Source: an uncultured Cytophagales bacterium (GTDB lineage Bacteria; Bacteroidota; Bacteroidia; Cytophagales; Thermonemataceae). From it: DNA of 64,000 nucleotides. The position numbers and the translations under genes were made by a program. How positions within the stretch are numbered: position 1 is the stretch's first letter; every line of letters starts with the position of its first letter. The notes under the pieces are model-generated. The model saw only the letters and a list, made by a program, of their open reading frames with translations, was not told the origin of the DNA and ran no database searches. This document shows, piece after piece, positions 1-64,000 of this stretch. The stretch is taken from assembly GCA_938002655.1 (NCBI GenBank), contig CALLAC010000003.1:1-64000 (forward strand), written 5' to 3'.

Positions 1-36
1 TTCAAACTTTTTTCAAACTTTTTTCAAACTTTTTTC
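1..36. repeat. 12-bp tandem repeat at window edge
   Basis: Three exact head-to-tail copies of the 12-mer TTCAAACTTTTT occupy positions 1-36, and the array is cut by the window edge, so the copy number is unknown. The rest of the stretch up to 277 shows no gene. A weak promoter for the next gene may lie at 202-234 (TTG, 22 bp, TAATTTTC). Confidence 0.75.
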
Positions 37-277
37 CGAAATTGTACTATTCAAATTTTTTATTGTATTTAGGAAATAAAAAAGTGATTCCTAGCAGTCT
101 GATGATGTTAATCCGAGATAATCTTTCTTTTTATTATTTTCACTTTTTTACAAGTTTGTGGAAGATATTTGACTAAAATGAGTAGTTGAAAGTAGAATTT
201 ATTGAAAAGTTGCTGCTAATATTTTATAATTTTCGCATATCATGTTTTTTTTTCTAATTTACTGAAAATTTGTTTTT

Positions 278-1252
278 ATGAAAAAAATTGCTGTTTTTAC
301 ATCAGGGGGTGATGCCCCAGGTATGAATGCTTGTGTGAGAGCTGTGGTTAGAACGGCTATTTACAGAGGTTTAGAAGTCTTTGGCGTAATGCGGGGATAT
401 AATGGAATGATACAAGGCGATATAGTACCGATGAAATCCAGTTCGGTGAGTAATATTATTCAGAAAGGTGGAACAATACTTAAATCGGCTCGGAGTAAGG
501 AGTTTATGACTACCGAAGGTAGAAGAAAGGCTTACGAAAATCTGCAAAAATTAGGCATAGAGGGCTTGGTTGCCATAGGAGGCGATGGTACTTTTCGGGG
601 GGCAGTGGAGTTTTACAACGAATATGCTATTCCTACGGTAGGATGTCCGGGAACAATTGATAACGACTTGTACGGCACCGATTACACCATTGGCTACGAT
701 ACAGCTATCAATACGGCTTTGGAGGCAATAGATAAAATACGAGATACTGCTGACTCTCACGACAGAATTTTCTTTATTGAAGTAATGGGGAGAGATTCAG
801 GCTACATTGCGATAGCTTGCGGTATTGCAGGAGGAGCTGAAATTGTAATGGTGCCTGAAACCTTGATGAGCAGTGCCGAAGTAGCCCAAATTTTACAAGC
901 AGGCTGGAACAGGTCAAAAACTTCATCTATTGTAGTTGTCGCCGAAGGCGACGAGGAAGGGGGAGCTCAGGAAGTTGCTAACAAAATTAAGCAGTTTCTC
1001 GGAAATCAGCTTGAAATTCGGGTAACTACTTTGGGACATATTCAGCGAGGAGGCTCGCCTACAGCACGCGACCGCATACTTGCCAGCCGTTTGGGTTATG
1101 CCGCCGTAGAAGGTTTGCTGGCAGGGTATAAAAACGTAATGGCAGGTATCATCAACGACCAAGTGGTTTATACTCCCTTTCAAGATACTTTCCAAAAAGT
1201 AAAACCTATCAGCCAAGAAATGATAGAACTTGTAAAAGTTTTAAGCATTTAG
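278..1252 (+). CDS. pfkA: ATP-dependent 6-phosphofructokinase
   Basis: Phosphorylates fructose 6-phosphate to fructose 1,6-bisphosphate, the committed step of glycolysis, in the cytoplasm. The 324-residue length matches bacterial PfkA. Visible motifs are the ATP-binding GGDAPGMN (residues 11-17 region), GGDGT at 101-105, and the catalytic PGTIDND at 124-130. Glycine rather than lysine before TIDND, and GGDG rather than GGDD, point to ATP rather than pyrophosphate as phosphoryl donor; this rests on known family rules. The gene stands alone and converges on ftsA. The ATG start directly precedes the Rossmann-like first strand, so no other start is needed. Confidence 0.97.
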   Translation: MKKIAVFTSGGDAPGMNACVRAVVRTAIYRGLEVFGVMRGYNGMIQGDIVPMKSSSVSNIIQKGGTILKSARSKEFMTTEGRRKAYENLQKLGIEGLVAIGGDGTFRGAVEFYNEYAIPTVGCPGTIDNDLYGTDYTIGYDTAINTALEAIDKIRDTADSHDRIFFIEVMGRDSGYIAIACGIAGGAEIVMVPETLMSSAEVAQILQAGWNRSKTSSIVVVAEGDEEGGAQEVANKIKQFLGNQLEIRVTTLGHIQRGGSPTARDRILASRLGYAAVEGLLAGYKNVMAGIINDQVVYTPFQDTFQKVKPISQEMIELVKVLSI

Positions 1253-1438
1253 CTGTGCTAAAAAAATATGAATTGACTACAAAACTTGATAAAGCCCAAA
1301 GCGGCAAAATTTGAAAAAAACACAAACCAAGAAATTTACTCACAAGCAGTTTGTAAAAATATCTTATTTACCGTTCTTAAAATATGCTCAAACGAAAGAG
1401 ATTTTTGCAGAAATAGATTCGTAATGATTTTGTAAGCC

Positions 1439-1487
1439 CATGCTTCAAGCCTAGTAGGTCTTTAAAACTTATCTGGCTTGAAGTATG
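1439..1487 (-). terminator. Long stem-loop between convergent pfkA and ftsA
   Basis: Positions 1439-1451 pair with 1475-1487 over 13 bp with one G-U pair, around a 23-nt loop. It lies 25 bp after the ftsA stop and 187 bp after the pfkA stop. No clear T-run follows on either strand, so it may be a terminator or an mRNA 3' end protector. The rest of 1253-1511 shows no gene. Confidence 0.45.
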
Positions 1488-1511
1488 AAATTTACATGCA
1501 GTTAGCAGATT

Positions 1512-2852
1512 TCAGTAATCATCTTTATCGTCTACATCATCAAGTAAGAAGTTCTTGGTGCGGTCAATGAGTTTATTTAAAAATCCAGAAAAAGATTGTT
1601 CTTTGGTGTTTTTTTCTTTTTTGCTTGTTTCAGTAGGGGAAGTACTTTGAGTAGCTTGATTGCTATTGCTTTGGGGCAATAAATCTCTATCATCCAAAGA
1701 ACGAAAGCCTGCTAATGCCAAGCCAATAGCAGTAGCATATGAAGGCTGATTGACAAGATTGATGTTCGTAGGTGTAAGGTATTCGGTAGGGTGTCCGATA
1801 CGTACAGGCAAACCTGTATGCAGTTCGAACAATTCTTTGATACCTTCTAGAAGAGAGCCGCCACCTGTAAGTACAATACCTTGTGAGAGGTTATTATAAC
1901 AACCTGAACGCAAAATTTCTTTATAGACTTCCTCTATAATTTCAGTCATTCGAGCTTCAATGATACGAGCTAAATTTTTAAGAGAAATTTCACGAGCAGG
2001 GCGATTGCGTAAGCCAGGAATTGATACCACTTCCATACTGCTGGCTTGTTCGGCGATAGCTTTACCAAAACGCACTTTTAGCAGTTCGGCTTGGTTTTCC
2101 ATAAGCATACAACCATTTTTGATGTCGGAAGTGATTACCTTTCCGCCAAATGGAATAACTGCCGTATGGCGAAGTATATTATCGTAGAAAACGGCTAAAT
2201 CGGTAGTGCCTCCGCCAATATCTACCAAGGCAACGCCTTCTTTACGCTCTTCGGGAGTAAGGCAAGCCAAACTGGAAGCTATGGGTTCTAAGATGAGGTC
2301 TTGAATGGTAAGCCCTGCTTTCTTGATACATTTCTTGATGTTATCCAGTGAAGTAGTTTGGGCGGTGATGATATGAAAATTGGCTTCTAATTTCACGCCT
2401 GCCATACCTACGGGGTCGTTGATATCAGTTTCGTTATCCACGATAAAATCTTGGGGCATTACGTGAAGTATCTGCGAACCTGCGGCAATGGGTGTTTTAT
2501 ACATATCGTTAATGAGCCGCATTATATCGGCATTGGAAATTTCGTCTTCGGTAGAGTGGCGAGTGATACCACCTTTTTGGGTAAAAGTACGAATATGTTG
2601 CCCTGCAATGCCTACATTGACTACCTCTATACGAGTATTAGACATTTGCGAGGCTTTGGATATGGCAATTTTTATTGCCTCTACGGTTTTTTCTATATTG
2701 GAGATTACACCACGATTTACCCCTTCCGAATCTGCTCTGCCAAAACCTAATATTTCAATTCTATCTCTATACAGTGCATCTTGACGAGCTACCACAGCAC
2801 AAACTTTGGTGCTGCCAATGTCTAAACCGACAACAATCTTATCGTTTTGCAT
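1512..2852 (-). CDS. ftsA: Cell division protein FtsA
   Basis: Actin-like ATPase that anchors FtsZ filaments to the inner membrane at the division site. The phosphate-1 motif VGLDIGSTK lies near the N-terminus, phosphate-2 VDIGGGTTDLAVF near residue 215, and the adenosine motif VLTGGGSLLEGI near 335. A Ser/Thr/Gln-rich linker leads to a C-terminal amphipathic segment (GFLNKLIDRTKNFLLDD), as expected of the membrane-targeting helix. The chosen start gives MQNDKIVVGLDIG, as in related FtsA proteins; an ATG 12 bp upstream (2864) is also possible. The 5' end overlaps the ftsQ stop. ftsZ, the usual next gene, is absent: pfkA converges instead. Confidence 0.96.
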   Translation of the reverse strand: MQNDKIVVGLDIGSTKVCAVVARQDALYRDRIEILGFGRADSEGVNRGVISNIEKTVEAIKIAISKASQMSNTRIEVVNVGIAGQHIRTFTQKGGITRHSTEDEISNADIMRLINDMYKTPIAAGSQILHVMPQDFIVDNETDINDPVGMAGVKLEANFHIITAQTTSLDNIKKCIKKAGLTIQDLILEPIASSLACLTPEERKEGVALVDIGGGTTDLAVFYDNILRHTAVIPFGGKVITSDIKNGCMLMENQAELLKVRFGKAIAEQASSMEVVSIPGLRNRPAREISLKNLARIIEARMTEIIEEVYKEILRSGCYNNLSQGIVLTGGGSLLEGIKELFELHTGLPVRIGHPTEYLTPTNINLVNQPSYATAIGLALAGFRSLDDRDLLPQSNSNQATQSTSPTETSKKEKNTKEQSFSGFLNKLIDRTKNFLLDDVDDKDDY

Positions 2853-3591
2853 ATTCACAAACAACCTGTTGATGATATTTTAAGCTAATTTTTTCGTAAA
2901 CATTCCACCCTTTACGTGGCAAAATGTAGAGGCAGAGAATTTCTAACTTTCGCAATTTATTTTCCCACTGTTCTAAATCTCCAAAATCAATTTCTGACTC
3001 TGATAACTGTAAGTATACTTTAAAACTCTGACGAAATTTGACAATCTGTGCAATATGTGAGCGAAAAAAAGAACTTGATGTAATTTTTTGAAGCAAAGCT
3101 AACAATTTTTTATCGTTTTCATTGTTTTGGAAATCAAAATTTGCTTCATCAGTACTCAGAATCAAACAATGAGGCGTAAATTTTTTGGAAAAAGGAATTT
3201 TTCTGCCTTTACTATCCAAATAAAAAGTTTCTTGTTTGTTCCAAATTCGCACCACAGGCTTTACCAAACGCACCCAAACAGCAAGTTCACCATTCAATTT
3301 TTTACTGATGATACAATCTTCTACAAAAGCGTTGGCTTTAAGCCTTCTTTCCAAATGTCGAGTATTGATAAACTTGTAAGGTGTATTTAGTAAAAACTCA
3401 CGGCTGTTGCTGTCCAAAAGGCTCTGAATATCCTTTTCATCTAAAAAAAGATTACCCCCATTGTCATCAATCTCTATGGATAATCTCTGACAATACAGAT
3501 TTTCGTAATAATTTCCCGAAGCTCCTAGCACAAACAGTATTCCCAACAATCCTAACAGCCAATGAACTTCTTTTTTGATACGCAACTTCAT
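2839..3591 (-). CDS. ftsQ: Cell division protein FtsQ/DivIB-like
   Basis: Bitopic divisome protein with a short cytoplasmic N-terminus. One membrane segment (HWLLGLLGILFVLGASG, about residues 10-26) precedes a periplasmic POTRA-like region (LFLDEKDIQSLL onward) and a beta domain. The length of about 250 residues suits Bacteroidota FtsQ, which diverges strongly in sequence; the assignment relies on topology and on its place just before ftsA, with which it overlaps. The open frame runs upstream to 3738, but the ATG at 3591 puts the membrane segment at the usual distance and fits a promoter at 3613-3642. murC, the usual upstream neighbour, is missing. Confidence 0.88.
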   Translation of the reverse strand: MKLRIKKEVHWLLGLLGILFVLGASGNYYENLYCQRLSIEIDDNGGNLFLDEKDIQSLLDSNSREFLLNTPYKFINTRHLERRLKANAFVEDCIISKKLNGELAVWVRLVKPVVRIWNKQETFYLDSKGRKIPFSKKFTPHCLILSTDEANFDFQNNENDKKLLALLQKITSSSFFRSHIAQIVKFRQSFKVYLQLSESEIDFGDLEQWENKLRKLEILCLYILPRKGWNVYEKISLKYHQQVVCEYAKR

Positions 3592-3612
3592 TGTTTTACC
3601 TTGCAATATTTG

Positions 3613-3642
3613 CAAATTTACAACTTTGTCTAAATAAACAAA
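3613..3642 (-). promoter_or_regulatory. Bacteroidota-type promoter of ftsQ
   Basis: On the minus strand a TTTG (3639-3642) is followed after 18 bp by TAAATTTG (3613-3620), matching the Bacteroidota -33/-7 pattern. It lies about 20 bp from the chosen ftsQ ATG, which supports that start over the upstream ones. Confidence 0.6.
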
Positions 3643-3659
3643 TTTTTTAGTTATTTTTT

Positions 3660-3667
3660 TATTTTTG
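3660..3667 (+). promoter_or_regulatory. Putative -7 element of cobT
   Basis: TATTTTTG matches the Bacteroidota -7 consensus TAnnTTTG. Its last base is the G of a possible GTG start of cobT at 3667. If the element is real, transcription begins downstream of that GTG and translation must start at ATG 3694 or 3700. No well-spaced TTG is visible. Confidence 0.4.
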
Positions 3668-3693
3668 TGGAAATTATAGCTAAGAATTCTTCT

Positions 3694-4710
3694 ATGAGAA
3701 TGCACTTCACAGAGCAACTCCAACAAAAGATAAATCAAAAAACCAAGCCTTTGGGAGCTTTGGGAAAACTTGAAAAATTAGCCTTTCAGATTGGTAAAGT
3801 GCAAAAAACGCTTACTCCTCGCTTGCAAAACCCCACAATTATAGTTTTTGCTGGCGATCACGGCATTGCCCAAGAAAGAGTGAGTGCTTATCCGCAAGAA
3901 GTTACCTATCAAATGGTACTAAACTTTTTACGGGGAGGTGCGGCTATCAATGTTTTTTGCAGACAGCATCATCTTGCTCTGAAAGTAGTTGATGCAGGTG
4001 TAAAATACCATTTTGAGCCTCATACCGATTTGATTGTACTCAAAGCAGGTTGGGGAACAAAAAACTTTTTACATACTACTGCAATGACTGAAAGCGAATT
4101 AGAATTTTGCCTGCAAGAAGGAGGCAAAATTCTCAAAAAACTTTTTGAACAAGAATGTAATATTGTTGGTTTTGGCGAGATGGGCATTGCCAATACATCT
4201 GCGGCAAGTATGCTGATGAGTTATTTATGCGATTTACCCATTGAGCAATGTGTAGGCAAAGGTACAGGAATTGATGAAAAAGGGCTTTTGCATAAAATTC
4301 AAGTTTTGAAAAAAGCACAAAGTTTTCATGGAAAAATAAGTAGTCCTTTGCAAGTTTTGCAAACTTTTGCAGGTTTTGAAATGGTTCAGATGTGTGGAGC
4401 AATGTTGGAGGCTTTTCGGCAAGGTATGCTTATTTTGGTAGATGGTTTTATTGCTACAAGTGTTTTTTTAGCGGCACAGGCCATAGAGCCTGCTATTAAA
4501 GAAAATGCGATTTTTTGCCACCAAAGCAACGAGGCAGGGCATCGGCGTATGTTAAAATTTTTGAAAGCAGATCCTTTGCTACAATTAGATATGCGTTTGG
4601 GCGAAGGAACAGGTTGTGCACTGGCTTTTCCGATTATACAGAGTGCAGTGGCTTTTCTGAACGAAATGGCCAGTTTTGAAAGTGCAGGCGTGAGCGAAAA
4701 AGGCAAGTGA
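3694..4710 (+). CDS. cobT: Nicotinate-nucleotide-dimethylbenzimidazole phosphoribosyltransferase
   Basis: Transfers phosphoribose from nicotinate mononucleotide to 5,6-dimethylbenzimidazole, giving alpha-ribazole phosphate for the cobalamin lower ligand. Visible family motifs are KPLGALGKLEKLA near the start, AGDHGIAQE, GFGEMGIANT, CHQSNEAGH and the C-terminal GEGTGCALA with the catalytic glutamate. The length of about 338 residues is normal. Possible starts are GTG 3667, ATG 3694 and ATG 3700; 3694 is chosen because a promoter-like element overlaps the GTG. No other cob, cbi or btu operon gene adjoins it, so the organism may salvage cobinamide or carry the rest elsewhere. Confidence 0.95.
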   Translation: MRMHFTEQLQQKINQKTKPLGALGKLEKLAFQIGKVQKTLTPRLQNPTIIVFAGDHGIAQERVSAYPQEVTYQMVLNFLRGGAAINVFCRQHHLALKVVDAGVKYHFEPHTDLIVLKAGWGTKNFLHTTAMTESELEFCLQEGGKILKKLFEQECNIVGFGEMGIANTSAASMLMSYLCDLPIEQCVGKGTGIDEKGLLHKIQVLKKAQSFHGKISSPLQVLQTFAGFEMVQMCGAMLEAFRQGMLILVDGFIATSVFLAAQAIEPAIKENAIFCHQSNEAGHRRMLKFLKADPLLQLDMRLGEGTGCALAFPIIQSAVAFLNEMASFESAGVSEKGK

Positions 4711-4727
4711 ATACCTTCAACGCTCAC
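4690..4727. terminator. Hairpin between convergent cobT and hutU
   Basis: A 7-bp perfect arm GTGAGCG (4690-4696) pairs with CGCTCAC (4721-4727), with a possible inner AAGG/CCTT helix. It spans the cobT stop and lies 26 bp beyond the hutU stop, so it could serve both genes. There is no strong T-run. Confidence 0.4.
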
Positions 4728-4752
4728 TAACCTTTTCGAGGAGATTATAGCT

Positions 4753-6768
4753 TCAGAAAAGATTTTCTAAAAGGCTCTCTTCCACCAAATTAGGTAATGT
4801 AACTTTGAGGCGAGGCTCTTCTTGCATAGCCCGCCGAATGGCAAATATAGCCTCTTTATTTCGTGCCCAACTACGCCGAGCAATACCATTGTTGACATCC
4901 CAGTGAAGCATCATTTTCAACCTTCTTTCGCTATTGCCAGAACCATCCAGCACCAAACCAAATCCTCCATTGATAACCTCTCCCCAACCTACACCTCCGC
5001 CGTTATGCAGACTTACCCAAGTAGCTCCACGAAAAGCATCACCTACAAAATTTTGTACAGCCATATCTGCCGTAAAACTTGAGCCATCGTAAATATTAGA
5101 GGTTTCACGGAAGGGGGAGTCGGTGCCTGAAACGTCGTGGTGATCTCTACCTAAAACAATAGGAGCTGAAATTTCACCTTTGGCAATTGCCTCATTGAAA
5201 GCTAAAGCTATGCTTATTCGCCCTTCTGCATCAGCATAAAGAATACGGGCTTGTGAACCTACTACAAGATTGTTTTTCATTGCATCTTTTATCCAAAGAA
5301 TATTATCAGCAATTTGTTGACGAATTTCGGCAGGGGCAGTTTGATATTGCTTTTCCAGCACTTTCAGAGCGATTTCATCTGTTTTTTGTAAATCTTTGGG
5401 ATTTTGGCTCATACATACCCAACGAAAAGGACCAAAGCCATAGTCAAAGCACATGGGTCCCATAATATCTTGCACATAAGAGGGGTATTTGAAAGTTTTG
5501 CCGTCTTTTGCCCAAATATCGGCACCTGCCCGTGAGGCTTCCAGCAAAAAGGCATTGCCATAATCGAAAAAATAGGTTCCTTGGGCGGTATGGGCATTGA
5601 TAAGAGCTACTTGCTTACGCAAAGACGCGTAGACTTTTTCTTTGAAAAGAGCAGGATTTTCAGCCATTAGGATGTTAGCTTCTTCAAAGGAAAGTCCCGC
5701 AGGATAGTAGCCTCCTGCAAAAGGGTTGTGCAAGGAGGTCTGGTCAGAGCCCAAATCTATGAAAATATTTTCTTGTAAAAATTTTTCCCAAACATCTACT
5801 ACATTTCCAAAATAAGCAAAAGAAGTATTGTCTTTTTGTTGTTGAGCCTTACGAACTTTTTGCACAAGTTCGTTTAAATCGGTTACGATTTCATCTACCC
5901 AACCCTGCTGATGTCTTTTTTCAAGCACTTTCCAATTTACTTCGGCAGTTACAGAAACGCAACCAGCAATTTTGGCGGCTTTGGGCTGTGCTCCACTCAT
6001 TCCTCCCAAACCTGCTGAAACAAAAAGTTTACCTGCCAATCCAGAACCTGTTTTATCTATCATCCTGCCTGCGTTCAAAATGGTAATAGTAGTGCCATGT
6101 ACAATGCCTTGCGAGCCTATGTACATATAAGAACCTGCGGTCATTTGCCCGTATTGTGTTACGCCCAGGGCATTGAAGCGTTCCCAATCATCAGGTTTAG
6201 AATAGTTAGGAATCATCAGTCCGTTAGTAATTACTACGCGTGGAGCATCAGGATGAGAAGGAAAAAGCCCCAGGGGATGCCCTGAATACATCACGAGAGT
6301 TTGCTCATTTGTCATTGTAGCTAAATATTGCATTGTAAGCAGATATTGAGCCCAATTCTGAAACACTGCTCCGTTTCCACCATAGGTAATGAGTTCGTGA
6401 GGGTGTTGGGCTACGGCAGGGTCAAGGTTATTTTGTATCATTGCCATTATTGCTGCCGCTTGTATGCTTTTGTGCGGATACTTGTGTATAGGGCGAGCAT
6501 ACATTGGGTAAGTAGGGCGAAAGCGATACATGTAAATTCTGCCGTATTTTTCTAATTCTTCGGCAAATTCTTTGGCAAGTAAAGCATGATGTTTCTGTGG
6601 AAAATATCGCAAAGCATTGCGAATGGCAAGTTTTTTTTCGTCTTTGCTCAAAATATCTTTGCGTTTGGGGGCATGATTGATGCTTTCATCGTAGGCAGGT
6701 ATGGGAGGCAACTCATCAGGAATACCTTGCAAAATAGCCTCTTGGAAACTTTTTTCGGCAGTAAGCAT
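4753..6768 (-). CDS. hutU: Urocanate hydratase
   Basis: Converts urocanate to imidazolonepropionate, the second step of histidine degradation, with tightly bound NAD. Recognisable blocks include YGGNGAVFQNWAQY, GSQGIVHGTTIT, SAGLGGMSGAQPKA and the C-terminal SLHNGGGVGWGEVINGGFG run. At 671 residues it is longer than the roughly 555-residue proteobacterial enzyme; a longer form is known in Bacteroidota. hutH, hutI and a formiminotransferase are absent from the window, so the pathway is not clustered here. The gene is flanked by convergent cobT and divergent carB. Confidence 0.95.
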   Translation of the reverse strand: MLTAEKSFQEAILQGIPDELPPIPAYDESINHAPKRKDILSKDEKKLAIRNALRYFPQKHHALLAKEFAEELEKYGRIYMYRFRPTYPMYARPIHKYPHKSIQAAAIMAMIQNNLDPAVAQHPHELITYGGNGAVFQNWAQYLLTMQYLATMTNEQTLVMYSGHPLGLFPSHPDAPRVVITNGLMIPNYSKPDDWERFNALGVTQYGQMTAGSYMYIGSQGIVHGTTITILNAGRMIDKTGSGLAGKLFVSAGLGGMSGAQPKAAKIAGCVSVTAEVNWKVLEKRHQQGWVDEIVTDLNELVQKVRKAQQQKDNTSFAYFGNVVDVWEKFLQENIFIDLGSDQTSLHNPFAGGYYPAGLSFEEANILMAENPALFKEKVYASLRKQVALINAHTAQGTYFFDYGNAFLLEASRAGADIWAKDGKTFKYPSYVQDIMGPMCFDYGFGPFRWVCMSQNPKDLQKTDEIALKVLEKQYQTAPAEIRQQIADNILWIKDAMKNNLVVGSQARILYADAEGRISIALAFNEAIAKGEISAPIVLGRDHHDVSGTDSPFRETSNIYDGSSFTADMAVQNFVGDAFRGATWVSLHNGGGVGWGEVINGGFGLVLDGSGNSERRLKMMLHWDVNNGIARRSWARNKEAIFAIRRAMQEEPRLKVTLPNLVEESLLENLF

Positions 6769-6886
6769 ATTTTAAGTTGTTTTATATCGACTAAAAAGCT
6801 GTTTAATTTCGGGGGTTTATTGGAATTTTGCAAGTTTTCTTTCCAAAATTTACTGCTTGCAAGCGGTAGCAATTTCTTAAAAATTG

Positions 6887-6894
6887 TATTTTTG
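6887..6894 (+). promoter_or_regulatory. Putative -7 element of carB
   Basis: TATTTTTG lies 17 bp before the carB ATG and matches TAnnTTTG. No correctly spaced TTG is visible, so this rests on the -7 box alone. Confidence 0.35.
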
Positions 6895-6911
6895 CCGAAA
6901 TTTTTACTACA

Positions 6912-9743
6912 ATGCCTAAAAACCCTGCGATACGCTCCGTTTTGATTATAGGTTCAGGACCGATTGTGATTGGTCAGGCTTGTGAGTTTGATTACTCTGG
7001 CTCGCAGGCGGCTCGCTCTTTGCGTGAGGAAGGTATTGAGGTTATTCTCATCAATTCTAACCCTGCCACAATTATGACTGACCCGCTCACCGCCGACCAT
7101 GTCTATCTGTTGCCGCTGGAACGAAAATCCATTGAATACATCTTGCAACGCCACCAAATTGATGCCGTTTTGCCAACTATGGGAGGACAAACGGCATTAA
7201 ATTTAGCTATCAAGTGCCATAAAGCAGGACTTTGGGAAAAGTACGGCGTACAAATGATAGGAGTAGACGTAAATGCCATTGAAACTACCGAAGACCGCGA
7301 GAAATTTCGCTTGCGAATGCTTGAGCTTGGAGCTAAGGTTTGCAAAGGCGAAACGGCTACTTCTTTTTTACGAGGTAAAGAAATTGCTCAGCAAATTGGA
7401 TTCCCGCTTGTGATTCGTCCTTCTTTTACATTAGGCGGAACAGGCGGAGGCTTTGTCAATGAAGAAAAAGATTTTGAAGAGGCTTTGCGTAGAGGCTTGC
7501 AGGCTTCACCTGTACACGAAGTACTCGTGGAACAATCCATTTTTGGTTGGAAAGAATTCGAACTGGAACTGCTTCGCGATAGCCAAGGCAATGTGATTAT
7601 TATTTGCTCCATAGAAAACTTTGACCCTATGGGCATTCATACAGGTGATAGTATTACGATAGCACCTGCTCTTACACTTGCCGATACAACTTATCAGCGT
7701 ATGCGAGATTTGGCAATAAAAGTAATGAACGGCATTGGCAACTTTGCAGGGGGGTGCAATATTCAGTTTGCAATCAATCCGAAGAATGAAGACGAAATGA
7801 TTGTCATTGAAGTTAATCCGAGAGTTTCTCGCTCTTCGGCATTAGCCAGCAAGGCTACGGGCTATCCTATTGCTAAAATTGCCGCAAAACTTGCTATTGG
7901 CTACAACCTTGATGAGCTTTCTAACCAAATTACAAAAACTACTTCTGCTTACTTTGAGCCCGCTCTGGATTATGTAGTCGTAAAAATTCCTCGCTGGAAC
8001 TTTGATAAATTCCGTGGTGCTGATGATAAGCTGGGCTTGCAAATGAAATCGGTAGGCGAAGTGATGGGTATTGGCAGAAATTTCCAAGAAGCATTGCAGA
8101 AAGCTTGCCAAAGTTTGGAAATCAAGAGAAATGGCTTGGGGGCTGATGGCAGAGAAATTACTGACCAACAATTTTTGCTTAAAAGTCTGGAAAATCCTTC
8201 TGGAAATCGACTTTTTCATATCTACGATGCCTTTAAAATGGGTATTTCTTTCAGAACTATTCAAAAACTTACTCAAATTGACCCTTGGTTTTTGCACCAA
8301 ATTGAAGAATTGGTGCTTTTGGAAAAAGAAATTCAGAAATATACTCTGCAAGATATTCCTACCTATCTGCTTTGGGAAGCCAAACGGAAAGGATATGCCG
8401 ACAGACAAATTGCTCATTTATTGCGTTGTTTGGAAAGTGAAGTCTATAAAAAGCGAAAATCCTTAGGCATCGAACGTGCCTACAATCTAGTAGATACGTG
8501 TGCTGCCGAATTTGAAGCTCTTACCCCATACTATTATTCTACGTTTGCTCATAGTTCAAAGCTACAAACAAGTGTTTTAACAAATTCTACAAAGCCCAAA
8601 GTGGTAATTTTAGGTTCTGGTCCAAATCGAATTGGGCAAGGAATAGAATTTGATTATTCTTGTGTACACGGAGTTTTGGCGGCTAAAGAGTGTGGTTACG
8701 AAACCATTATGATAAATTGCAACCCTGAAACCGTTTCCACAGACTTTGATATTGCCGATAAACTCTATTTTGAGCCTGTTTTTTGGGAACACATCTACGA
8801 TATTATTCAAAAAGAACAGCCCGAAGGTGTCATTGTGCAATTGGGCGGTCAGACAGCTCTGAAACTTGCCGAAAAGCTCCATCGCTATGGCATTAAAATC
8901 ATTGGAACGAGCTATGAGTCATTAGACATTGCCGAAGATAGAGGCAAATTTTCTCATTTGCTAAAAGATTTAGACATACCTTATCCACTTTTTGGTGTTA
9001 TTGATGATGCCGATAGTGCCGTAGAATTGGCAAGAAAACTAGGATTTCCCTTGTTGGTGCGTCCAAGTTATGTATTGGGTGGGCAAAGTATGAAAATTGT
9101 TATCAACGAACAAGAACTCGAAGAGCAAGTAGTGAATATCTTGAACGATAATCCTGAAAGTAAAATTCTGCTGGACCACTTTCTAGAAGGGGCGATTGAA
9201 GCCGAAGCCGATGCCATTTGTGATGGAAAAGATGTCTATATCATTGGCATAATGGAACACATTGAGCCTGCAGGTATTCATTCAGGTGATAGCAATGCCG
9301 TTTTACCGCATTTTTCACTCAATCCGATGATAATCGAACAAATTGAGTTCTATACAAAAAAAATTGCTTTAGCCTTGCAAACTGTCGGCCTCATCAATGT
9401 TCAATTTGCTATCAAAGAGCATAAGGTGTATGTAATTGAGGCAAATCCACGTGCCAGCCGAACCGTGCCATTTATCTGTAAAGCCTATCAAGAGCCATAC
9501 ATCAATTATGCTGTAAAAGTGATGCTTGGCAAAAATAAGCTTAAAGATTTCAACTTCAATCCTAAACGCAAAGGCTACGCTATCAAACAGCCTGTGTTTT
9601 CGTTTGAGAAATTCCCCAATGTCAATAAAGAACTTGGTCCTGAAATGAAATCTACGGGCGAGGCTATTCTTTTTATTGAAAATTTGATGGACGATACTTT
9701 CCAAAAACTTTACGAAGAACGCAACTTATATTTGAGCAGATAG
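6912..9743 (+). CDS. carB: Carbamoyl-phosphate synthase large subunit, short form
   Basis: Makes carbamoyl phosphate from bicarbonate, ammonia delivered by CarA, and two ATP, feeding pyrimidine and arginine synthesis. Two homologous ATP-grasp halves are visible: the first begins [20 protein letters not shown], the second near residue 560 with [19 protein letters not shown]. Each has its RPSFTLGG or RPSYVLGG loop and an EVNPR or EANPR metal motif. At 943 residues the protein stops just after [11 protein letters not shown], where the Escherichia coli enzyme (1073 residues) enters its MGS-like allosteric domain, so UMP/ornithine control should be absent. carA is not adjacent. The last 18 bp overlap the 3' end of nnrDE. 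Confidence 0.97.
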
Positions 9744-11243
9744 CTTTGTAAAGGCATAAGGTAATTCTTCTAAAAGCATTGATGGGGTAATGGCTACGGC
9801 ATTACGTTTTTGTTGTGCCAGATCGCCTGCAAGTCCGTGTGCATATACACCTATGCAAAGAGCTTTTTCGGGCGAGTAACCTTGTGCCAAAAGTGCAGTG
9901 ACGACGCCTGTCAGTACATCGCCCATACCGCCTGTTGCCATAGCGGGATTGCCTGTGGAATTGAAAAAAACTTTTCCTTCGGGGGTAGCTATTCGCGAGT
10001 AAGCCCCTTTGAAAAGCACAAAGCATTGATGTTTTTGAGCAAAAGAAATCTGTTTTTCCAGAGCCTCGTGGTCGTTTTTCCAACTTCCTGCCAAACGTTC
10101 AAATTCTTTGGCGTGAGGAGTAAGCACTGAATTTTTTGGTAAAAATGAAAGCCATGTAGGGTTTTGAGCTAGTATATTTAAAGCATCGGCATCAAGTACC
10201 AGCGGACTTTGCAGGTTTTGCAAAAGACTTTTCAAAAAAATTTGTGTCTCTTCGTGCAAGCCTATTCCACAACCTATACCAATAGCTTTGAAAAGAGAAA
10301 AATCGTTCTCATTGGTGTAAATATGATTTTCTTTGGAAGAGAGCAGAAGCATTGCTTCGGGAACGGCAGTTTGCAAAGGCACGTAATTGCAAATAGGAGC
10401 CAATATCGTGAGTAATCCTGTGCCTGAAAGCAAAGCCGCTCGAGCGGCAAGAATAGCGGCACCACCTTTTCCCAAACTACCTGCAACAAGCAAACTATGC
10501 CCGAAACTTCCTTTGTGAGAAAAAATTGGACGAGGCAAACGTTCTTGATACCAACTTTTCACCAAAACTTCTGAAAGCATAAAAAGGTTTGTCTGCATTT
10601 CTTGTTCATATTCTTGTAGCAAACCTATATCCAGCACTATTATTTTCCCCGCTGAATTGCCCGTCTGTGGAAGTAACATATTGAGCTTGGCTTGGTGAAA
10701 AGTAAGCGTAACATCAGCTCGAAAAATAGGACTTTCGGCAGGTTGAGGGGTATCGGCATACATTCCAGAAGGAATATCTATGGCGATTTTGAAGTTGGGC
10801 AGAGCATTGATTTGTATTATTCTTTCGGCAAGCCAACCTTGCAAAGGGCGAGAAAGCCCTACTCCAAAAATAGCGTCGATACACACGCTTTCAGCAGAAA
10901 TGTGTAAATTTTGTGTTTGAGCCGTTATTTGTCTGACTGGAATTTCTTTGGGCAATCTTTCATAGTTATTTTGGCAATCAGTAGAAATATGTGAGTTATT
11001 TTCAAACCAATAGACTTGTACTTCTTTGCCCTGATTATGCAAAAGCCGAGCAATGGCAAGTCCATCGCCACCGTTATTGCCTCTGCCAGCCAAAATAGTA
11101 AAGTTTTGAGCAGAAAGGTTCTGTAAAATCCATTTTACACACTCATTTGCCGCAGTTTCCATCAAATCAATAGAGGCAATAGGTTTGTGCAAGATAGTAA
11201 GCCTATCTAATTGACGAATTTGTGAAGCTGAAAGTATTTTCAT
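9726..11243 (-). CDS. nnrDE: Bifunctional NAD(P)H-hydrate repair enzyme
   Basis: Repairs damaged NADH and NADPH hydrates. The N-terminal half (about residues 1-215) is the YjeF-type epimerase with [16 protein letters not shown]. The C-terminal half is the ADP- or ATP-dependent dehydratase with [14 protein letters not shown] and the signature [16 protein letters not shown]. The 505-residue fused form is common in bacteria. It is last in a minus-strand run with the DUF1036 gene (1 bp before it) and uppP. Its 3' end overlaps the convergent carB by 18 bp, so no room exists for an independent terminator outside coding sequence. Confidence 0.95.
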
Positions 11244-11244
11244 A

Positions 11245-11712
11245 TCATTCTAAAAGATTGACTTGAAAAAAACCTTTGGGGTTCCACTTCATTTCTCGGA
11301 AAGGGTAGGCTTCAAACTTTTCTTGTTCTTGTGGTGAAAGCGTATTTTCAAGCGAAATAGCCAATGCAGAGTTATTGGCATAGGCAATATGAAAAGGTTG
11401 CACAGGATGCACCATGTAAAACAAACTTCCACCCCAATTATCATTACGGTTAGCAGTATTGTGAGCATGATAAAAAACACCTTTTTCTCGTTGAATATCT
11501 TTGAGCCACAAAGTTTTGCTTTTCCCATTTTTTACTTCAAACCAACCATAGGTGCAAAGAGCTATATCTCCTTCGGGCATACGTTTGTAATAAGCCAATG
11601 CCACATACACATTTTTCTGACTACGGTTGAAAAAAGTAACTCGTACGCTATCTTGTGAAAAGGCAGAGAGTACTTCAAAGAAAAAAAACAATGAAAAAGC
11701 CCAAGTTTTCAT
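11245..11712 (-). CDS. Secreted DUF1036-like protein
   Basis: A 155-residue protein with a signal peptide (about residues 1-19, MKTWAFSLFFFFEVLSAFSQ). The mature part has FFNRSQKNVYVALAYYK and YGWFEVKNGKSKTLWL, which resemble the pattern of DUF1036 (F-x-N ... GWW-x-V-x-G). The function of that family is unknown; export to the periplasm is inferred from the signal peptide. It sits 1 bp before nnrDE and 68 bp after uppP on the same strand. The family call is from memory and is moderate. Confidence 0.7.
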   Translation of the reverse strand: MKTWAFSLFFFFEVLSAFSQDSVRVTFFNRSQKNVYVALAYYKRMPEGDIALCTYGWFEVKNGKSKTLWLKDIQREKGVFYHAHNTANRNDNWGGSLFYMVHPVQPFHIAYANNSALAISLENTLSPQEQEKFEAYPFREMKWNPKGFFQVNLLE

Positions 11713-11780
11713 AAGCTAAACGATTTAGATTTTAGGCAAAGATACAGAAAATTCAAGGAAGGTAAATTGATTTTGAAAAT

Positions 11781-12578
11781 TTACAACATCTCCAACTTTA
11801 TCCCTGACCAAAGCAAAATCAAGATAAGTAGCCCCACTATAATTCTATACCAACCAAAAAGACGAAAGCCGTACTTGGTAAGATAACTAATAAAAAATTT
11901 GATGGCGAGCATAGCTACCACAAAAGCCACTGCATTGCCTATCAGTAAAATAAGCCAAGATTCTTGTGCTTGCTCAATGAAAATCTTTTTACTATCCCAA
12001 ATACTTTTGGCAGTAGCCGCAAACATTGTGGGCAGAGCCAAGAAAAATGAAAATTCGGCAGAGGTGCGGCGATTCAGGCCTTGCGTTAGTCCACCGATGA
12101 TAGTCGCCGCCGAACGGCTTATTCCAGGTATCATTGCCAAACACTGAAAACAACCTATCCAAAAAGCTGTTGGGTAAGAGATTTCTTGGAGTTCAGTATT
12201 TTTCTCGTTTTTAGCAAACCATTTATCTACAAAAAGCAGAATGATACCACCCGCAAGCAAGGCAAAGGCTACTACATCAACCCTTTCCAAGAGAGCATCA
12301 ATATGTTTTTTGAGTAAAGCTCCCACTACTACGGCAGGAATAAATCCAACGAAAAGTTTAATATAAAAATCTATGCTCTGAAAAAAGCGTTTCCAATAAA
12401 GCACTACTACCGAAAAAATTGCTCCCAACTGAATGGCTACGATATAGGTTTTGAAAAAACTATCGGCTCTTATTTGTGCTAGGGCGGCGGTGAGTATCAT
12501 ATGCCCTGTGGAAGAAATGGGCAAAAATTCAGTGATACCTTCCACAATAGCCAGTAAAATAGCTTCCCACGAGCTCAT
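11781..12578 (-). CDS. uppP: Undecaprenyl-diphosphatase
   Basis: Integral membrane enzyme that dephosphorylates undecaprenyl diphosphate on the outer face of the inner membrane, recycling the carrier lipid for peptidoglycan and polysaccharide synthesis; overexpression of the family gives bacitracin resistance. The two signature motifs are present: [14 protein letters not shown] near residue 13 and PGISRSAAT near residue 150. About eight hydrophobic segments and 265 residues are typical. The start overlaps the stop of the upstream DUF3098 gene by 4 bp, which indicates coupled translation. Confidence 0.96.
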
Positions 12579-12787
12579 TTTTTAGACTTGTAAAAGATTG
12601 CCACAAATTGTACCAAAAAGCCCAAAAGCAGTACGATAGGTCCTAGTGTGATACCTAAAAAGCCAAATCCATACGGTTCTTTATCAGAAGCCATAATGAT
12701 AAAGCCAAGTACAATGAGCAAAAGTCCCAATATCATTATGAAATAATTGGCTTTGTCAAAAGGAAAGATTGGTTGTTTGTTGGTCAT
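12575..12787 (-). CDS. DUF3098 small membrane protein
   Basis: A 70-residue protein with two hydrophobic segments ([20 protein letters not shown] and the [18 protein letters not shown] segment near the C-terminus). The pattern [14 protein letters not shown]...KEPYGF...GPIVLLLGF matches the Bacteroidota-specific family DUF3098, of unknown function, typically found next to uppP. The frame continues upstream to 12832, but ATG 12787 gives the conserved N-terminus. Its 4-bp overlap with uppP supports a shared role in envelope lipid traffic, which is inference only. Confidence 0.85.
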
Positions 12788-13031
12788 AGTAAGTTTTTTG
12801 GCAAAGAAAACATTTTTTTCACAGAAAGACAAAAAATATTGATAGCCATCTTTTACGTTTTCATATTATACACATTGTCAGCAATCTAACACATCACTTT
12901 CCTGCAATCAATACCTTCTGATAAAAACAAAATGGACATTCGCTTTAATAATTTTTCAACAAAAACTTTCTTTCAAGACAATAATACTACTGTTTTCTTG
13001 CTATTTTTGGCTCGCAATTCATCATAACTCT

Positions 13032-14642
13032 ATGCAAAGAATACTTCAAAATAATGGTATCCTTGTTTTTGTTATTCCTATTTTTTTGAGCTTAGCTTGG
13101 TATATACCTTGGGGTTTTGTAGGTTTATGGATAGGTTTAGCTTTGCTTTTGCAATTTGAAAAAAATTTATCCATTACAACTAAATTTCGTTTGGGAAAAT
13201 TTTGGGGTGGAACATACCTAATTCTGTTTTTATGGAATGCCTTTACTACCTGGTGGGTAAAAAATGCTACCTTGGAAGGAGCTATCGCAATGATGATTGC
13301 CAACACACTCTTGATGACTCTTCCTTTTGTAGCTTTTTATTTTGTAAAAAAAAATATACCCAATGCTTGGGCTGTATGGGCATTAGCTTTTTTTTGGATA
13401 ACTTTTGAGTATGCTCATCTCAATTGGGAATTGAGTTGGACTTGGCTCAACCTAGGGAATGGCTTTGCTTATTCGCACTGGGCAGTTCAGTGGTACGAAT
13501 ATACAGGCACACTCGGCGGAGCACTTTGGGTTTGGGCGGTAAGTATTTTGCTTTGGCAGAATTTACAGAAAGGTTTTTCTCAAAAACGACTTTTCATATT
13601 AGTAAGTGCAGCAGGCTTGCCTCTATTGGCTTCGTTGGGCTTGTATTTTTCGCACCAAGAAAAAGGTGAACCCGTGGAAATTGCAGTGGTTCAGCCGAAT
13701 ATAGACCCCTACACCGAAAAATTTATTGGTACAGAAAACTTTATCCCTTACGATAAGCAAGCCGAAATACTATTGAATTTAGCCAAAGAAAAAATTTCTC
13801 CTCAAACCAAACTTCTACTTTTTCCTGAAACTACCTTTGACGAAGGCTACAACGAAGAAACTATTTTGCAATATTTACCTATTCAGCGGATAGTTGCTTT
13901 TTTGAAGCAAAATCCGCAAATTTCGGTACTTGGCGGAACTACTTCTTGGCTCATTTACGGCAAAGAAAAACGTACAGCGACGGCTCGCCAAGATAAAAAA
14001 GCAGGCTTTTATGATGTCTTTAATACCGCTATGTTTTTGCATAACGGCGTAGATAGTGTTGCTTTTTATCATAAATCCAAATTAGTGCCGCTTGTAGAAT
14101 CCATGCCCTATGCCGAAGTAATTGAAAAAGTTTTGGGTAACTTGGTGATTGAGTTGGGTGGAACTTCGGGAGGATTAGGCTTTCAGAAAGAAGCAGAAGT
14201 TTTTTCTGATGAACAATTTTCTTACGCCCCAATTATTTGCTACGAATCCATTTTCGGTGAATATGTAGCAAGTTATGTACAAAAAGGAGCTAATATTTTG
14301 TGCATTATTACCAATGATGGTTGGTGGGGCGATACCCCAGGCTACCGACAGCATTGGCAAATGGCACGATTGCGGGCAATAGAAACGCGTAGAGCGGTTG
14401 CTCGCTCTGCAAATACAGGAATTTCAGGCTTCTTCAATCAACGTGGCGATGTAATAGAACAAACTCCTTTTTGGGTACGTGATGTTCGCAAGCAAACTTT
14501 GCAAGCAAATACCCAAACTACTTTGTACGTATTATGGGGCGATTGGCTCGGCAAAATTGCCTCATGGGTTTCGCTTGCTTTCCTTTCTTGGGCGATAATG
14601 ATGAAATTTTGGATAAAAAAAGACATTCATTACAAAACTTGA
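13032..14642 (+). CDS. lnt: Apolipoprotein N-acyltransferase
   Basis: Adds the third acyl chain to the N-terminal cysteine of lipoproteins at the periplasmic face of the inner membrane. About six to eight membrane segments occupy residues 1-205, followed by a nitrilase-type domain. The catalytic triad is visible as FPET (glutamate), YHKSKLVP (lysine) and IICYES (cysteine); YESIFGEYV and NDGWWGDTPGYRQH are classic family blocks. A -7 box TATTTTTG lies at 13002-13009. It heads a tight plus-strand run: purH begins 7 bp after its stop. Length 536 is normal. Confidence 0.96.
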   Translation: MQRILQNNGILVFVIPIFLSLAWYIPWGFVGLWIGLALLLQFEKNLSITTKFRLGKFWGGTYLILFLWNAFTTWWVKNATLEGAIAMMIANTLLMTLPFVAFYFVKKNIPNAWAVWALAFFWITFEYAHLNWELSWTWLNLGNGFAYSHWAVQWYEYTGTLGGALWVWAVSILLWQNLQKGFSQKRLFILVSAAGLPLLASLGLYFSHQEKGEPVEIAVVQPNIDPYTEKFIGTENFIPYDKQAEILLNLAKEKISPQTKLLLFPETTFDEGYNEETILQYLPIQRIVAFLKQNPQISVLGGTTSWLIYGKEKRTATARQDKKAGFYDVFNTAMFLHNGVDSVAFYHKSKLVPLVESMPYAEVIEKVLGNLVIELGGTSGGLGFQKEAEVFSDEQFSYAPIICYESIFGEYVASYVQKGANILCIITNDGWWGDTPGYRQHWQMARLRAIETRRAVARSANTGISGFFNQRGDVIEQTPFWVRDVRKQTLQANTQTTLYVLWGDWLGKIASWVSLAFLSWAIMMKFWIKKDIHYKT

Positions 14643-14649
14643 ATATAAA

Positions 14650-16173
14650 ATGAAAATTCAATCGGCTTTAATTTCGGTATTTTATAAAGACGGATTAGAG
14701 GAAATTATCCGCACTCTACACGCACAAGGCGTACAATTGTATTCCACAGGTGGTACGCAACAATTCATTGAAAGTTTGGGCATACCCGTAACGGCGGTAG
14801 AAAATCTTACTGCTTATCCTTCTATTTTAGGGGGGCGTGTAAAAACTTTGCACCCCAAAGTTTTTGGAGGAATTTTGGCAAGGCGTTCTCATAGCCAAGA
14901 CCAAGCAGAACTTGCTCAATACAAAATTCCTACCATAGACCTTGTGATTGTAGATTTGTATCCCTTTGAAGAAACCTTGCGAAAGGGGTCCACAGAAAGC
15001 GAAATCATTGAAAAAATTGATATCGGAGGTATTTCGCTTATTCGTGCCGCCGCCAAAAACTTTCAAGATGTGCTAATTGTTGCTTCCAGAAATCAATACC
15101 CTTATTTTTTGCAGTTATTACAAGCTCAAAAAGGTGAATTTACATTAGAGCAGCGTAAATATTTTGCTACACAGGCTTTTGCCATTAGCTCGCATTACGA
15201 TACGGCTATTTTTAAGTATTTTAATGCCCAAACTAGTGCCCAAATAGCTTTCAAGGAAAGTATTTTAGAAAGCCGTCAGTTGCGTTATGGCGAAAATCCT
15301 CATCAAAAAGGTTATTTCTTTGGCGATTTAGAAAAAATGTTTGAGCAACTCAATGGCAAAGAATTGAGCTACAATAATTTACTTGATATTGATGCCGCCA
15401 TAGGTTTGATAGATGAATTTGAGCCTCATACACCTGCCTGTGCTATTATCAAGCATACCAACGCCTGTGGTTGTGCCTTAGGCGAAAGTGTATTGGAAGC
15501 CTATCAGAAAGCCCTTGTCGCAGACCCTGTCTCGGCTTTCGGAGGAATTATCGTTTTTAACCAAAAAGTAGATATGCAAGTCGCAGAAGAATTGGATAAA
15601 TTGTTTTTTGAAGTACTCATTGCTCCTGCCTATGAAAGCAAGGCTTTGGAAAAGCTGAAGGTTAAGAAAAATCGAATTATTCTGCAAAGAAGGCATACAG
15701 ATTTATCTACTTGGCAGTTCAAAACTTTGCTCAATGGTGTAGTGATGCAAGAAAAAGACCTCAAAACGGAAACCGAAGCCGATTTGCGGGTAGTTACTGA
15801 AAAAGCACCTTCGCAAAGTGAAATCAGAGCTTTGCTTTTTGCTTCTAAAATTGCCAAACATACCAAATCTAACACAATTGTGCTGGCTAACGAAACGCAG
15901 TTATTAGCAAGTGGTACAGGACAAACCTCACGCGTTGATGCCCTTCGGCAAGCAATAGCCAAAGCCGAAAGTTTTGGTTTCTCCTTAAAAGGTGCCGTTA
16001 TGGCTTCTGACGCATTCTTCCCTTTTGCCGATAGTGTTGAGCTTGCTCATAAAGCAGGAATTACGGCTGTCATTCAGCCTGGTGGCTCTATTCGCGACCA
16101 AGAAAGTATCGACTACTGCAACCAACACGGCATAGCGATGGTTTTTACAGGTATCAGGCATTTCAGGCATTAA
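14650..16173 (+). CDS. purH: Bifunctional AICAR transformylase/IMP cyclohydrolase
   Basis: Catalyses the last two steps of IMP synthesis. The N-terminal MGS-like cyclohydrolase domain contains YSTGGTQQFIESLG and GGRVKTLHPKV. The C-terminal transformylase domain begins with LRYGENPHQKG and carries IKHTNACGCALG with the catalytic Lys-His pair; the C-terminus SDAFFPFADSVELAHKAG and PGGSIRD are also typical. Length 507 is normal. It follows lnt by 7 bp and precedes a DUF6702-like gene by 13 bp, so the three probably share one transcript despite unrelated roles. Confidence 0.98.
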   Translation: MKIQSALISVFYKDGLEEIIRTLHAQGVQLYSTGGTQQFIESLGIPVTAVENLTAYPSILGGRVKTLHPKVFGGILARRSHSQDQAELAQYKIPTIDLVIVDLYPFEETLRKGSTESEIIEKIDIGGISLIRAAAKNFQDVLIVASRNQYPYFLQLLQAQKGEFTLEQRKYFATQAFAISSHYDTAIFKYFNAQTSAQIAFKESILESRQLRYGENPHQKGYFFGDLEKMFEQLNGKELSYNNLLDIDAAIGLIDEFEPHTPACAIIKHTNACGCALGESVLEAYQKALVADPVSAFGGIIVFNQKVDMQVAEELDKLFFEVLIAPAYESKALEKLKVKKNRIILQRRHTDLSTWQFKTLLNGVVMQEKDLKTETEADLRVVTEKAPSQSEIRALLFASKIAKHTKSNTIVLANETQLLASGTGQTSRVDALRQAIAKAESFGFSLKGAVMASDAFFPFADSVELAHKAGITAVIQPGGSIRDQESIDYCNQHGIAMVFTGIRHFRH

Positions 16174-16186
16174 ATTTACTTGCTAA

Positions 16187-16681
16187 ATGTTACATTACTG
16201 GGCTCTTTGGATTTGGTTAAATTGGGGTATTTTTCACGACTTTCACAGTAGTTTTGCCGAAATGTACTACAATCGGCAAGAGAAAGCCTTTCAGGTAGAA
16301 CTCAAACTTTTTTCCGATGACCTTGAAAATGCTCTTACGAAGTTTTCAGGGAAAAAATACCTATTAGGCGGCTTAGGCAAAGATCGCACTTACGATGAAG
16401 TTTTGGTCAAGTATTTGGAGCAAAAATTTCGGCTCGTACACAAAAAGCGAAAAACACTCGCTACTATTCATTACATCGGCAAAGAGATTGGCGTAGAAAC
16501 CGTAACAGCTTACTTTGAAATACCTTTCAATGACAAACTCTCCTATTACGAGCTTCAAAATACTATTATGCTTGAACTTTTCGACGACCAAAGCAACATT
16601 GTACTAATTCAAAAAGATGGAAAACGCAAATCTTTTGAGCTAAATAAACATAAAACAAGCGTACTTTTGGATTTTTGGTGA
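16187..16681 (+). CDS. DUF6702-like protein
   Basis: A 164-residue protein without a known activity. A hydrophobic N-terminus (LHYWALWIWLNWGIF) leads into FHSSFAEMYYNRQEKAFQVE, then LKLFSDDLENALTKF. The opening HxFY/HSSF-type start followed by a beta strand and an F-[ST]-DDLE motif resembles the Bacteroidota family DUF6702, whose members are short exported proteins. It follows purH by 13 bp in the same direction and precedes pdhA, which has its own promoter. The family assignment is from memory. Confidence 0.65.
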   Translation: MLHYWALWIWLNWGIFHDFHSSFAEMYYNRQEKAFQVELKLFSDDLENALTKFSGKKYLLGGLGKDRTYDEVLVKYLEQKFRLVHKKRKTLATIHYIGKEIGVETVTAYFEIPFNDKLSYYELQNTIMLELFDDQSNIVLIQKDGKRKSFELNKHKTSVLLDFW

Positions 16682-16700
16682 AAAGTTTCTTACAAAAAAC

Positions 16701-16730
16701 TTGCTTACCCGAAACTTTTCATTAACTTCG
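16701..16730 (+). promoter_or_regulatory. Promoter of pdhA
   Basis: TTG (16701-16703), 19 bp, then TAACTTCG (16723-16730), one base away from TAnnTTTG. The pdhA ATG follows 32 bp later. This marks pdhA as a separate transcription unit from the genes upstream. Confidence 0.6.
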
Positions 16731-16762
16731 CAAGCAGAGATACCGAAAATTTACGTATAATT

Positions 16763-17791
16763 ATGGCTAAAACAAAAAGTTCTGCGAAACAACAGCAAGA
16801 AGGGTACAATTTCCCCAAAGAAACCTATCTGTTTTGGTTTGAAAAAATGCTCCTCATACGTCGTTTTGAAGAAAAAGCAGGGCAACTCTATGGAAGGCAA
16901 AAAATTAAAGGATTTTGCCATTTATACATTGGGCAAGAGGCTTGTGCCGTGGGGGCTGTTACGGCTCTTAGCAAAGACGATAAATGGATAACTGCCTACC
17001 GCGACCACGGGCATCCCTTAGCTTTGGGTACTTCTGCCAATGCCGTAATGGCTGAACTTTTTGCCAAATCTACGGGCTGTTCTAAAGGTAAAGGCGGCTC
17101 TATGCACATTTTTGATAAATCTGTAAATTTTGCAGGAGGGCACGGCATTGTAGGTGGGCAAATTCCTCTGGGAGCAGGTATTGCTTTTGCCGAAAAGTAC
17201 AACAAAACTAACAACCTTTGCATTTGCTATATGGGTGATGGAGCAACTCGACAAGGGGCTTTGCACGAAACTTTCAATATGGCTATGCTATGGCAATTAC
17301 CTGTAATTTTTGTTATAGAAAATAATGGGTATGCGATGGGTACGTCAGTAAAACGTACTTCCAACGTAACCGAATTGTATCAACTGGGCGAAAGCTACGA
17401 TATGCCTTCCGAGCCTGTTGATGCAATGAAAGTAGAAGAAGTACATTTAGCCGTAGCACGTGCCGCCGAACGAGCAAGAAGTGGGGGCGGTCCTACTTTG
17501 CTGGAATTTAGAACGTATCGCTATCGTGGGCACTCGATGTCAGACCCTGCCAAATATCGCACCAAAGAAGAATTGGAAGCCTACAAAGCTCTGGACCCCA
17601 TTGAGCAAGTGCGTAAAACTATTTTAGAAAAGAAGTTTGCTACCCAAGCAGAACTAGAAGCCATAGAAGCAAAAGTTGTCGCCGAAGTAGAAGCCTCCGT
17701 AGAATTTGCTGAAAAATCGCCTTATCCCGACCCCAGTGAGGCTTTCAAAGATGTATATGTTCAGGCGGATTATCCTTTCGTAATGGATTAG
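16763..17791 (+). CDS. pdhA: Pyruvate dehydrogenase E1 component, alpha subunit
   Basis: Thiamine-diphosphate subunit of the pyruvate dehydrogenase complex, which oxidatively decarboxylates pyruvate toward acetyl-CoA. The TPP motif runs from GDGATRQGALHETFNMA to ENNGYAMGT. AYRDHGHPLALG and GKGGSMHIFDK are characteristic of the PdhA rather than the branched-chain subfamily, and TYRYRGHSMSDPAKYR is the phosphorylation-loop region. Length 342 is normal. The beta subunit, E2 and E3 are not in the window, so this gene is detached from its partners. It has its own promoter and a terminator-like hairpin. Confidence 0.95.
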   Translation: MAKTKSSAKQQQEGYNFPKETYLFWFEKMLLIRRFEEKAGQLYGRQKIKGFCHLYIGQEACAVGAVTALSKDDKWITAYRDHGHPLALGTSANAVMAELFAKSTGCSKGKGGSMHIFDKSVNFAGGHGIVGGQIPLGAGIAFAEKYNKTNNLCICYMGDGATRQGALHETFNMAMLWQLPVIFVIENNGYAMGTSVKRTSNVTELYQLGESYDMPSEPVDAMKVEEVHLAVARAAERARSGGGPTLLEFRTYRYRGHSMSDPAKYRTKEELEAYKALDPIEQVRKTILEKKFATQAELEAIEAKVVAEVEASVEFAEKSPYPDPSEAFKDVYVQADYPFVMD

Positions 17792-17798
17792 CAAATAA

Positions 17799-17827
17799 AG
17801 CCCTGCACACTAATTGGGCAGGGCTTC
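17799..17827 (+). terminator. Stem-loop after pdhA
   Basis: A 9-bp perfect stem (17799-17807 with 17819-17827) encloses an 11-nt loop, 8 bp after the pdhA stop. No T-run follows directly. It separates pdhA from the acyltransferase gene. Confidence 0.6.
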
Positions 17828-17843
17828 GAAAACTTAATGAACC

Positions 17844-18584
17844 TTGAAAAAATATTTTCAACCTTTTTTGGGGAGAATCTACTGGCTCTATCTTACCGCT
17901 AACTTTACAATAGGTTTTTTATTAGTTTTCCCTTGGCTAATGCTTTCGCATTATGCAAAAATACCTTTGCTCAATACTTGGATTTGCAAAATTTGGCATT
18001 GGTGTTTTTATACTACCCTAGGAATTCGAGTAAAAAACCAATACAAAGCTCATTTTTCGGCTCGCAAAACTTATATTTTTTGTGCCAATCATACTTCCTT
18101 TTTGGATATAGCCACCATGGCAGGGCTGATGAAAGGCAATTATGCGTTTGTAGGAAAAAGTGATATTATTCGTGTACCACTTTTTGGCTTGATGTTTCGA
18201 AAAATGCACATTCCCGTAGACAGGGAAAGTAAAGTAGCCTCAGCAAAGGCTTTTTTACAGATGAAAAAAGCTTTGCAAAATGGAAAAAGTGTAATCATTT
18301 TCCCCGAAGGAGGAATTTTTACACAATCCCCCCCTGAAATGGTTGAATTCAAAGACGGAGCATTTCGCTTGGCAATAGAAACGCAGACACCTATTGTACC
18401 AATTACGCTCAAATGGGCTTGGAAAGTACTGCCCGATGACAACAGCCGCAAAGCATTCCCTCATTTTTTAGAAAACATCATTCACCCTGCCATAGAAACA
18501 AATACTTTGAAGCTTGAAAATCTTGATGAACTCAAAAGAAAAGTCTTCGAAGTTATTCAATCGGGTTTGGAAAAAAATATTTGA
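17844..18584 (+). CDS. 1-acyl-sn-glycerol-3-phosphate acyltransferase-like
   Basis: Membrane-associated PlsC-family acyltransferase, probably converting lysophosphatidic acid to phosphatidic acid. The HX4D catalytic motif is NHTSFLD (near residue 82), followed by HIPVDRES and FPEGGIF, a variant of the usual FPEGTRS; VPITLKWA completes the family blocks. Two hydrophobic segments at the N-terminus suggest membrane anchoring. The start appears to be TTG at 17844, just after the pdhA hairpin; a nearby ATG (17837) is out of frame. The gene may depend on read-through from pdhA. Confidence 0.88.
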   Translation: MKKYFQPFLGRIYWLYLTANFTIGFLLVFPWLMLSHYAKIPLLNTWICKIWHWCFYTTLGIRVKNQYKAHFSARKTYIFCANHTSFLDIATMAGLMKGNYAFVGKSDIIRVPLFGLMFRKMHIPVDRESKVASAKAFLQMKKALQNGKSVIIFPEGGIFTQSPPEMVEFKDGAFRLAIETQTPIVPITLKWAWKVLPDDNSRKAFPHFLENIIHPAIETNTLKLENLDELKRKVFEVIQSGLEKNI

Positions 18585-18612
18585 AAACACTTACATTTTT
18601 GCAAAAATTTCG

Positions 18613-18620
18613 TAGATTTG
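18613..18620 (+). promoter_or_regulatory. Putative -7 element of dnaN
   Basis: TAGATTTG matches the -7 consensus and lies 45 bp before the chosen dnaN ATG. No TTG stands at the ideal distance. Confidence 0.35.
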
Positions 18621-18665
18621 CAAACTTAAAACGTGTAGCGTATGATTGCCAAACAAGAAACGAAT

Positions 18666-19790
18666 ATGAAATTCACCATTTCTGTCTCTGCTTTACAAAA
18701 ACAACTTGCCATTATCAGTGGTGTGGTTAGTAGCAATCCTATTGTGCCGATTTTAGAAAATTTTCTGTTTGAACTTAAAGATGGAATGCTCACCATTACT
18801 GCTTCTGATTTGCAAACAACTATGATTACCTGCCTACCCGTAGCGGCAGGGGCAGATATCAATGTGGCAATCCCTGCAAAAATTCTTACCGATACACTCA
18901 AAAGCCTTCCTGAACAGCCCGTAACCTTTGAAATAGATAACGAAACCTTCGTAGTTGAAATTCATTCTGAAAATGGCAGATACAAACTTGCAGGCGAAAA
19001 TGCCGAAGATTTTCCACGTATACCCAATGCAGAAACGAATTTCAAAGTACAAATGCCTGCCAAAGTGTTGGCTTCAGCCATTACTGGAACATTATTTGCC
19101 GTTAGCTCTGACGAGTTGCGTCCCGCTATGAATGGCGTTTTCTTCGATTTAAGAGAAGATACAAGCAACTTTGTAGCTACTGACGGCAATAGGCTTATTC
19201 GTTATCGCCGTACTGACCTCAGAAGCCCTCAAAAATTGAGCGTTATTGTCCCTAAAAAAGCTCTTAATCTGATGAAATCGGCTTTACCTAACGATGAAAC
19301 TCCTGTTAGTATAGCTTTCAACAAATCCAATGCCTTTTTCCAATTCGCAGATACACAAGTAATTTGCCGTTTGATTGACGAGCGTTTCCCTGATTATGAA
19401 AATGCTATTCCTGCAAATAATCCTAATCAGCTAACGATTTCTCGTACCGAACTGCTCGCTTCGCTAAAACGCATCGTTATTTATGCTAATAGAAACACAC
19501 ATCTTGTCCGTTTCAAAATAAGTAGCGATAATCTTTTCATTTCTGCCGAAGATCTAGATTTTTCTAACGAAGCCAACGAAAATCTTACTTGTAGCTACCA
19601 AGGCGAAGAAATGGAAATCGGTTTCAATGCCAAATTTTTGATTGAAATGCTTTCTAGTTTAGAAAGCAAAGAAGTGATTTTTGAGCTTTCTTCACCCAAC
19701 CGAGCAAGTATTATACTGCCCAGTGAAAAGCAAGAAGGCGAAGATATTCTCATGCTCCTGATGCCATTGATGCTAAGTAGCTATGCATAA
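18666..19790 (+). CDS. dnaN: DNA polymerase III sliding clamp, beta subunit
   Basis: Ring-shaped processivity clamp that tethers replication and repair proteins to DNA. The sequence MKFTISVSALQKQLAIISGVV is the conserved start, so ATG 18666 is preferred over ATG 18642; this gives 374 residues, the usual length. Three clamp domains of about 120 residues each can be followed, ending in the typical LLMPLM segment close to the C-terminus. dnaA, recF and gyrB are not nearby, so this is not an oriC-type cluster. A hairpin shared with the convergent operon lies just after the stop. Confidence 0.97.
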   Translation: MKFTISVSALQKQLAIISGVVSSNPIVPILENFLFELKDGMLTITASDLQTTMITCLPVAAGADINVAIPAKILTDTLKSLPEQPVTFEIDNETFVVEIHSENGRYKLAGENAEDFPRIPNAETNFKVQMPAKVLASAITGTLFAVSSDELRPAMNGVFFDLREDTSNFVATDGNRLIRYRRTDLRSPQKLSVIVPKKALNLMKSALPNDETPVSIAFNKSNAFFQFADTQVICRLIDERFPDYENAIPANNPNQLTISRTELLASLKRIVIYANRNTHLVRFKISSDNLFISAEDLDFSNEANENLTCSYQGEEMEIGFNAKFLIEMLSSLESKEVIFELSSPNRASIILPSEKQEGEDILMLLMPLMLSSYA

Positions 19791-19801
19791 AAAAATTTCC
19801 A

Positions 19802-19824
19802 AAGGCAGATTGAAGGTCTGCCTT
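19802..19824. terminator. Bidirectional hairpin, dnaN and tyrS operon
   Basis: An 8-bp perfect stem AAGGCAGA/TCTGCCTT with a 7-nt loop lies 11 bp after the dnaN stop and 6 bp beyond the stop of the convergent DUF2027 gene. It can serve both directions. Confidence 0.65.
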
Positions 19825-19830
19825 CGCTAT

Positions 19831-20766
19831 TCATTTCAGTTTAATGAAAGTTGCTCCGTAGCCAAACTTTTCTTTTTGAGCATCTTTGTAAAAAGCTACT
19901 TGTGGGTGTTTGCTGATTTTTCTGTGAATTTCTTGTCGTAAAGTGCCATTACCTACGCCATGAATAAATGTAATTTCAGAAAGTCCGTTGGCAATGGCTC
20001 TATCCAAGCACTTTTCAAAAATTTCCAGTTGATAGGCAAGTATTTCATTTGCTGAAAGCGATTGATGCTCTTTCAAGAGGGTTTCAATGTGTAAATCAAC
20101 TACCGAATCTGTGGGAGAAATTTTTTTGTGGCAAGCGTAAATACTTTGTGCTTGTATATTTTCTGATAATTTTTGCGTAGTTTCTTGGCTGATACCCTCC
20201 TTATCCAACTGAAAAAGATAGCCCTTTTTGCCTAAAATAGGTACTTCTTGCAAGTTTTTGAACTGATTGGCTCTGAATTTTTGCTTTTTCTGCAAGATAA
20301 GAGGCTCTGCAAAGGGCTTGGCAGAAGCGTAAATCATTTGTACGTAGTAGATACCCCAATTTTCTAGATGCGAAATGCTTACTTCTTCAATTTTTTGTGA
20401 GCTTTGAGGCTCTAAAACTCCTTTGCTGATTGTAACAATTTTTTCATTTTGCTCTTTGTGAATGGCAAAAGGCAGAGCCCAATCGCTGTTATTGAGGCAA
20501 TATAAGGCAAATGTTTGGTCGTTGAGAGGTAGAAAAGCCAAGTAAATACCAAGGGCTGATTGTACTTCACGGACAAGGATTTTGCTATCTTTTGCTTGTG
20601 AAGGAAAACGCTTGCTTTCTTCACTAGAAATAAGAACTACTTCACGCCTCTGTACGGGAATAGTAAAACCATCTTCAATTTCAACCTCTACTATATCGCC
20701 TTTGATAGCCACAATCACTCCTGATTCTTTATCGTGCAACAGCCGAACTTTATCGCCTATGTTCAT
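19831..20766 (-). CDS. DUF2027 and Smr domain protein
   Basis: The N-terminus (MNIGDKVRLLHDKESGVIVAI) forms a small KOW/SH3-like fold with an EVEIEDGFTIPV strand, as in Bacteroidota DUF2027 proteins. The C-terminus is an Smr domain with DLHIETL (residue 230 region) and the signature HGVGNGTLR. Smr domains are known nicking or ribosome-rescue endonucleases in MutS2 and SmrB; no MutS2 part is present here. Length 311 fits the family. It is the last gene of the tyrS-fabD operon, 28 bp after fabD. The substrate is unknown. Confidence 0.9.
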   Translation of the reverse strand: MNIGDKVRLLHDKESGVIVAIKGDIVEVEIEDGFTIPVQRREVVLISSEESKRFPSQAKDSKILVREVQSALGIYLAFLPLNDQTFALYCLNNSDWALPFAIHKEQNEKIVTISKGVLEPQSSQKIEEVSISHLENWGIYYVQMIYASAKPFAEPLILQKKQKFRANQFKNLQEVPILGKKGYLFQLDKEGISQETTQKLSENIQAQSIYACHKKISPTDSVVDLHIETLLKEHQSLSANEILAYQLEIFEKCLDRAIANGLSEITFIHGVGNGTLRQEIHRKISKHPQVAFYKDAQKEKFGYGATFIKLK

Positions 20767-20794
20767 AGTTTTGGGTAGCTTAAAACTTTAATCT

Positions 20795-21679
20795 TTATAA
20801 AGACACTGCACTTGCTTGTGGAGCAATTTTTTTGACCAAGCCTTGCAAAACTTTGCCTGGTCCGCATTCAATAAATTCAGTGGCACCGTCTTGGCTCATA
20901 GCCAGCACCGATTGTGTCCATTTGACAGGTGCAGTGAGTTGAGCAATGAGGTTTTTCTTAATTTCATCAGGGTTGCTTACTGCTTTTGCCACGGCATTCT
21001 GATATACGGGACAAATAGGTTTGGCAAAAGGGGTATTTTCTATGGCTTTCTGCAACTCTTCTTGAGCAGGTAGCATCAGCGGCGAATGAAAAGCACCACC
21101 TACTTGTAAAATCAAGGCTCTTTTGGCACCAGCTTGCCTGAGCCGCTCACAAGCAATTTCTACGGCTTGCACCGAACCCGAAATCACAAGCTGACCAGGG
21201 CAGTTGTAGTTGGCAGGTACAACGATGTAGTCGGGATTTTCATTGCGGATTTCCTTGCAAATCTTTTCAACTTTTTCATCTTCCAAGCCCAAAACCGCCG
21301 CCATAGTAGAAGGAATGATTTCGCAAGCTTTTTGCATGGCTTCGGCACGCTTGGCCACAAGTCGTAAGCCATCCTCAAAAGAAAGAGTTCGGTTGGCAAC
21401 TAGTGCCGAAAATTCGCCGAGCGAATGCCCTGCTACCATATCGGGCTGAATATGGTGAGCTATGGCAAGAGCAACTGAATGTATAAAAATAGCAGGCTGT
21501 GTAACTTTGGTTTGTTTGAGTTCTTCTTCTGTACCTGCAAACATGATGTCTGTGATGCTGAAGCCTAAAATTTCGTTGGCTTGCTTGAAAATTTGTTGAG
21601 CAGTAGAATTTGTTTCATACAAATCTTTGCCCATTCCACTGAATTGTGAGCCTTGTCCAGGAAAAATGTATGCTTTCAT
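20795..21679 (-). CDS. fabD: Malonyl-CoA:ACP transacylase
   Basis: Loads malonyl groups from CoA onto acyl carrier protein for fatty acid synthesis. The motifs FPGQGSQFSGMG at the N-terminus, the nucleophile GHSLGEFSAL, and the catalytic histidine in GGAFHSPLM are all present, as is the C-terminal ECGPGKVLQGLVKKI. Length 294 is normal. It follows tyrS by 29 bp and precedes the Smr gene by 28 bp on the minus strand, forming an operon. fabH and fabG lie far away at 54 and 61 kb. Confidence 0.97.
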   Translation of the reverse strand: MKAYIFPGQGSQFSGMGKDLYETNSTAQQIFKQANEILGFSITDIMFAGTEEELKQTKVTQPAIFIHSVALAIAHHIQPDMVAGHSLGEFSALVANRTLSFEDGLRLVAKRAEAMQKACEIIPSTMAAVLGLEDEKVEKICKEIRNENPDYIVVPANYNCPGQLVISGSVQAVEIACERLRQAGAKRALILQVGGAFHSPLMLPAQEELQKAIENTPFAKPICPVYQNAVAKAVSNPDEIKKNLIAQLTAPVKWTQSVLAMSQDGATEFIECGPGKVLQGLVKKIAPQASAVSL

Positions 21680-21708
21680 TGCTTAATGTTTGATAGTGAA
21701 AAATTTGT

Positions 21709-22989
21709 CTAAACAACTCGAATAAGCACATAATTGGTTTTACCTTTTTGTGCCAGGAGGTATTTTTCTTGCAAAAGTTCAAAATCAGCAGGAGTTGTTT
21801 CTTGCGAAGAAATCTTAATTTTATTGATACTCACAGCATTGTTTTGTATAGCTTTGCGAGCTTCGCCTTTCGAGCTAAATACGCCTGCTTCCGCAAGAAA
21901 ATCAACCACATTCTTGCATTCAGAAATTTTGTCTTTGCTAATTTGTGCCTGTGGAACCCCTTCAAACACTTCTAAAAGTGTTTTTTCATCGAGTTTTTTC
22001 AAGTCTTCTACCACCTCTTTACCAAAAAGTATATTGGAAGCTCTGATAGCATTTTGTAAATCTTGTAAACTATGGATACGTTCTGTGAGTTCTTGGGCAA
22101 GAGCTTTTTGTAAAATACGCTTTTCAGGACTTTGAGAATGTTCATTTTCTAAAATTTCTATTTCGTTTTGAGTTTTGAGCGAAAAAACCCTCATCAGGCG
22201 AGGCATATCGGCATCAGCTTGATTGATAAAAAACTGATAAAACTTGTAGGGGCTGGTCATAGACGCATCGAGCCAAATATTTCCACTTTCAGATTTACCA
22301 AACTTGGAGCCATCGGCTTTGGTGAGCAAGGGAGTGGTAAGGGCAAATGCCTCGCCACCCTCTATTCGGCGGATAAGTTCGGTGCCTGTGGTAATATTGC
22401 CCCATTGGTCAGAGCCTCCCATTTGAAGTTTGACGTTTTTGTTTTTGTAAAGCCAATAAAAATCGTAGCCTTGCAGAAGTTGATAGCTAAATTCGGTAAA
22501 AGAAATACCACCACCTTCGCCCAAGCGATTTTTTACGGAGTCTTTTGCCATCATATAATTCACGGTGATGTGCTTACCCACTTTCCTCAAAAATTCCAAA
22601 AAGCTCATTTCTTTGAACCAATCGTAATTATTTACCATTTCAGCGGCATTGGAACCTTGAAAATCTAAAAATTTTTGTAGTTGTTTCTTAATAGCTTCTT
22701 GATTTTTCTGCAAAGTTTCTTCATCTAAAAATTTTCTTTCTTCGCTTTTGCCCGAAGGGTCGCCAATCATGCCAGTTGCACCGCCTATGAGAGCAAAAGG
22801 TTTGTGCCCTGCCCGTTGAAAATGTACCAGCAGCATAATGGTTGCCAAGTTTCCGATATGTAGAGAGTTGGCTGTGGGGTCGAAGCCAATATAGCCCGAA
22901 GTAAGATTTTCTAAAAGTTTTTCGGTGCCCGGCATATAATCGTGTAACATTCCTCGCCAACGCAGTTCGTTAATGAAATTTATACGCAT
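21709..22989 (-). CDS. tyrS: Tyrosyl-tRNA synthetase
   Basis: Charges tRNA-Tyr. The class I signature is the HIGH-like motif in [12 protein letters not shown], and the KMSKS-like loop is [22 protein letters not shown] is diagnostic for TyrS. The C-terminal part (about residues 355-425) is an S4 RNA-binding domain, ending NYVLIRVV. Length 426 matches the TyrRS group with an S4 domain. It is the first gene of the minus-strand operon with fabD and the Smr gene. The long open frame antisense to it (22168-22668) is not a gene. Confidence 0.98.
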
Positions 22990-23096
22990 AAAATTACAGA
23001 TTTGCAGCGGAGAGTTTTTGTGTTTGGTATGATTTTAGTGCGGCAATTTACTCAAAAATCTTCTATGCTAAAAAAAGCCTACTGTGAAAATCTTTG

Positions 23097-23104
23097 TAAA
23101 TTTG
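23097..23104 (+). promoter_or_regulatory. Putative -7 element of the DUF6452-like gene
   Basis: TAAATTTG matches TAnnTTTG and lies 19 bp before the ATG at 23124. A spaced TTG is not seen. Confidence 0.35.
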
Positions 23105-23123
23105 CACAAAAGCAAATAAAACT

Positions 23124-23630
23124 ATGAAAACACGCCAACTGATGTTCTTGGTAAGTCTTTTAGGGCTTAGTACTTGGGCTTGTCTGAGATTAGAAACTAT
23201 TTGTGCCGATACCATAGAGGTTCCTACTGTTGTGAATTTTAAGCAGAAAATTAAGTTCAAAGATAGGTTCAATCGAGATTCGGTTGTGCTGAAAGATACA
23301 TTTATATTTCTGAAATTTATCCGACCACAAGGTTTTGATACTTTTTTATTTGTGCCTCAAAGAGCAAGCGATTCTTTACGGGCTGTTCGTCTGCCTTACA
23401 ACCCTTTGCAAGATACCATAAGTTATGTTTTTCATTATCGTAGAGGTGATACTTTACGAAAAGATACTTTGCTTTTGGGTTACTCTCGTCGTATTTTGCT
23501 GACCTCGCCGCAATGCGGTGTCCGTACCGAATATCAGAATACACGTATTTTATACCATAGCTTTGATTCGCTCACGCTCAAAAACGAACAAAACAATGTT
23601 TCTTTGGAAATTTTTTATTTTTTCAATTAG
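23124..23630 (+). CDS. Exported protein, probable DUF6452 family
   Basis: A 168-residue protein with an N-terminal hydrophobic signal (MFLVSLLGLSTWAC) whose cysteine could be a lipobox residue. The mature domain includes ETICADTIEVPTVV and ends with SPQCGVRTEYQNTRIL, which resembles the conserved cysteine region of Bacteroidota DUF6452 proteins. Function is unknown. Its end overlaps the start of the next gene by 35 bp, and such a pair (DUF6452 then DUF6048) is a recurring neighbourhood in the phylum, which supports both calls. Confidence 0.65.
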   Translation: MKTRQLMFLVSLLGLSTWACLRLETICADTIEVPTVVNFKQKIKFKDRFNRDSVVLKDTFIFLKFIRPQGFDTFLFVPQRASDSLRAVRLPYNPLQDTISYVFHYRRGDTLRKDTLLLGYSRRILLTSPQCGVRTEYQNTRILYHSFDSLTLKNEQNNVSLEIFYFFN

Positions 23631-24306
23631 CTTATGCTTTTCTTTGCAATGTTTGGCACAAAAAGATACACTCTTGCAGAACGATAGCTCAAAGAAAGTG
23701 CCTTTTAAGACAAAAAATTTTTTTGCAAAGAAAAAAAATGCAAAAACTTTTGATACGCTCGCGTTGAGAGCAGGGCTGGATTTGATAGGTATAGGACAAA
23801 GACTTGCTACCAGTAAATTTTCCTTACACCTTAATACTGATTTTGCCTTTCGGAACAAAAACCTTATCGTTGCCGAATTTACTTGGGCAAATCGAAAAGA
23901 GGCTCAAAAGGCTACGTATCTTACAGAAGCAAGTATTTTACGTTTGGGCTGGATGCATAACTTTTTGTATAAGCAAAGCAAAGCAGATGTTTTTGCAATA
24001 GGTTTACGATTGGGAAACGCTTGGTATAAAGAAGAAATGCAAACTACTTTGCAAAGTTCTATATTTGGCAACGAGCCGATTGCTTTTCGGCAAAACTTGC
24101 AGGCTACTTGGATAGAGCTAAATATGGACTTAAAAGCAAAAATATGGAAAAAGATTTTAATGGGATATTGTTTGCGTTATCAGTTCAAGCCTGCTATTCG
24201 AGGTGAGCAAATTTTTGAAAGTTATAGCATACCCAGCATAGGACGTACAGGTCGCAACAATTGGGGCTTTCAATATGGTATTTGGTGGCTTTTGTGGCAA
24301 AAGTAA
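23596..24306 (+). CDS. Outer-membrane-type protein, probable DUF6048 family
   Basis: About 236 residues with a signal peptide (MFLWKFFIFSISLCFSLQCLA). The mature part has alternating aromatic strands such as DTLALRAGLDLIGIGQRL and NWGFQYGIWWLLWQK at the extreme C-terminus, suggesting an outer-membrane beta-barrel. The ATG at 23596 places the signal peptide at the start; the frame is open further upstream to 23518 inside the preceding gene. The 35-bp overlap suggests coupled expression. The role is unknown; DUF6048 is assigned by size, barrel-like pattern and neighbour. Confidence 0.65.
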   Translation: MFLWKFFIFSISLCFSLQCLAQKDTLLQNDSSKKVPFKTKNFFAKKKNAKTFDTLALRAGLDLIGIGQRLATSKFSLHLNTDFAFRNKNLIVAEFTWANRKEAQKATYLTEASILRLGWMHNFLYKQSKADVFAIGLRLGNAWYKEEMQTTLQSSIFGNEPIAFRQNLQATWIELNMDLKAKIWKKILMGYCLRYQFKPAIRGEQIFESYSIPSIGRTGRNNWGFQYGIWWLLWQK

Positions 24307-24804
24307 TTATCCATATGCTTCGCTACTTCCCGAAATACCATTCATAAAACTAGAAAGATACAAAACGGTATAAAACACACAAGCCAAGTATTCCACATCT
24401 GTTTCCATTGTTTTATCTAAAATTTCAAAATCATACTCGTAAGAAAGTTTACTCCATTTGAAATAAGGCGAAACTTCCAACAAAGTCTTTTTCTGCTCGT
24501 TTTGTACTTGGATTTTAGGTTTCCAAAAACCTTTATAGCGAATTGAAAAGTTTTTATCTTGATAGTTCAGACTGATGCTTCCGAGCCAATTCAGTTTGTA
24601 GGATGCAATTTGTTCATTATTTCTGAGTATCAGCACTTCTTGCCCCCAAAAGCCTTTTGGCTCAAAATCTATCTGCTTACTTGGGTCAAAATATGCGTGT
24701 GCCTTAAAAGAAAACAAACCTTCATATTCCAGCGTGAATAGCTTTTCGCCTGTTTCACCCAGTAAAGCATATTTTCGAATACCAATAGATTCTCCTTTGA
24801 GCAT
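24307..24804 (-). CDS. Hypothetical protein
   Basis: A 165-residue protein that I do not recognise. It lacks a signal peptide. The sequence alternates polar and aromatic residues (KLFTLEYEGLFSFKAHAYF, SIRYKGFWKPKIQV), suggesting a beta-sheet fold, perhaps like the tubby/LURP-one-related scramblase folds, though no motif confirms this. A single hydrophobic stretch near the C-terminus (VEYLACVFYTVLYLSSFMNG) may be a membrane segment. It abuts the preceding convergent gene with no gap. Coding is supported by an open frame without a better competitor and by normal codon use. Confidence 0.7.
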   Translation of the reverse strand: MLKGESIGIRKYALLGETGEKLFTLEYEGLFSFKAHAYFDPSKQIDFEPKGFWGQEVLILRNNEQIASYKLNWLGSISLNYQDKNFSIRYKGFWKPKIQVQNEQKKTLLEVSPYFKWSKLSYEYDFEILDKTMETDVEYLACVFYTVLYLSSFMNGISGSSEAYG

Positions 24805-24871
24805 ACTAAGAAGGCTTCATGCACAAACATACAAGAAATTTAAAAAAATTCAAAAAAATTATCCGAAATGC

Positions 24872-24879
24872 TATTTTTG
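24872..24879 (+). promoter_or_regulatory. Putative -7 element of the BtuF-like gene
   Basis: TATTTTTG, 29 bp before the ATG at 24909. It matches the -7 consensus, without a clear -33 element. Confidence 0.35.
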
Positions 24880-24908
24880 CAGAAAACTTTTAGCTAAACT
24901 CTTTTTTT

Positions 24909-26057
24909 ATGAATTTTCGGCAATTGCTTATCATTCTGATAGCGTTTTGTTTAGGTTCTTCTTGTAAAACACAAGAAGAAAGAAGAACAAGAAATGAGAA
25001 AGTACTTGAAAAGGTTTTCCCCCAATATGCCAGAGGCTTTTTTTGGGAGAAAAGTGAAAAATATACGATTTTGCACATAACACGTCCTTTCGACGATAAA
25101 ACAGATACTTTGCGATATGTTTTGGCAAAAAGCAAGCAAGATATTCCCCAAGATTTACAGCATTTACGTTTTATTCAAATACCGATTAAACGCATCGTAA
25201 GCACTTCTACTACACATATTCCTGCTTTGGAGGTTATGGGCAGTTTAGATTGTTTGGTGGCAAGCAATAGCTTGCAATACATATATTCGGAGGCAGTACA
25301 GAAATTGGCTCAACAAGGGAAAATAACTGCCCTGAGCGAGGAGAGTTTGGAACTTGAAAAAATCATAGCTTTACAACCCAACTTATTGATGGTTTCGGCT
25401 ATGCCTGCTACCAAAATGGGCGTATATCAAAAAATTCAGGAAGCAGGTATAGCTGTTTTACCCAATGCCGAGTGGTTAGAAGAACACCCCTTGGGCAAAG
25501 CCGAATGGATAAAAATGTTTGGATTGCTTTTGGAAAAAGAAATGGAAGCGAATAGATTTTTTGAAAACATTGAAAAAGAGTATAGCAAACTGAAAAACTT
25601 GGCACAAAACGTAAAAAAGCCTCGTAAAGTAGCTTTAGGCTTACCTCAAAAAGAAATCTGGTATGTGCCCGCAGGTAAAAGTTTTGGAGCGGCTTTTCTC
25701 AAAGATGCAAATTTAGACTATGCTTTTGCTTCTGATATGGGCACAGGCAGTTTACAACTTAGCAAGGAACTTGTTTTTAGCAAATTTACTGATGCTTCGC
25801 TTTGGTTAAATGCAGAAGTTCCTGCTCAACTCAACGATAAGATATTTTGTGAGTACAAACAAATAGAAGCAGTGCGTAAAGGTGAAATTTACGACAGAAA
25901 AAAAAGGCTCTCTGCCCAAGGAGGCAACGATTATTGGGAGCGAGCTGTCATCCACCCCGAAGAAGTACTTGGCGACCTTATCCAAATCGCTTATCCCGAA
26001 CTTTTGCCACAAAGAGAGCTCATGTATTATCGCAAAATAGGGGTTGCTTGCCCTTGA
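24909..26057 (+). CDS. BtuF/FecB-like substrate-binding lipoprotein
   Basis: Periplasmic binding lipoprotein of the class that delivers iron chelates, heme or cobalamin to ABC importers. The lipobox LGSSC sits at residues 16-20. The fold is shown by PIKRIVSTSTTHIPALEVMG, LDCLVASNS, then SLELEKIIALQPNLLMVS and the C-terminal HPEEVLGDLIQIAYPELL. Length 382 is slightly long because of an N-terminal region of about 90 residues. No permease, ATPase or TonB receptor adjoins, so the ligand cannot be inferred. It converges on the helicase gene with a 2-bp gap. Confidence 0.85.
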   Translation: MNFRQLLIILIAFCLGSSCKTQEERRTRNEKVLEKVFPQYARGFFWEKSEKYTILHITRPFDDKTDTLRYVLAKSKQDIPQDLQHLRFIQIPIKRIVSTSTTHIPALEVMGSLDCLVASNSLQYIYSEAVQKLAQQGKITALSEESLELEKIIALQPNLLMVSAMPATKMGVYQKIQEAGIAVLPNAEWLEEHPLGKAEWIKMFGLLLEKEMEANRFFENIEKEYSKLKNLAQNVKKPRKVALGLPQKEIWYVPAGKSFGAAFLKDANLDYAFASDMGTGSLQLSKELVFSKFTDASLWLNAEVPAQLNDKIFCEYKQIEAVRKGEIYDRKKRLSAQGGNDYWERAVIHPEEVLGDLIQIAYPELLPQRELMYYRKIGVACP

Positions 26058-26059
26058 AA

Positions 26060-27337
26060 TCACTTTTTTTGTTTTTTACTTTTAGGCTTTTTCTGGTGTT
26101 TTTTTTCGTGAAAAGCCCCCTGAAAATTCGGGTTTTCTTTGCGTTTTTGGGCATCAATTTGCCTTGCTATGGCTAGCTTTTCTTCAAAAGGGGTTTCGTA
26201 GATTTGTACTTCTGCAGGAATTTTAGCTCTCGGAATAGTCATTTTGATGATCTGCTCAATTTTACTGATATGATACATCTCGGCTTCGTTCGCAAACGTA
26301 ATGGCTACACCTGTGTGTTTGGCTCTACCTGTGCGTCCTATTCTGTGTACGTATTCTTCGTACAAAATAGGCACGTCGAAGTTGATAACGTGGCTCACGT
26401 GGCTCACGTCTATGCCACGGGCAGCGACATCGGTAGCTACTAAAATCCGAATTTCACCATTTTTAAAAGACTCAATAGCATTGAGGCGGGCATTTTGGTC
26501 TTTGTTGGCATGAATAACTTTTACATTTTTCTCACCCAGTTTGCGGGCTACAAATTTGTAAATATTGTTGGCGTTTTCTTTAGTTTTAGTGAAGACAATC
26601 ACTTTCTGAAAATTTTCTTGCTTGAGAAAATACTGCAAAAGTTCAATTTTAGTTCGGAAATTAGGGGTTTCATATAAAAATTGCTCTACGGTTTCGGCAG
26701 GGGTGGCTTGTGGAGTTATTTCTACTCGTATCGGAAACTCTAAAAACTCTTCTGAAAGTTTGATAACTTTTTCGGGCATTGTAGCCGAAAAAAGTAGGTT
26801 TTGACGTTTTTTGGCAGGAATAACTTCCAAAATTTTACGAATTTGTGGCATAAAGCCCATATCCATCATTCTATCGGCTTCATCGAGCACAAGTGTTCGG
26901 ATTTCTTTGGTGGTAAGTTGGTTGGTGAGGTAAATATCCATAAATCTGCCTGGCGTTGCGATGAGAATATCTACACCTTGTTTTATTTCCTCTAACTGAG
27001 GCTTTATACCCTTACCTCCAAATATGGCTACCACACGCAAATCTGTGTATTTAGCAAGAGTTTGTACACTTTCCTTTATTTGCAAACAAAGTTCACGAGT
27101 AGGAGCAAGTATTAAGGCTCGCGGAGCAAAACCTTGAGCATATTTGAGCTTCATTAGTAGGGGTAGAGCGTAAGCGGCTGTCTTGCCTGTGCCTGTTTGA
27201 GCTATGCCTAAAACATCGTGCCCTGCAAGTATCAATGGAATAGCTTTTTCCTGAATTTCGGTAGGCTCTTGATAGCCTGCTTCTGCAATAGCATTAAGCA
27301 ACTGTCGATTGAGTTTTAGGTCTTCAAAAGTAGGCAT
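26060..27337 (-). CDS. DEAD-box RNA helicase, RhlE-like
   Basis: ATP-dependent RNA helicase probably acting in ribosome assembly or RNA decay. All core motifs are visible: Q motif GYQEPTEIQ, motif I AQTGTGKT, Ia PTRELCLQI, II DEAD, III SAT, and VI HRIGRTGR. The C-terminal tail is short, basic and lysine-rich (KKHQKKPKSKKQKK). The start at 27337 gives MPTFEDLKLN, the typical opening; an in-frame ATG lies 24 bp upstream. It has no operon partner. Confidence 0.95.
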   Translation of the reverse strand: MPTFEDLKLNRQLLNAIAEAGYQEPTEIQEKAIPLILAGHDVLGIAQTGTGKTAAYALPLLMKLKYAQGFAPRALILAPTRELCLQIKESVQTLAKYTDLRVVAIFGGKGIKPQLEEIKQGVDILIATPGRFMDIYLTNQLTTKEIRTLVLDEADRMMDMGFMPQIRKILEVIPAKKRQNLLFSATMPEKVIKLSEEFLEFPIRVEITPQATPAETVEQFLYETPNFRTKIELLQYFLKQENFQKVIVFTKTKENANNIYKFVARKLGEKNVKVIHANKDQNARLNAIESFKNGEIRILVATDVAARGIDVSHVSHVINFDVPILYEEYVHRIGRTGRAKHTGVAITFANEAEMYHISKIEQIIKMTIPRAKIPAEVQIYETPFEEKLAIARQIDAQKRKENPNFQGAFHEKKHQKKPKSKKQKK

Positions 27338-27745
27338 GTATTTCAATTGGTTTATATTCAAACTTGATAGGTTTTAAAAGTATATCAGGTAACACATTGG
27401 CTTTCAAATAAATGTATTTTTGTAAAAAACTCTTTTGTTCGAGCACATTTGAAAAAATAAATTTCAACTTTTTATGTAAATCATGGAGTATTTTACTTTA
27501 AGGCAGTGTGTTCTAAATCATATTGTTTTTCTAAAAAGAACTATTGACTACTTGCTAATTCAACATCAGCTTTTTCAAACTCTACCCATAATTTTTGACG
27601 GCTAAAATACAAAAAAATAATATCCAATAATTTTTCTTTAAAAATCTGTTCAGAGAAGAGATTTTTAGTTTTGTTTCAATAAGGATAAGTTTCTAAAATT
27701 CAAAAAAGCTGTATATTTGCTGTATGCACCAAACGCAAACTGCTT
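27338..27745. other. Intergenic region between helicase and sdaA
   Basis: About 400 bp without a convincing gene. A plus-strand TATTTTTG at 27415-27422 has no gene in its wake. TATATTTG at 27712-27719 is a likely -7 box for sdaA, 26 bp before its ATG. On the minus strand 27543-27680 carries an open frame of about 46 codons without a normal start codon; it may be chance or a gene remnant. Confidence 0.5.
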
Positions 27746-28648
27746 ATGAGTATTCTGTTTGATGATTTTCGGAGTTGGAAAAATTATTGTGAAGAGAATA
27801 AACTATCTCTGTATCAGCCTGTTTTGGAATATGAAATGGAGCAGAAAGGTCGTACCGAAGCCGAAATTTGGGAACACATGCAAAAGGCTTATCGTGTAAT
27901 GACTGAAGCTATCCATACAGGACTTACTGATGATATGACTTCTCGTTCGGGAATGGTAAATAATGGAGCCAAAAAAGTATTTAAAGCACCTCTGGTAGTG
28001 CTTTCTAGAGAGTTTCAAGAACTCATCGCTCGTGCTATGGCGGCAAAAGAAGTGAATTCTTGTATGGGGCGAATTGTCGCCGCACCTACGGCAGGGGCAT
28101 CGGGTATTTTGCCTGGTATTTTGTACACACTTCAACAAATACATCATTTAGAAGACCGCAAAATTTGGGAGGGTTTGCTTGTGGCGGCAGGGATAGCTCT
28201 TATCATAGAAAGAAATGCAGGGATTGCAGGAGCAATAGGAGGTTGCCAAGCAGAAACGGGTTCAGCAGCGGCTATGGGAGCAGGGGCTATTGTATACTGT
28301 TTGGGAGGCAATATTCAGCAAGTTTTCAATGCAGTAGCTATTACCATTCAATGTACTTTGGGGCTTGTATGCGACCCTGTGGCAGGACTTGTGGAGGTGC
28401 CTTGCATTGTACGCAATGCCAGTGGTGTAGCCATTGCCTATGCTTCGGCTCAAATAGCTTTGGCTGATGTAGATGCCGTTATTCCTGTTGATGAGTGTGT
28501 ACAAGCTATGGGCGAAATTGGGCAAAGTATGGAAACTCGCTACAAAGAAACTGCTCTTGGTGGGCTTGCCGTTACTCCCACAGCCAAAACAATTGCTCAA
28601 AAAGTATTAGTGCAAAATGTGGAAATTTTACCTGACGAAACTAAATAA
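27746..28648 (+). CDS. sdaAA: L-serine dehydratase, iron-sulfur-dependent, alpha subunit
   Basis: Deaminates L-serine to pyruvate and ammonia using an oxygen-labile 4Fe-4S cluster. Cluster and active-site blocks are visible: NSCMGRIVAAPTAGASGILPG, IGGCQAETGSA and CDPVAGLVEVPC. At 300 residues it has only the alpha domain, as in the two-subunit Bacillus type; the beta (regulatory) subunit is not in the window. The stop overlaps the start of a sensor kinase gene by 32 bp, an unusual coupling that links serine catabolism to a signalling protein. Confidence 0.93.
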   Translation: MSILFDDFRSWKNYCEENKLSLYQPVLEYEMEQKGRTEAEIWEHMQKAYRVMTEAIHTGLTDDMTSRSGMVNNGAKKVFKAPLVVLSREFQELIARAMAAKEVNSCMGRIVAAPTAGASGILPGILYTLQQIHHLEDRKIWEGLLVAAGIALIIERNAGIAGAIGGCQAETGSAAAMGAGAIVYCLGGNIQQVFNAVAITIQCTLGLVCDPVAGLVEVPCIVRNASGVAIAYASAQIALADVDAVIPVDECVQAMGEIGQSMETRYKETALGGLAVTPTAKTIAQKVLVQNVEILPDETK

Positions 28649-30584
28649 ATCTCTGAAAATAAGAGCTTTGCATTTTTTTATTATAGGCATAGTCTTGCTT
28701 TGGGTTGGGCTTGAGCCAACATCTGCTCAAGATACACTCAAAATTCAAGCCGCATCAAGTAGTTGGAAAGAAATATCAACACAAAAAAGAGGAAAGGTAG
28801 TAATCTTATGGACACGTTTAGAGCCTTTCATTTACAAAGAAATCAAAGGCAAAGACACCCTTATTAGTGGTATTGAAGCCGACTTGCTCAAAGAATTCTT
28901 TAAACTCATAAACAAAGAGTATCAAGTGAAAATTGATTTGGTCTGGCAAGAAGTATCTAACTTTAATGAGGTACTTACAACTATCAGTCAAAAAAAAGAA
29001 GGTTGTTACATAGGGGCGGCGGCTTTTTCCATTACATCAGAACGCAGAAAAAATGTAGATTTTTTCTTGAATTACTTGCCTGACATCGCCGTCATGATTT
29101 GCAATGAAGCAGTACCTCTTTATCTGGATACCAACGACTTTTACAAAGATGCTCACAAATATATTGCTTACACAGCTATAGGTAGTACCTACGAAAAAGA
29201 CTTGTTGAACTTACAGAGTAAAATCAAAAAATTTTACCCCGAAACACCGCTTTTTGAAATCAGATATGCCCAAGAAACAGAAAACCTAATAGACCTTATC
29301 AGCAACAATAGTAAAGCTTTTGGCTACATAGATTTGCCTATTTACTTGCAATATTATCAGATGAAGTATCGCATCAAAAGGCAGTTTTTGTTCAAAAGTA
29401 TTCGTGAGGGTAATGCCTTGATGCTGCCGAAAAATCACGATTGGCATGAACCCATCCAAAAAATTATAAGTTCTGCTCAATTTACTGTAATCAAAAACAA
29501 AGTTTTACAGAAATACTTAGGACAAAAGAATTTGGAAATGGTTTACGATATCTATGGAGGCAGAGGTGAACAAAGTATTATTCAAAGAGAAAAAGCTATT
29601 CAAGACCAACTCTTGCTCGAAAAACAACTTGAAAACGAAAAACAGCAAAGACTTTGGCTTACTTCTATCGTTATTGCTATTTCTATCATATTTGTCATTT
29701 TGATAGCCTTGGGCATTTATTACTACCGATACTATATCAGAGAGCGAGATAATCAGATTTTACGTATAAAAAATGAAGAAATTGAGCAGAAAAAGGCGGA
29801 AATTGAGGCTCAAAGAGATGAAATTGAAGAGAAAAACAAGAAAATCAGTCAGGCTCTATGGCAAATTCAGAAGCAGAAAAAACAATTAGAAGAACTAAAC
29901 GAAAGTAAAGATAAGTTTTTTTCAATCATTGCTCACGACTTGCGTAGCCCTATCAATTCGCTTTTGGGCTTTACAAATTTACTTTCGAATTATGCCGATG
30001 CAATGACCAAAGAAGAAGTCAAAAAAATTTCTAATGACCTTAATCTTTCCCTGAAAAATGTTTTACAACTTATAGAAGACTTGCTCACTTGGGCAAGGAG
30101 CCAAATGGGGCGTGTAGAATTTAATCCCAAAGTGATTGTACTCAATGAAATAATACGCGAAGAGCTAGAACTTTCTGCAATTCTTTTTGAAAAAAAGGAA
30201 ATTTCATTGAAATACGAAATACAGCCTTTATTAATGATCTATGCAGACCCCAATCACGTAAAGTTTATTTTAAGAAATCTACTCACCAATGCCTTAAAAT
30301 TTACAAATAAAAAAGGAAATGTTTGGGTAAGAGCCTACGAGCAAAATAACAAAATTTGGGTAGAAGTAGAAGATAATGGCTTGGGTATGCCCGATAGCCT
30401 GAAAGAAAAACTTTTCCAAATTGGTAGTGTAAAAAGCTCTAAGGGCACAGATAACGAACAAGGTACAGGACTCGGACTGCTTTTGTGTAAAGAGTTTGTC
30501 CGAAAAAATAATGGCGAAATTTGGGTAGAAAGCGAAGAAGGCAAGGGTAGCAAATTTATTTTTACCCTAAATAAATCAGAATAA
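28617..30584 (+). CDS. Sensor histidine kinase with periplasmic binding domain
   Basis: A 655-residue membrane kinase. Residues 15-38 form a signal or anchor; residues 55-300 form a solute-binding domain of the SBP_bac_3 type (amino-acid-binding class: EPFIYKEIKGK, GIEADLLKEFFK, AAAFSITSERRKNVDF). A membrane segment at 347-370 is followed by a coiled coil to about 432, then HisKA with H440 (FFSIIAHDLRSPINSLLGF) and HATPase boxes NLLTNALKFTN, EDNGLGMPD and GTGLGLLLCKEF. No receiver domain or response regulator is adjacent. Its first 32 bp lie within sdaAA, suggesting an amino-acid signal, which is inference. Confidence 0.93.
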   Translation: MWKFYLTKLNKSLKIRALHFFIIGIVLLWVGLEPTSAQDTLKIQAASSSWKEISTQKRGKVVILWTRLEPFIYKEIKGKDTLISGIEADLLKEFFKLINKEYQVKIDLVWQEVSNFNEVLTTISQKKEGCYIGAAAFSITSERRKNVDFFLNYLPDIAVMICNEAVPLYLDTNDFYKDAHKYIAYTAIGSTYEKDLLNLQSKIKKFYPETPLFEIRYAQETENLIDLISNNSKAFGYIDLPIYLQYYQMKYRIKRQFLFKSIREGNALMLPKNHDWHEPIQKIISSAQFTVIKNKVLQKYLGQKNLEMVYDIYGGRGEQSIIQREKAIQDQLLLEKQLENEKQQRLWLTSIVIAISIIFVILIALGIYYYRYYIRERDNQILRIKNEEIEQKKAEIEAQRDEIEEKNKKISQALWQIQKQKKQLEELNESKDKFFSIIAHDLRSPINSLLGFTNLLSNYADAMTKEEVKKISNDLNLSLKNVLQLIEDLLTWARSQMGRVEFNPKVIVLNEIIREELELSAILFEKKEISLKYEIQPLLMIYADPNHVKFILRNLLTNALKFTNKKGNVWVRAYEQNNKIWVEVEDNGLGMPDSLKEKLFQIGSVKSSKGTDNEQGTGLGLLLCKEFVRKNNGEIWVESEEGKGSKFIFTLNKSE

Positions 30585-30644
30585 CAAAATTTATCCCAAA
30601 TTTGCCCTCCAAAAACTTTCAAACCCTCAAATCTGCTTTGTAGA

Positions 30645-31547
30645 ATGTTTTTTTTAGTAGCTCTGGCTCTTTCAGCAAGCCTTTTTCTTATTTTTAGGAG
30701 TTTTCAGAAGTTTCGCATTCATACTTTTCAGGCAATTGTTTTCAATTATTGGACTTGTGTCATAACTGCATTTGTGTATTTGGGTAATTTTTCGGCATTA
30801 CAACACATAGCCTGGGAAAATTTATGGGTAAAAGTTCCTTTGGGTTTGGGTTTGCTTTTTATTAGTACGTTTTATCTGATGGGGTATGTAGCTCAAAATA
30901 TCAGTGTAGCGGCTTCTTCGGTGGCTTCTAAAATTTCTCTGATTATTCCTGTAATAGTGAATTTGTTTTTTTTCAAACACGAACAAACTTTTGATTGGCT
31001 CAATTATGTAGGTTTGGTTTTGGTATTTTTGGCAATATTTCTGACGTCCTACCGCTCAAAGAGTGTTCAGAATAACGGAAGAAATACTAATTTTTTGAAA
31101 AGTTTTATGCTGATTGTGGCAATTTTTTTGATGAGCGGAGCAATTGATACGAGCATCAATTGGATAAGTAGTATTTCAGCAACCGATAAGACCTCGCAAG
31201 CCTTATTTTCTATGCTGATTTTCGCCGTTGCGGGTGTGGTGGGTATACTGATTTTAGTTAGGCAAGTGCTTGCTAAACAAACCAAAATTACCTTACCTAA
31301 TATACTTGCAGGTGTGATTTTGGGAGTAGTCAATTACTTTTCTGTGATTTTTATGATGATTTCTTTGCAAAAAGAGTTTGCAGGTAATGGAGCTTTTTTC
31401 TTCCCACTTTTCAATATTGGAATTATTGTGCTTTCTACTTTTCTGGCAATACTACTTTTCAAAGAAAAGCTGAATACCGCCAATCGTTTGGGTATTTTGG
31501 TAGCTGTACTGGCAATTTTGGCAATGGCACATCAGCATATAAGTTGA
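30645..31547 (+). CDS. EamA/DMT-family transporter
   Basis: A 300-residue protein with about ten hydrophobic segments arranged as two halves, the pattern of the drug/metabolite transporter superfamily. The second half starts near residue 150 (FMLIVAIFLMSGAIDTSINW) and ends with the usual FKEKLNTANRLGILVAVLAILAM. The substrate cannot be told from sequence; family members export amino acids or other metabolites. It lies 60 bp after the sensor kinase on the same strand and may be co-transcribed with it and sdaAA. Confidence 0.85.
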   Translation: MFFLVALALSASLFLIFRSFQKFRIHTFQAIVFNYWTCVITAFVYLGNFSALQHIAWENLWVKVPLGLGLLFISTFYLMGYVAQNISVAASSVASKISLIIPVIVNLFFFKHEQTFDWLNYVGLVLVFLAIFLTSYRSKSVQNNGRNTNFLKSFMLIVAIFLMSGAIDTSINWISSISATDKTSQALFSMLIFAVAGVVGILILVRQVLAKQTKITLPNILAGVILGVVNYFSVIFMMISLQKEFAGNGAFFFPLFNIGIIVLSTFLAILLFKEKLNTANRLGILVAVLAILAMAHQHIS

Positions 31548-31585
31548 TTTTGGGAAGTAAGAAAGTGAAAAGCCCTGTTATACAC

Positions 31586-32737
31586 TCAATTTCCCACAGG
31601 ATAACTAAACATAAGCAGAATACTTGCTACACGCATTTTGTCATCGCCAAAGGTTGGGTTGCTACTTTCAAAAAAATCTTGATACATACGAATTTCAAAT
31701 TTTAGTGGTTTAGAAGAAGTTTTTACATATACTCCCAAACTGCCCATTAGCCCAAAACTTACAGGCGAAAGACTGATAGGACGCAAAATCTGAAAAGGAG
31801 GTGGTACATTAAATTTGTACTTGGCCGCTATTGCAACAAGAGTATTACCACCCAATTGGATAAATGGACACACTTTTTTATCTGCCAAAAACCTAAACTC
31901 TCCGTAAAGTGGTAAATTGATACCGCTGTACTTAATTTCTATAACTCCGTCATCAGAAAGGGCATTTCTATACAGATAGGTAAGGTCGGCAAGCATACTG
32001 AAATTTTTGCTATAATTTATGTTTCCATAGAAGCCTGCCACAAAGCTGGCTTGCCAATTGAATAATGCCGAGCCGTACAAAAAAGCGTTGGCATTGGTAG
32101 CAAAGCTACGATATGCATACTCTTGCAAGCCACCGCCTGCCTTCAAGCCCCAACTTAAATTATCACGTTTTTTTATTTTTTTGGGTTCATAATAACGAAA
32201 GTAAGCTACTTTTTCATCAACGCAATGATTATAGTGTGAAACCAAATCCATTAGATAATCTTGTCGGTAGAGTTTGTTTTCTGCGGGAAGATAGCGTTCT
32301 CTGTTGAAATTGGGGCAATCGGTGAAGTAAGTTTCTACGAAACTATTCAAATTATCTCGGCTTACAGCTAAATTTTTGCCATCTTTACTGATGAAAAAAT
32401 CGGGATTGCCTTCACTATCAACACCTTTGTAGAGTTTAATTTTCCCATTTACCAAAATTTCTTGCAAAAGGAGTTGCTCTTTTGTTCCGTCTTTTTCTAC
32501 GGAAAGAGAAACGTATTGATTACCTATGAAGAAAGAGCGAATTTGATTGGGTTTCAAGAGAATTTCATCTGTGCTTTCGGGAGCGAGTTTGTAGGTGAGC
32601 TGGTAGGCATTGGTACTTTTGAAAGCCTTCTTGATGTATATGCGAAGTGTATCGCCACTTGCAAGTACTAAAATATCTTGGGCAAAATTTTTCAGAGAAA
32701 AAAGCATTAGAACGCTTAGAAAAATACTTCTGTTCAT
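31586..32737 (-). CDS. Outer-membrane beta-barrel protein of unknown role
   Basis: A 383-residue exported protein with a signal peptide (residues 1-19, ending NFAQ). Residues 25-130 are a beta-rich soluble part (GDTLRIYIKKAF, FISKDGKNLAVSRDNLNSF). From about residue 190 there are amphipathic strands (WGLKAGGGLQEY, FNWQASFVAGFYGNI, LNLPLYGEFRFLADKK) ending in ILLMFSYPVGN, typical of an 8- to 10-strand porin-like barrel. The gene lies 14 bp after the nuclease gene on the same strand. No specific family is recognised. Confidence 0.75.
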   Translation of the reverse strand: MNRSIFLSVLMLFSLKNFAQDILVLASGDTLRIYIKKAFKSTNAYQLTYKLAPESTDEILLKPNQIRSFFIGNQYVSLSVEKDGTKEQLLLQEILVNGKIKLYKGVDSEGNPDFFISKDGKNLAVSRDNLNSFVETYFTDCPNFNRERYLPAENKLYRQDYLMDLVSHYNHCVDEKVAYFRYYEPKKIKKRDNLSWGLKAGGGLQEYAYRSFATNANAFLYGSALFNWQASFVAGFYGNINYSKNFSMLADLTYLYRNALSDDGVIEIKYSGINLPLYGEFRFLADKKVCPFIQLGGNTLVAIAAKYKFNVPPPFQILRPISLSPVSFGLMGSLGVYVKTSSKPLKFEIRMYQDFFESSNPTFGDDKMRVASILLMFSYPVGN

Positions 32738-32751
32738 AGCAAATTGTTTTT

Positions 32752-34167
32752 TTAGAGTTCAAAACTATCGCCTTTGTTGGGAATAATAGCCTGCGGATAG
32801 CCATTGTGAGCCAAAAAATCTTTGAAATCAATCATAGATTGCTCTTCGCCATGTATGAGAAATATTTTTTGAAGTTTTTGGCTGTCTTGGGTTTGTACAA
32901 AGTTGAGCAGGTCTTTTTGGTCGCCATGTCCGCTGAAAGTATCAATAGAGCAAATATTGGCATAAACAGGTAGCTTTTTTTCGCCTATTTCTAAGGTTTT
33001 ATCGCCGTGCAAAAGCTTGTATCCTAGTGTGCCTTCGGCGGCAAAACCCACCAAAAGAATCGTTGCATAAGGATTTTGAATGTTTGCCTTGACGTGGTGC
33101 TCTATTCTTCCTCCCTGAACCATTCCCGAAGAAGAAATGATAATGCAAGGCTCGGTATAGTTTGAAATTTGTTTGCTGGTGCGTAAATCTTCAACAAAAA
33201 TCAAGTTTTCAAAGTCAAAAAGGCTTTTATGTTTGGTGTAAAATTGCTGAGCCTCCTCGTTGAGCAGATTTAAGTAATGTTCATAGGTTTTGGTACTTTG
33301 ATGAGCCAAGGGGCTATCGGAAAAAATCTTGATAGCAGGCAAACGGTTCTGTACATTCAATTTGTGTAGAGTGTAAAGCAAAGCCTGTGTTCTACCTACA
33401 CTAAAAGCAGGAATGATAAGCCTGCCAGGGATTTCTACGCAGGTTTTTTGAATAATTTGAAAAAGTGCTTCTTCGGGGGGTAGATGCCCTTGGTGCAAGC
33501 GGTTGCCATAAGTGGTTTCGCATATGAGGTAGTCGGCTTGTGGTGGAATTTGAGGATTGGGGAGTAAAGGGTAATTTTTTCTGCCAATATCCCCTGAAAA
33601 TAAGACTTTTTTCCAAGTACCATTTTCTTTTATTTCCAAAAATACATTTGCCGCCCCAAGTAAGTGCCCTGTAGGAATAAGCGTAACGTAAATGTCTTTG
33701 GTAATGGCAAAGCGTCTGTTGAATTGTAAAGGGAAAAAGTGTTCATCAGTATCATCTACGTGTTTGGGTAAAAACCATTCAGACCTGACTGAGGGAGAAG
33801 CATACCTACTGCTTTTTTTGTGCGTTTTTTTGATTTTTTTTTGATACAGCATTGCCGAATCGTGCAGAAGCAAATACGTGAGTTTTTGTGTAGCCGAAGT
33901 AGCGATAATTTGCCCTTCAAAGCCTTCTCGTACCAAATTGGGCAAATTGCCCGAATGGTCTATATGAGCGTGTGTAAGCACTACGGCATTGATAAGCGAC
34001 GGCTCAAAAGGGAAAAGACTTTGGTAGTATGAGGTTGTATTTTCAGCAGTGTTTTTATCTTTTTCAAAATCTAGTCCGCAATCTATAAGAATTTTGTAGT
34101 CATCAATTTCAAGCAAGTACATACTGCCCGTAACTTGCCGAGTAGCCCCCCAAAAAGTAAGTTTCAT
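32752..34167 (-). CDS. Beta-CASP metallo-beta-lactamase-fold RNase
   Basis: Zinc-dependent nuclease of the CPSF-73/YSH1-like bacterial group. The metallo-beta-lactamase part has THAHIDHSGNLP (HxHxDH), GHLLGAANV and FSGDIGR. The beta-CASP part has SSSGMVQGGRIEHH and FAAEGTLGYKLL, followed by the RMMBL segment with FSGHGDQKDLL and IHGEEQSM. These residues support RNA endo- or exonuclease activity. The ATG at 34167 begins MKLTFWGATRQVTGS, the family start; an upstream in-frame ATG at 34260 would add an unlikely hydrophobic tail. Length 471 is normal. Confidence 0.93.
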   Translation of the reverse strand: MKLTFWGATRQVTGSMYLLEIDDYKILIDCGLDFEKDKNTAENTTSYYQSLFPFEPSLINAVVLTHAHIDHSGNLPNLVREGFEGQIIATSATQKLTYLLLHDSAMLYQKKIKKTHKKSSRYASPSVRSEWFLPKHVDDTDEHFFPLQFNRRFAITKDIYVTLIPTGHLLGAANVFLEIKENGTWKKVLFSGDIGRKNYPLLPNPQIPPQADYLICETTYGNRLHQGHLPPEEALFQIIQKTCVEIPGRLIIPAFSVGRTQALLYTLHKLNVQNRLPAIKIFSDSPLAHQSTKTYEHYLNLLNEEAQQFYTKHKSLFDFENLIFVEDLRTSKQISNYTEPCIIISSSGMVQGGRIEHHVKANIQNPYATILLVGFAAEGTLGYKLLHGDKTLEIGEKKLPVYANICSIDTFSGHGDQKDLLNFVQTQDSQKLQKIFLIHGEEQSMIDFKDFLAHNGYPQAIIPNKGDSFEL

Positions 34168-34307
34168 TCCTGCAAAAACAAGGTTAATCAAACAAAACCG
34201 CAAGCAAATAAAATTCACCGAATTTTGCAAAAGAAGAAAGTAAATTTTGAATTGAAACAAAGATTGCTCTGAAAAAATACGAGTACTTGCGAAAAATCTT
34301 TTCTTTT

Positions 34308-34338
34308 TTTGTCACCGAAAGTCTTTTTTGTAATTTTG
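34308..34338 (+). promoter_or_regulatory. Promoter of the panC operon
   Basis: TTTG (34308-34311), exactly 19 bp, then TAATTTTG (34331-34338). This is a full match to the Bacteroidota -33/-7 consensus and lies 19 bp before the panC ATG. Confidence 0.75.
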
Positions 34339-34357
34339 CAAAGCAACTTACAAGCTT

Positions 34358-35218
34358 ATGCTTCAATTTCAAGAGATTTTGGCTTTGCAAAATTTTCTTT
34401 GGCAAAAACGAAAAGCAGATAAAAAAATAGGTTTTGTGCCTACTATGGGGGCTTTGCACGAAGGTCATCTTTCTCTGATACGCCTTTCCAAACAAGAAAA
34501 TGATGTTACTGTGTGCAGCGTGTTTGTCAATCCTACACAATTCAATAATGCAGAAGACTTGGCAAAATACCCACGTACCATAGAAAAAGATGCCCAAATG
34601 CTTGAAAGTGTGGGCTGTGATGTGCTTTTTATCCCAGAGGTAGCTACCATGTATCCTGAAAAAACAACCTTACAATTTCATTTTGGGCATTTAGAAAGTG
34701 TAATGGAAGGGAAATTCCGTAAGGGACATTTCAACGGAGTAGCACTTGTAGTTTCCAAACTTTTTCACATTGTACAGCCTCATAGGGCATATTTTGGACA
34801 AAAAGATTTACAACAATTCGCTATTATTAGAATCCTTGTACAAGACTTGATGTTTCCTTTGGAACTAATACGTTGCCCGATAGTTAGGCAGGCAAATGGC
34901 TTGGCAATGTCTTCGCGAAATCAAAGGCTCAATTTACAAGAACAAGAAACAGCTTCGCATCTTTACAAAGCATTGCTACGGGCAAAAGCTATGCTCGAAA
35001 GCTACTCTGTGAAACAAATTCAAAAAGCAGTAAAAGAATATCTACTCAATATCAAGGGTATAACTCTGGAATACTTTGAAATTGCCGATGCCAATACCTT
35101 ACAAATCATCGAGGATTTGAACAGTTTTCAAGGTGATTTGGCCTTGTGCATTGCCGCTTATGTTTCGGGAGTACGCCTGATAGATAACCTGATTGTAGAA
35201 AATTTTGTTAAAAAGTGA
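34358..35218 (+). CDS. panC: Pantothenate synthetase
   Basis: Condenses pantoate and beta-alanine with ATP to give pantothenate, the precursor of CoA. The HIGH-like motif is PTMGALHEGHLSLIR and the KMSKS-like loop is MSSRNQRL; FGQKDLQQFAIIR and VFVNPTQFNN are further family blocks. Length 286 is normal. It has a strong promoter and heads a four-gene plus-strand operon; its stop overlaps the GTG start of the PAP2 gene by 4 bp. panB and panD are not nearby. Confidence 0.97.
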   Translation: MLQFQEILALQNFLWQKRKADKKIGFVPTMGALHEGHLSLIRLSKQENDVTVCSVFVNPTQFNNAEDLAKYPRTIEKDAQMLESVGCDVLFIPEVATMYPEKTTLQFHFGHLESVMEGKFRKGHFNGVALVVSKLFHIVQPHRAYFGQKDLQQFAIIRILVQDLMFPLELIRCPIVRQANGLAMSSRNQRLNLQEQETASHLYKALLRAKAMLESYSVKQIQKAVKEYLLNIKGITLEYFEIADANTLQIIEDLNSFQGDLALCIAAYVSGVRLIDNLIVENFVKK

Positions 35219-35775
35219 ATATCCTACAAACCATAGATACTTGGGATAAAAGCGTAGTAGCTTGGGTAAATGCTCATCATACAGATTGGTTAGATAGCCT
35301 TATGGTATTTGCAAGTAAAACCAACGTATGGATACCTTTTTACGTTATCTTGCTGATTTTGCTTGTTCGTATTCACAAACAAAAAAGTGTTTTTTTCGTT
35401 TTAGGAATAACCCTTGTAATCACTTTGGCAGACCAAACGACTTCCTCTTTGATGAAGCCTTTCTTCGAGCGTTTACGACCTTGCCACTGGCAAGGCTGGC
35501 AAGTATCCTTGCATTTGCCTGATGGTTGTGGTGGAAAGTTCGGATTTGCTTCCTCTCACGCCGCCAATGCGTTTGGCTTGGCAGTGTTTTGGTGGCTTTG
35601 GCTCAAAAAAAATTATCGAATGGCTTGGCTTTTATTTGTATGGGCAGGGGTAGTTTCGTTTAGCAGAGTGTATTTAGCCGCTCATTATCCTACTGATGTT
35701 TTGGTAGGGGCTATTTTGGGGGCTTTTTTTGCTTGGGCAGTTTTTAAATTTCCCGAAAAAATTCTGAAAGTTTAG
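35215..35775 (+). CDS. PAP2-family membrane phosphatase
   Basis: A 186-residue integral membrane phosphatase. The three signature motifs are present: KPFFERLRP, SSHAANAFG (a variant of PSGH), and SRVYLAAHYPTD. Substrates of the family include undecaprenyl diphosphate, phosphatidylglycerol phosphate and lipid A phosphates. The start is GTG at 35215, overlapping the panC stop as GTGA, so translation is probably coupled. uppP at 11.8 kb provides an unrelated enzyme with possibly overlapping substrate. Confidence 0.92.
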   Translation: MNILQTIDTWDKSVVAWVNAHHTDWLDSLMVFASKTNVWIPFYVILLILLVRIHKQKSVFFVLGITLVITLADQTTSSLMKPFFERLRPCHWQGWQVSLHLPDGCGGKFGFASSHAANAFGLAVFWWLWLKKNYRMAWLLFVWAGVVSFSRVYLAAHYPTDVLVGAILGAFFAWAVFKFPEKILKV

Positions 35776-35779
35776 TTGT

Positions 35780-36241
35780 ATGCAAGAAAATAACGATTTT
35801 ATCAATCCTATTGATAAAGACAAAACCGCAGAAAATCCACATTCGCTTCCTTATGCACACACACGCGGCGGAGTAGTAATAAAGCCCGAAGACATGGGCA
35901 AAACCAAAGGAAAAGCTCTTTCGGCAATGCACCAACAAACCGAAAAGCAAATGGGCTTTTTATACGAGCAAATGCAACTTTTGGTAGAGCAAGCCAAACG
36001 TGTGCAAGAACGCAAAGCGATTTCTGAGAAAATTTACAACGCATACATAGGTTTTGAGCCTATTATTGGGCACGAATATTATCTTTATCAAAAAACGGAT
36101 GGTTCTTATTTGCTTTCTATGGTTTCTCCCGAAGAGTGGGGGGCTAAAATGCCTTATGAAAAATACTCTGCCAAAGTAACACTGCTTGCCGACCACACCT
36201 GGGACGTACTAGAAAATAAAGAATACATTGAGTATGAGTAA
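35780..36241 (+). CDS. DUF2452 protein
   Basis: A 153-residue cytoplasmic protein of unknown function. The N-terminus DFINPIDKDKTAENPHSLPYAHTRGGVVIKP and the region GHEYYLYQKTDGSYLLSMVSPEEWG correspond to family DUF2452, which is widespread in Bacteroidota and also occurs in eukaryotes. The middle (residues 45-85) is helical and rich in Gln/Glu/Lys. It is the third gene of the panC operon, 4 bp after the PAP2 gene and 21 bp before dapF. Confidence 0.85.
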   Translation: MQENNDFINPIDKDKTAENPHSLPYAHTRGGVVIKPEDMGKTKGKALSAMHQQTEKQMGFLYEQMQLLVEQAKRVQERKAISEKIYNAYIGFEPIIGHEYYLYQKTDGSYLLSMVSPEEWGAKMPYEKYSAKVTLLADHTWDVLENKEYIEYE

Positions 36242-36262
36242 ATTTGGATATTCAAAAAACTT

Positions 36263-37045
36263 ATGAAAATTTTTTTCGAAAAGTACCAAGGTACAGGTAA
36301 CGACTTCGTAATGATTGATAACCGAAGTCTTTTTTTTCCGAAAGAAACAGATTTGATTGCTCATCTGTGTCATCGCAGGTTTGGTATAGGTGCCGATGGG
36401 CTTATCTTAATTGAGCATGAAACCTCTGTTCCTGCCGATTTCCGAATGGTATATTACAACGCCAACGGAAAAGAAGGCTCAATGTGTGGCAATGGAGGCA
36501 GATGTGCCGTGGCTTTTGCCAAAAGCTTAGGACTTTTTGAAAAGGAAACTCAATTTCTGGCATCAGATGGCTTTCATGAGGCTTTTTTCAAAGAAAAACT
36601 CGTATACTTGAAAATGAAAGATGTAAACGAAATTGAAAAAAATCCGAAAGGATACTATTTTTTAGATACAGGTTCACCACATTATGTGGAGTTTGTCCAG
36701 AATTTAGAAAAAATGAATGTTTTTGAGAAAGGAAAAGCCATTCGCTACAATGAGCGTTTTTGCGAAAAAGGAACTAATGTAAATTTTGTAAAAATTTTAG
36801 GCGAAAATCTCTTGCAGGTAAGAACTTACGAAAGAGGCGTAGAAGACGAAACCTATTCTTGTGGAACAGGCGTTACAGCATCGGCATTAGTTTATGCAAT
36901 GCGAAAGCAAGATGTACAAAAAGTTCAAATCAAAACTTTAGGTGGAGATCTGTGGGTGAGTTTCCAACGAAAAAATGGAATTTTTTATAATATTTTCTTA
37001 GCAGGCAGAGCCGAAAAAGTCTTTGAAGGGCAAATAGAAGTGTAA
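36263..37045 (+). CDS. dapF: Diaminopimelate epimerase
   Basis: Converts LL- to meso-diaminopimelate for lysine and peptidoglycan synthesis, without a cofactor. The two catalytic cysteines sit in NGGRCAVAFA (about residue 75) and SCGTGVTASA (about 204). FEKYQGTGNDFVMIDNR is the usual start and GADGLILIE follows. Length 260 is normal. It ends the panC operon and is followed by an intrinsic terminator. Confidence 0.97.
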   Translation: MKIFFEKYQGTGNDFVMIDNRSLFFPKETDLIAHLCHRRFGIGADGLILIEHETSVPADFRMVYYNANGKEGSMCGNGGRCAVAFAKSLGLFEKETQFLASDGFHEAFFKEKLVYLKMKDVNEIEKNPKGYYFLDTGSPHYVEFVQNLEKMNVFEKGKAIRYNERFCEKGTNVNFVKILGENLLQVRTYERGVEDETYSCGTGVTASALVYAMRKQDVQKVQIKTLGGDLWVSFQRKNGIFYNIFLAGRAEKVFEGQIEV

Positions 37046-37063
37046 ACACCAAAAAATAAAAAA

Positions 37064-37090
37064 GGGCAACAAAAATTGTTGCCCCTTTTC
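37064..37090 (+). terminator. Intrinsic terminator after dapF
   Basis: A 9-bp perfect stem GGGCAACAA/TTGTTGCCC (37064-37072 with 37076-37084) with a 3-nt loop is followed by CTTTTC. It lies 18 bp after the dapF stop. Confidence 0.8.
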
Positions 37091-37110
37091 AGTTAAACAA
37101 AAATTGAACA

Positions 37111-37182
37111 CTATGCATTTGTATTACGCTTGAAACGCTGTATTTGTTGCATTTTCGACGGAAAATTTTTTAATTTCTTCAT
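37111..37182 (-). CDS. Possible 23-residue basic peptide
   Basis: On the minus strand an ATG at 37182 opens a 23-codon frame ending in TAG at 37111 and encoding MKKLKNFPSKMQQIQRFKRN plus three residues. The peptide is strongly basic. It lies between the terminator-like hairpin of the GNAT-like gene (37204-37228) and the dapF terminator. No family is recognised. The start context is A/T-rich as in the organism's other genes. It may be a real small protein or a chance frame. Confidence 0.25.
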   Translation of the reverse strand: MKKLKNFPSKMQQIQRFKRNTNA

Positions 37183-37203
37183 AAAAAGTTTATTTGCAAA
37201 AAC

Positions 37204-37228
37204 CTATGAAGTTTTTAAAGCCTCATAG
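37204..37228 (-). terminator. Terminator after the GNAT-like gene
   Basis: On the minus strand CTATGAGG pairs with CTTCATAG (one G-U pair), and the helix can extend into AT pairs. The hairpin is followed by GTTTTTG and lies 12 bp after the gene's stop. Confidence 0.6.
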
Positions 37229-37239
37229 CATTTTAAGAG

Positions 37240-38430
37240 TTAGCTGTTTTCATCGTTCTCTTTGTAAGTGCGAATTGGATGACGTTTGAAAGGACGGGTT
37301 TCGTCAAAGAGTTTTCGATAAGTTATGTGCCTTTTGCAAACCCTAAATTCTAAATTTTCCATAAGTTTAAGCATAGGAGGATTGAAATCCCCAATCCAAT
37401 TCAACTCTAAATCGGTGTAAGGGAAATCAGGTTTAGCAGTTTCACGTTCCAAACAAACAGAAAGAGCGGCATCTAAACCTTTGGCATGATGAGCCTTTAC
37501 TACGGCAAAACCTACCCCCAATATACGTGTACAAACTCCTTTCCAACGATAATATAAGAATTTTAATTTACCCAACAAGTTCAATTTGCCGTCTACATAG
37601 CGAAAAATCTGATTAAGTTCGGGCAGAAATATACCAAAAGCAACAGGCTCATTTTTGTAATATCCGAAAGTAATCAGCCTTTCATCAATGATAGGTTTCA
37701 TTTTTTGCATCATTTTTTCGGCTTCCTGCTCTGTCATGGCGGGTATGCCTTCGGTAAGGGCAAAGCTATGGTTGTAGATCTGCCTAAAATCTTGAGCAAA
37801 TTTTTTTAGGTTTTTGATGCGAATATTTTCAAAATGGTAGTTACTATCAGCAAATACTCGGTTAGCTTTGGCATGCACCTTTTCACTTACGCTATACACT
37901 TTACGAAAAAATGTATATTGATTGAAATACACCTGAAAGCCATAATTCTCAAAAAAATGCTGATAGTAGGGGAAATTATAGTTCTGCTGATAGTTTGGCT
38001 CTCTTTCAAAACCTTCTACCAAAACCCCCCAGAACTTATCTCTCCCACCAAAATTGATAGAGCCGTCCATCGCTTCACAACCTCTTTCCGAAAGCCATTG
38101 TTTACAAGTATCAAAAAGCATAAAAGCGGCTTGTTTGTCTTCAATACATTCAAAAAAACCAATACCACCTGTGGGTTGGTCGTTATTTTTCAGTTTCGTT
38201 TTTTCATTGATAAAAACAGCTACTCTGCCAAGTGTTTCTCCGTGGGCATTTTGCAAAAGAAAACGCTCACATTCACCGTGTTGAAAGGTAGGATTGACAT
38301 TTTTATCAAAAACCCCTCTCACGTCTTTTTCCAGAGGGCGAATCCATTGTTTGCAATGAGCATATAGCTTTTGGGGAAATGCAAAAAATTTTTCTTCATC
38401 AGAGCTATTCTGAACTTTCTGAATTTGCAT
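37240..38430 (-). CDS. GNAT-like conserved protein
   Basis: A 396-residue cytoplasmic protein resembling a Bacteroidota group annotated as GNAT-fold N-acetyltransferase-like. Visible segments are QWIRPLEKDV, GRVAVFINEKT, GGIGFFEC, MDGSINFGGRDKFWGVLVEGF and ELNWIGDFNPPMLKLMENL near the C-terminus, compatible with two degenerate GNAT domains. No classical Q/RxxGxG/A acetyl-CoA loop stands out, so activity is uncertain. The ATG at 38430 is chosen because the upstream 14 codons are AT-rich and leave a normal gap to def. It is the third gene of the PspC-def run. Confidence 0.75.
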   Translation of the reverse strand: MQIQKVQNSSDEEKFFAFPQKLYAHCKQWIRPLEKDVRGVFDKNVNPTFQHGECERFLLQNAHGETLGRVAVFINEKTKLKNNDQPTGGIGFFECIEDKQAAFMLFDTCKQWLSERGCEAMDGSINFGGRDKFWGVLVEGFEREPNYQQNYNFPYYQHFFENYGFQVYFNQYTFFRKVYSVSEKVHAKANRVFADSNYHFENIRIKNLKKFAQDFRQIYNHSFALTEGIPAMTEQEAEKMMQKMKPIIDERLITFGYYKNEPVAFGIFLPELNQIFRYVDGKLNLLGKLKFLYYRWKGVCTRILGVGFAVVKAHHAKGLDAALSVCLERETAKPDFPYTDLELNWIGDFNPPMLKLMENLEFRVCKRHITYRKLFDETRPFKRHPIRTYKENDENS

Positions 38431-38478
38431 AAGAATGAGTTTTATGTTTGAATAATTGTTTACTTTCTGCAAGCAGGC

Positions 38479-39045
38479 TTATACTCTTGCTTTGGAAGCC
38501 ATTGGAAAACGCATACGATATTCTACACTGATAGCCCCTTTACTGATATTAAGCAATTTATTTTTCAGCATACGTTTTTTTAGTGGCGAGAGGTAATCTA
38601 CAAAAAGTATGCCTTCTAAGTGGTCGTATTCGTGCTGAATAATGCGAGCCGCCATACCTGTATAGGTTTTTTCGTGTAGGTTCCAGTTTTCGTCATAGTA
38701 GCGAATACGTACATTTTCCTTACGACTTACATTTTCTCTAATGTTAGGAATACTGAGACAGCCTTCTTCCATTGTCCAAAGCTGTCCTGTTTCTTCTAAA
38801 ATCGTAGGGTTGATGAATACCTTTTTGAAATCTTGGAGTTGGGGTTCATCTTTCAAAACAGTGCCATCGGTAATAAATAAACGAATGCTTTTGCCGATTT
38901 GTGGGGCGGCAAGCCCTATGCCTTGAGCATTATACATGGTTTCGTACATATCGGCGATGAGTTCGGAAAGGGACGTACCCACAGAAATTTCTTCTGCTTT
39001 TTTTTTCAAAATGCTATCTCCGTAAGCAACTATTGGTAAAATCAT
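38479..39045 (-). CDS. def: Peptide deformylase
   Basis: Metallohydrolase that removes the formyl group from nascent proteins. All three motifs are present: GIGLAAPQIG, EEGCLSIP with the metal-binding cysteine, and IQHEYDHLEG with two metal-binding histidines and the catalytic glutamate. Length 188 is normal. It lies 16 bp after the PspC gene and 48 bp before the GNAT-like gene on the minus strand. fmt is not adjacent. Confidence 0.98.
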   Translation of the reverse strand: MILPIVAYGDSILKKKAEEISVGTSLSELIADMYETMYNAQGIGLAAPQIGKSIRLFITDGTVLKDEPQLQDFKKVFINPTILEETGQLWTMEEGCLSIPNIRENVSRKENVRIRYYDENWNLHEKTYTGMAARIIQHEYDHLEGILFVDYLSPLKKRMLKNKLLNISKGAISVEYRMRFPMASKARV

Positions 39046-39061
39046 TATTTTTACAGTTAAA

Positions 39062-39286
39062 TTAAATATCCCAAACGGTCGGGTTATTGGCTTTCCGCAA
39101 ATATCTGCGAATATTCATAATAAAAGCCAATATCAGGTAAATGATGATAGGCGAGCCCATTGTCAGAAAGGTCGCATAAATAAAAAATAAGCGTATGTGT
39201 GAAATAGACATTCCCATTTTTTCACCTAAACGAGTACAAACCCCAAATGCGTGAAGCTCTACAAAACATTTGAACTTGCTTAACAT
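39062..39286 (-). CDS. PspC-domain small membrane protein
   Basis: A 74-residue protein. CTRLGEKMGMSISHIRLFFIYATFLTMG followed by IIIYLILAFIM matches the PspC domain: a short amphipathic lead then one membrane helix. PspC proteins take part in the phage-shock envelope-stress response in proteobacteria; in Bacteroidota the role of stand-alone PspC proteins is unclear. It heads the run PspC-def-GNAT. No pspA is nearby. Confidence 0.85.
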   Translation of the reverse strand: MLSKFKCFVELHAFGVCTRLGEKMGMSISHIRLFFIYATFLTMGSPIIIYLILAFIMNIRRYLRKANNPTVWDI

Positions 39287-39323
39287 TTCTGTGAAGATAA
39301 AAAATTAATTTAAAGTCTATTTA

Positions 39324-39355
39324 TTTGGCTACTTTTTCTACTTTTTTTACTTTTG
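39324..39355 (+). promoter_or_regulatory. Promoter of the OmpA/TPR lipoprotein gene
   Basis: TTTG (39324-39327), 20 bp, then TACTTTTG (39348-39355), a full consensus match. The ATG lies 49 bp further on, giving a leader of about 42 nt. Confidence 0.65.
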
Positions 39356-39404
39356 TACCAAAAAGTAGAAAATCTGTAAGCAAAACTACAAAATTTTAAG
39401 AAAT

Positions 39405-40946
39405 ATGCAAAAGTATTTTGTTCATATTCTTGCCTTGTTTGTTTTAGTCGCTTGTCAAAGTGGCAAAGAACTCGCCAAGCTGTCTAAAAATCAAATTATT
39501 ACTTTAAAGCCCGAACCTTTAGAGTTGCACGGAGGGCAAGTACGCGGAAAGTTGCAAATTAAACTACCTGCCGAAATAGAAAAAAAATTGGCAGGGTATG
39601 AAGCTCAAATTATCTTTAACTCGAAGGAATTTAGTGGAGAGATTTTTCAACTTTCTTCTGGTAAAACTTTGCAAATAGATACTACATTTGCATTTATGTA
39701 TCTACCCAACAAAACTGAATACGGCGATATTGTAATTCAAGCTCGGATTAAAGATACCAAAGGCAAAATATACGAGCCTGTATCTTTTAGAATTGGTAGA
39801 GGGGTTAGTACTACCTCTTTGCTCTTTCAGCAAAACCCAGAACCTGCTTTATATTTCTATCCCTTTGAAAACAAAATGCCTATAAATCAAGAAACACTTG
39901 TATTTTTTGAAGTGAATAGTGCAGAGCTTTCGGAGAGCGAAGCCAGTAAAATAAAAAATATTCGAGAGCCTGTGAACATAACAGGATATTTTTCTCCCGA
40001 AGGGAGTGAAGCGAAAAACTATATGCTTGCCCAAAAACGAGCAGAAGCAGTTAAGAAAGTACTTAATGAACAAAAAGTGAATTCTCGCATACAAACCCTG
40101 ACCTTTCAGGAATGGAAAAAATATTTGCAAAGTTTACTTGATGAAGATGCACAAAAACAAGTAGAAAAGATGGGTAATCCTTCGCAAATCAATGCTCTTT
40201 TGCAAGAAACTGGCAAAACAGATGTTTTTCAATCAATGCGTGTAGCTCGCCTGCAACCTGCTAAGCAAGAAAAATTAGATACCATTCCGCTCAAAGATAC
40301 AACCCAATGGCTTGCAGCATGGGAAAAAGAAATAGAAAAAAATCCAAGTGAACAACTGCACCACCAAATAGGAACTTGGTATGCCCAAAAGTTTTTGAAA
40401 GATAAAAACGAAGCTCATTTCCAAAAAGCTATACAGCATTTTCAAACGGCTATTCGTATGGGAGCAAGAGGTGAAACCTTCTACAACTATGCATATCTGC
40501 TCAAAGAAAAAAATAACCCAGCCCAAAGAGATAGCCTCTTGAAAACTGCCCTAGAAAAAGGCTGTGCCGATACCTTACGTGCTCAATGGCTCAATGAGTG
40601 GCAGGGATTGCAAAAAGTACAACAGGCTCTTTCGGCACAAGACAAAAATTACAGCGAAGCTTTACAGTTTTTTGAAAAATCAGGTAAAAGTATTCAGAGT
40701 ACATTCAATAAGGGTTTGGTGAATTTGCTTATCTATCAATACGATAAAGCCGCTCAACTTTTTGAAAAAATTCAAGATTTTCCGCTTGCCCTATACACTC
40801 GAGCCATTGTAGGTATGCGTAAAGGAAATGAGCAAGAAGCTACCGAGTGGCTCAAAAAAGCTTTTGAAAAAGATAAAAACTTAAAAAACAAAGCCCAAAA
40901 AGATATAGAATTTTGGCAACTCCGAGAAAAAGAAATTTTACGCTAA
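39405..40946 (+). CDS. OmpA-like and TPR lipoprotein
   Basis: A 513-residue lipoprotein with lipobox LVAC (cysteine 17). Residues 30-140 form a beta-rich domain. Around residues 165-220, LVFFEVNSAELSESEASKI and GYFSPEGSEAKNYMLAQKRAEAVKKVL resemble the OmpA C-terminal peptidoglycan-binding fold. From about residue 300 to the end, helical pairs (HFQKAIQHFQTAIRMGARGE, YDKAAQLFEKIQDFPLALY, NEQEATEWLKKAFEKD) are TPR repeats. The domain order differs from PorE of the type IX system, where TPR precedes OmpA. A role in outer-membrane or peptidoglycan attachment is inference. Confidence 0.85.
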   Translation: MQKYFVHILALFVLVACQSGKELAKLSKNQIITLKPEPLELHGGQVRGKLQIKLPAEIEKKLAGYEAQIIFNSKEFSGEIFQLSSGKTLQIDTTFAFMYLPNKTEYGDIVIQARIKDTKGKIYEPVSFRIGRGVSTTSLLFQQNPEPALYFYPFENKMPINQETLVFFEVNSAELSESEASKIKNIREPVNITGYFSPEGSEAKNYMLAQKRAEAVKKVLNEQKVNSRIQTLTFQEWKKYLQSLLDEDAQKQVEKMGNPSQINALLQETGKTDVFQSMRVARLQPAKQEKLDTIPLKDTTQWLAAWEKEIEKNPSEQLHHQIGTWYAQKFLKDKNEAHFQKAIQHFQTAIRMGARGETFYNYAYLLKEKNNPAQRDSLLKTALEKGCADTLRAQWLNEWQGLQKVQQALSAQDKNYSEALQFFEKSGKSIQSTFNKGLVNLLIYQYDKAAQLFEKIQDFPLALYTRAIVGMRKGNEQEATEWLKKAFEKDKNLKNKAQKDIEFWQLREKEILR

Positions 40947-41046
40947 ACAAAACTGATTTGTAAGCATATTTCTTTATTAAGTTCTGCAAATCAATTTTTA
41001 CTGACAAAAATCATTACAAAAAATTTTTTCCAATCAAGGAAATATG

Positions 41047-41054
41047 TATTTTTG
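41047..41054 (+). promoter_or_regulatory. Putative -7 element of atpA
   Basis: TATTTTTG, 45 bp before the atpA ATG; -33 element not clear. It would make atpA the first gene of its unit. Confidence 0.4.
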
Positions 41055-41099
41055 CGACTGATTTTCTCAATAGTTGAATTTTAAGCCCATACAAAATTT

Positions 41100-42674
41100 A
41101 TGAACGTACAAATCAGACCTGATGAAATCTCTGCCATTCTACGAGAGCAACTTTCTAATGTAAAAACCGAAGCTGAACTAGAAGAAATCGGTACCGTTTT
41201 GCAAGTAGGCGATGGGGTAGCTCGTATTTATGGGCTTACCAAAGTGCAGGCCGGAGAGCTTTTAGAGTTTGAAAATGGTATCAAGGCTCTGGCTCTAAAC
41301 TTGGAAGAAGATAACGTAGGAGCCGTTCTTATGGAAGCAGGTGAAGTAAAAGAAGGCGATACCGTCAGACGAACCAAGAAAATCGCTTCCATCAAAGTAG
41401 GTGAAGCAATGCTCGGTAGAGTCGTCAATACTTTGGGAGTACCTATTGATGGCAAAGGAGATTTAGTAGGCGATTTGTATGATATGCCTTTGGAACGCAA
41501 AGCCCCAGGCGTAATTTACCGCCAACCTGTAAACGAGCCTCTACAAACTGGTATCAAAGCTATTGATGCTATGATTCCTATCGGCAGAGGGCAACGTGAG
41601 CTCATTATTGGCGACCGCCAAACAGGAAAAACGGCTATTATTATTGATACTATCATCAACCAAAAAGAATTTTACGACAGAGGCGAGCCTGTTTATTGTA
41701 TTTATGTGGCTTGCGGTCAAAAAGCCTCTACGGTTGCACAGATTGTAAAAGCTTTGGAAGATGGTGGAGCGATGCCTTATACCATTGTGGTTTCGGCTAC
41801 TGCTTCAGACCCCGCCCCTATGCAGTTTTTTGCACCCTTTACAGGTGCGGCAATAGGTGAATATTTTCGCGATACAGGTCGCCCTGCCTTAGTAGTATAT
41901 GACGACCTTTCCAAACAAGCGGTTGCCTATCGTGAAGTTTCGCTCTTGCTTCGTCGCCCTCCTGGCCGTGAAGCCTACCCTGGTGATATTTTCTATCTGC
42001 ACTCCCGTCTTTTGGAGCGTGCCGCTAAAATCAATGCTTCTGATGAGGTAGCACGCCAAATGAACGATTTGCCCGAATCTTTGAAAGGAAAAGTAAAAGG
42101 AGGTGGCTCACTTACAGCTTTGCCTATCATTGAAACCCAAGCGGGAGATGTTTCGGCCTATATTCCTACGAATGTAATTTCCATTACTGATGGGCAGATT
42201 TTCTTGGAATCGAGCTTATTCAATGCAGGTATTCGCCCTGCTATCAACGTAGGTATTTCGGTGAGCCGTGTAGGTGGAAATGCCCAAATCAAATCTATGA
42301 AAAAAGTAGCAGGCACACTAAAACTTGACCAAGCCCAATTCCGTGAACTTGAAGCTTTTGCTAAATTCGGCTCCGACCTTGACCCCGCTACCAAACTTGT
42401 CATTGAACGTGGCAGAAGAAACTTGGAAGTTTTGAAACAACCGCAATATTCTCCTGTACCTGTGGAAGAGCAGGTAGCCATCATCTATGTAGCTACCAAC
42501 GGTTGTTTGGATAGCGTTCCAGTGGAAAAAGTAAAAGATTTTGAAAAAGAATTCTTGGCCAAAATGCGTCTAGAACATAAAGCAATTTTAGAAAACTTGC
42601 GTAAAGGTAAGCTGGAAGATGCTGATACTGCCAAAATGAAGGAAGTTGCTCTTGAAATAGCCAAAAATTACTAA
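41100..42674 (+). CDS. atpA: F1 ATP synthase alpha subunit
   Basis: Regulatory nucleotide-binding subunit of the F1 head. The P-loop GDRQTGKT lies near residue 170, followed by [44 protein letters not shown] in shorter blocks, and SISDG-like ISITDGQIF. The N-terminus [14 protein letters not shown]-type start is conserved. Length 524 is normal. In most Bacteroidota atpA follows atpB-E-F-H; here the upstream gene is an unrelated lipoprotein and atpA appears to have its own promoter. atpG follows after a strong hairpin. Confidence 0.98.
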
Positions 42675-42682
42675 ACTCAACC

Positions 42683-42717
42683 AAGACCTATGAAAATCTG
42701 CCATTTTCGTAGGTCTT
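42683..42717 (+). terminator. 15-bp hairpin between atpA and atpG
   Basis: Positions 42683-42697 pair with 42703-42717 over 15 bp with a single G-U pair and a 5-nt loop, starting 9 bp after the atpA stop. The downstream bases are TCCTTGC, so the T-run is short. It resembles an intrinsic terminator or a processing/stability element within the atpA-atpG unit. Confidence 0.7.
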
Positions 42718-42782
42718 TCCTTGCAAAATAGCCAATTGTACCTACTACCCTTGCTCCATAACTTATTACTTTGTACTAAACT

Positions 42783-43667
42783 ATGCCTTCATTAAAAGAA
42801 ATACGCAACCGCATAGCCACTGTAAATTCAACACAGCAAATTACCAAAGCTATGAAGCTGGTGGCGGCTTCTAAACTCCGTAAAGCCCAAGAGTTAATAA
42901 CCCAGATGCGTCCTTATGCTGAATCTTTGAATAAAATTTTAAGCAATCTTTCGGCAAGCTATGCAGGCGAAATCGAAAGTCCTTACTTGCAAGAACGCCC
43001 TGCCGAAAAAATTTTGCTTATTATCAATACTTCGGATAGAGGCTTGTGTGGTAGCTTTAATAGTGCTACTCAAAAATTTGCCTACAACATTATTCAAAGC
43101 GAATATGCCTCACAACTTGCCAAAGGCAATGTGCATTGCTTATGTTTAGGTAAAAAAGGCAAAGATTTTTTCGCAAAAAGAGGTATTCAGATTATTGGTG
43201 AAGAGCATACCGATATTTTCACGCGTCTGAGTTTTGAAAATGTCAAAAAAATCGGAGATTTTGTCTTAAAGTTGTATGCCGATACAATGTATGATAAGGT
43301 AGTTTTGATTTACAACGAATTCAAAAATGTGATAACTCAAATTTTGAAACAAGAAACCCTTTTACCTTTGCAAAAAAGTACAATGCAAACTCAAACCCAA
43401 GATAGAGATTATATTTTAGAGCCTTCTGCCGAAGAAATTATCCAAGACCTTATTCCATACTCTCTGAAAATAAAACTTTACAGAGCTATTTTAGAATCAA
43501 ATGCTTCCGAACAAGGAGCAAGAATGACAGCAATGGACAAAGCTACCGAAAACGCCAGCGAACTTTTGAAGCAATTACGTTTGGAGTACAATCGCTCGCG
43601 TCAGGCCGCTATTACCAAAGAAATTTTAGAAATTGTAGGTGGTGCAGAAGCCCTAAAAGAAGGTTAA
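42783..43667 (+). CDS. atpG: F1 ATP synthase gamma subunit
   Basis: Central rotor shaft of F1. The long N-terminal helix (PSLKEIRNRIATVNSTQQITKAMKLVAASKLRKAQ) and the C-terminal helix (RMTAMDKATENASELLKQLRLEYNRSRQAAITKEI) are the hallmark coiled-coil parts; SDRGLCGSFN begins the globular domain. Length 294 is normal. It lies 108 bp after atpA, a large gap for this operon, occupied by a hairpin. atpD and atpC are not in the window, nor are the Fo genes. Confidence 0.97.
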   Translation: MPSLKEIRNRIATVNSTQQITKAMKLVAASKLRKAQELITQMRPYAESLNKILSNLSASYAGEIESPYLQERPAEKILLIINTSDRGLCGSFNSATQKFAYNIIQSEYASQLAKGNVHCLCLGKKGKDFFAKRGIQIIGEEHTDIFTRLSFENVKKIGDFVLKLYADTMYDKVVLIYNEFKNVITQILKQETLLPLQKSTMQTQTQDRDYILEPSAEEIIQDLIPYSLKIKLYRAILESNASEQGARMTAMDKATENASELLKQLRLEYNRSRQAAITKEILEIVGGAEALKEG

Positions 43668-43681
43668 AGCTCATACAAACA

Positions 43682-43714
43682 GGCTCAATTTTGTCGGTAG
43701 GGGCAATTTGAGCC
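43682..43714 (+). terminator. Hairpin after atpG
   Basis: GGCTCAA (43682-43688) pairs with TTGAGCC (43708-43714), with two further AT pairs across one mismatch. It lies 14 bp after the atpG stop and before the phosphoribosyltransferase gene. The following GTCTTAAATTTT is moderately T-rich. Confidence 0.5.
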
Positions 43715-43732
43715 GTCTTAAATTTTACAACA

Positions 43733-44233
43733 ATGCTTACCCAAATTCTTTCTGCCCAGCAAGTACATCAGAAAATCAGACGTTTAGCCTATCAAATTTA
43801 CGAAAATCATTTTGACGAAACTGAAATAGTGCTTGTAGGTATCGAGAATATGGGTTTGCATTTGGCCTATGTACTACATAAAGAAATTCAGGAAGTTTCG
43901 CCACTAAAAGTAAGACTTTGCAGTCTGAAATTAGATAAAACAGCTCCTCTTTCGCAGCCTATTCAAATATCGGAAGATATCACCAACTTGGCTCACAAAA
44001 GCATAATTCTGATAGATGATGTGCTTAATAGTGGTAAAACAATGTTCTATGCTTTCAAACCTTTCTTTGAAATTCCTATCAAAAGTTTACAAACACTTGT
44101 GCTTGTAAATAGAGATAATAAGTTGTTTCCTATCAATCCTGATTATGTGGGCTATTCGCTGGCTACTACCTTACAAAACCACGTGAGCGTTGTTTTAGAC
44201 AAGGAAAGTAAATTGGGAGTATATTTGAGCTAA
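43733..44233 (+). CDS. PyrR-like phosphoribosyltransferase
   Basis: A 166-residue type I phosphoribosyltransferase. The PRPP motif is IILIDDVLNSGKTM near residue 88, preceded by VLVGIENMGLHLAYVL. Length and layout resemble PyrR, the bifunctional uracil phosphoribosyltransferase/regulator, though the middle loop differs. No pyr operon or pyr attenuator is adjacent, so a regulatory role is unproved; a simple salvage or uncharacterised transferase is equally possible. It follows atpG after a hairpin and is followed by its own terminator. Confidence 0.85.
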   Translation: MLTQILSAQQVHQKIRRLAYQIYENHFDETEIVLVGIENMGLHLAYVLHKEIQEVSPLKVRLCSLKLDKTAPLSQPIQISEDITNLAHKSIILIDDVLNSGKTMFYAFKPFFEIPIKSLQTLVLVNRDNKLFPINPDYVGYSLATTLQNHVSVVLDKESKLGVYLS

Positions 44234-44238
44234 TGAAA

Positions 44239-44261
44239 AAGGTCAGCAGTTTGCTAACCTT
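44239..44261. terminator. Hairpin between the phosphoribosyltransferase gene and convergent gene
   Basis: AAGGTCAGCA pairs with TGCTAACCTT over 10 positions with one mismatch and a 3-nt loop, 5 bp after the plus-strand stop and 14 bp beyond the minus-strand stop. Confidence 0.6.
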
Positions 44262-44275
44262 AAAAATTTAAGCTA

Positions 44276-44587
44276 TTAAGAAGCTCTACGCCACATATTC
44301 TGATGAGAAATCCTACCATATTCTTTAAGAATCGCCTCAATTTGTTCTGGCGTTGCTCCTAAACTGCTAAAGATATTTTTTAGCTTTTGAGTAGCTTCTT
44401 CAAACAAATTATGCCATTTAGCAGAGAAGGGGTCTCCATCAGTTATCTTTAAAGAAGGCAAATTCATTTCTTGCAAAAGGGCAATTTTAAGAAGTTGTAC
44501 TTTGGTTTTATGCCCTACTTTGTCCTCTGGAACATACTTTTGAAAGCTGTAAAGCAAGTTTTCAATATCATTCATGTTGAGATCCAT
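44276..44587 (-). CDS. Hypothetical small protein
   Basis: A 103-residue acidic/helical cytoplasmic protein I do not recognise. Predicted helices include MNDIENLLYSFQKYVPED, KVQLLKIALLQEMNLP and LFEEATQKLKNIFSSLGATPEQIEAILKEYG. The last segment looks like a helix-turn-helix-sized or UBA-like bundle but no motif proves it. ATG 44587 or ATG 44575 (residue 5) could be the start. Coding is supported by balanced amino-acid composition, an upstream 330-bp gap with room for control, and a shared terminator. Confidence 0.6.
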   Translation of the reverse strand: MDLNMNDIENLLYSFQKYVPEDKVGHKTKVQLLKIALLQEMNLPSLKITDGDPFSAKWHNLFEEATQKLKNIFSSLGATPEQIEAILKEYGRISHQNMWRRAS

Positions 44588-44915
44588 AAGTGTAGAAGTT
44601 TTAGTTGTAGAGATTGTAAGTAGTATAGTGTCTTTTGTTTTGTAGTATTATTTCATCTTATTTACGAAAGCAAAAGGTAAAAAAGTTACATTGATGTAAG
44701 TTTTGATGTAATAAAAACGAGAAATAATTCATATTTTTTGAGCAAAAGTATTTTTGATTTCGAAAAAAACCTTTAAATTCTGTAATAATTTTTCTGAAAT
44801 TATATCAAATTTCATACCAAAAATTTCTCACAGAATTTTTTAGAATAAAATTTGTTTTTCAGCCGAACTTGAATTATATTCGGAATGCACTGGGCAAATA
44901 AACATAGAAGCATTT
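44588..44915. other. Intergenic region upstream of aat
   Basis: About 330 bp of AT-rich sequence between two divergent genes. It holds the aat promoter (44851-44882) and a further TATTTTTG at 44749-44756 with no gene directly after it. No RNA gene or further open frame of note is visible. Confidence 0.6.
44851..44882 (+). promoter_or_regulatory. Promoter of the aat-cytochrome b5 operon
   Basis: TTTG (44851-44854), 20 bp, then TATATTCG (44875-44882), one base from consensus, 33 bp before the aat ATG. Confidence 0.6.
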
Positions 44916-45632
44916 ATGGCATATTACTTCTTACGAGACGAACTCTTTTTCCCACCTGTACATATTGCTAGCCGCGAAGGGATTGTAGCAGTAGGCGGAG
45001 ATTTGTCCGTAGAAAGATTACTTTTAGCATATCGTTCGGGAATATTTCCTTGGTTTTCAGAAGGAGAACCCATCATTTGGTGGTCACCTGACCCTCGTTT
45101 TGTCTTGTATGCCGCCCGTGTAAAAGTATCTAAAAGCATGAAGCAACTTTTCAAGAAAAAGGCTTTCGCAGTAACTTTTGATGAGGCTTTTGAAAAAGTG
45201 ATTACGAATTGTCAGAAAATAAAACGAGAAGGGCAATATGGTACATGGATAACCCCTGAAATGAAAAATGCTTACATACAGCTACATCGGTTGGGTTATG
45301 CTCATTCTGTGGAAGTTTGGCAAGAAAATACACTGGTAGGAGGTTTGTATGGTGTTTGTTTGGGAAATATTTTCTTTGGCGAGTCAATGTTTTCTAAAGT
45401 GAGTAATGCTTCTAAATATGGCTTTATTACTTTATGCAAAATTTTAGAAAAAAATAATTTCGAACTCATTGATTGCCAAGTGTATACCGAACATTTAGAA
45501 AGTTTAGGGGCGGAGTTTATACCTCGTCAGCAATTTGTGAAAATAGTGGGTGAAAAAGCTCAAAAAGATTGCTTCAAGGGAGATTGGGGAGAAATATTTG
45601 CCAAAGATTTAGCAGAAATAGAAATTGTATGA
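44916..45632 (+). CDS. aat: Leucyl/phenylalanyl-tRNA-protein transferase
   Basis: Attaches Leu or Phe to N-terminal Lys or Arg of proteins, marking them for ClpAP degradation by the N-end rule. Family blocks are FPPVHIASREGIVAVGGDLS, LAYRSGIFPWF, WWSPDPRFVL, GTWITPEMKNAYIQLHRLGYAHSVE and GVCLGNIFFGESMFSK (given here in parts). Length 238 is normal. The stop overlaps the ATG of the cytochrome-b5-domain gene by 4 bp (ATGA). clpS and clpA are not adjacent. Confidence 0.96.
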   Translation: MAYYFLRDELFFPPVHIASREGIVAVGGDLSVERLLLAYRSGIFPWFSEGEPIIWWSPDPRFVLYAARVKVSKSMKQLFKKKAFAVTFDEAFEKVITNCQKIKREGQYGTWITPEMKNAYIQLHRLGYAHSVEVWQENTLVGGLYGVCLGNIFFGESMFSKVSNASKYGFITLCKILEKNNFELIDCQVYTEHLESLGAEFIPRQQFVKIVGEKAQKDCFKGDWGEIFAKDLAEIEIV

Positions 45633-45871
45633 GCGAAAATTTAGCTACTTACACCAAACAACAACTTGCTTTACGCAACGGACAAGACCGCCCTGAAATA
45701 TGGATAGCCTACAATGGATTTATTTATGATGTTTCAGGCTCACGTCTTTGGCGAGAAGGCAAACATTACGAGCATTGGGCAGGGCAAGACCTAACAGAAC
45801 AGCTAATAAATGCTCCTCACAGCGAGAAAGTTTTTGAAAAGTTTAAAAGAATTGGTAAATTAAAAAATTGA
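45629..45871 (+). CDS. Small cytochrome b5-domain protein
   Basis: An 80-residue protein that is one cytochrome b5-like heme/steroid-binding domain: YTKQQLALRNGQDRPEIWIA, GFIYDVSGSRLW, HYEHWAGQDLTEQL and APHSEKVFEKF. Histidines in the HYEHW and APH segments are candidate heme ligands, as in bacterial stand-alone domains. No signal peptide or membrane segment is present, so it is probably cytoplasmic. The ATG overlaps the aat stop; the frame also opens upstream within aat (45569), but that would give an arginine-rich tail unlike the family. Confidence 0.9.
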   Translation: MSENLATYTKQQLALRNGQDRPEIWIAYNGFIYDVSGSRLWREGKHYEHWAGQDLTEQLINAPHSEKVFEKFKRIGKLKN

Positions 45872-45885
45872 TTTGAATAAGAATG

Positions 45886-45914
45886 TGAAGGCTTCATATG
45901 AAACGAAGCCTTCA
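45886..45914. terminator. Terminator after the cytochrome b5 gene
   Basis: A 10-bp perfect stem TGAAGGCTTC/GAAGCCTTCA with a 9-nt loop, 14 bp after the stop. It is also 34 bp beyond the stop of the convergent small gene and may serve both. Confidence 0.7.
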
Positions 45915-45947
45915 ATAGTTAGAAAAAATACACTATAAAATCTTGGT

Positions 45948-46139
45948 CTATTTCTTAGTTTGCTGATTGTCATCATTCTCTTTCAAAAGTTCGGGAGCTA
46001 TTTCGGCAAGTTCTTTTTCTACGTTGCGTAAATCTTCGCGTACAAGTCTGTGTGTATGCTCGTCCAAATCTTTGTTTTTCAAGATGTTGAGCAAACGCTC
46101 TCTATCTGCTAAAAGTTTTTCTTTGTTAATGTGTATCAT
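45948..46139 (-). CDS. Small charged coiled-coil protein
   Basis: A 63-residue, highly charged protein (MIHINKEKLLADRERLLNIL, then DEHTHRLVREDLRNVEKELAEIAPELL). Heptad-like leucines over residues 8-50 suggest a helical hairpin or coiled coil. No family is recognised. A minus-strand TACTTTCG (46190-46197) could be its -7 box. It stands alone between a terminator and rocA. The composition and clean boundaries favour a real gene. Confidence 0.6.
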   Translation of the reverse strand: MIHINKEKLLADRERLLNILKNKDLDEHTHRLVREDLRNVEKELAEIAPELLKENDDNQQTKK

Positions 46140-46405
46140 AATGCTTTTTTATTTGAGTTCTATAAAAAACTGAAAATCAAATATTTATTCGAAAGTAAGA
46201 TGCTGAAAATACGATTTGAAATTCATAAACTAAATTAACGTTTTTTTGAATATTACACTACAATTTTACAAATTTTTTTTTTAGCACAGCTTGGCATAAG
46301 ATTTGCTGATAAGCCAATTTCCTTGAATAATGATGCGATTACTTCGAAAAATAGTGATAATATGACTTAGTGAAAGACAGAAATAGTAATACCTCTTATT
46401 TTCTG

Positions 46406-48034
46406 CTAACTTTCTGCCATAAACGGATATTTGTAGTCAGTAGGTGGAACAAAAGTTTCTTTGATAGCACGGGCAGAAGTCCAACGCAAAAGATTGAGCA
46501 TGGAACCTGCTTTGTCGTTTGTTCCTGAGGCTCTTGCACCACCGAAGGGTTGTTGCCCTACTACTGCTCCTGTGGGTTTATCGTTGATGTAGAAATTTCC
46601 TGCCGAATGTCGCAAACGCCTGCTTGCCAAATCAATAGCGTAGCGGTCTTGGGCAAAAATAGCTCCTGTAAGGGCATAGGGCGAAGTTTTATCTACCAGT
46701 GTAAGCACATCTTCAAAATTTTCGGGCTGATAGACATATACGCTAAGCACAGGACCGAAAATTTCTTCTTGCATCGTAATATACATAGGGTCTTGTACTT
46801 GCAAAATAGTAGGCTCAATGAAATACCCTTTGGTTTTGTCATAATTGCCACCTGCTATTATGCTTACTCCGTCTTTCTTGGCTTGCTCTATGTATCCTGT
46901 GATTTTATCAAAGGCTTTTTCATCAATTACAGCATTGACAAAGCAAGAAAAATCTTCCACACTTCCCATTTTGATTTCTTTCAAATCGGCAAGCATATAA
47001 TTTTTTACTTCCTCCCAGATATTGGCGGGTATGTAGGCTCGGGAAGCCGCCGAGCATTTTTGCCCCTGATACTCAAAAGCACCGCGAATAAGAGCCGTAG
47101 CCAAGGCTTTGGTATTGGCAGAATAATGAGCCAATACAAAATCTTTTCCGCCTGTTTCACCTACAATGCGAGGATAGGTCTTGTAGTTGGCGATGTTTTC
47201 GCCTATGGTTTTCCATATTCTTTGAAAAGTGCCTGTTCCTCCTGTAAAATGAATACCAGCAAAATCGGGGTGAGAGAAAATTACCTCGCCTGCGGTAGGC
47301 CCATCTACAAAAACGAGATTGATAACGCCATCAGGTACACCTGCCTCTCTGAATACCTTCATTAGTACGTGAGCTGAATAGATTTGCGTTTCGGCGGGTT
47401 TCCAGACAACACAATTCCCCATCATAGCGGGTGAGGTGGGCAGGTTGCCTGCAATAGCCGTAAAATTGAAAGGAGTAAGGGCAAAAATAAAGCCCTCTAA
47501 GGCACGATGCTCTACTCTATTCCAAACGCCTGCCGAAGAGATAGGTTGCTCGCGATAGATTTGCTCCATAAATTTCACATTGAAGCGAAGAAAATCAATG
47601 ATTTCACAGGCAGAATCAATTTCAGCTTGAAATACATTTTTAGATTGCCCCAACATCGTAGCGGCATTAAGCTCGTAGCGATATTTAGAGGAAATGAGTT
47701 CAGCGGCTTTCAGAAAAATACTTGCCCGATGTTCCCAACTCATGTTTTCCCATAATTCTTTGGCATTGAGAGCGGCACGAATAGCACGTTCTACCTCTTC
47801 TTTACCGCCTTTGTGATAGTAACCCAAAGTGTGGCTCAATTCGTGAGGGGGAGCGATACGCTTCCGATTGCCTGTGCGTACCTCCTCGCCACCAATAAAC
47901 ATTGGAATATCTAATTCTTTGCTTTTTAGCTCCAGGAGTGCTTTTTTCAAAAGTTCTCTTTCTTTACTGCCTGGTGCATAGCTATACACAGGCTCATTTT
48001 TAGGTTCAGGAATTGTGAAAATACCGTAATTCAT
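46406..48034 (-). CDS. pruA: L-glutamate gamma-semialdehyde dehydrogenase
   Basis: Oxidises delta-1-pyrroline-5-carboxylate/glutamate semialdehyde to glutamate, the second step of proline and arginine catabolism. Aldehyde dehydrogenase motifs: GETGGKDFVL with the catalytic glutamate, QGQKCSAASRAY with the nucleophilic cysteine, and the C-terminal GQQPFGGARASGTNDKAG. Length 542 fits the stand-alone P5CDH1 type. The start ATG 48034 gives the typical N-terminus MNYGIFTIPEPKNEPV; the frame is open to 48070. No proline dehydrogenase gene is in the window. The 271-codon antisense frame inside it is a shadow. Confidence 0.95.
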   Translation of the reverse strand: MNYGIFTIPEPKNEPVYSYAPGSKERELLKKALLELKSKELDIPMFIGGEEVRTGNRKRIAPPHELSHTLGYYHKGGKEEVERAIRAALNAKELWENMSWEHRASIFLKAAELISSKYRYELNAATMLGQSKNVFQAEIDSACEIIDFLRFNVKFMEQIYREQPISSAGVWNRVEHRALEGFIFALTPFNFTAIAGNLPTSPAMMGNCVVWKPAETQIYSAHVLMKVFREAGVPDGVINLVFVDGPTAGEVIFSHPDFAGIHFTGGTGTFQRIWKTIGENIANYKTYPRIVGETGGKDFVLAHYSANTKALATALIRGAFEYQGQKCSAASRAYIPANIWEEVKNYMLADLKEIKMGSVEDFSCFVNAVIDEKAFDKITGYIEQAKKDGVSIIAGGNYDKTKGYFIEPTILQVQDPMYITMQEEIFGPVLSVYVYQPENFEDVLTLVDKTSPYALTGAIFAQDRYAIDLASRRLRHSAGNFYINDKPTGAVVGQQPFGGARASGTNDKAGSMLNLLRWTSARAIKETFVPPTDYKYPFMAES

Positions 48035-48139
48035 ACAAAAAATTGGCTTTAAGGTTGTTTCAAAACACAAAGTTAGTAAAAATTATTCCATGCACAATGA
48101 GTAAAGTCATTGCTATGTATTGAAAAAGAGAGAGCAATG

Positions 48140-50026
48140 TTAATACAAAACCCTGAATTTGATAGTGTTTTCGATGCGTTTTAGGTCGGTAATCACATCT
48201 TTGCTATACTCTTTGTCAATATCTGTAATAACATAGCCAATTTCTTCGTTGGTTTTGAGATATTGCCCTAAAATATTGATTTGATGACTGGCTAGTACTT
48301 GATTGATTTGAGCAAGGATACCTGCCGTATTTTTGTGGATATGCAAAAGCCGATGAGCATCCTTTTGAGCTGGAAGTTGCAAATTAGGCATATTTACGCT
48401 AGCATATGTACTACCTGTATTGATGTAATCAATGAGTTTTTGGGGTACGTATTCGCCGATATTTTCTTGAGCTTCTTCGGTGCTACCGCCAATATGAGGT
48501 GTAAGAATTACATTAGGCAAACCTCGCAATAGGCTATTAAATTCTTCATCATTATTTTTAGGCTCGTATGGGAAAACATCTACCGCCGCTCCTGCAATCT
48601 TACCACTCTTTATGTTTTTTACAAGAGCTTCAATATCAACGATGTGTCCGCGTGCTAAATTTAAGAAAATTACACCTTCCTTCATTAAATCAAACTCTTT
48701 TTCACTTATTAAGTTAGTATTTTCTTTTCTGCCGTCTACGTGTAAACTTACAAAATCTACTTCTTGCAAAAGTTCTTCAAGGGTATTGCATTTACGAGCA
48801 TTTCCCAAAGCAAGCTTATCCACAATATCATAGAAATACACTTGCATACCCAAAGCCTCTGCTACTACCGAAAGTTGCGAACCAATATTACCATAGCCTA
48901 CAATTCCCAGCTTTTTCCCTCTGATTTCACGACTATTTTTGGCTGATTTATCCCATATTCCTTTGTGGGTAAGATTACTTTTTTCAAAAATTCTCCTTGT
49001 AAGCATAATCATCTCGCCGATGGCTAATTCTACTACACTTCGGGTATTGCTATAAGGAGCATTGAAAACTGCTATACCTTTGTGCATGCAAGTCTTCAAA
49101 TCTATTTGGTTAGTACCAATACAAAAAGCACCTATGGCTATGAGTCTTTCGGCATTAGCCAACACTCTGTCAGTAATATTAGTTTTGGAGCGAATACCCA
49201 GAATTGAAATATCTCGGATAGCCTCGCACAATTCGGCTTCGTTCAGAGCTGTTTTTAGCAACTCTACTTGATAGCCTTCTTTTTCAAAAATAGCTTTGGC
49301 TTTGGGGTGTATGTTTTCTAAAAGTAAAACTTTGATACGATGCTTGGGATAAGAGACTTGCATAGGCAGTTTATGTATGAACAAGAACTCGTCTAAATTA
49401 GGTAAAACATAATCAGCTTTGGCAGTAACACTTTCACGTTTGATATTTTCAGTGAAAGCATAGAAACGATTGGCGAGCCCTGCTTCACGCATTTGGTAAT
49501 CAGTATAACCATCTCCTATTACATACACTTCGCCTTCAAGATTTAAGGCTTTGAGCTGAAGCACTTTGCCTTCGTTTTGAGCAAGTAAATGGCTGGTATC
49601 GTAACCAACGATATTTCCGCTCTCATCGAAAAGAAAAGTATTAGCAAAAACATTTTCGGGCTTTATGCCGTATTCGCTTACAATAGGCACAATAAACTCC
49701 CGAAAACCGCTGGAAATAATGAGGATGTTATTGGCAAACTGCTCAAAAAATTGTTTATTTCTCTGTATAGAAGGCGATACTTTGGTTTTCAGAAACTCAA
49801 TGAGAGCTTCAATATGCTTTCGATGAGCAGAAAGCAAAGCTACACGCTTACGCAGGGCATCGGCAAAAGAAATTTTTCCTTCCATACCTGCTTGGGTGAT
49901 TTGCTCAATTTGAGTGATACGCTTTTTACCTTCGGGGGCATCCTGCAAGGCAATGCGAGCCAATTCATCAAGCCCCTCTACTTGTGTAAAAGTGCTGTCA
50001 AAATCAATGATGATATAGCTTTTCAA
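48140..50026 (-). CDS. serA: Fused phosphoserine phosphatase / 3-phosphoglycerate dehydrogenase
   Basis: A 628-residue fusion of two serine-synthesis enzymes. Residues 1-215 are a HAD phosphatase of the SerB type: motif I DFDSTF with D8 and D10, motif II IISSGF (103-108), Lys154, motif III GDGYTD (171-176). Residues 230-550 are phosphoglycerate dehydrogenase: NAD fingerprint GYGNIGSQ (377-384), catalytic arginine in NTRSVVEL (329), and the histidine in TPHIGGSTEE (511). Residues 558-628 form an ACT domain, the usual serine-feedback site. serC is not adjacent. The first and third steps of the pathway are thus physically joined. Confidence 0.93.
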   Translation of the reverse strand: MKSYIIIDFDSTFTQVEGLDELARIALQDAPEGKKRITQIEQITQAGMEGKISFADALRKRVALLSAHRKHIEALIEFLKTKVSPSIQRNKQFFEQFANNILIISSGFREFIVPIVSEYGIKPENVFANTFLFDESGNIVGYDTSHLLAQNEGKVLQLKALNLEGEVYVIGDGYTDYQMREAGLANRFYAFTENIKRESVTAKADYVLPNLDEFLFIHKLPMQVSYPKHRIKVLLLENIHPKAKAIFEKEGYQVELLKTALNEAELCEAIRDISILGIRSKTNITDRVLANAERLIAIGAFCIGTNQIDLKTCMHKGIAVFNAPYSNTRSVVELAIGEMIMLTRRIFEKSNLTHKGIWDKSAKNSREIRGKKLGIVGYGNIGSQLSVVAEALGMQVYFYDIVDKLALGNARKCNTLEELLQEVDFVSLHVDGRKENTNLISEKEFDLMKEGVIFLNLARGHIVDIEALVKNIKSGKIAGAAVDVFPYEPKNNDEEFNSLLRGLPNVILTPHIGGSTEEAQENIGEYVPQKLIDYINTGSTYASVNMPNLQLPAQKDAHRLLHIHKNTAGILAQINQVLASHQINILGQYLKTNEEIGYVITDIDKEYSKDVITDLKRIENTIKFRVLY

Positions 50027-50107
50027 AATAATTGGAGTTTTTGAGCAAATTTAGGCAAAGAAAAGTATTGAAAAATAAAAATTTGTTAATTTTTTTGAAA
50101 AATACAA

Positions 50108-50130
50108 AAGCCGAGTATAGAACTCGGCTT
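50108..50130 (-). terminator. Intrinsic terminator after the phasin-like gene
   Basis: A 9-bp perfect stem AAGCCGAGT/ACTCGGCTT with a 5-nt loop. On the minus strand it is followed by TTGTATTTTTC. It lies 26 bp after the phasin-like stop and upstream of the serA start. Confidence 0.8.
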
Positions 50131-50155
50131 CTGGGATATCATAGCGGGTGAGCAA

Positions 50156-50578
50156 TTACTTTGCAGGTTGGCAAAGGTCAATTACTTTTAGCATAGTTTC
50201 TTTTGCGAAATCTATGTTCATGTAATCGGTAGGTTTCCACTCTGCTCCTTTTTTAGAGGATTTTCTCCAGAAATCCAAGTCCATAGCAGTAGTGAAGTTT
50301 TTTTGGAAATGTTTAATTTGAGCGTTCAACACTTCGTTAAGTTCTTCTACTGATTTTACTTGAGCAACACGGATAAGAGAATCGAACCAGTTGCTTGCCA
50401 AATTTTCTTGAGCTTCTATTGCTTCCTTGATGAAATCAGGAGCATTGTCAAGACCTACGGTTTTTTTCACGTTAGCAAAAGCTTCCTTCAACGTGTTTTT
50501 TACTTTTACAAGAGCTTCTTGGTTTTGCTCAGCCATTTTGTTTACAGCTTCAGTAGCCGCATTCTTTGCAGTTGCCAT
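50156..50578 (-). CDS. Phasin-like protein
   Basis: A 140-residue helical protein with Ala/Lys/Glu-rich amphipathic N-terminus (NAATEAVNKMAEQNQEALVKVKN) and segments ASNWFDSLIRVAQVKSVEEL and IKHFQKNFTTAMDLDFW that match the general pattern of phasin-family proteins, which coat polyhydroxyalkanoate granules. No PHA synthase is in the window, and similar proteins exist in organisms without PHA, so a granule role is only a possibility. It has its own promoter and terminator and hence is a single-gene unit. Confidence 0.65.
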   Translation of the reverse strand: MATAKNAATEAVNKMAEQNQEALVKVKNTLKEAFANVKKTVGLDNAPDFIKEAIEAQENLASNWFDSLIRVAQVKSVEELNEVLNAQIKHFQKNFTTAMDLDFWRKSSKKGAEWKPTDYMNIDFAKETMLKVIDLCQPAK

Positions 50579-50627
50579 AGTAGTATGGTTTAAGGGTTAG
50601 ACAAATCTTTTTTCAGAATTTCTGATA

Positions 50628-50658
50628 CAAAATTACAAGATACTCGAAAACCATACAA
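50628..50658 (-). promoter_or_regulatory. Promoter of the phasin-like gene
   Basis: On the minus strand TTG (50656-50658), 20 bp, then TAATTTTG (50628-50635), a full consensus match. The leader to the ATG at 50578 is about 43 nt. Confidence 0.7.
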
Positions 50659-50778
50659 GCAAATCGGCAGTTTTTTTGTATTTTTTTGTAAAATTTTTCT
50701 AAAAATTGAATTTTTTCAACTATTGAATTGGATTATTTTTATACAAACCAAATATTATTCGGCTAGCATAACAATATT

Positions 50779-51660
50779 TCAAGCATTTTCCTGAATAAAA
50801 TCTAATAAATCTTCAATTTTGGCTAAAATAAAGACATTTTCAGGAGTATCCAGCCCTTGTCCTATTACTTGACTGCCTGTGAGTATGATTTTACTTTCAG
50901 GGAAAGACTTTGAAATTTCATAAATGTATTTCTGTATCTGCTGAAAAGAGGGTGAGGAAGTAATTACACTGAAAAGAAATTCGGGCTTGTATATTTTGTA
51001 AGCCTCTTTGAGGTCGTTTAGTGGTACAGTCTGACCTAGGTAAATTGTTCTTTGTTTTCGGCTACGCAAAATATAATTGGTAAATAGTAGCGAAAGTTCG
51101 TGCCATTCGCCCTCAGGCAAGAAAAGCATATACTTTTTGCCTTCGGTATAATTGGGTTTGAGATGATCAATGGCCACAATAATTTTTTGTCGTATCAAAT
51201 GAGAAATAAAATGTTCTTGGGCAGGGTTGATAGTGCCTGCAAGCCACAAAATACCGATTTTTTGTAAAAAAGGGAAGATTATCCGAATCATTGTATTTTC
51301 AAAGCCCATCTGCTTGATGCTCTGCGAAAGTAGATACTCAAAGCGTTCTTCGTCCAAATCCATCATACAGAGCATAAAAGCCTGAATTTTATCTTGGGAA
51401 TCAGTAGATTTCTCTGTAAGACGAATAAGTTCGGCACGTAGTTCTTCTGCTGACATCTGAGCGATTTGCGAAATTTTATGCCCATGTTTGTTGAGTACCG
51501 AGATATTGAGAATGAGTTTGAGGTCAAAGTCGTCATAGTAGCGTATATTGGTGTCTGTACGTTTAGGTTTAAGAATATCGTATCGTTGCTCCCAAACACG
51601 CAAGGTATGGGCTTTGATGCCCGAAAGGGTTTCTACGTCTTTAATAGAATAATAACTCAT
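50779..51660 (-). CDS. CarH/LitR-like B12-binding MerR regulator
   Basis: A 293-residue transcription factor. Residues 3-70 form a MerR helix-turn-helix (YSIKDVETLSGIKAHTLRVWEQRY). Residues 90-165 form the helical cap of B12-binding proteins, with W139, E149 and H150 in the spacing W-x9-E-H. Residues 175-290 form the Rossmann-like cobalamin domain with GEWHELSLL, where H187 corresponds to the lower-ligand histidine of CarH. These residues match those of Thermus CarH (W131, E141, H142, H177), so light control through adenosylcobalamin is plausible. Carotenoid genes, the usual targets, are absent here. Confidence 0.88.
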   Translation of the reverse strand: MSYYSIKDVETLSGIKAHTLRVWEQRYDILKPKRTDTNIRYYDDFDLKLILNISVLNKHGHKISQIAQMSAEELRAELIRLTEKSTDSQDKIQAFMLCMMDLDEERFEYLLSQSIKQMGFENTMIRIIFPFLQKIGILWLAGTINPAQEHFISHLIRQKIIVAIDHLKPNYTEGKKYMLFLPEGEWHELSLLFTNYILRSRKQRTIYLGQTVPLNDLKEAYKIYKPEFLFSVITSSPSFQQIQKYIYEISKSFPESKIILTGSQVIGQGLDTPENVFILAKIEDLLDFIQENA

Positions 51661-51755
51661 AATTTGGGTAGCTTATAAATCTTTTTTTCATTAAAAAATA
51701 TGATGTGGTTTGCATAAATAACTAATTGAACAAAAAAATGTTTATTAAACAACAA

Positions 51756-51784
51756 AAAGACATCAACCAAAGGTCGATGTCTTT
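51756..51784 (-). terminator. Isolated terminator-like hairpin
   Basis: AAAGACATC pairs with GATGTCTTT over 9 bp, and ACC/GGT pair inside after a single mismatch. On the minus strand it is followed by TTTGTTG. No recognised gene ends here, so it may end a short RNA on the minus strand or form part of the regulator's leader. Confidence 0.45.
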
Positions 51785-51787
51785 ACT

Positions 51788-51814
51788 ACACCTGTTTAAG
51801 ATACACACCTGTTT
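51788..51814. repeat. Direct repeat upstream of the CarH-like gene
   Basis: ACACCTGTTT occurs at 51788-51797 and again at 51805-51814, 17 bp apart from start to start, about 130 bp upstream of the regulator's ATG. Such a phased direct repeat is a candidate operator. Confidence 0.4.
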
Positions 51815-52025
51815 GTATGAAAAAACTACTTTTTAATAACTGCTTTCTTGTATTACGTGCAAATTTGTGTAAAGTTTCAAAAAAAGTATAACTTTTTTGA
51901 AAACCTGTAAGATTTGAAAAATACTTTTTTCATTTCATAAAAAATTTTTGCAAATGGTGCAAGCCATAAGCTGTTTCATTATCCAAGCATTTGTAATACG
52001 CGAATGCATTATACATAAAAATTTG

Positions 52026-52049
52026 AACCGAAATGGCTCGGTTTTTGTT
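52026..52049 (+). terminator. Terminator-like hairpin in lipoprotein leader
   Basis: AACCGA (52026-52031) pairs with TCGGTT (52038-52043) and is followed by a T-run (TTTGTTT). It is 38 bp before the ATG of the Trp-rich lipoprotein, and a weaker GCATT/AATGC hairpin (51987-52007) precedes it. The order suggests an attenuator or the end of an upstream short transcript. Confidence 0.45.
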
Positions 52050-52086
52050 TGTATATCAGTAAACGAACCATCAAACTTGTACGCTT

Positions 52087-53166
52087 ATGAAAAGGCATTG
52101 GATATATTATATTTTACTTGCATGGGGTACTTTTTCTTGTGCTTCGCAGGGAAGAATTGTTTCGCAAAATGATGAATACGATGACGTATATTTTGTAGGT
52201 GATGATATAAAGAAAGCTCAAATTCGCCAAAATCAAAGAGTTTTAGAAAGTGACGGTCTGACAAGCGATGCCTACAATAGCGAATATGACCAAAAACCTA
52301 TTAGCAATTTTAGTAATCCTGATGCTATAGATTATCCTGTTGCACAGGGTGGTAGCTTGTATGTACCTATGAATAGCCAAAGTGCTAACTGGAATAATTA
52401 CAATTCTTGGAACGATAATTGTTGGAATACTTGGAGTAGTTGGAATAGTTGTTGGAGTTGTAATGGATGGAGCTACGGTTGGAACTCTTGGAATAACCGC
52501 TACTGGTATGGAGGTTGGAACAGCCCTTATTGGTACAATGGTTGGAATAATCCGTATTGGTATGGAGCCGCTTGGGGTAGCCCCTACTGGAATACTGGTT
52601 GGGGAAATGGCTGGTACATAGGTTATGGCTATGCCTATAACTATGGTTGGAATTCTTGGAATAGACCTTGGGGCTGGAATACTGGTTGGGGAAATACTTG
52701 GTTATGGAACGACAATCGTCTCCCTCAAAATAGCCTATACATAGGTCCTCGTGCTTCGGCGGGTAGAGGTAGTAATTTTATCAGAAATAATCCTAATCCA
52801 AGATTGCAGTCAAATAACAATGATAATAGCAATCAAGGAAACAGAGTGATTACAGATGGTAGAATAAGAAACTATTCCTCTGATACTTACACTCCTACAC
52901 AAAGCAACGAAGTTCGCACAGGTAGAACTAAAACAGAAAGAAGCAGTATCAACGCCGAACGCTACAATAATTCCAATTCATCAGAGCGTTATGAGAATAG
53001 AAATAGAACCTCTTGGGAAAGTAGAAGTAACTCTAATAGCCCTTTTTCTTGGGGCAGTGGTAGGGAAAGAAATTCTTCAGGTGGAAGTTTTGGTAGCAGC
53101 GGAAGTGGAGGTTCTTCGGGTGGAAGTTCGGGTAGGAGCAGAACAGGTGGCAGAGGAGGAAGATAA
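52087..53166 (+). CDS. Tryptophan-rich repeat lipoprotein
   Basis: A 359-residue exported protein with hydrophobic N-terminus ending in a probable lipid cysteine (C18, TFSC). Residues 28-95 are acidic, with EYDDVYFVGDD, seen in similar Bacteroidota proteins. Residues 102-207 hold 25 tryptophans in 106 residues, with Gly, Asn and Tyr, and repeats of about 10 residues such as YWYGGWNSP, YWYNGWNNP and YWYGAAWGSP. Residues 225-359 are disordered, rich in Ser, Asn, Arg and Gly, ending in GRSRTGGRGGR. No catalytic motif is visible. A structural, adhesive or surface-coat role is inference. It is monocistronic with a terminator. Confidence 0.85.
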   Translation: MKRHWIYYILLAWGTFSCASQGRIVSQNDEYDDVYFVGDDIKKAQIRQNQRVLESDGLTSDAYNSEYDQKPISNFSNPDAIDYPVAQGGSLYVPMNSQSANWNNYNSWNDNCWNTWSSWNSCWSCNGWSYGWNSWNNRYWYGGWNSPYWYNGWNNPYWYGAAWGSPYWNTGWGNGWYIGYGYAYNYGWNSWNRPWGWNTGWGNTWLWNDNRLPQNSLYIGPRASAGRGSNFIRNNPNPRLQSNNNDNSNQGNRVITDGRIRNYSSDTYTPTQSNEVRTGRTKTERSSINAERYNNSNSSERYENRNRTSWESRSNSNSPFSWGSGRERNSSGGSFGSSGSGGSSGGSSGRSRTGGRGGR

Positions 53167-53185
53167 TCAAACGATTGCACTACAT

Positions 53186-53216
53186 AAAGGCGAGATTTTA
53201 CTCGCCTTTTTTTATT
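53186..53216 (+). terminator. Intrinsic terminator after the Trp-rich lipoprotein
   Basis: A 9-bp stem AAAGGCGAG/CTCGCCTTT with a 6-nt loop is followed by TTTTATTTTTC. It overlaps the last codons of the convergent truB. Confidence 0.85.
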
Positions 53217-53872
53217 TTTCTACAATGGGCTTCTAAATCAGGAATTTTCCAAGCATTTTCCAAACGAAACTCTCCTATACGTGTGCGACAAAGACTTTTC
53301 AGGTAAGCCCCTGTGCCTAGTTTTTCACCTATATCCCTTACCAAACTGCGAATATAGGTACCTTTGGAGCATAAAACACGAAACTCTATTTCAGGAAAAT
53401 TTTTTGAACTTGTGATTTCCAATTTGTAAATATGAACTTTTTTCGGACAAATTTCTGTACTTTCACCTTTGCGTGCAAGTTCATATAAACGCCTTCCATC
53501 TTTTTTTACAGCAGAATAAATAGGTGGGGTTTGCTGTATTTCTCCTAAAAATTCAGGTAAAATATCTATTACGTCTTCAATTTTTAGGTGGCTGGTATCT
53601 GTTTCAGAATCAAAATTTGTCTCTAAATCTACGGAAGGAGTTGTTTTGCCTAAAACTAAAGTTCCTGTATACTCTTTTTCTTGGGCTTGATAGAAAGGTA
53701 TTTCTTTCGTTTTTTTTCCTGTGCAAAGGATGAGCAAACCCGTAGCAAGGGGGTCTAATGTGCCTGCATGCCCTATTTTAGTAACTTTCAAGAGATATTT
53801 AACTTTTTTGAGGGCTTGGAAAGAAGTCCATCCATAGGGTTTATCTATTAGAATTACTTGGTTTTGTTCCAT
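53198..53872 (-). CDS. truB: tRNA pseudouridine-55 synthase
   Basis: Makes pseudouridine 55 in the T-loop of tRNAs. The catalytic aspartate lies in GHAGTLDPLATGLL (about residue 43), after IDKPYGWTSFQALKKVK; YSAVKKDGRRLYELAR and CSKGTYIRSLVRDIGE are further family blocks. Length 224 is at the short end, as in Bacteroidota. The ATG at 53872 is the right start: the open frame extends to 54196 only by running through the tRNA-Val gene. A strong terminator ends 22 bp upstream of this ATG, leaving little space for a promoter. Confidence 0.96.
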   Translation of the reverse strand: MEQNQVILIDKPYGWTSFQALKKVKYLLKVTKIGHAGTLDPLATGLLILCTGKKTKEIPFYQAQEKEYTGTLVLGKTTPSVDLETNFDSETDTSHLKIEDVIDILPEFLGEIQQTPPIYSAVKKDGRRLYELARKGESTEICPKKVHIYKLEITSSKNFPEIEFRVLCSKGTYIRSLVRDIGEKLGTGAYLKSLCRTRIGEFRLENAWKIPDLEAHCRKIKKGE

Positions 53873-53893
53873 AGTTTCCGATTTTTCTGAATA

Positions 53894-53928
53894 AAAAAGC
53901 CTCAAAATTCTACATTTTGAGGCTTTTT
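53894..53928 (-). terminator. 15-bp terminator between tRNA-Val and truB
   Basis: AAAAAGCCTCAAAAT (53894-53908) pairs perfectly with 53914-53928 around a 5-nt loop, and on the minus strand it is followed by a T-rich tail. It lies 1 bp past the tRNA-Val 3' end and 21 bp before truB. Confidence 0.85.
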
Positions 53929-53929
53929 G

Positions 53930-54004
53930 TGGAGTTTGAGGGATTCGAACCCCCGACCCTCTGCTTGTAAGGCAGATGCTCTGAACCAGCTGAGCTAAAA
54001 CTCC
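53930..54004 (-). tRNA. tRNA-Val (anticodon TAC)
   Basis: A complete cloverleaf on the minus strand: acceptor GGAGTTT/AAACTCC, D-arm TAGCTCAGCTGGTTCAGAGC, anticodon stem TCTGC/GCAGA around loop CTTACAA, and T-arm GGGGGTTCGAATCCCTC. The anticodon TAC reads valine codons. The CCA end is not encoded. It has its own promoter and a strong terminator. Confidence 0.97.
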
Positions 54005-54023
54005 TTTTGTCTGTTTGCGATTG

Positions 54024-54055
54024 CAAATATTCCACTTTTTTTTATGAGTTCCAAA
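54024..54055 (-). promoter_or_regulatory. Promoter of tRNA-Val
   Basis: On the minus strand TTTG (54052-54055), 20 bp, then AATATTTG (54024-54031), one base from TAnnTTTG, 19 bp before the tRNA 5' end. Confidence 0.55.
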
Positions 54056-54104
54056 TTTTTTCCAAAAAAATCTTTTATTTTTTTGTATATTCTTGGAAAT
54101 GAGG

Positions 54105-55103
54105 CTACCAGCGAATAAGTGCAGAAGCCCAAGTGAAGCCACTACCAAATGCGGCAAGGCAAACCAAATCTCCTGCTTTAATCCGTCCTTGTTCATAAGC
54201 CTCGCAAAGAGCTATAGGAATAGAAGCCGCCGTAGTATTGCCGTATTTTTCAATATTGCTTACAATTTTTTCATCAGGTAAATTCATTACTTGCTGAATA
54301 TGTTTAGTAATGCGTAAATTGGCTTGATGCGGTACCAACAAGTCTAGATCAGCTTCGGTATAGCCGTTGGCTTGCAGAGCCTCACGAATTACTTCGGGAA
54401 AACGTTGCACTGCATGTTTGAAAACAGCTTGCCCCTGCATAAATGGCAAATGCTTACCTTCTTCTATCATAGTAGGCCAAATACGTTGTTTGAACCTACC
54501 GCCGGGGTGCTCAAGCATCAAGTCTTCTGCGTACTTTCCTTGCGAATGCAAATGTGTAGAAAGTATACAATTTTCGGGATGAGTACTTGCCTGCAATACT
54601 ACTGCCCCTGCCCCATCTCCGAAAAGTACAGCAAAGTTTCGGTTGCGGGTACTTAACTCTAAAATATTAGACTGAATTTCCGAGCCTACTACCAAAATAT
54701 TTTTATACATTCCTGTTTTGATGTACTGGTCGGCAATGGAGAGCCCGTAAATAAAACCCGAACATTGAGCCCTCACATCAATTGCTCCAATTTCTCGAAA
54801 AGGTAGCATTCTTTGTAAAAGTACACCTGAACCAGGAAAGTGGTAATCGGGGTTCAAAGTAGCCAGTACAATCAAATCTATATCTTGGGCTTGCAGACCT
54901 GCTCTTTGTAAGGCTATTTTAGAAGCTTCTGCCGCCATTGTGGCAGTGGTATCTTTTCCCTCTGTAAAAAAACGTCTTTCTTGAATACCCGAACGCTCTC
55001 TAATCCACTCGTTAGAGGTATCCATCAGTTTTTCTAAATCAAAGTTTGTAACAACATTTTCAGGTACATAGTATCCTAGCCCTGTAATTTTGGAATAATA
55101 CAT
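54105..55103 (-). CDS. fabH: 3-oxoacyl-ACP synthase III
   Basis: Starts fatty acid chains by condensing acyl-CoA with malonyl-ACP. The catalytic triad is visible: cysteine in DVRAQCSGFIYGL (about residue 113), histidine in VPHQANLRI (about 258), asparagine in YGNTTAASIPIAL (about 288). Length 332 is normal. rpmF and plsX, frequent partners, are not adjacent. It precedes tRNA-Val on the same strand with a 100-bp gap that contains the tRNA promoter. Confidence 0.97.
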   Translation of the reverse strand: MYYSKITGLGYYVPENVVTNFDLEKLMDTSNEWIRERSGIQERRFFTEGKDTTATMAAEASKIALQRAGLQAQDIDLIVLATLNPDYHFPGSGVLLQRMLPFREIGAIDVRAQCSGFIYGLSIADQYIKTGMYKNILVVGSEIQSNILELSTRNRNFAVLFGDGAGAVVLQASTHPENCILSTHLHSQGKYAEDLMLEHPGGRFKQRIWPTMIEEGKHLPFMQGQAVFKHAVQRFPEVIREALQANGYTEADLDLLVPHQANLRITKHIQQVMNLPDEKIVSNIEKYGNTTAASIPIALCEAYEQGRIKAGDLVCLAAFGSGFTWASALIRW

Positions 55104-55251
55104 AAAAAGTTTTTTTTGCGTTGAAAATGATAGATGGGCAAAAATAATAAATTATTAAAAAAATCATACCAAATATTTGAAAAGTTCTACATCAAATTTA
55201 CTCAAAATACTAATGCTTTGATATTTCTTTTTCTAATTGGCTTTTTTCTTG

Positions 55252-55259
55252 TATTTTTG
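55252..55259 (+). promoter_or_regulatory. Putative -7 element of dusB
   Basis: TATTTTTG, 16 bp before the dusB ATG at 55276. If real, the upstream in-frame ATG at 55237 cannot be the start. Confidence 0.4.
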
Positions 55260-55275
55260 TGTAAAATTTTTAAAA

Positions 55276-56262
55276 ATGGTAAAAATTGGACAAATAGAGT
55301 TAGGAGAGTTTCCTTTACTTTTAGCTCCTATGGAAGACGTTTCCGACCCTCCTTTTCGAGCTGTATGTAAAGCAGGCGGGGCAGATTTGATGTATACTGA
55401 ATTTATTTCTTCCGAAGGATTGATACGAGATGCTATAAAAAGCAAGCAGAAATTAGATATTTTTGAATACGAACGCCCTATCGGCATACAATTGTTTGGC
55501 TCAAATATCGAAACAATGCGAATATCTGCACAAATAGCTACCCAAGCTAACCCTGATTTGATAGATATTAACTATGGCTGTCCTGTGAAACAAGTGGCTT
55601 GTAAAGGAGCAGGAGCTGCACTATTGCAAGACATTCCTAAGATGGTCAGAATGACAGAGGCAGTGGTCAAAGCAACACATTTACCCGTAACTGTCAAGAC
55701 GCGTTTAGGTTGGGACGAAAACACTAAAAATATTGAAGAAGTTGCTGAAAGATTACAAGATGTTGGTATTCAAGCTCTTACTATACACGGCAGAACACGC
55801 ATCCAAATGTATAAAGGTGAAGCAGATTGGACGCTCATCGGCAAGGTAAAAGAAAATCCACGTATCAAAATTCCTATTTTTGGAAATGGTGATATTGATA
55901 GCCCTCAAAAAGCCTTTGCCTATAAAAATCGTTATGGTGTAGATGGTATTATGATAGGCAGAGCCTCGATTGGTTATCCTTGGATTTTCCGTGAAATCAA
56001 GCATTTCTTACAAACAGGCGAGCTATTGCCTCCACCAACTATTGAAGAACGCATAAAAACCTGCCTCACACATCTGCAGTTTTCAGTAAAATGGAAGGGA
56101 GAACGCTTAGGAATTTTGGAAATGCGTAGGCATTATGCCAGCTACTTTAAAGGATTTGAAAACTTCAAATCTTTCAGAATGAGATTAGTACAAGCAGATA
56201 CAGAATCAGAAATTATACATATTCTTGATGAGATAGAGCAATTTTATACAACACTCGCATAA
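55276..56262 (+). CDS. dusB: tRNA-dihydrouridine synthase
   Basis: FMN-dependent enzyme reducing uridines in tRNA D-loops. Visible motifs: LAPMEDVSDPPFRAV near the N-terminus, DINYGCPVKQV with the catalytic cysteine (about residue 97), VKTRLGWD, and GNGDIDSPQKA, IMIGRASIGYPWIF for flavin phosphate binding. Length 328 fits the DusB type. The start at 55276 gives MVKIGQIELGEFPLLL and follows a -7 box; an upstream in-frame ATG would add a hydrophobic tail. Monocistronic. Confidence 0.94.
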   Translation: MVKIGQIELGEFPLLLAPMEDVSDPPFRAVCKAGGADLMYTEFISSEGLIRDAIKSKQKLDIFEYERPIGIQLFGSNIETMRISAQIATQANPDLIDINYGCPVKQVACKGAGAALLQDIPKMVRMTEAVVKATHLPVTVKTRLGWDENTKNIEEVAERLQDVGIQALTIHGRTRIQMYKGEADWTLIGKVKENPRIKIPIFGNGDIDSPQKAFAYKNRYGVDGIMIGRASIGYPWIFREIKHFLQTGELLPPPTIEERIKTCLTHLQFSVKWKGERLGILEMRRHYASYFKGFENFKSFRMRLVQADTESEIIHILDEIEQFYTTLA

Positions 56263-56397
56263 CAAAAAGTCTCATTTTTACGTTATTATGAAAAAAATAA
56301 AATATATTCAATATCGTACACAGTTTATCATCTTATTTTGTGGCAAGATATTTGAATGTATTTTATTGGTAAGTTTTAGTAAAAGTTTAAAGATACA

Positions 56398-56430
56398 AAA
56401 AAGGCAAATCTTTATAAGGTTTGCTTTTTT
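56398..56430 (+). terminator. Probable terminator of dusB
   Basis: GCAAA (56404-56408) pairs with TTTGC (56420-56424), and beyond a bulged G a run of A pairs with the terminal T-run (56425-56430). It is 135 bp after the dusB stop. Confidence 0.5.
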
Positions 56431-56440
56431 AAGTATTACC

Positions 56441-56455
56441 AAACCTGTGAGGTTT
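56441..56455. repeat. Short palindrome AAACCTGTGAGGTTT
   Basis: A perfect inverted repeat AAACCT-GTG-AGGTTT. A degenerate relative, AAACCTGTAAGATTT, occurs at 51901-51915, so it may be a dispersed short repeat of the genome. Confidence 0.4.
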
Positions 56456-56587
56456 AAGAAACTGGCTAAAATTGATATACCAAGTCTTTTTTTCCGTAAA
56501 ATCAAGATAGTTTCGCGTCATCAGGTTTTTGAAATTCCGATTGATTTTTCTTTTTTGTAGATAGGAAAATAAAGTATTTTCTTTCTT

Positions 56588-56893
56588 ATGGGCATAATTT
56601 ATACGCCTGCACTTTTTCGCTTTCTTTTGCTTTCTGAAAATTTTACTATCTCAAAAGACTGCTATACGCTACTTGCTGGCGATATTTTACAAATGAGCTA
56701 TCCTACACAGTCTTTGAGGCGTTGGGTTATCAGAGCCAAGCAGTTTTTACTGAAAGTCTTTCCTACTTTGCTAAAAATCAAGCCTAATGCGTACGTCGTC
56801 TTGACTGCTAGCGATAAAGAATTTTATAACAAAGTTTATTCTTTGAGCAGGGTATTTATTAGCTCATTGAATTCTTGTCGCCAAGTTTTGTAG
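56588..56893 (+). CDS. Doubtful 101-residue open frame
   Basis: An open frame from ATG 56588 encodes a basic, hydrophobic peptide (LFRFLLLSENFTISKDCYTL, later LLKIKPNAYVVLTASDKEFY). No family is recognised. Its 3' end runs 58 bp into the convergent TlpA-like gene, which argues against it. It may be a gene remnant or chance. Confidence 0.2.
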   Translation: MGIIYTPALFRFLLLSENFTISKDCYTLLAGDILQMSYPTQSLRRWVIRAKQFLLKVFPTLLKIKPNAYVVLTASDKEFYNKVYSLSRVFISSLNSCRQVL

Positions 56894-58044
56894 TATTCGC
56901 CCGTACTTGGTCCTGAAAAACCAGTGTGAATTTTACGAACTTTACCTTTTTTATCTATAAAAATAGTAGTAGGGTAGGAAAAAATGCCATTGAGCATAGG
57001 GAGTGTTTTTTCGGCTATATCTTTTTCATTCGTACCTGCAATTAGAAAATCATATTCTACATTAAAGCGTTTTACGACTTTTTCCACCATTTTTTTTGCA
57101 TATTCAAAATCAGCTTTGCGTTCATATGCCAAAGCGATAATAGCAACAGGTTTTTTCTTATTTTTGCGATACCATTCGGCAAGGAAAGCGGTTTCATCGA
57201 TGCAATTGGGACACCAAGAGCCAAAAATTTGTAAAATCACCACTTTATTTTGGTATTTTTCGTCTGTAAGTGAAACTTTTTTGCCCGAAAGGTCAGGAAA
57301 GCTAAATTCAATTTTATCATAGCCTTCTTTGAGATAAGTAATTTTGGAAGCATCGGGCAGAGTAGCATTTTCATTTCGGCGGGCTATCCAAGTAGCTTGT
57401 TTATTCATCGCCGACCAAAACTCGCCTTTGAGTTCATTATTTTCAAAATTTGCTTTGAAAAGAAAGGCAAAAGCCCCATCAAAAGTAGAAAGGTAAAGAC
57501 TGTTGTTCATTACTTCTCCTTCCAGAAATCGGTAATCACCTGTGGTAGTGAGAAAAGTGCCTGTTATCTTGCTTGTTTTGGTATCGTGCTTGAAAAGAGC
57601 TATGGCAGGGTAGGTTCTACCTTCCGAATTGGTAAAACTCACTTCCCATTTGCCCGAAAAATCTATTTGCGAAGGTTTATTTTCAGCAAAGAAGCGATAT
57701 TTTTCGCCAAAATAGGCTTTTAAAGGCTGTGAAGTTTGGTTGTAGTGACGTTTGTAAGCACCTCTCATTTGTTTACCTTCCAGACGCAAAGCCAAACAGG
57801 CATCAAAAGTATTCATCGGTACAAAAATAGAATCTTTGCCTTCGGAAACCAGCACTTCGTCAAAATCAATGCTTTCGTCAGCATTGTGTATGCGAAGTAA
57901 AAATTTTTGATTTTTTTGTAAAATTTCGGCGTTGAAAGGTATACCTCCGCCTGCATTTTCTAGAACAAAACGCCAAGTACCTGTGGGCAAATTTTGAGAA
58001 AAAAGCGTGATAGGTAAAAGAAAAATCCAAAACACTCGTTTCAT
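56836..58044 (-). CDS. TlpA-like thioredoxin-fold protein
   Basis: A 402-residue exported protein with a signal peptide (MKRVFWIFLLPITLFSQ). Residues 20-240 are a beta-rich domain (GTWRFVLENAGGGIPFNAEI, SGKWEVSFTN). Residues 265-400 form a TlpA/ResA-type redoxin domain with active site FGSWCPNC, followed by FLAEWYRKNKKKPVAIIALAYE and the cis-proline region SYPTTIFIDKKGKV. It likely acts as a periplasmic thiol-disulfide oxidoreductase; the partner is unknown. The ATG 58044 starts the signal peptide; the open frame runs to 58179. Confidence 0.9.
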   Translation of the reverse strand: MKRVFWIFLLPITLFSQNLPTGTWRFVLENAGGGIPFNAEILQKNQKFLLRIHNADESIDFDEVLVSEGKDSIFVPMNTFDACLALRLEGKQMRGAYKRHYNQTSQPLKAYFGEKYRFFAENKPSQIDFSGKWEVSFTNSEGRTYPAIALFKHDTKTSKITGTFLTTTGDYRFLEGEVMNNSLYLSTFDGAFAFLFKANFENNELKGEFWSAMNKQATWIARRNENATLPDASKITYLKEGYDKIEFSFPDLSGKKVSLTDEKYQNKVVILQIFGSWCPNCIDETAFLAEWYRKNKKKPVAIIALAYERKADFEYAKKMVEKVVKRFNVEYDFLIAGTNEKDIAEKTLPMLNGIFSYPTTIFIDKKGKVRKIHTGFSGPSTGEYYKTWRQEFNELINTLLKE

Positions 58045-58194
58045 AAGTAATTTTTTGTGCAATTTACGAAAATTTACTGCAGAAAGCTGAAAAAAGCGTT
58101 TTGTTTTTTCTGAAAGCCTTTCTAAATTGCAAAACTTTTCTTGGTAAGAAAGATTAACATACTCACTGATAACCAACAAAGCACAAACTCAGCT

Positions 58195-59169
58195 ATGGCA
58201 AGAATTTTAACAGGCATTCAGAGTTCGGGCAGACCGCACTTGGGCAATCTCTTGGGGGCAATTTTACCTGCTATTGAAATGTCTAAAAATCCGGTGAATG
58301 AGTCTTTTTTCTTCATTGCTGATTTTCATTCGCTTACTACTATCAAAAATGCACAAGAACGCATTCAGAACACGCAAGCCATAGCGGCGGCTTGGTTGGC
58401 TTTTGGCTTTGATACGGAAAAAAACTACTTTTATCGCCAATCGCGAATTCCCGAAGTCTGCGAACTGACTTGGTATTTGAATTGCTTTACGCCTTATCCG
58501 ATGCTCGCCAATGCTCATTCTTTCAAAGATAAATCCGAAAACCTTGCAGATGTAAATGCAGGTCTTTTTGATTATCCTGTGCTTATGGCGGCGGATATTT
58601 TGCTTTACGATGCCGAGTTTGTTCCCGTAGGCAAAGACCAACAGCAACATCTGGAAATTACTCGCGATATTGCCCAAAAAGTGAATTTCCATTATCAAGA
58701 AGAGATTTTTGTTATCCCCGAAGCACAAATCAATGAATCTGTAATGACTATCCCGGGAACAGACGGCAGAAAAATGAGTAAATCGTACAATAATTACATT
58801 GATATTTTTCTGCCCAGCAGAGAACTTAAAAAGCAAATCGCTAAAATTGTAACTGATGCCACACCCCTTGAAGCCCCCAAAAATCCCGACACCTGCAATG
58901 TTTTCAAGATTTATACCCTACTTGCCTCACCCAGCGAAATAGAGCAAATGCGTCAGAACTACCTAAAAGGTGGCTATGGCTACGGACACGCCAAACAAGC
59001 CCTACAAGAACTGATTGAAAGAAAATTTCAATCAGAAAGAGAACGATTTAATGAGTTCATACAAAACCCCGAACTTTTAGAAAAAATCTTGCAAAAAGGT
59101 GAAGCTAAAGCCCGTGAAGTAGCTCATCAAACGCTTCAAAGAGTACGAAAAGTAATGGGATTTGCATAA
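58195..59169 (+). CDS. trpS: Tryptophanyl-tRNA synthetase
   Basis: Charges tRNA-Trp. The HIGH-like motif is GRPHLGNLLGAI, the KMSKS loop is GRKMSKSYNN, and GKDQQQHLEITRDIA is diagnostic for TrpRS. The start at 58195 gives MARILTGIQSSG, the standard N-terminus; 18 extra upstream codons are unlikely. Length 324 is normal. purN follows after 3 bp and batA overlaps purN, so the three form an operon. Confidence 0.97.
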   Translation: MARILTGIQSSGRPHLGNLLGAILPAIEMSKNPVNESFFFIADFHSLTTIKNAQERIQNTQAIAAAWLAFGFDTEKNYFYRQSRIPEVCELTWYLNCFTPYPMLANAHSFKDKSENLADVNAGLFDYPVLMAADILLYDAEFVPVGKDQQQHLEITRDIAQKVNFHYQEEIFVIPEAQINESVMTIPGTDGRKMSKSYNNYIDIFLPSRELKKQIAKIVTDATPLEAPKNPDTCNVFKIYTLLASPSEIEQMRQNYLKGGYGYGHAKQALQELIERKFQSERERFNEFIQNPELLEKILQKGEAKAREVAHQTLQRVRKVMGFA

Positions 59170-59172
59170 GTT

Positions 59173-59772
59173 ATGAAAAAAAAAGCATCGAGTAAGCAAA
59201 GATTAGCTATTTTTGCTTCGGGAAATGGGAGCAATGCAGAAAATATTATTCGCTACTTTCAACAGCATCCTGTTATTGAGGTAGCCTGTGTGCTTTCCAA
59301 CAAAGCTGATGCGTACGTTTTAAAACGAACGAAAAATTATCAAATTCCTTCTTACACTTTTGGGAAAGCAGATTTTTACGAGAATGGAAAAGTTTTGCAA
59401 ATTTTGCAAAATGAAAAAATTGATTGGATAATCCTTGCAGGCTTTTTGTGGCTTGTGCCAGAAAGCATTTTGAAGGCTTTCCCCAACAAAATTATCAACA
59501 TTCACCCTGCTTTGCTTCCTAAATATGGCGGAAAAGGAATGTACGGCAACCGAGTGCATCAAGCAGTTTGGGAAAATAAAGAAACGGAAACGGGCATTAC
59601 TATTCATTTTGCGAATGCTCACTACGACGAGGGGCAAGTGATTTTTCAGGCAAAGACACCTATTTTTCCCGAAGATACCCCCGAAAGCATAGCTCAAAAA
59701 GTACATAGTTTGGAATACGAGCATTTTCCAAAGATGATTGAGCAAACCATCTTGGCAAGCCAAAGCGTATGA
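59173..59772 (+). CDS. purN: Phosphoribosylglycinamide formyltransferase
   Basis: Transfers a formyl group from 10-formyltetrahydrofolate to GAR in purine synthesis. FASGNGSNAENI binds the phosphate; INIHPALLPKYGG contains the catalytic Asn and His; HYDEGQVIFQ contains the catalytic Asp. Length 199 is normal. It lies 3 bp after trpS and its stop overlaps the batA ATG by 4 bp. purH is 43 kb away in the window. Confidence 0.97.
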   Translation: MKKKASSKQRLAIFASGNGSNAENIIRYFQQHPVIEVACVLSNKADAYVLKRTKNYQIPSYTFGKADFYENGKVLQILQNEKIDWIILAGFLWLVPESILKAFPNKIINIHPALLPKYGGKGMYGNRVHQAVWENKETETGITIHFANAHYDEGQVIFQAKTPIFPEDTPESIAQKVHSLEYEHFPKMIEQTILASQSV

Positions 59773-60833
59773 TTTTCCTTTTTCTCATAGAAACCGAAGG
59801 TTGGTACCGTTTGGAGCATTTTTTGCCCCAAACCTTTCGTGGATATATATGGGAAAATTCGTTTTGGCTCTTTGCAATGCCTTTTGCTTTGTTGCTTTTC
59901 TTGTTGCGTTGGTTTTTGGCATTGCCTACTCGGCAAAAGTTAGTTGTAATCTTACCCGCCGATACTCGAAAGCTCCAAAAAGGCACTTTTTTGCGTTTTG
60001 TTCCTGATGTAGTTTTGTTGTTGGCAGTTTGGCTTGTGATGTTGGCACTGGCTCGTCCGCAGAAAGTAAATGAAAAAGTACAACGCTATGCCGAAGGTAT
60101 TGATATAATGCTTGCCATAGATATTTCAGAATCAATGCTTTACGAAGATTACAGCCCCAACCGTTTGCAAGCGGCTTTACAAGTAGCCCAAAACTTTATC
60201 AGAACTCGTTTATATGAAGACAGAATCGGTGTAGTGGTCTTTTCAGGAGAGGCTTTCACGCTTGTTCCGCTCACTACCGACTACGAACTTTTGGAAAAAT
60301 TTCTCAATCAAGAAATCAAAGGCAAAATGACAGAAGCCGAAGGAACAGCTCTCGGCGATGCTCTGGCAGTCTGCATAAACCGACTTTCGCAAAGCAAAGC
60401 CAAATCCAAAGTAGTACTACTTATTAGCGATGGTGATAGCAATACAGGCAAAGTTTCACCTATTGAGGCATCTCAGATTGCTCGAAAAGAACAAATTAAG
60501 GTTTACAGCATCATTACGGCAAGTTATGCGGCACAAGTACCTTTCGGAAAAGATGCTTTCGGAAAGCCACAGATGTACGAAAATGCGATAGACGAGCAAA
60601 TAATGCGAACAATTGCCCAAAATACGCAAGGCGAATTTTTTAGGGCTGAAAACACGCAAATGCTGGAAAAAACGCTCAACAAAATTTCGGCTATGGAAAA
60701 ATCGGAAATTATGGAAGTTCGTTACTTGCAAGCCAAAGATTTTTATCGCATCTACCTGATTTGGGCAATGATTTTTTGGCTCATTTGGCTTGCTTTGAAA
60801 CTTACTTTTATGAACAATGGTCTGAAAGATTAA
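59769..60833 (+). CDS. batA: Aerotolerance protein BatA-like, VWA domain
   Basis: A 354-residue membrane protein. Two membrane segments (about 33-50 and 76-95) flank a cytoplasmic loop; the periplasmic von Willebrand A domain (about 108-300) has an intact MIDAS: DISES, a threonine in GTALGDAL, and SDGDSNTG. A third segment lies at the C-terminus (FYRIYLIWAMIFWLIWLAL). This layout is that of BatA of the Bacteroidota bat operon. The start overlaps purN by 4 bp. batB, batC and batD are absent; batE-like is 1.7 kb away on the other strand. The stop overlaps the fabG stop region. Confidence 0.88.
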   Translation: MIFLFLIETEGWYRLEHFLPQTFRGYIWENSFWLFAMPFALLLFLLRWFLALPTRQKLVVILPADTRKLQKGTFLRFVPDVVLLLAVWLVMLALARPQKVNEKVQRYAEGIDIMLAIDISESMLYEDYSPNRLQAALQVAQNFIRTRLYEDRIGVVVFSGEAFTLVPLTTDYELLEKFLNQEIKGKMTEAEGTALGDALAVCINRLSQSKAKSKVVLLISDGDSNTGKVSPIEASQIARKEQIKVYSIITASYAAQVPFGKDAFGKPQMYENAIDEQIMRTIAQNTQGEFFRAENTQMLEKTLNKISAMEKSEIMEVRYLQAKDFYRIYLIWAMIFWLIWLALKLTFMNNGLKD

Positions 60834-61576
60834 CCCAGTGTACCGCCTCCATCTACGATAATTGTTTGCCCTGTAACGAAATTTGCTTCATCAGAAACCA
60901 AGAAAGCACAGACATTTGCAATATCTTCGGGTTTGCCTATTCTACCCACAGGTATTCTCCTGATAAACTCCTGACGATATTCTTCTTTCACAGTAGCAAA
61001 CATATCAGTATCAATTACTCCCGGAGCTACAGCATTTACATTGATTTGATATTTTCCTAGCTCTCTTGCCCATGTCTTGGTAAGCCCGATAATTGCCGCT
61101 TTGGCGGCTACATAATTACTTTGTCCGAAATTTCCTGTAAAACCTACAATAGACGAAATACTGACAATTTTACCATATTTTTGTTCAATCATTATAGGGC
61201 TCACTACCCGTGTGCAGTTGAAAACCCCTGTCAGATTTACATCAATAACAGCTTGCCATTCTTCGGCAGTCATTTTCCGAAGGCTATTGTCGCGTATAAT
61301 ACCTGCATTGTTGATGAGAATATCAATTCTACTAAACTCTTTCAAGGTAGCCTCGCAAGCCTTTTCAACGCTTTGTAAATTACTTACATTCACGCCTGTA
61401 AAAGCTTTTACGACTTTTTCGGGTGTGCCATTGAGTTCTTGGGCGGTTTTTTCGGCAAGCGGGTTGATGTCCCAAATTACGCCTTTTGCCCCTTCATGCA
61501 AAAGTTTAGCAAGTATCGCCTTACCAATTCCTTTTGCTCCTCCTGTAACTACTGCAACCTTGTCTTTTAAACGCAT
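60830..61576 (-). CDS. fabG: 3-oxoacyl-ACP reductase FabG-like
   Basis: Short-chain dehydrogenase reducing 3-oxoacyl-ACP with NADPH. The cofactor motif is GGAKGIGKAI, followed by NNAGI; the catalytic Ser, Tyr and Lys are in SSIVGFTGNFGQSNYVAAKA (about residues 139-157). The C-terminal TGQTIIVDGGGTLG is typical. Length 248 is normal. Other SDR specificities, such as acetoacetyl-CoA reductase, cannot be ruled out. Its 3' end overlaps batA by 4 bp. The 207 bp upstream show no gene. Confidence 0.9.
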   Translation of the reverse strand: MRLKDKVAVVTGGAKGIGKAILAKLLHEGAKGVIWDINPLAEKTAQELNGTPEKVVKAFTGVNVSNLQSVEKACEATLKEFSRIDILINNAGIIRDNSLRKMTAEEWQAVIDVNLTGVFNCTRVVSPIMIEQKYGKIVSISSIVGFTGNFGQSNYVAAKAAIIGLTKTWARELGKYQINVNAVAPGVIDTDMFATVKEEYRQEFIRRIPVGRIGKPEDIANVCAFLVSDEANFVTGQTIIVDGGGTLG

Positions 61577-61783
61577 ACTGAAAGATTTTTCACTTCAACA
61601 AAAGGTAATTTCAAAATCAGCCTGTTATTGAAAGTAAGTTTATGGCAAAATAAAAGTGATTTTTCAAGATTTCCAAGATTTGATTTTTTAATTTTTCAAA
61701 TTCTGTTTCAGTCTAATTCAAAAGTACTGCAGAATGCTTGAATTTTCGCAATTTGGAACTTGCTCTTCGCAAACATTTTTTCG

Positions 61784-62431
61784 CTACACTTTTCGTCTTC
61801 TGAACAAATAGATTTTACTTTCGCTACCCGATAGTAGGCGTTTTATGTTTTTACGATGTGTAATAATGAGCAAAAATGCTAGCATACTGCTAAAAATCAC
61901 CAAAGTAGGATTGTTTTGCCTGAAGACAGGTACTGTTATCAAAAAAGTAGGAAAAGAAAAGCCTGCAATGATAGAGCCTAATGAAACATAGTGCGTAGCT
62001 ATTAACACCAACAAAAATACAAGTATAGAAAGTAATGCTACCTGTGGGTGCAAAGCAATGACCATTCCAAGAATAGTAGCCACCCCTTTGCCACCTTTGA
62101 AATTTACATAAATCGGGAAAATATGCCCAATAACGGCCAAAATACCGAAGGCAATTTGATAATAAATCAAATCGTAGGCAATGATATAGTCTAAATCTAA
62201 AAGCAAAGTAGCCAGGTGGGTGGCTAAAAAGCCTTTCAAAACATCAATCATAAGCACAAAAATACCTGCTTTTTTACCCAAAACCCTAAAAGTATTCGTA
62301 GCTCCTGCATTTTTGCTTCCATGTTCACGAATGTCAATATCGTAAAAACGTTTACCTATCCATACTGCGGTAGAAATAGAGCCTATCAGATAAGCCAAAA
62401 TACCTGCGATAATAATAGCGATTGTATCCAT
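61784..62431 (-). CDS. plsY: Acyl-phosphate glycerol-3-phosphate acyltransferase
   Basis: Integral membrane enzyme making lysophosphatidic acid from acyl phosphate. Conserved loops are visible: GSISTAVWIGK, HGSKNAGATNTFRVLGKKAG, GHIFPIYVNFKGGKGVAT and RHRKNIKRLLSG-like THRKNIKRLLSG. About five to seven membrane segments and 215 residues are typical. The PlsC-like enzyme at 17.8 kb could carry out the next step. It lies 75 bp after the batE-like gene on the same strand. Confidence 0.96.
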   Translation of the reverse strand: MDTIAIIIAGILAYLIGSISTAVWIGKRFYDIDIREHGSKNAGATNTFRVLGKKAGIFVLMIDVLKGFLATHLATLLLDLDYIIAYDLIYYQIAFGILAVIGHIFPIYVNFKGGKGVATILGMVIALHPQVALLSILVFLLVLIATHYVSLGSIIAGFSFPTFLITVPVFRQNNPTLVIFSSMLAFLLIITHRKNIKRLLSGSESKIYLFRRRKV

Positions 62432-62506
62432 TCTTGTTTTTGTTGTTTAATATTAAACCAATTTGAACAAAAAGTGAATGGCAAGTTAAATCAATTTTTT
62501 CTGAAA

Positions 62507-63238
62507 TCAAAATAATGGGTGAAAATAAACTTGTGTTTTTCGTACAAAAGCTTTTTCTTTTTTCCAGATTACTTCCAACCAAACATCTTTTTCACCAATT
62601 ACATTCAATTTTTGACCCTTCGATAGCACTGCAACTTTTTCGGAAGCTGCTGAAGGGCTTCTCATCAAATATGTATGATTATAGGCTACTACTGCTTCAT
62701 TGATATTCGGGATGAAATTGATAAAAAAAATACTGAATGCCAAGCCTATAAGCAAAATTATACCATTTCGTTGAAAAGCCCCCCAAGTCGTATATTTTCT
62801 GCGTAAGAAGCCAATTGTCCAGCCTAAAAAAAGCAAACAAAGCCCTAAAATAATCCATCTATGATAAGCATAGTAAAGCAGTAAAATCCATTTGCTATCG
62901 CTGATTTCATAGCCTTCCAATTCATATGCTGTAGCAATGTTGTAGATTTTTTGAGCAGTAGAGAGTTTGGGCTTATATTGCAAAAGTAAATTTAAATAAT
63001 GTAAATAGGCTACATAGTTTTTTTGTTGAGAAGCAATAAAAGCCTGTTTGAGAACATTTTGTTCCAAAAACACACCTTCCTTTAAAGTTTGAGCATATAT
63101 CGTTTCAGCCTCATTATATTTGCCCATAGCAAAAAGTGAGTCAGCGAGAATTTTTTTTTGGTTAAAATCTTGACAATAAATACTTTCAGTAAGTAGCCAA
63201 CTGATACAAACTAAAAAAAATAAAATTTTTTTCAACAT
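62507..63238 (-). CDS. batE: BatE-like TPR and SH3 protein
   Basis: A 243-residue exported membrane protein. A signal peptide (ending SIYCQ) precedes TPR helices (residues 30-110: ADSLFAMGKYNEAETIYAQ). Two membrane segments follow (about 133-147 and 159-178), then a C-terminal bacterial SH3 domain (NHTYLMRSPSAASEKVAVLS, VWLEVIWKKEKAFVRKTQV). This TPR-TM-TM-SH3b order is that of BatE in the aerotolerance system, although other TPR-SH3 proteins share it. The bat operon is not intact here. Confidence 0.78.
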   Translation of the reverse strand: MLKKILFFLVCISWLLTESIYCQDFNQKKILADSLFAMGKYNEAETIYAQTLKEGVFLEQNVLKQAFIASQQKNYVAYLHYLNLLLQYKPKLSTAQKIYNIATAYELEGYEISDSKWILLLYYAYHRWIILGLCLLFLGWTIGFLRRKYTTWGAFQRNGIILLIGLAFSIFFINFIPNINEAVVAYNHTYLMRSPSAASEKVAVLSKGQKLNVIGEKDVWLEVIWKKEKAFVRKTQVYFHPLF

Positions 63239-63241
63239 TTA

Positions 63242-63274
63242 TTTGGAATATTTGTTATAGTTGTGTTATCTTTG
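63242..63274 (+). promoter_or_regulatory. Promoter of tRNA-Lys
   Basis: TTTG (63242-63245), 21 bp, then TATCTTTG (63267-63274), a full consensus match, 35 bp before the tRNA 5' end. Confidence 0.65.
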
Positions 63275-63309
63275 CAGTGCAATTTAACAAATGCTCTCTT
63301 AAAAACAAA

Positions 63310-63382
63310 AGATTCCGTAGCTCAGCAGGTAGAGCACATCCCTTTTAAGGATGGGGTCCTGGGTTCGAACCCCAGCGGGATC
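63310..63382 (+). tRNA. tRNA-Lys (anticodon TTT)
   Basis: A complete cloverleaf: acceptor GATTCCG/CGGGATC with one G-U pair, D-arm TAGCTCAGCAGGTAGAGCA, anticodon stem CATCC/GGATG around loop CTTTTAA, T-arm CTGGGTTCGAACCCCAG. The anticodon TTT reads lysine codons. The CCA end is not encoded. Confidence 0.97.
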
Positions 63383-63392
63383 ACCTACAAAA

Positions 63393-63418
63393 CAGCCCCA
63401 AATATTGGGGCTTTTTTT
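63393..63418 (+). terminator. Intrinsic terminator of tRNA-Lys
   Basis: AGCCCCAA pairs with TTGGGGCT around a 3-nt loop, followed by a run of T. It is 10 bp after the tRNA 3' end. Confidence 0.9.
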
Positions 63419-63531
63419 ATACTGTTGGAACTTTTCTCTCAAATATTTGAAAGTCAGATACGCAAATTCAATAATCCTAAAAATTAGTTTCCTGTTAATC
63501 TTGCTAATTCCGATATATTTTGAAAATTGTG

Positions 63532-63539
63532 TAATTTTG
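63532..63539 (+). promoter_or_regulatory. Putative -7 element of the last gene
   Basis: TAATTTTG, 16 bp before the ATG at 63556, matching TAnnTTTG. A TTG at the right distance is not obvious. Confidence 0.4.
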
Positions 63540-63555
63540 CAAAAAAAACATAACA

Positions 63556-64000
63556 ATGAAACATTATAAAATTGCTCTAATTGTTTTAGTCATAGCCTTG
63601 CAGGCTTGTAAAAATGAGAAAATTACGCTTTCAGGTGAAACAGAAAACCTTAAAGGTAAAGTTTATTTAGCCTATGCCGAAAAACACAACGAAAATTTTT
63701 GGGATAGTGCCATTTTGTTGGATAGTACCGAAATTCAACAGAATACTTTCAGCTTTCAAGTACCCAAAGAAAAAAGAATTTACAGAATATTCTTTGCAGA
63801 ACGTAGAGATTTTCCCTTATGGGTGGTAGCAGGGGAGAAAAAACTTACAATCAAGAAAATCAATCCTGAAAAACCTACCGAAATGCTCTTGGAAGGAGCT
63901 GATGATAAAGATAAAGAACTTTTCAAAACGTTTTGGGATTTTTTTACCACCTACAAGCAAAACCTCAAAACCGATACCCTCTACGTAAACTTAGAAAAAC
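63556..64000 (+). CDS. Lipoprotein with DUF4369-like domain, partial
   Basis: The 5' part (148 codons) of a gene that runs off the window. The N-terminus MKHYKIALIVLVIALQAC carries a lipobox (LQAC, cysteine 18). The following beta-rich region (KITLSGETENLKGKVYLAYA, DSTEIQQNTFSFQVP, LTIKKINPEKPTEMLLEGA) resembles the DUF4369 domain that precedes thioredoxin-like domains in Bacteroidota thiol-disulfide oxidoreductases. The redox domain itself would be beyond the edge, so this remains an expectation. Confidence 0.75.
   Translation, partial: MKHYKIALIVLVIALQACKNEKITLSGETENLKGKVYLAYAEKHNENFWDSAILLDSTEIQQNTFSFQVPKEKRIYRIFFAERRDFPLWVVAGEKKLTIKKINPEKPTEMLLEGADDKDKELFKTFWDFFTTYKQNLKTDTLYVNLEK

Follow-up and report, generated by a model that had tools for sequence, protein, structure and literature searches.

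A tryptophan-rich protein of an uncultured Cytophagales bacterium belongs to an unnamed Bacteroidia family genetically paired with a FadL-superfamily barrel

Introduction

What use does a bacterium have for a secreted protein in which one residue in four, over a stretch of more than a hundred, is tryptophan? The question is raised by a gene in a 64,000-nucleotide stretch of DNA from an uncultured Cytophagales bacterium (hereafter, the window). A first-pass annotation, made from the sequence alone, described the product as a lipoprotein under strong selection for its tryptophans and proposed a surface-exposed, adhesive or holdfast function. We asked whether the frame is real, whether tryptophan is what selection retains, and whether the protein has relatives or partners that suggest a different role. 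On this analysis the odd tryptophan-rich protein stands at the extreme of a family whose partner is obvious.

Results

The frame at 52087-53166 on the forward strand encodes 359 residues. Residues 102-207 comprise 25 Trp, 22 Asn, 16 Gly and 14 Tyr, and cysteines occur at positions 18, 112, 122 and 125; our recount agrees with the first-pass annotation on the 25 tryptophans and on Cys 112, 122 and 125. The window has 99 stop-to-stop frames of 106 aa or longer, and this one, at 25 Trp per 106 residues, is the densest in tryptophan. The second densest, a membrane protein resembling apolipoprotein N-acyltransferase (a name given by reading of the sequence), reaches 13 per 106. The features of the locus are as follows.

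52025..52044, +, leader hairpin with a 7-bp stem, terminator-like, followed by TTTTTGTTTG
52087..53166, +, the 359-aa DDVYF-family gene (from frame, composition, orthologues and dN/dS)
52087..52140, +, signal peptide ending in the probable lipidated Cys18, with an imperfect lipobox, TFSC (from sequence; AFSC, VFSC and LGAC in orthologues)
52141..52371, +, acidic N-terminal linker, residues 19-95, with a weakly predicted helix at 38-55 and an NPDAxDYP stretch (from alignment and model)
52180..52194, +, DDVYF motif, residues 32-36, 14 residues past Cys18 (from alignment)
52372..52710, +, Trp/Asn/Gly/Tyr-rich core, residues 96-208 (from composition; pLDDT about 35)
52711..53163, +, basic Ser/Asn/Arg/Gly tail, residues 209-359 (from composition and alignment)
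52744..52770, +, GPRASAGRG at the start of the tail, resembling the YYGPR that closes the core of class-wide members
53186..53209, +, intrinsic terminator, a 9-bp stem followed by a T run; it shares bases with the 3' end of the opposite-strand truB

The gene is present in one copy in the genome and stands as a single-gene unit, as had been noted, with neighbors divergent on one side and convergent on the other; the gene next 3' is the convergent truB, not a barrel gene (see below). The terminator of the first-pass annotation is present, at 53186-53209. Its leader hairpin also exists at 52025-52044, with conservation limited to the nearest congener: it is intact there and degraded in two more distant congeners, and an Rfam search of the leader gave no match. 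Other genes nearby include a MerR regulator with a B12-binding domain (50779-51660, -), divergent from the 359-aa gene across a 426-bp gap; a phasin-like protein that scores under the Pfam cut-off (50156-50578, -); and a 628-aa serine-pathway fusion (48140-50026, -) whose two parts are a SerB-like HAD phosphatase domain and a SerA-type D-2-hydroxyacid dehydrogenase, the latter with an ACT domain at its C terminus. A tRNA-Val (53929-54004, -) lies between truB and a fabH-like gene, and the mechanical truB ORF wrongly spans it.

The core had been described as near-repeats of about ten residues. It is repetitive, but the clean ten-residue period does not hold: most tryptophans are spaced 3-5 residues apart and the aromatic autocorrelation peaks at 9 (0.31). 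The core DNA shows weak, decayed tandem repeats with units of 9, 18 and 27 bp. Near-perfect short core repeats, such as (NNGW)n (L037) and GWGNSWNN (L015), are seen in two relatives, which suggests repeat slippage as the source of growth and decay of those cores.

Orthologues in three congeners are 84, 67 and 52% identical to the window protein. Against the nearest of them, dN/dS is 0.12 for the N-terminal part, 0.13 for the core and 0.12 for the tail, and all 25 core tryptophans are kept, compared with 64 of the 88 other core residues (Fisher p 0.001). The frame is real and under purifying selection, and within the genus such selection extends to tryptophan.

Neither the 359-aa protein nor its relatives gave a usable match in Pfam and NCBIfam scans, and a contig search with the 359-aa protein alone as query returned no relatives. 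A profile built from eight members, on the other hand, identified relatives in 49 of the 291 genomes of the order, and the protein is a member of an unnamed family spread over the class Bacteroidia, that is, most Bacteroidota. Its plan is a Sec signal peptide followed by a DDVYF-type motif, a linker of acidic character, a core rich in aromatics, Gly and Asn and, last, a basic tail of Ser, Arg and Gly. We defined members by a signal peptide with DD(V/L/M/I)Y(F/Y/G) 10-14 residues past a lipidated Cys, or a few residues past a site resembling that of signal peptidase I (SPI-like), and by a core rich in aromatic residues, Gly and Asn with a basic Ser/Arg/Gly tail behind it; a barrel gene downstream is usual and not defining. 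The window protein has each element, with Cys18, DDVYF at 32-36, and an aromatic/Gly/Asn core ahead of a basic Ser/Arg/Gly tail. Among 148 members, 88 signal peptides are lipoprotein-type and 45 SPI-like. In an enlarged set of 119 lipoprotein-type members the motif lies 12-13 residues past the Cys in 88 and 10-14 in 114, and in SPI-like members it is mostly 3-7 residues from the cleavage site. Asp32 and Tyr35 are invariant in an alignment of 18 members. The last 120 residues of members carry a median net charge of +14, and the proximal part is acidic.

Tryptophan itself is not what the family conserves. Across the 148 members the core contains 0-24 Trp per 100 residues, with the window genus ranking first, and Trp is anticorrelated with Tyr (r -0.45) and Phe (r -0.37). 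The Algoriphagus terrigena member (L188) is free of Trp, and its core is of a Tyr/Gly/Met kind. Since Trp is swapped for Tyr or Phe elsewhere in the family, the family trait is aromatic (aromatic/Gly) richness, and Trp is the choice of the window genus, at the extreme of the family. The Trp-specific role that had been suggested is not supported: homologues without a Trp-rich region, which the first-pass annotation had named as counting against it, do exist, as far as Trp as such is concerned. Nor are the homologues short and N-terminal, as the first-pass annotation had it; they are full-length and paired with a FadL-like barrel. Searches of the open-access literature on tryptophan-rich or aromatic disordered Bacteroidota lipoproteins gave nothing relevant, and the same was true under "vitellogenin", which we take to be a misannotation name for such genes.

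The window protein is a probable lipoprotein, as had been proposed, with Cys18 as the probable lipidated residue. The lipobox TFSC departs from [LVI][ASTVI][GAS]C at -3 and -2; the AFSC, VFSC and LGAC of orthologues come nearer to it. Surface lipoproteins of Bacteroidota carry acidic residues just past the Cys (PMC5080379, PMC12578637), and as the signal we took at least two acidic residues soon after the +1 Cys (K-(D/E)2, Q-A-(D/E)2 or SDDDD). The window protein, which reads CASQGRIVSQ at this point, has no acidic residue there and lacks this signal. In the six positions past the Cys, 114 of the 119 lipoprotein-type members have none and the other five have one. Given this absence in 114 of the 119, a periplasm-facing position at the outer membrane is a simpler inference than surface display.

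By itself, the protein is probably disordered. AlphaFold2 models of the window protein (18 sequences; pLDDT 40) contained only the helix at 38-55 besides the signal peptide, and those of a class-wide member (25 sequences; pLDDT 45) were disordered, predictions that are limited by low alignment depth. The disordered tail of the first-pass annotation is predicted here as well; structure prediction of the Trp-rich core, which it had recommended, yielded no confident fold (pLDDT about 35). A Foldseek search with the model of the class-wide member returned only noise, as expected at pLDDT 45.

The gene order around family members pointed to a partner. In 26 of the 41 loci found by the family profile in the order, an outer-membrane barrel gene lies directly downstream on the same strand, usually after a gap of 8-100 bp, and in 25 of the profile-found loci proS is divergent upstream. 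In a converse test we located loci with only the barrel profile and then read whichever gene lay directly upstream. Among order genomes negative by the family profile, a family gene was directly upstream in 32 of 38 loci (29 with the motif), and among named Cytophagales in 78 of 80 (75 with the motif). Two control loci from a genus known to be unlinked had no family gene upstream. Class-wide, an automatic rule recognized a family gene upstream in 34 of 40 loci; in the remaining six it was recognized by eye, with motifs such as YDGVYF and DDRYYS. The motif-plus-tail rule picked up 2 unrelated ORFs among 608 neighbors. The barrel is present in 252 of 291 order genomes and 235 of 256 class genomes. 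The family protein co-occurs with it in 11 of 17 barrel-positive genomes (65%) versus 0 of 19 barrel-negative ones, a difference whose p of 2e-5 is overstated, as barrel absences cluster in few lineages and phylogeny was not corrected for. The family gene and the barrel gene are genetically paired, although their adjacency could mean shared regulation only.

The layout with a divergent proS and DDVYF gene is also found outside the order (L288, L289, L292, L295), and in L289 and L295 the barrel gene can be seen downstream; in this layout the DDVYF gene shares its intergenic promoter region with a tRNA synthetase gene. An apparent natural fusion of family protein and barrel in G507 (956 aa) has an unread base, seen as X in the translation, at the junction, and we did not use it.

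The pairing has exceptions, among them the window genus and the genus of G028 and G043, in which the two genes are unlinked. In the congeners G001, G002 and G003 the barrel gene is elsewhere in the genome. This unlinking in the window genus means that adjacency is not needed for keeping the protein, and linkage is thus not obligatory. In the window genome the only match to the barrel is a distant BamG2-like gene. The genes that flank the barrel in G001, the nearest congener, isocitrate-dehydrogenase-like and TPR, have no close counterparts in the window genome either (best 42% and 27%). Because both are missing as well, the barrel gene of the window genome is probably in an assembly gap rather than lost, and we do not claim a loss. 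The barrel region seems to assemble badly: in G003 the gene is split over two contig ends (L148 on C134, L146 on C41), and in the window genome the whole neighborhood is absent.

The barrel is about 500 aa long, of outer-membrane type, and forms its own conserved group. Its profile matched the solved structures of PaFadL (3dwo, E 6e-7) and TbuX (3bry, E 1.2e-6), and one barrel member scored above the cut-off for Pfam Toluene_X (PF03349). By these matches the partner barrel is assigned to the FadL superfamily. It weakly resembles PorV and BamG, with all NCBIfam scores under their cut-offs. BamG was rejected as the partner barrel, since these genomes have a true BamG gene besides.

Discussion

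We consider the protein best explained as a disordered chain anchored at the outer membrane and partnered with a dedicated FadL-like barrel, an explanation that we regard as evenly poised between right and wrong. Membership of the family, its architecture, purifying selection, the linkage to the barrel and the missing surface-export signal are shown by the results above; lipidation, the physical complex, the membrane side, the ligand and the task of the protein we infer, as follows. The protein would be exported by Sec and, in the window genus, probably lipidated at Cys18. It would stay at the outer membrane, where the conserved N-terminal DDVYF segment would dock on a FadL-superfamily beta-barrel dedicated to it, as a rule the product of the next gene. 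A long disordered chain would extend from this docking site, acidic linker first; the aromatic core might stack against hydrophobic ligands, against glycans or against the barrel, and the cationic Ser/Arg tail might bind peptidoglycan or the phosphates of lipid A, most probably facing the periplasm. That DDVYF is a docking element is likely, given the fixed distance between anchor and motif, the placement of the motif near the mature N terminus in members that lack a lipid, and the class-wide linkage to the barrel. It also has an analogy in BamH, which uses its lipidated N-terminal tail to occupy a groove of the FadL-like BamG (PMC12611786, PMC12578637).

Two other readings we find unlikely, to the same degree. 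The protein could be a periplasmic tether, an outer-membrane lipoprotein that attaches to peptidoglycan or lipid A phosphates by its aromatic core and cationic tail without the barrel, linkage then reflecting co-regulation only. The lack of an export signal, the basic tail (median +14) behind an acidic proximal part, and the unlinking of gene and barrel in two genera all speak for a tether; the class-wide adjacency and apparent co-loss with the barrel speak against it, as do members with an SPI-like site, which have no anchor of their own. Just as improbable, in our estimate, is that the chain is a cargo or trans-lumen passenger, threaded or exported by the barrel and partly outside, like RcsF in E. 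coli barrels. The adjacent FadL-type barrel gene, a disordered chain of about 300 residues and the RcsF lipoprotein/barrel precedent (PMC4942254) would fit; the models (pLDDT 40 and 45) are too low in confidence to judge, and bulky aromatic side chains seem ill-suited to threading.

A shade less probable still is the function first proposed, a surface adhesive, holdfast or matrix protein that exposes its Trp core and Arg/Ser tail on the outside and adheres to substrates by them. Low-complexity chains rich in aromatics and cations do resemble adhesive materials, and the nearest congener retains every core tryptophan. The proposal loses ground because the acidic export signal (PMC5080379) is missing from 114 of 119 lipoprotein-type members, the family occurs in most Bacteroidia regardless of lifestyle, its constant pairing with a FadL-like barrel is untypical of adhesins, and Trp proves replaceable. 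The pairing points to an uncharacterized two-part envelope device rather than a lone adhesive.

PorV, the shuttle of type IX secretion (T9SS), is a FadL homologue (PMC12578637), and the partner barrel has weak PorV-family matches, so that a component or substrate of type IX secretion or gliding had to be considered. We think this very improbable: the barrel occurs in six genomes without SprA, the T9SS core (G320, G327, G344, G357, G415, G508), in one of which, G508, the family gene adjoins it (L262), and many SprA-bearing genomes have no barrel. This distribution, with barrel and pair occurring without SprA, excludes T9SS as a requirement.

Low-complexity drift, a functionless growth of TGG/AAY repeats, is scarcely credible even with the decayed repeats in the core DNA, the perfect (NNGW)n runs of L037 and a composition that differs from genus to genus, since purifying selection already contradicts it (core and tail both have a dN/dS of about 0.12, with 25 of 25 Trp kept) and the same architecture is preserved class-wide.

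Returning to a docked partner of the barrel, a broader and distinctly more tentative proposal, which we would sooner doubt than accept, is that most Bacteroidota possess an undescribed device, in which a FadL-superfamily barrel and a disordered aromatic- and arginine-rich lipoprotein docked by a DDVYF plug, its chain possibly threading or gating the barrel, might serve the traffic of lipids or hydrophobic molecules, or envelope sensing. An intrinsically disordered chain rich in stickers would then be coupled to a dedicated barrel. The outer-membrane machinery of Bacteroidota (BAM with BamG and BamH, T9SS, SUS) has only recently been seen to differ from the E. coli model, and a gene pair adjacent across Bacteroidia, the first half of which has no Pfam or NCBIfam name, is a good candidate core component of the envelope in this phylum.

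Other DDVYF-family proteins share the N-terminal motif, linker, aromatic core and basic tail with the window protein, whereas the window genus is the Trp extreme and lacks barrel adjacency; class-wide members also differ from it in carrying YAARIRRF, GYYDPYYTN and YYGPR stretches. PorV/PorQ and FadL/OmpP1 (Toluene_X, PF03349) belong to the superfamily to which the partner barrel is assigned, from which the latter is set apart by its length of about 500 aa, its own conserved group and its sub-cut-off NCBIfam scores. RcsF with its E. coli barrels (PMC4942254) is likewise an outer-membrane lipoprotein with a flexible segment that works with a beta-barrel, but the periplasmic domain of RcsF is folded and its barrels are general ones, whereas the barrel of the DDVYF protein is a dedicated neighboring gene. 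Another parallel is BamG-BamH of the Bacteroidota BAM (PMC12611786, PMC12578637), in which a lipoprotein docks on a FadL-superfamily barrel through a conserved N-terminal tail and which, as is the DDVYF/barrel pair, is widespread in Bacteroidota. BamH, however, is a surface lipoprotein that is folded and bears an acidic signal. The window protein has no such signal and no predicted fold, and its partner barrel is not BamG; it is not BamH, and resembles it in the way that it may be held at a barrel.
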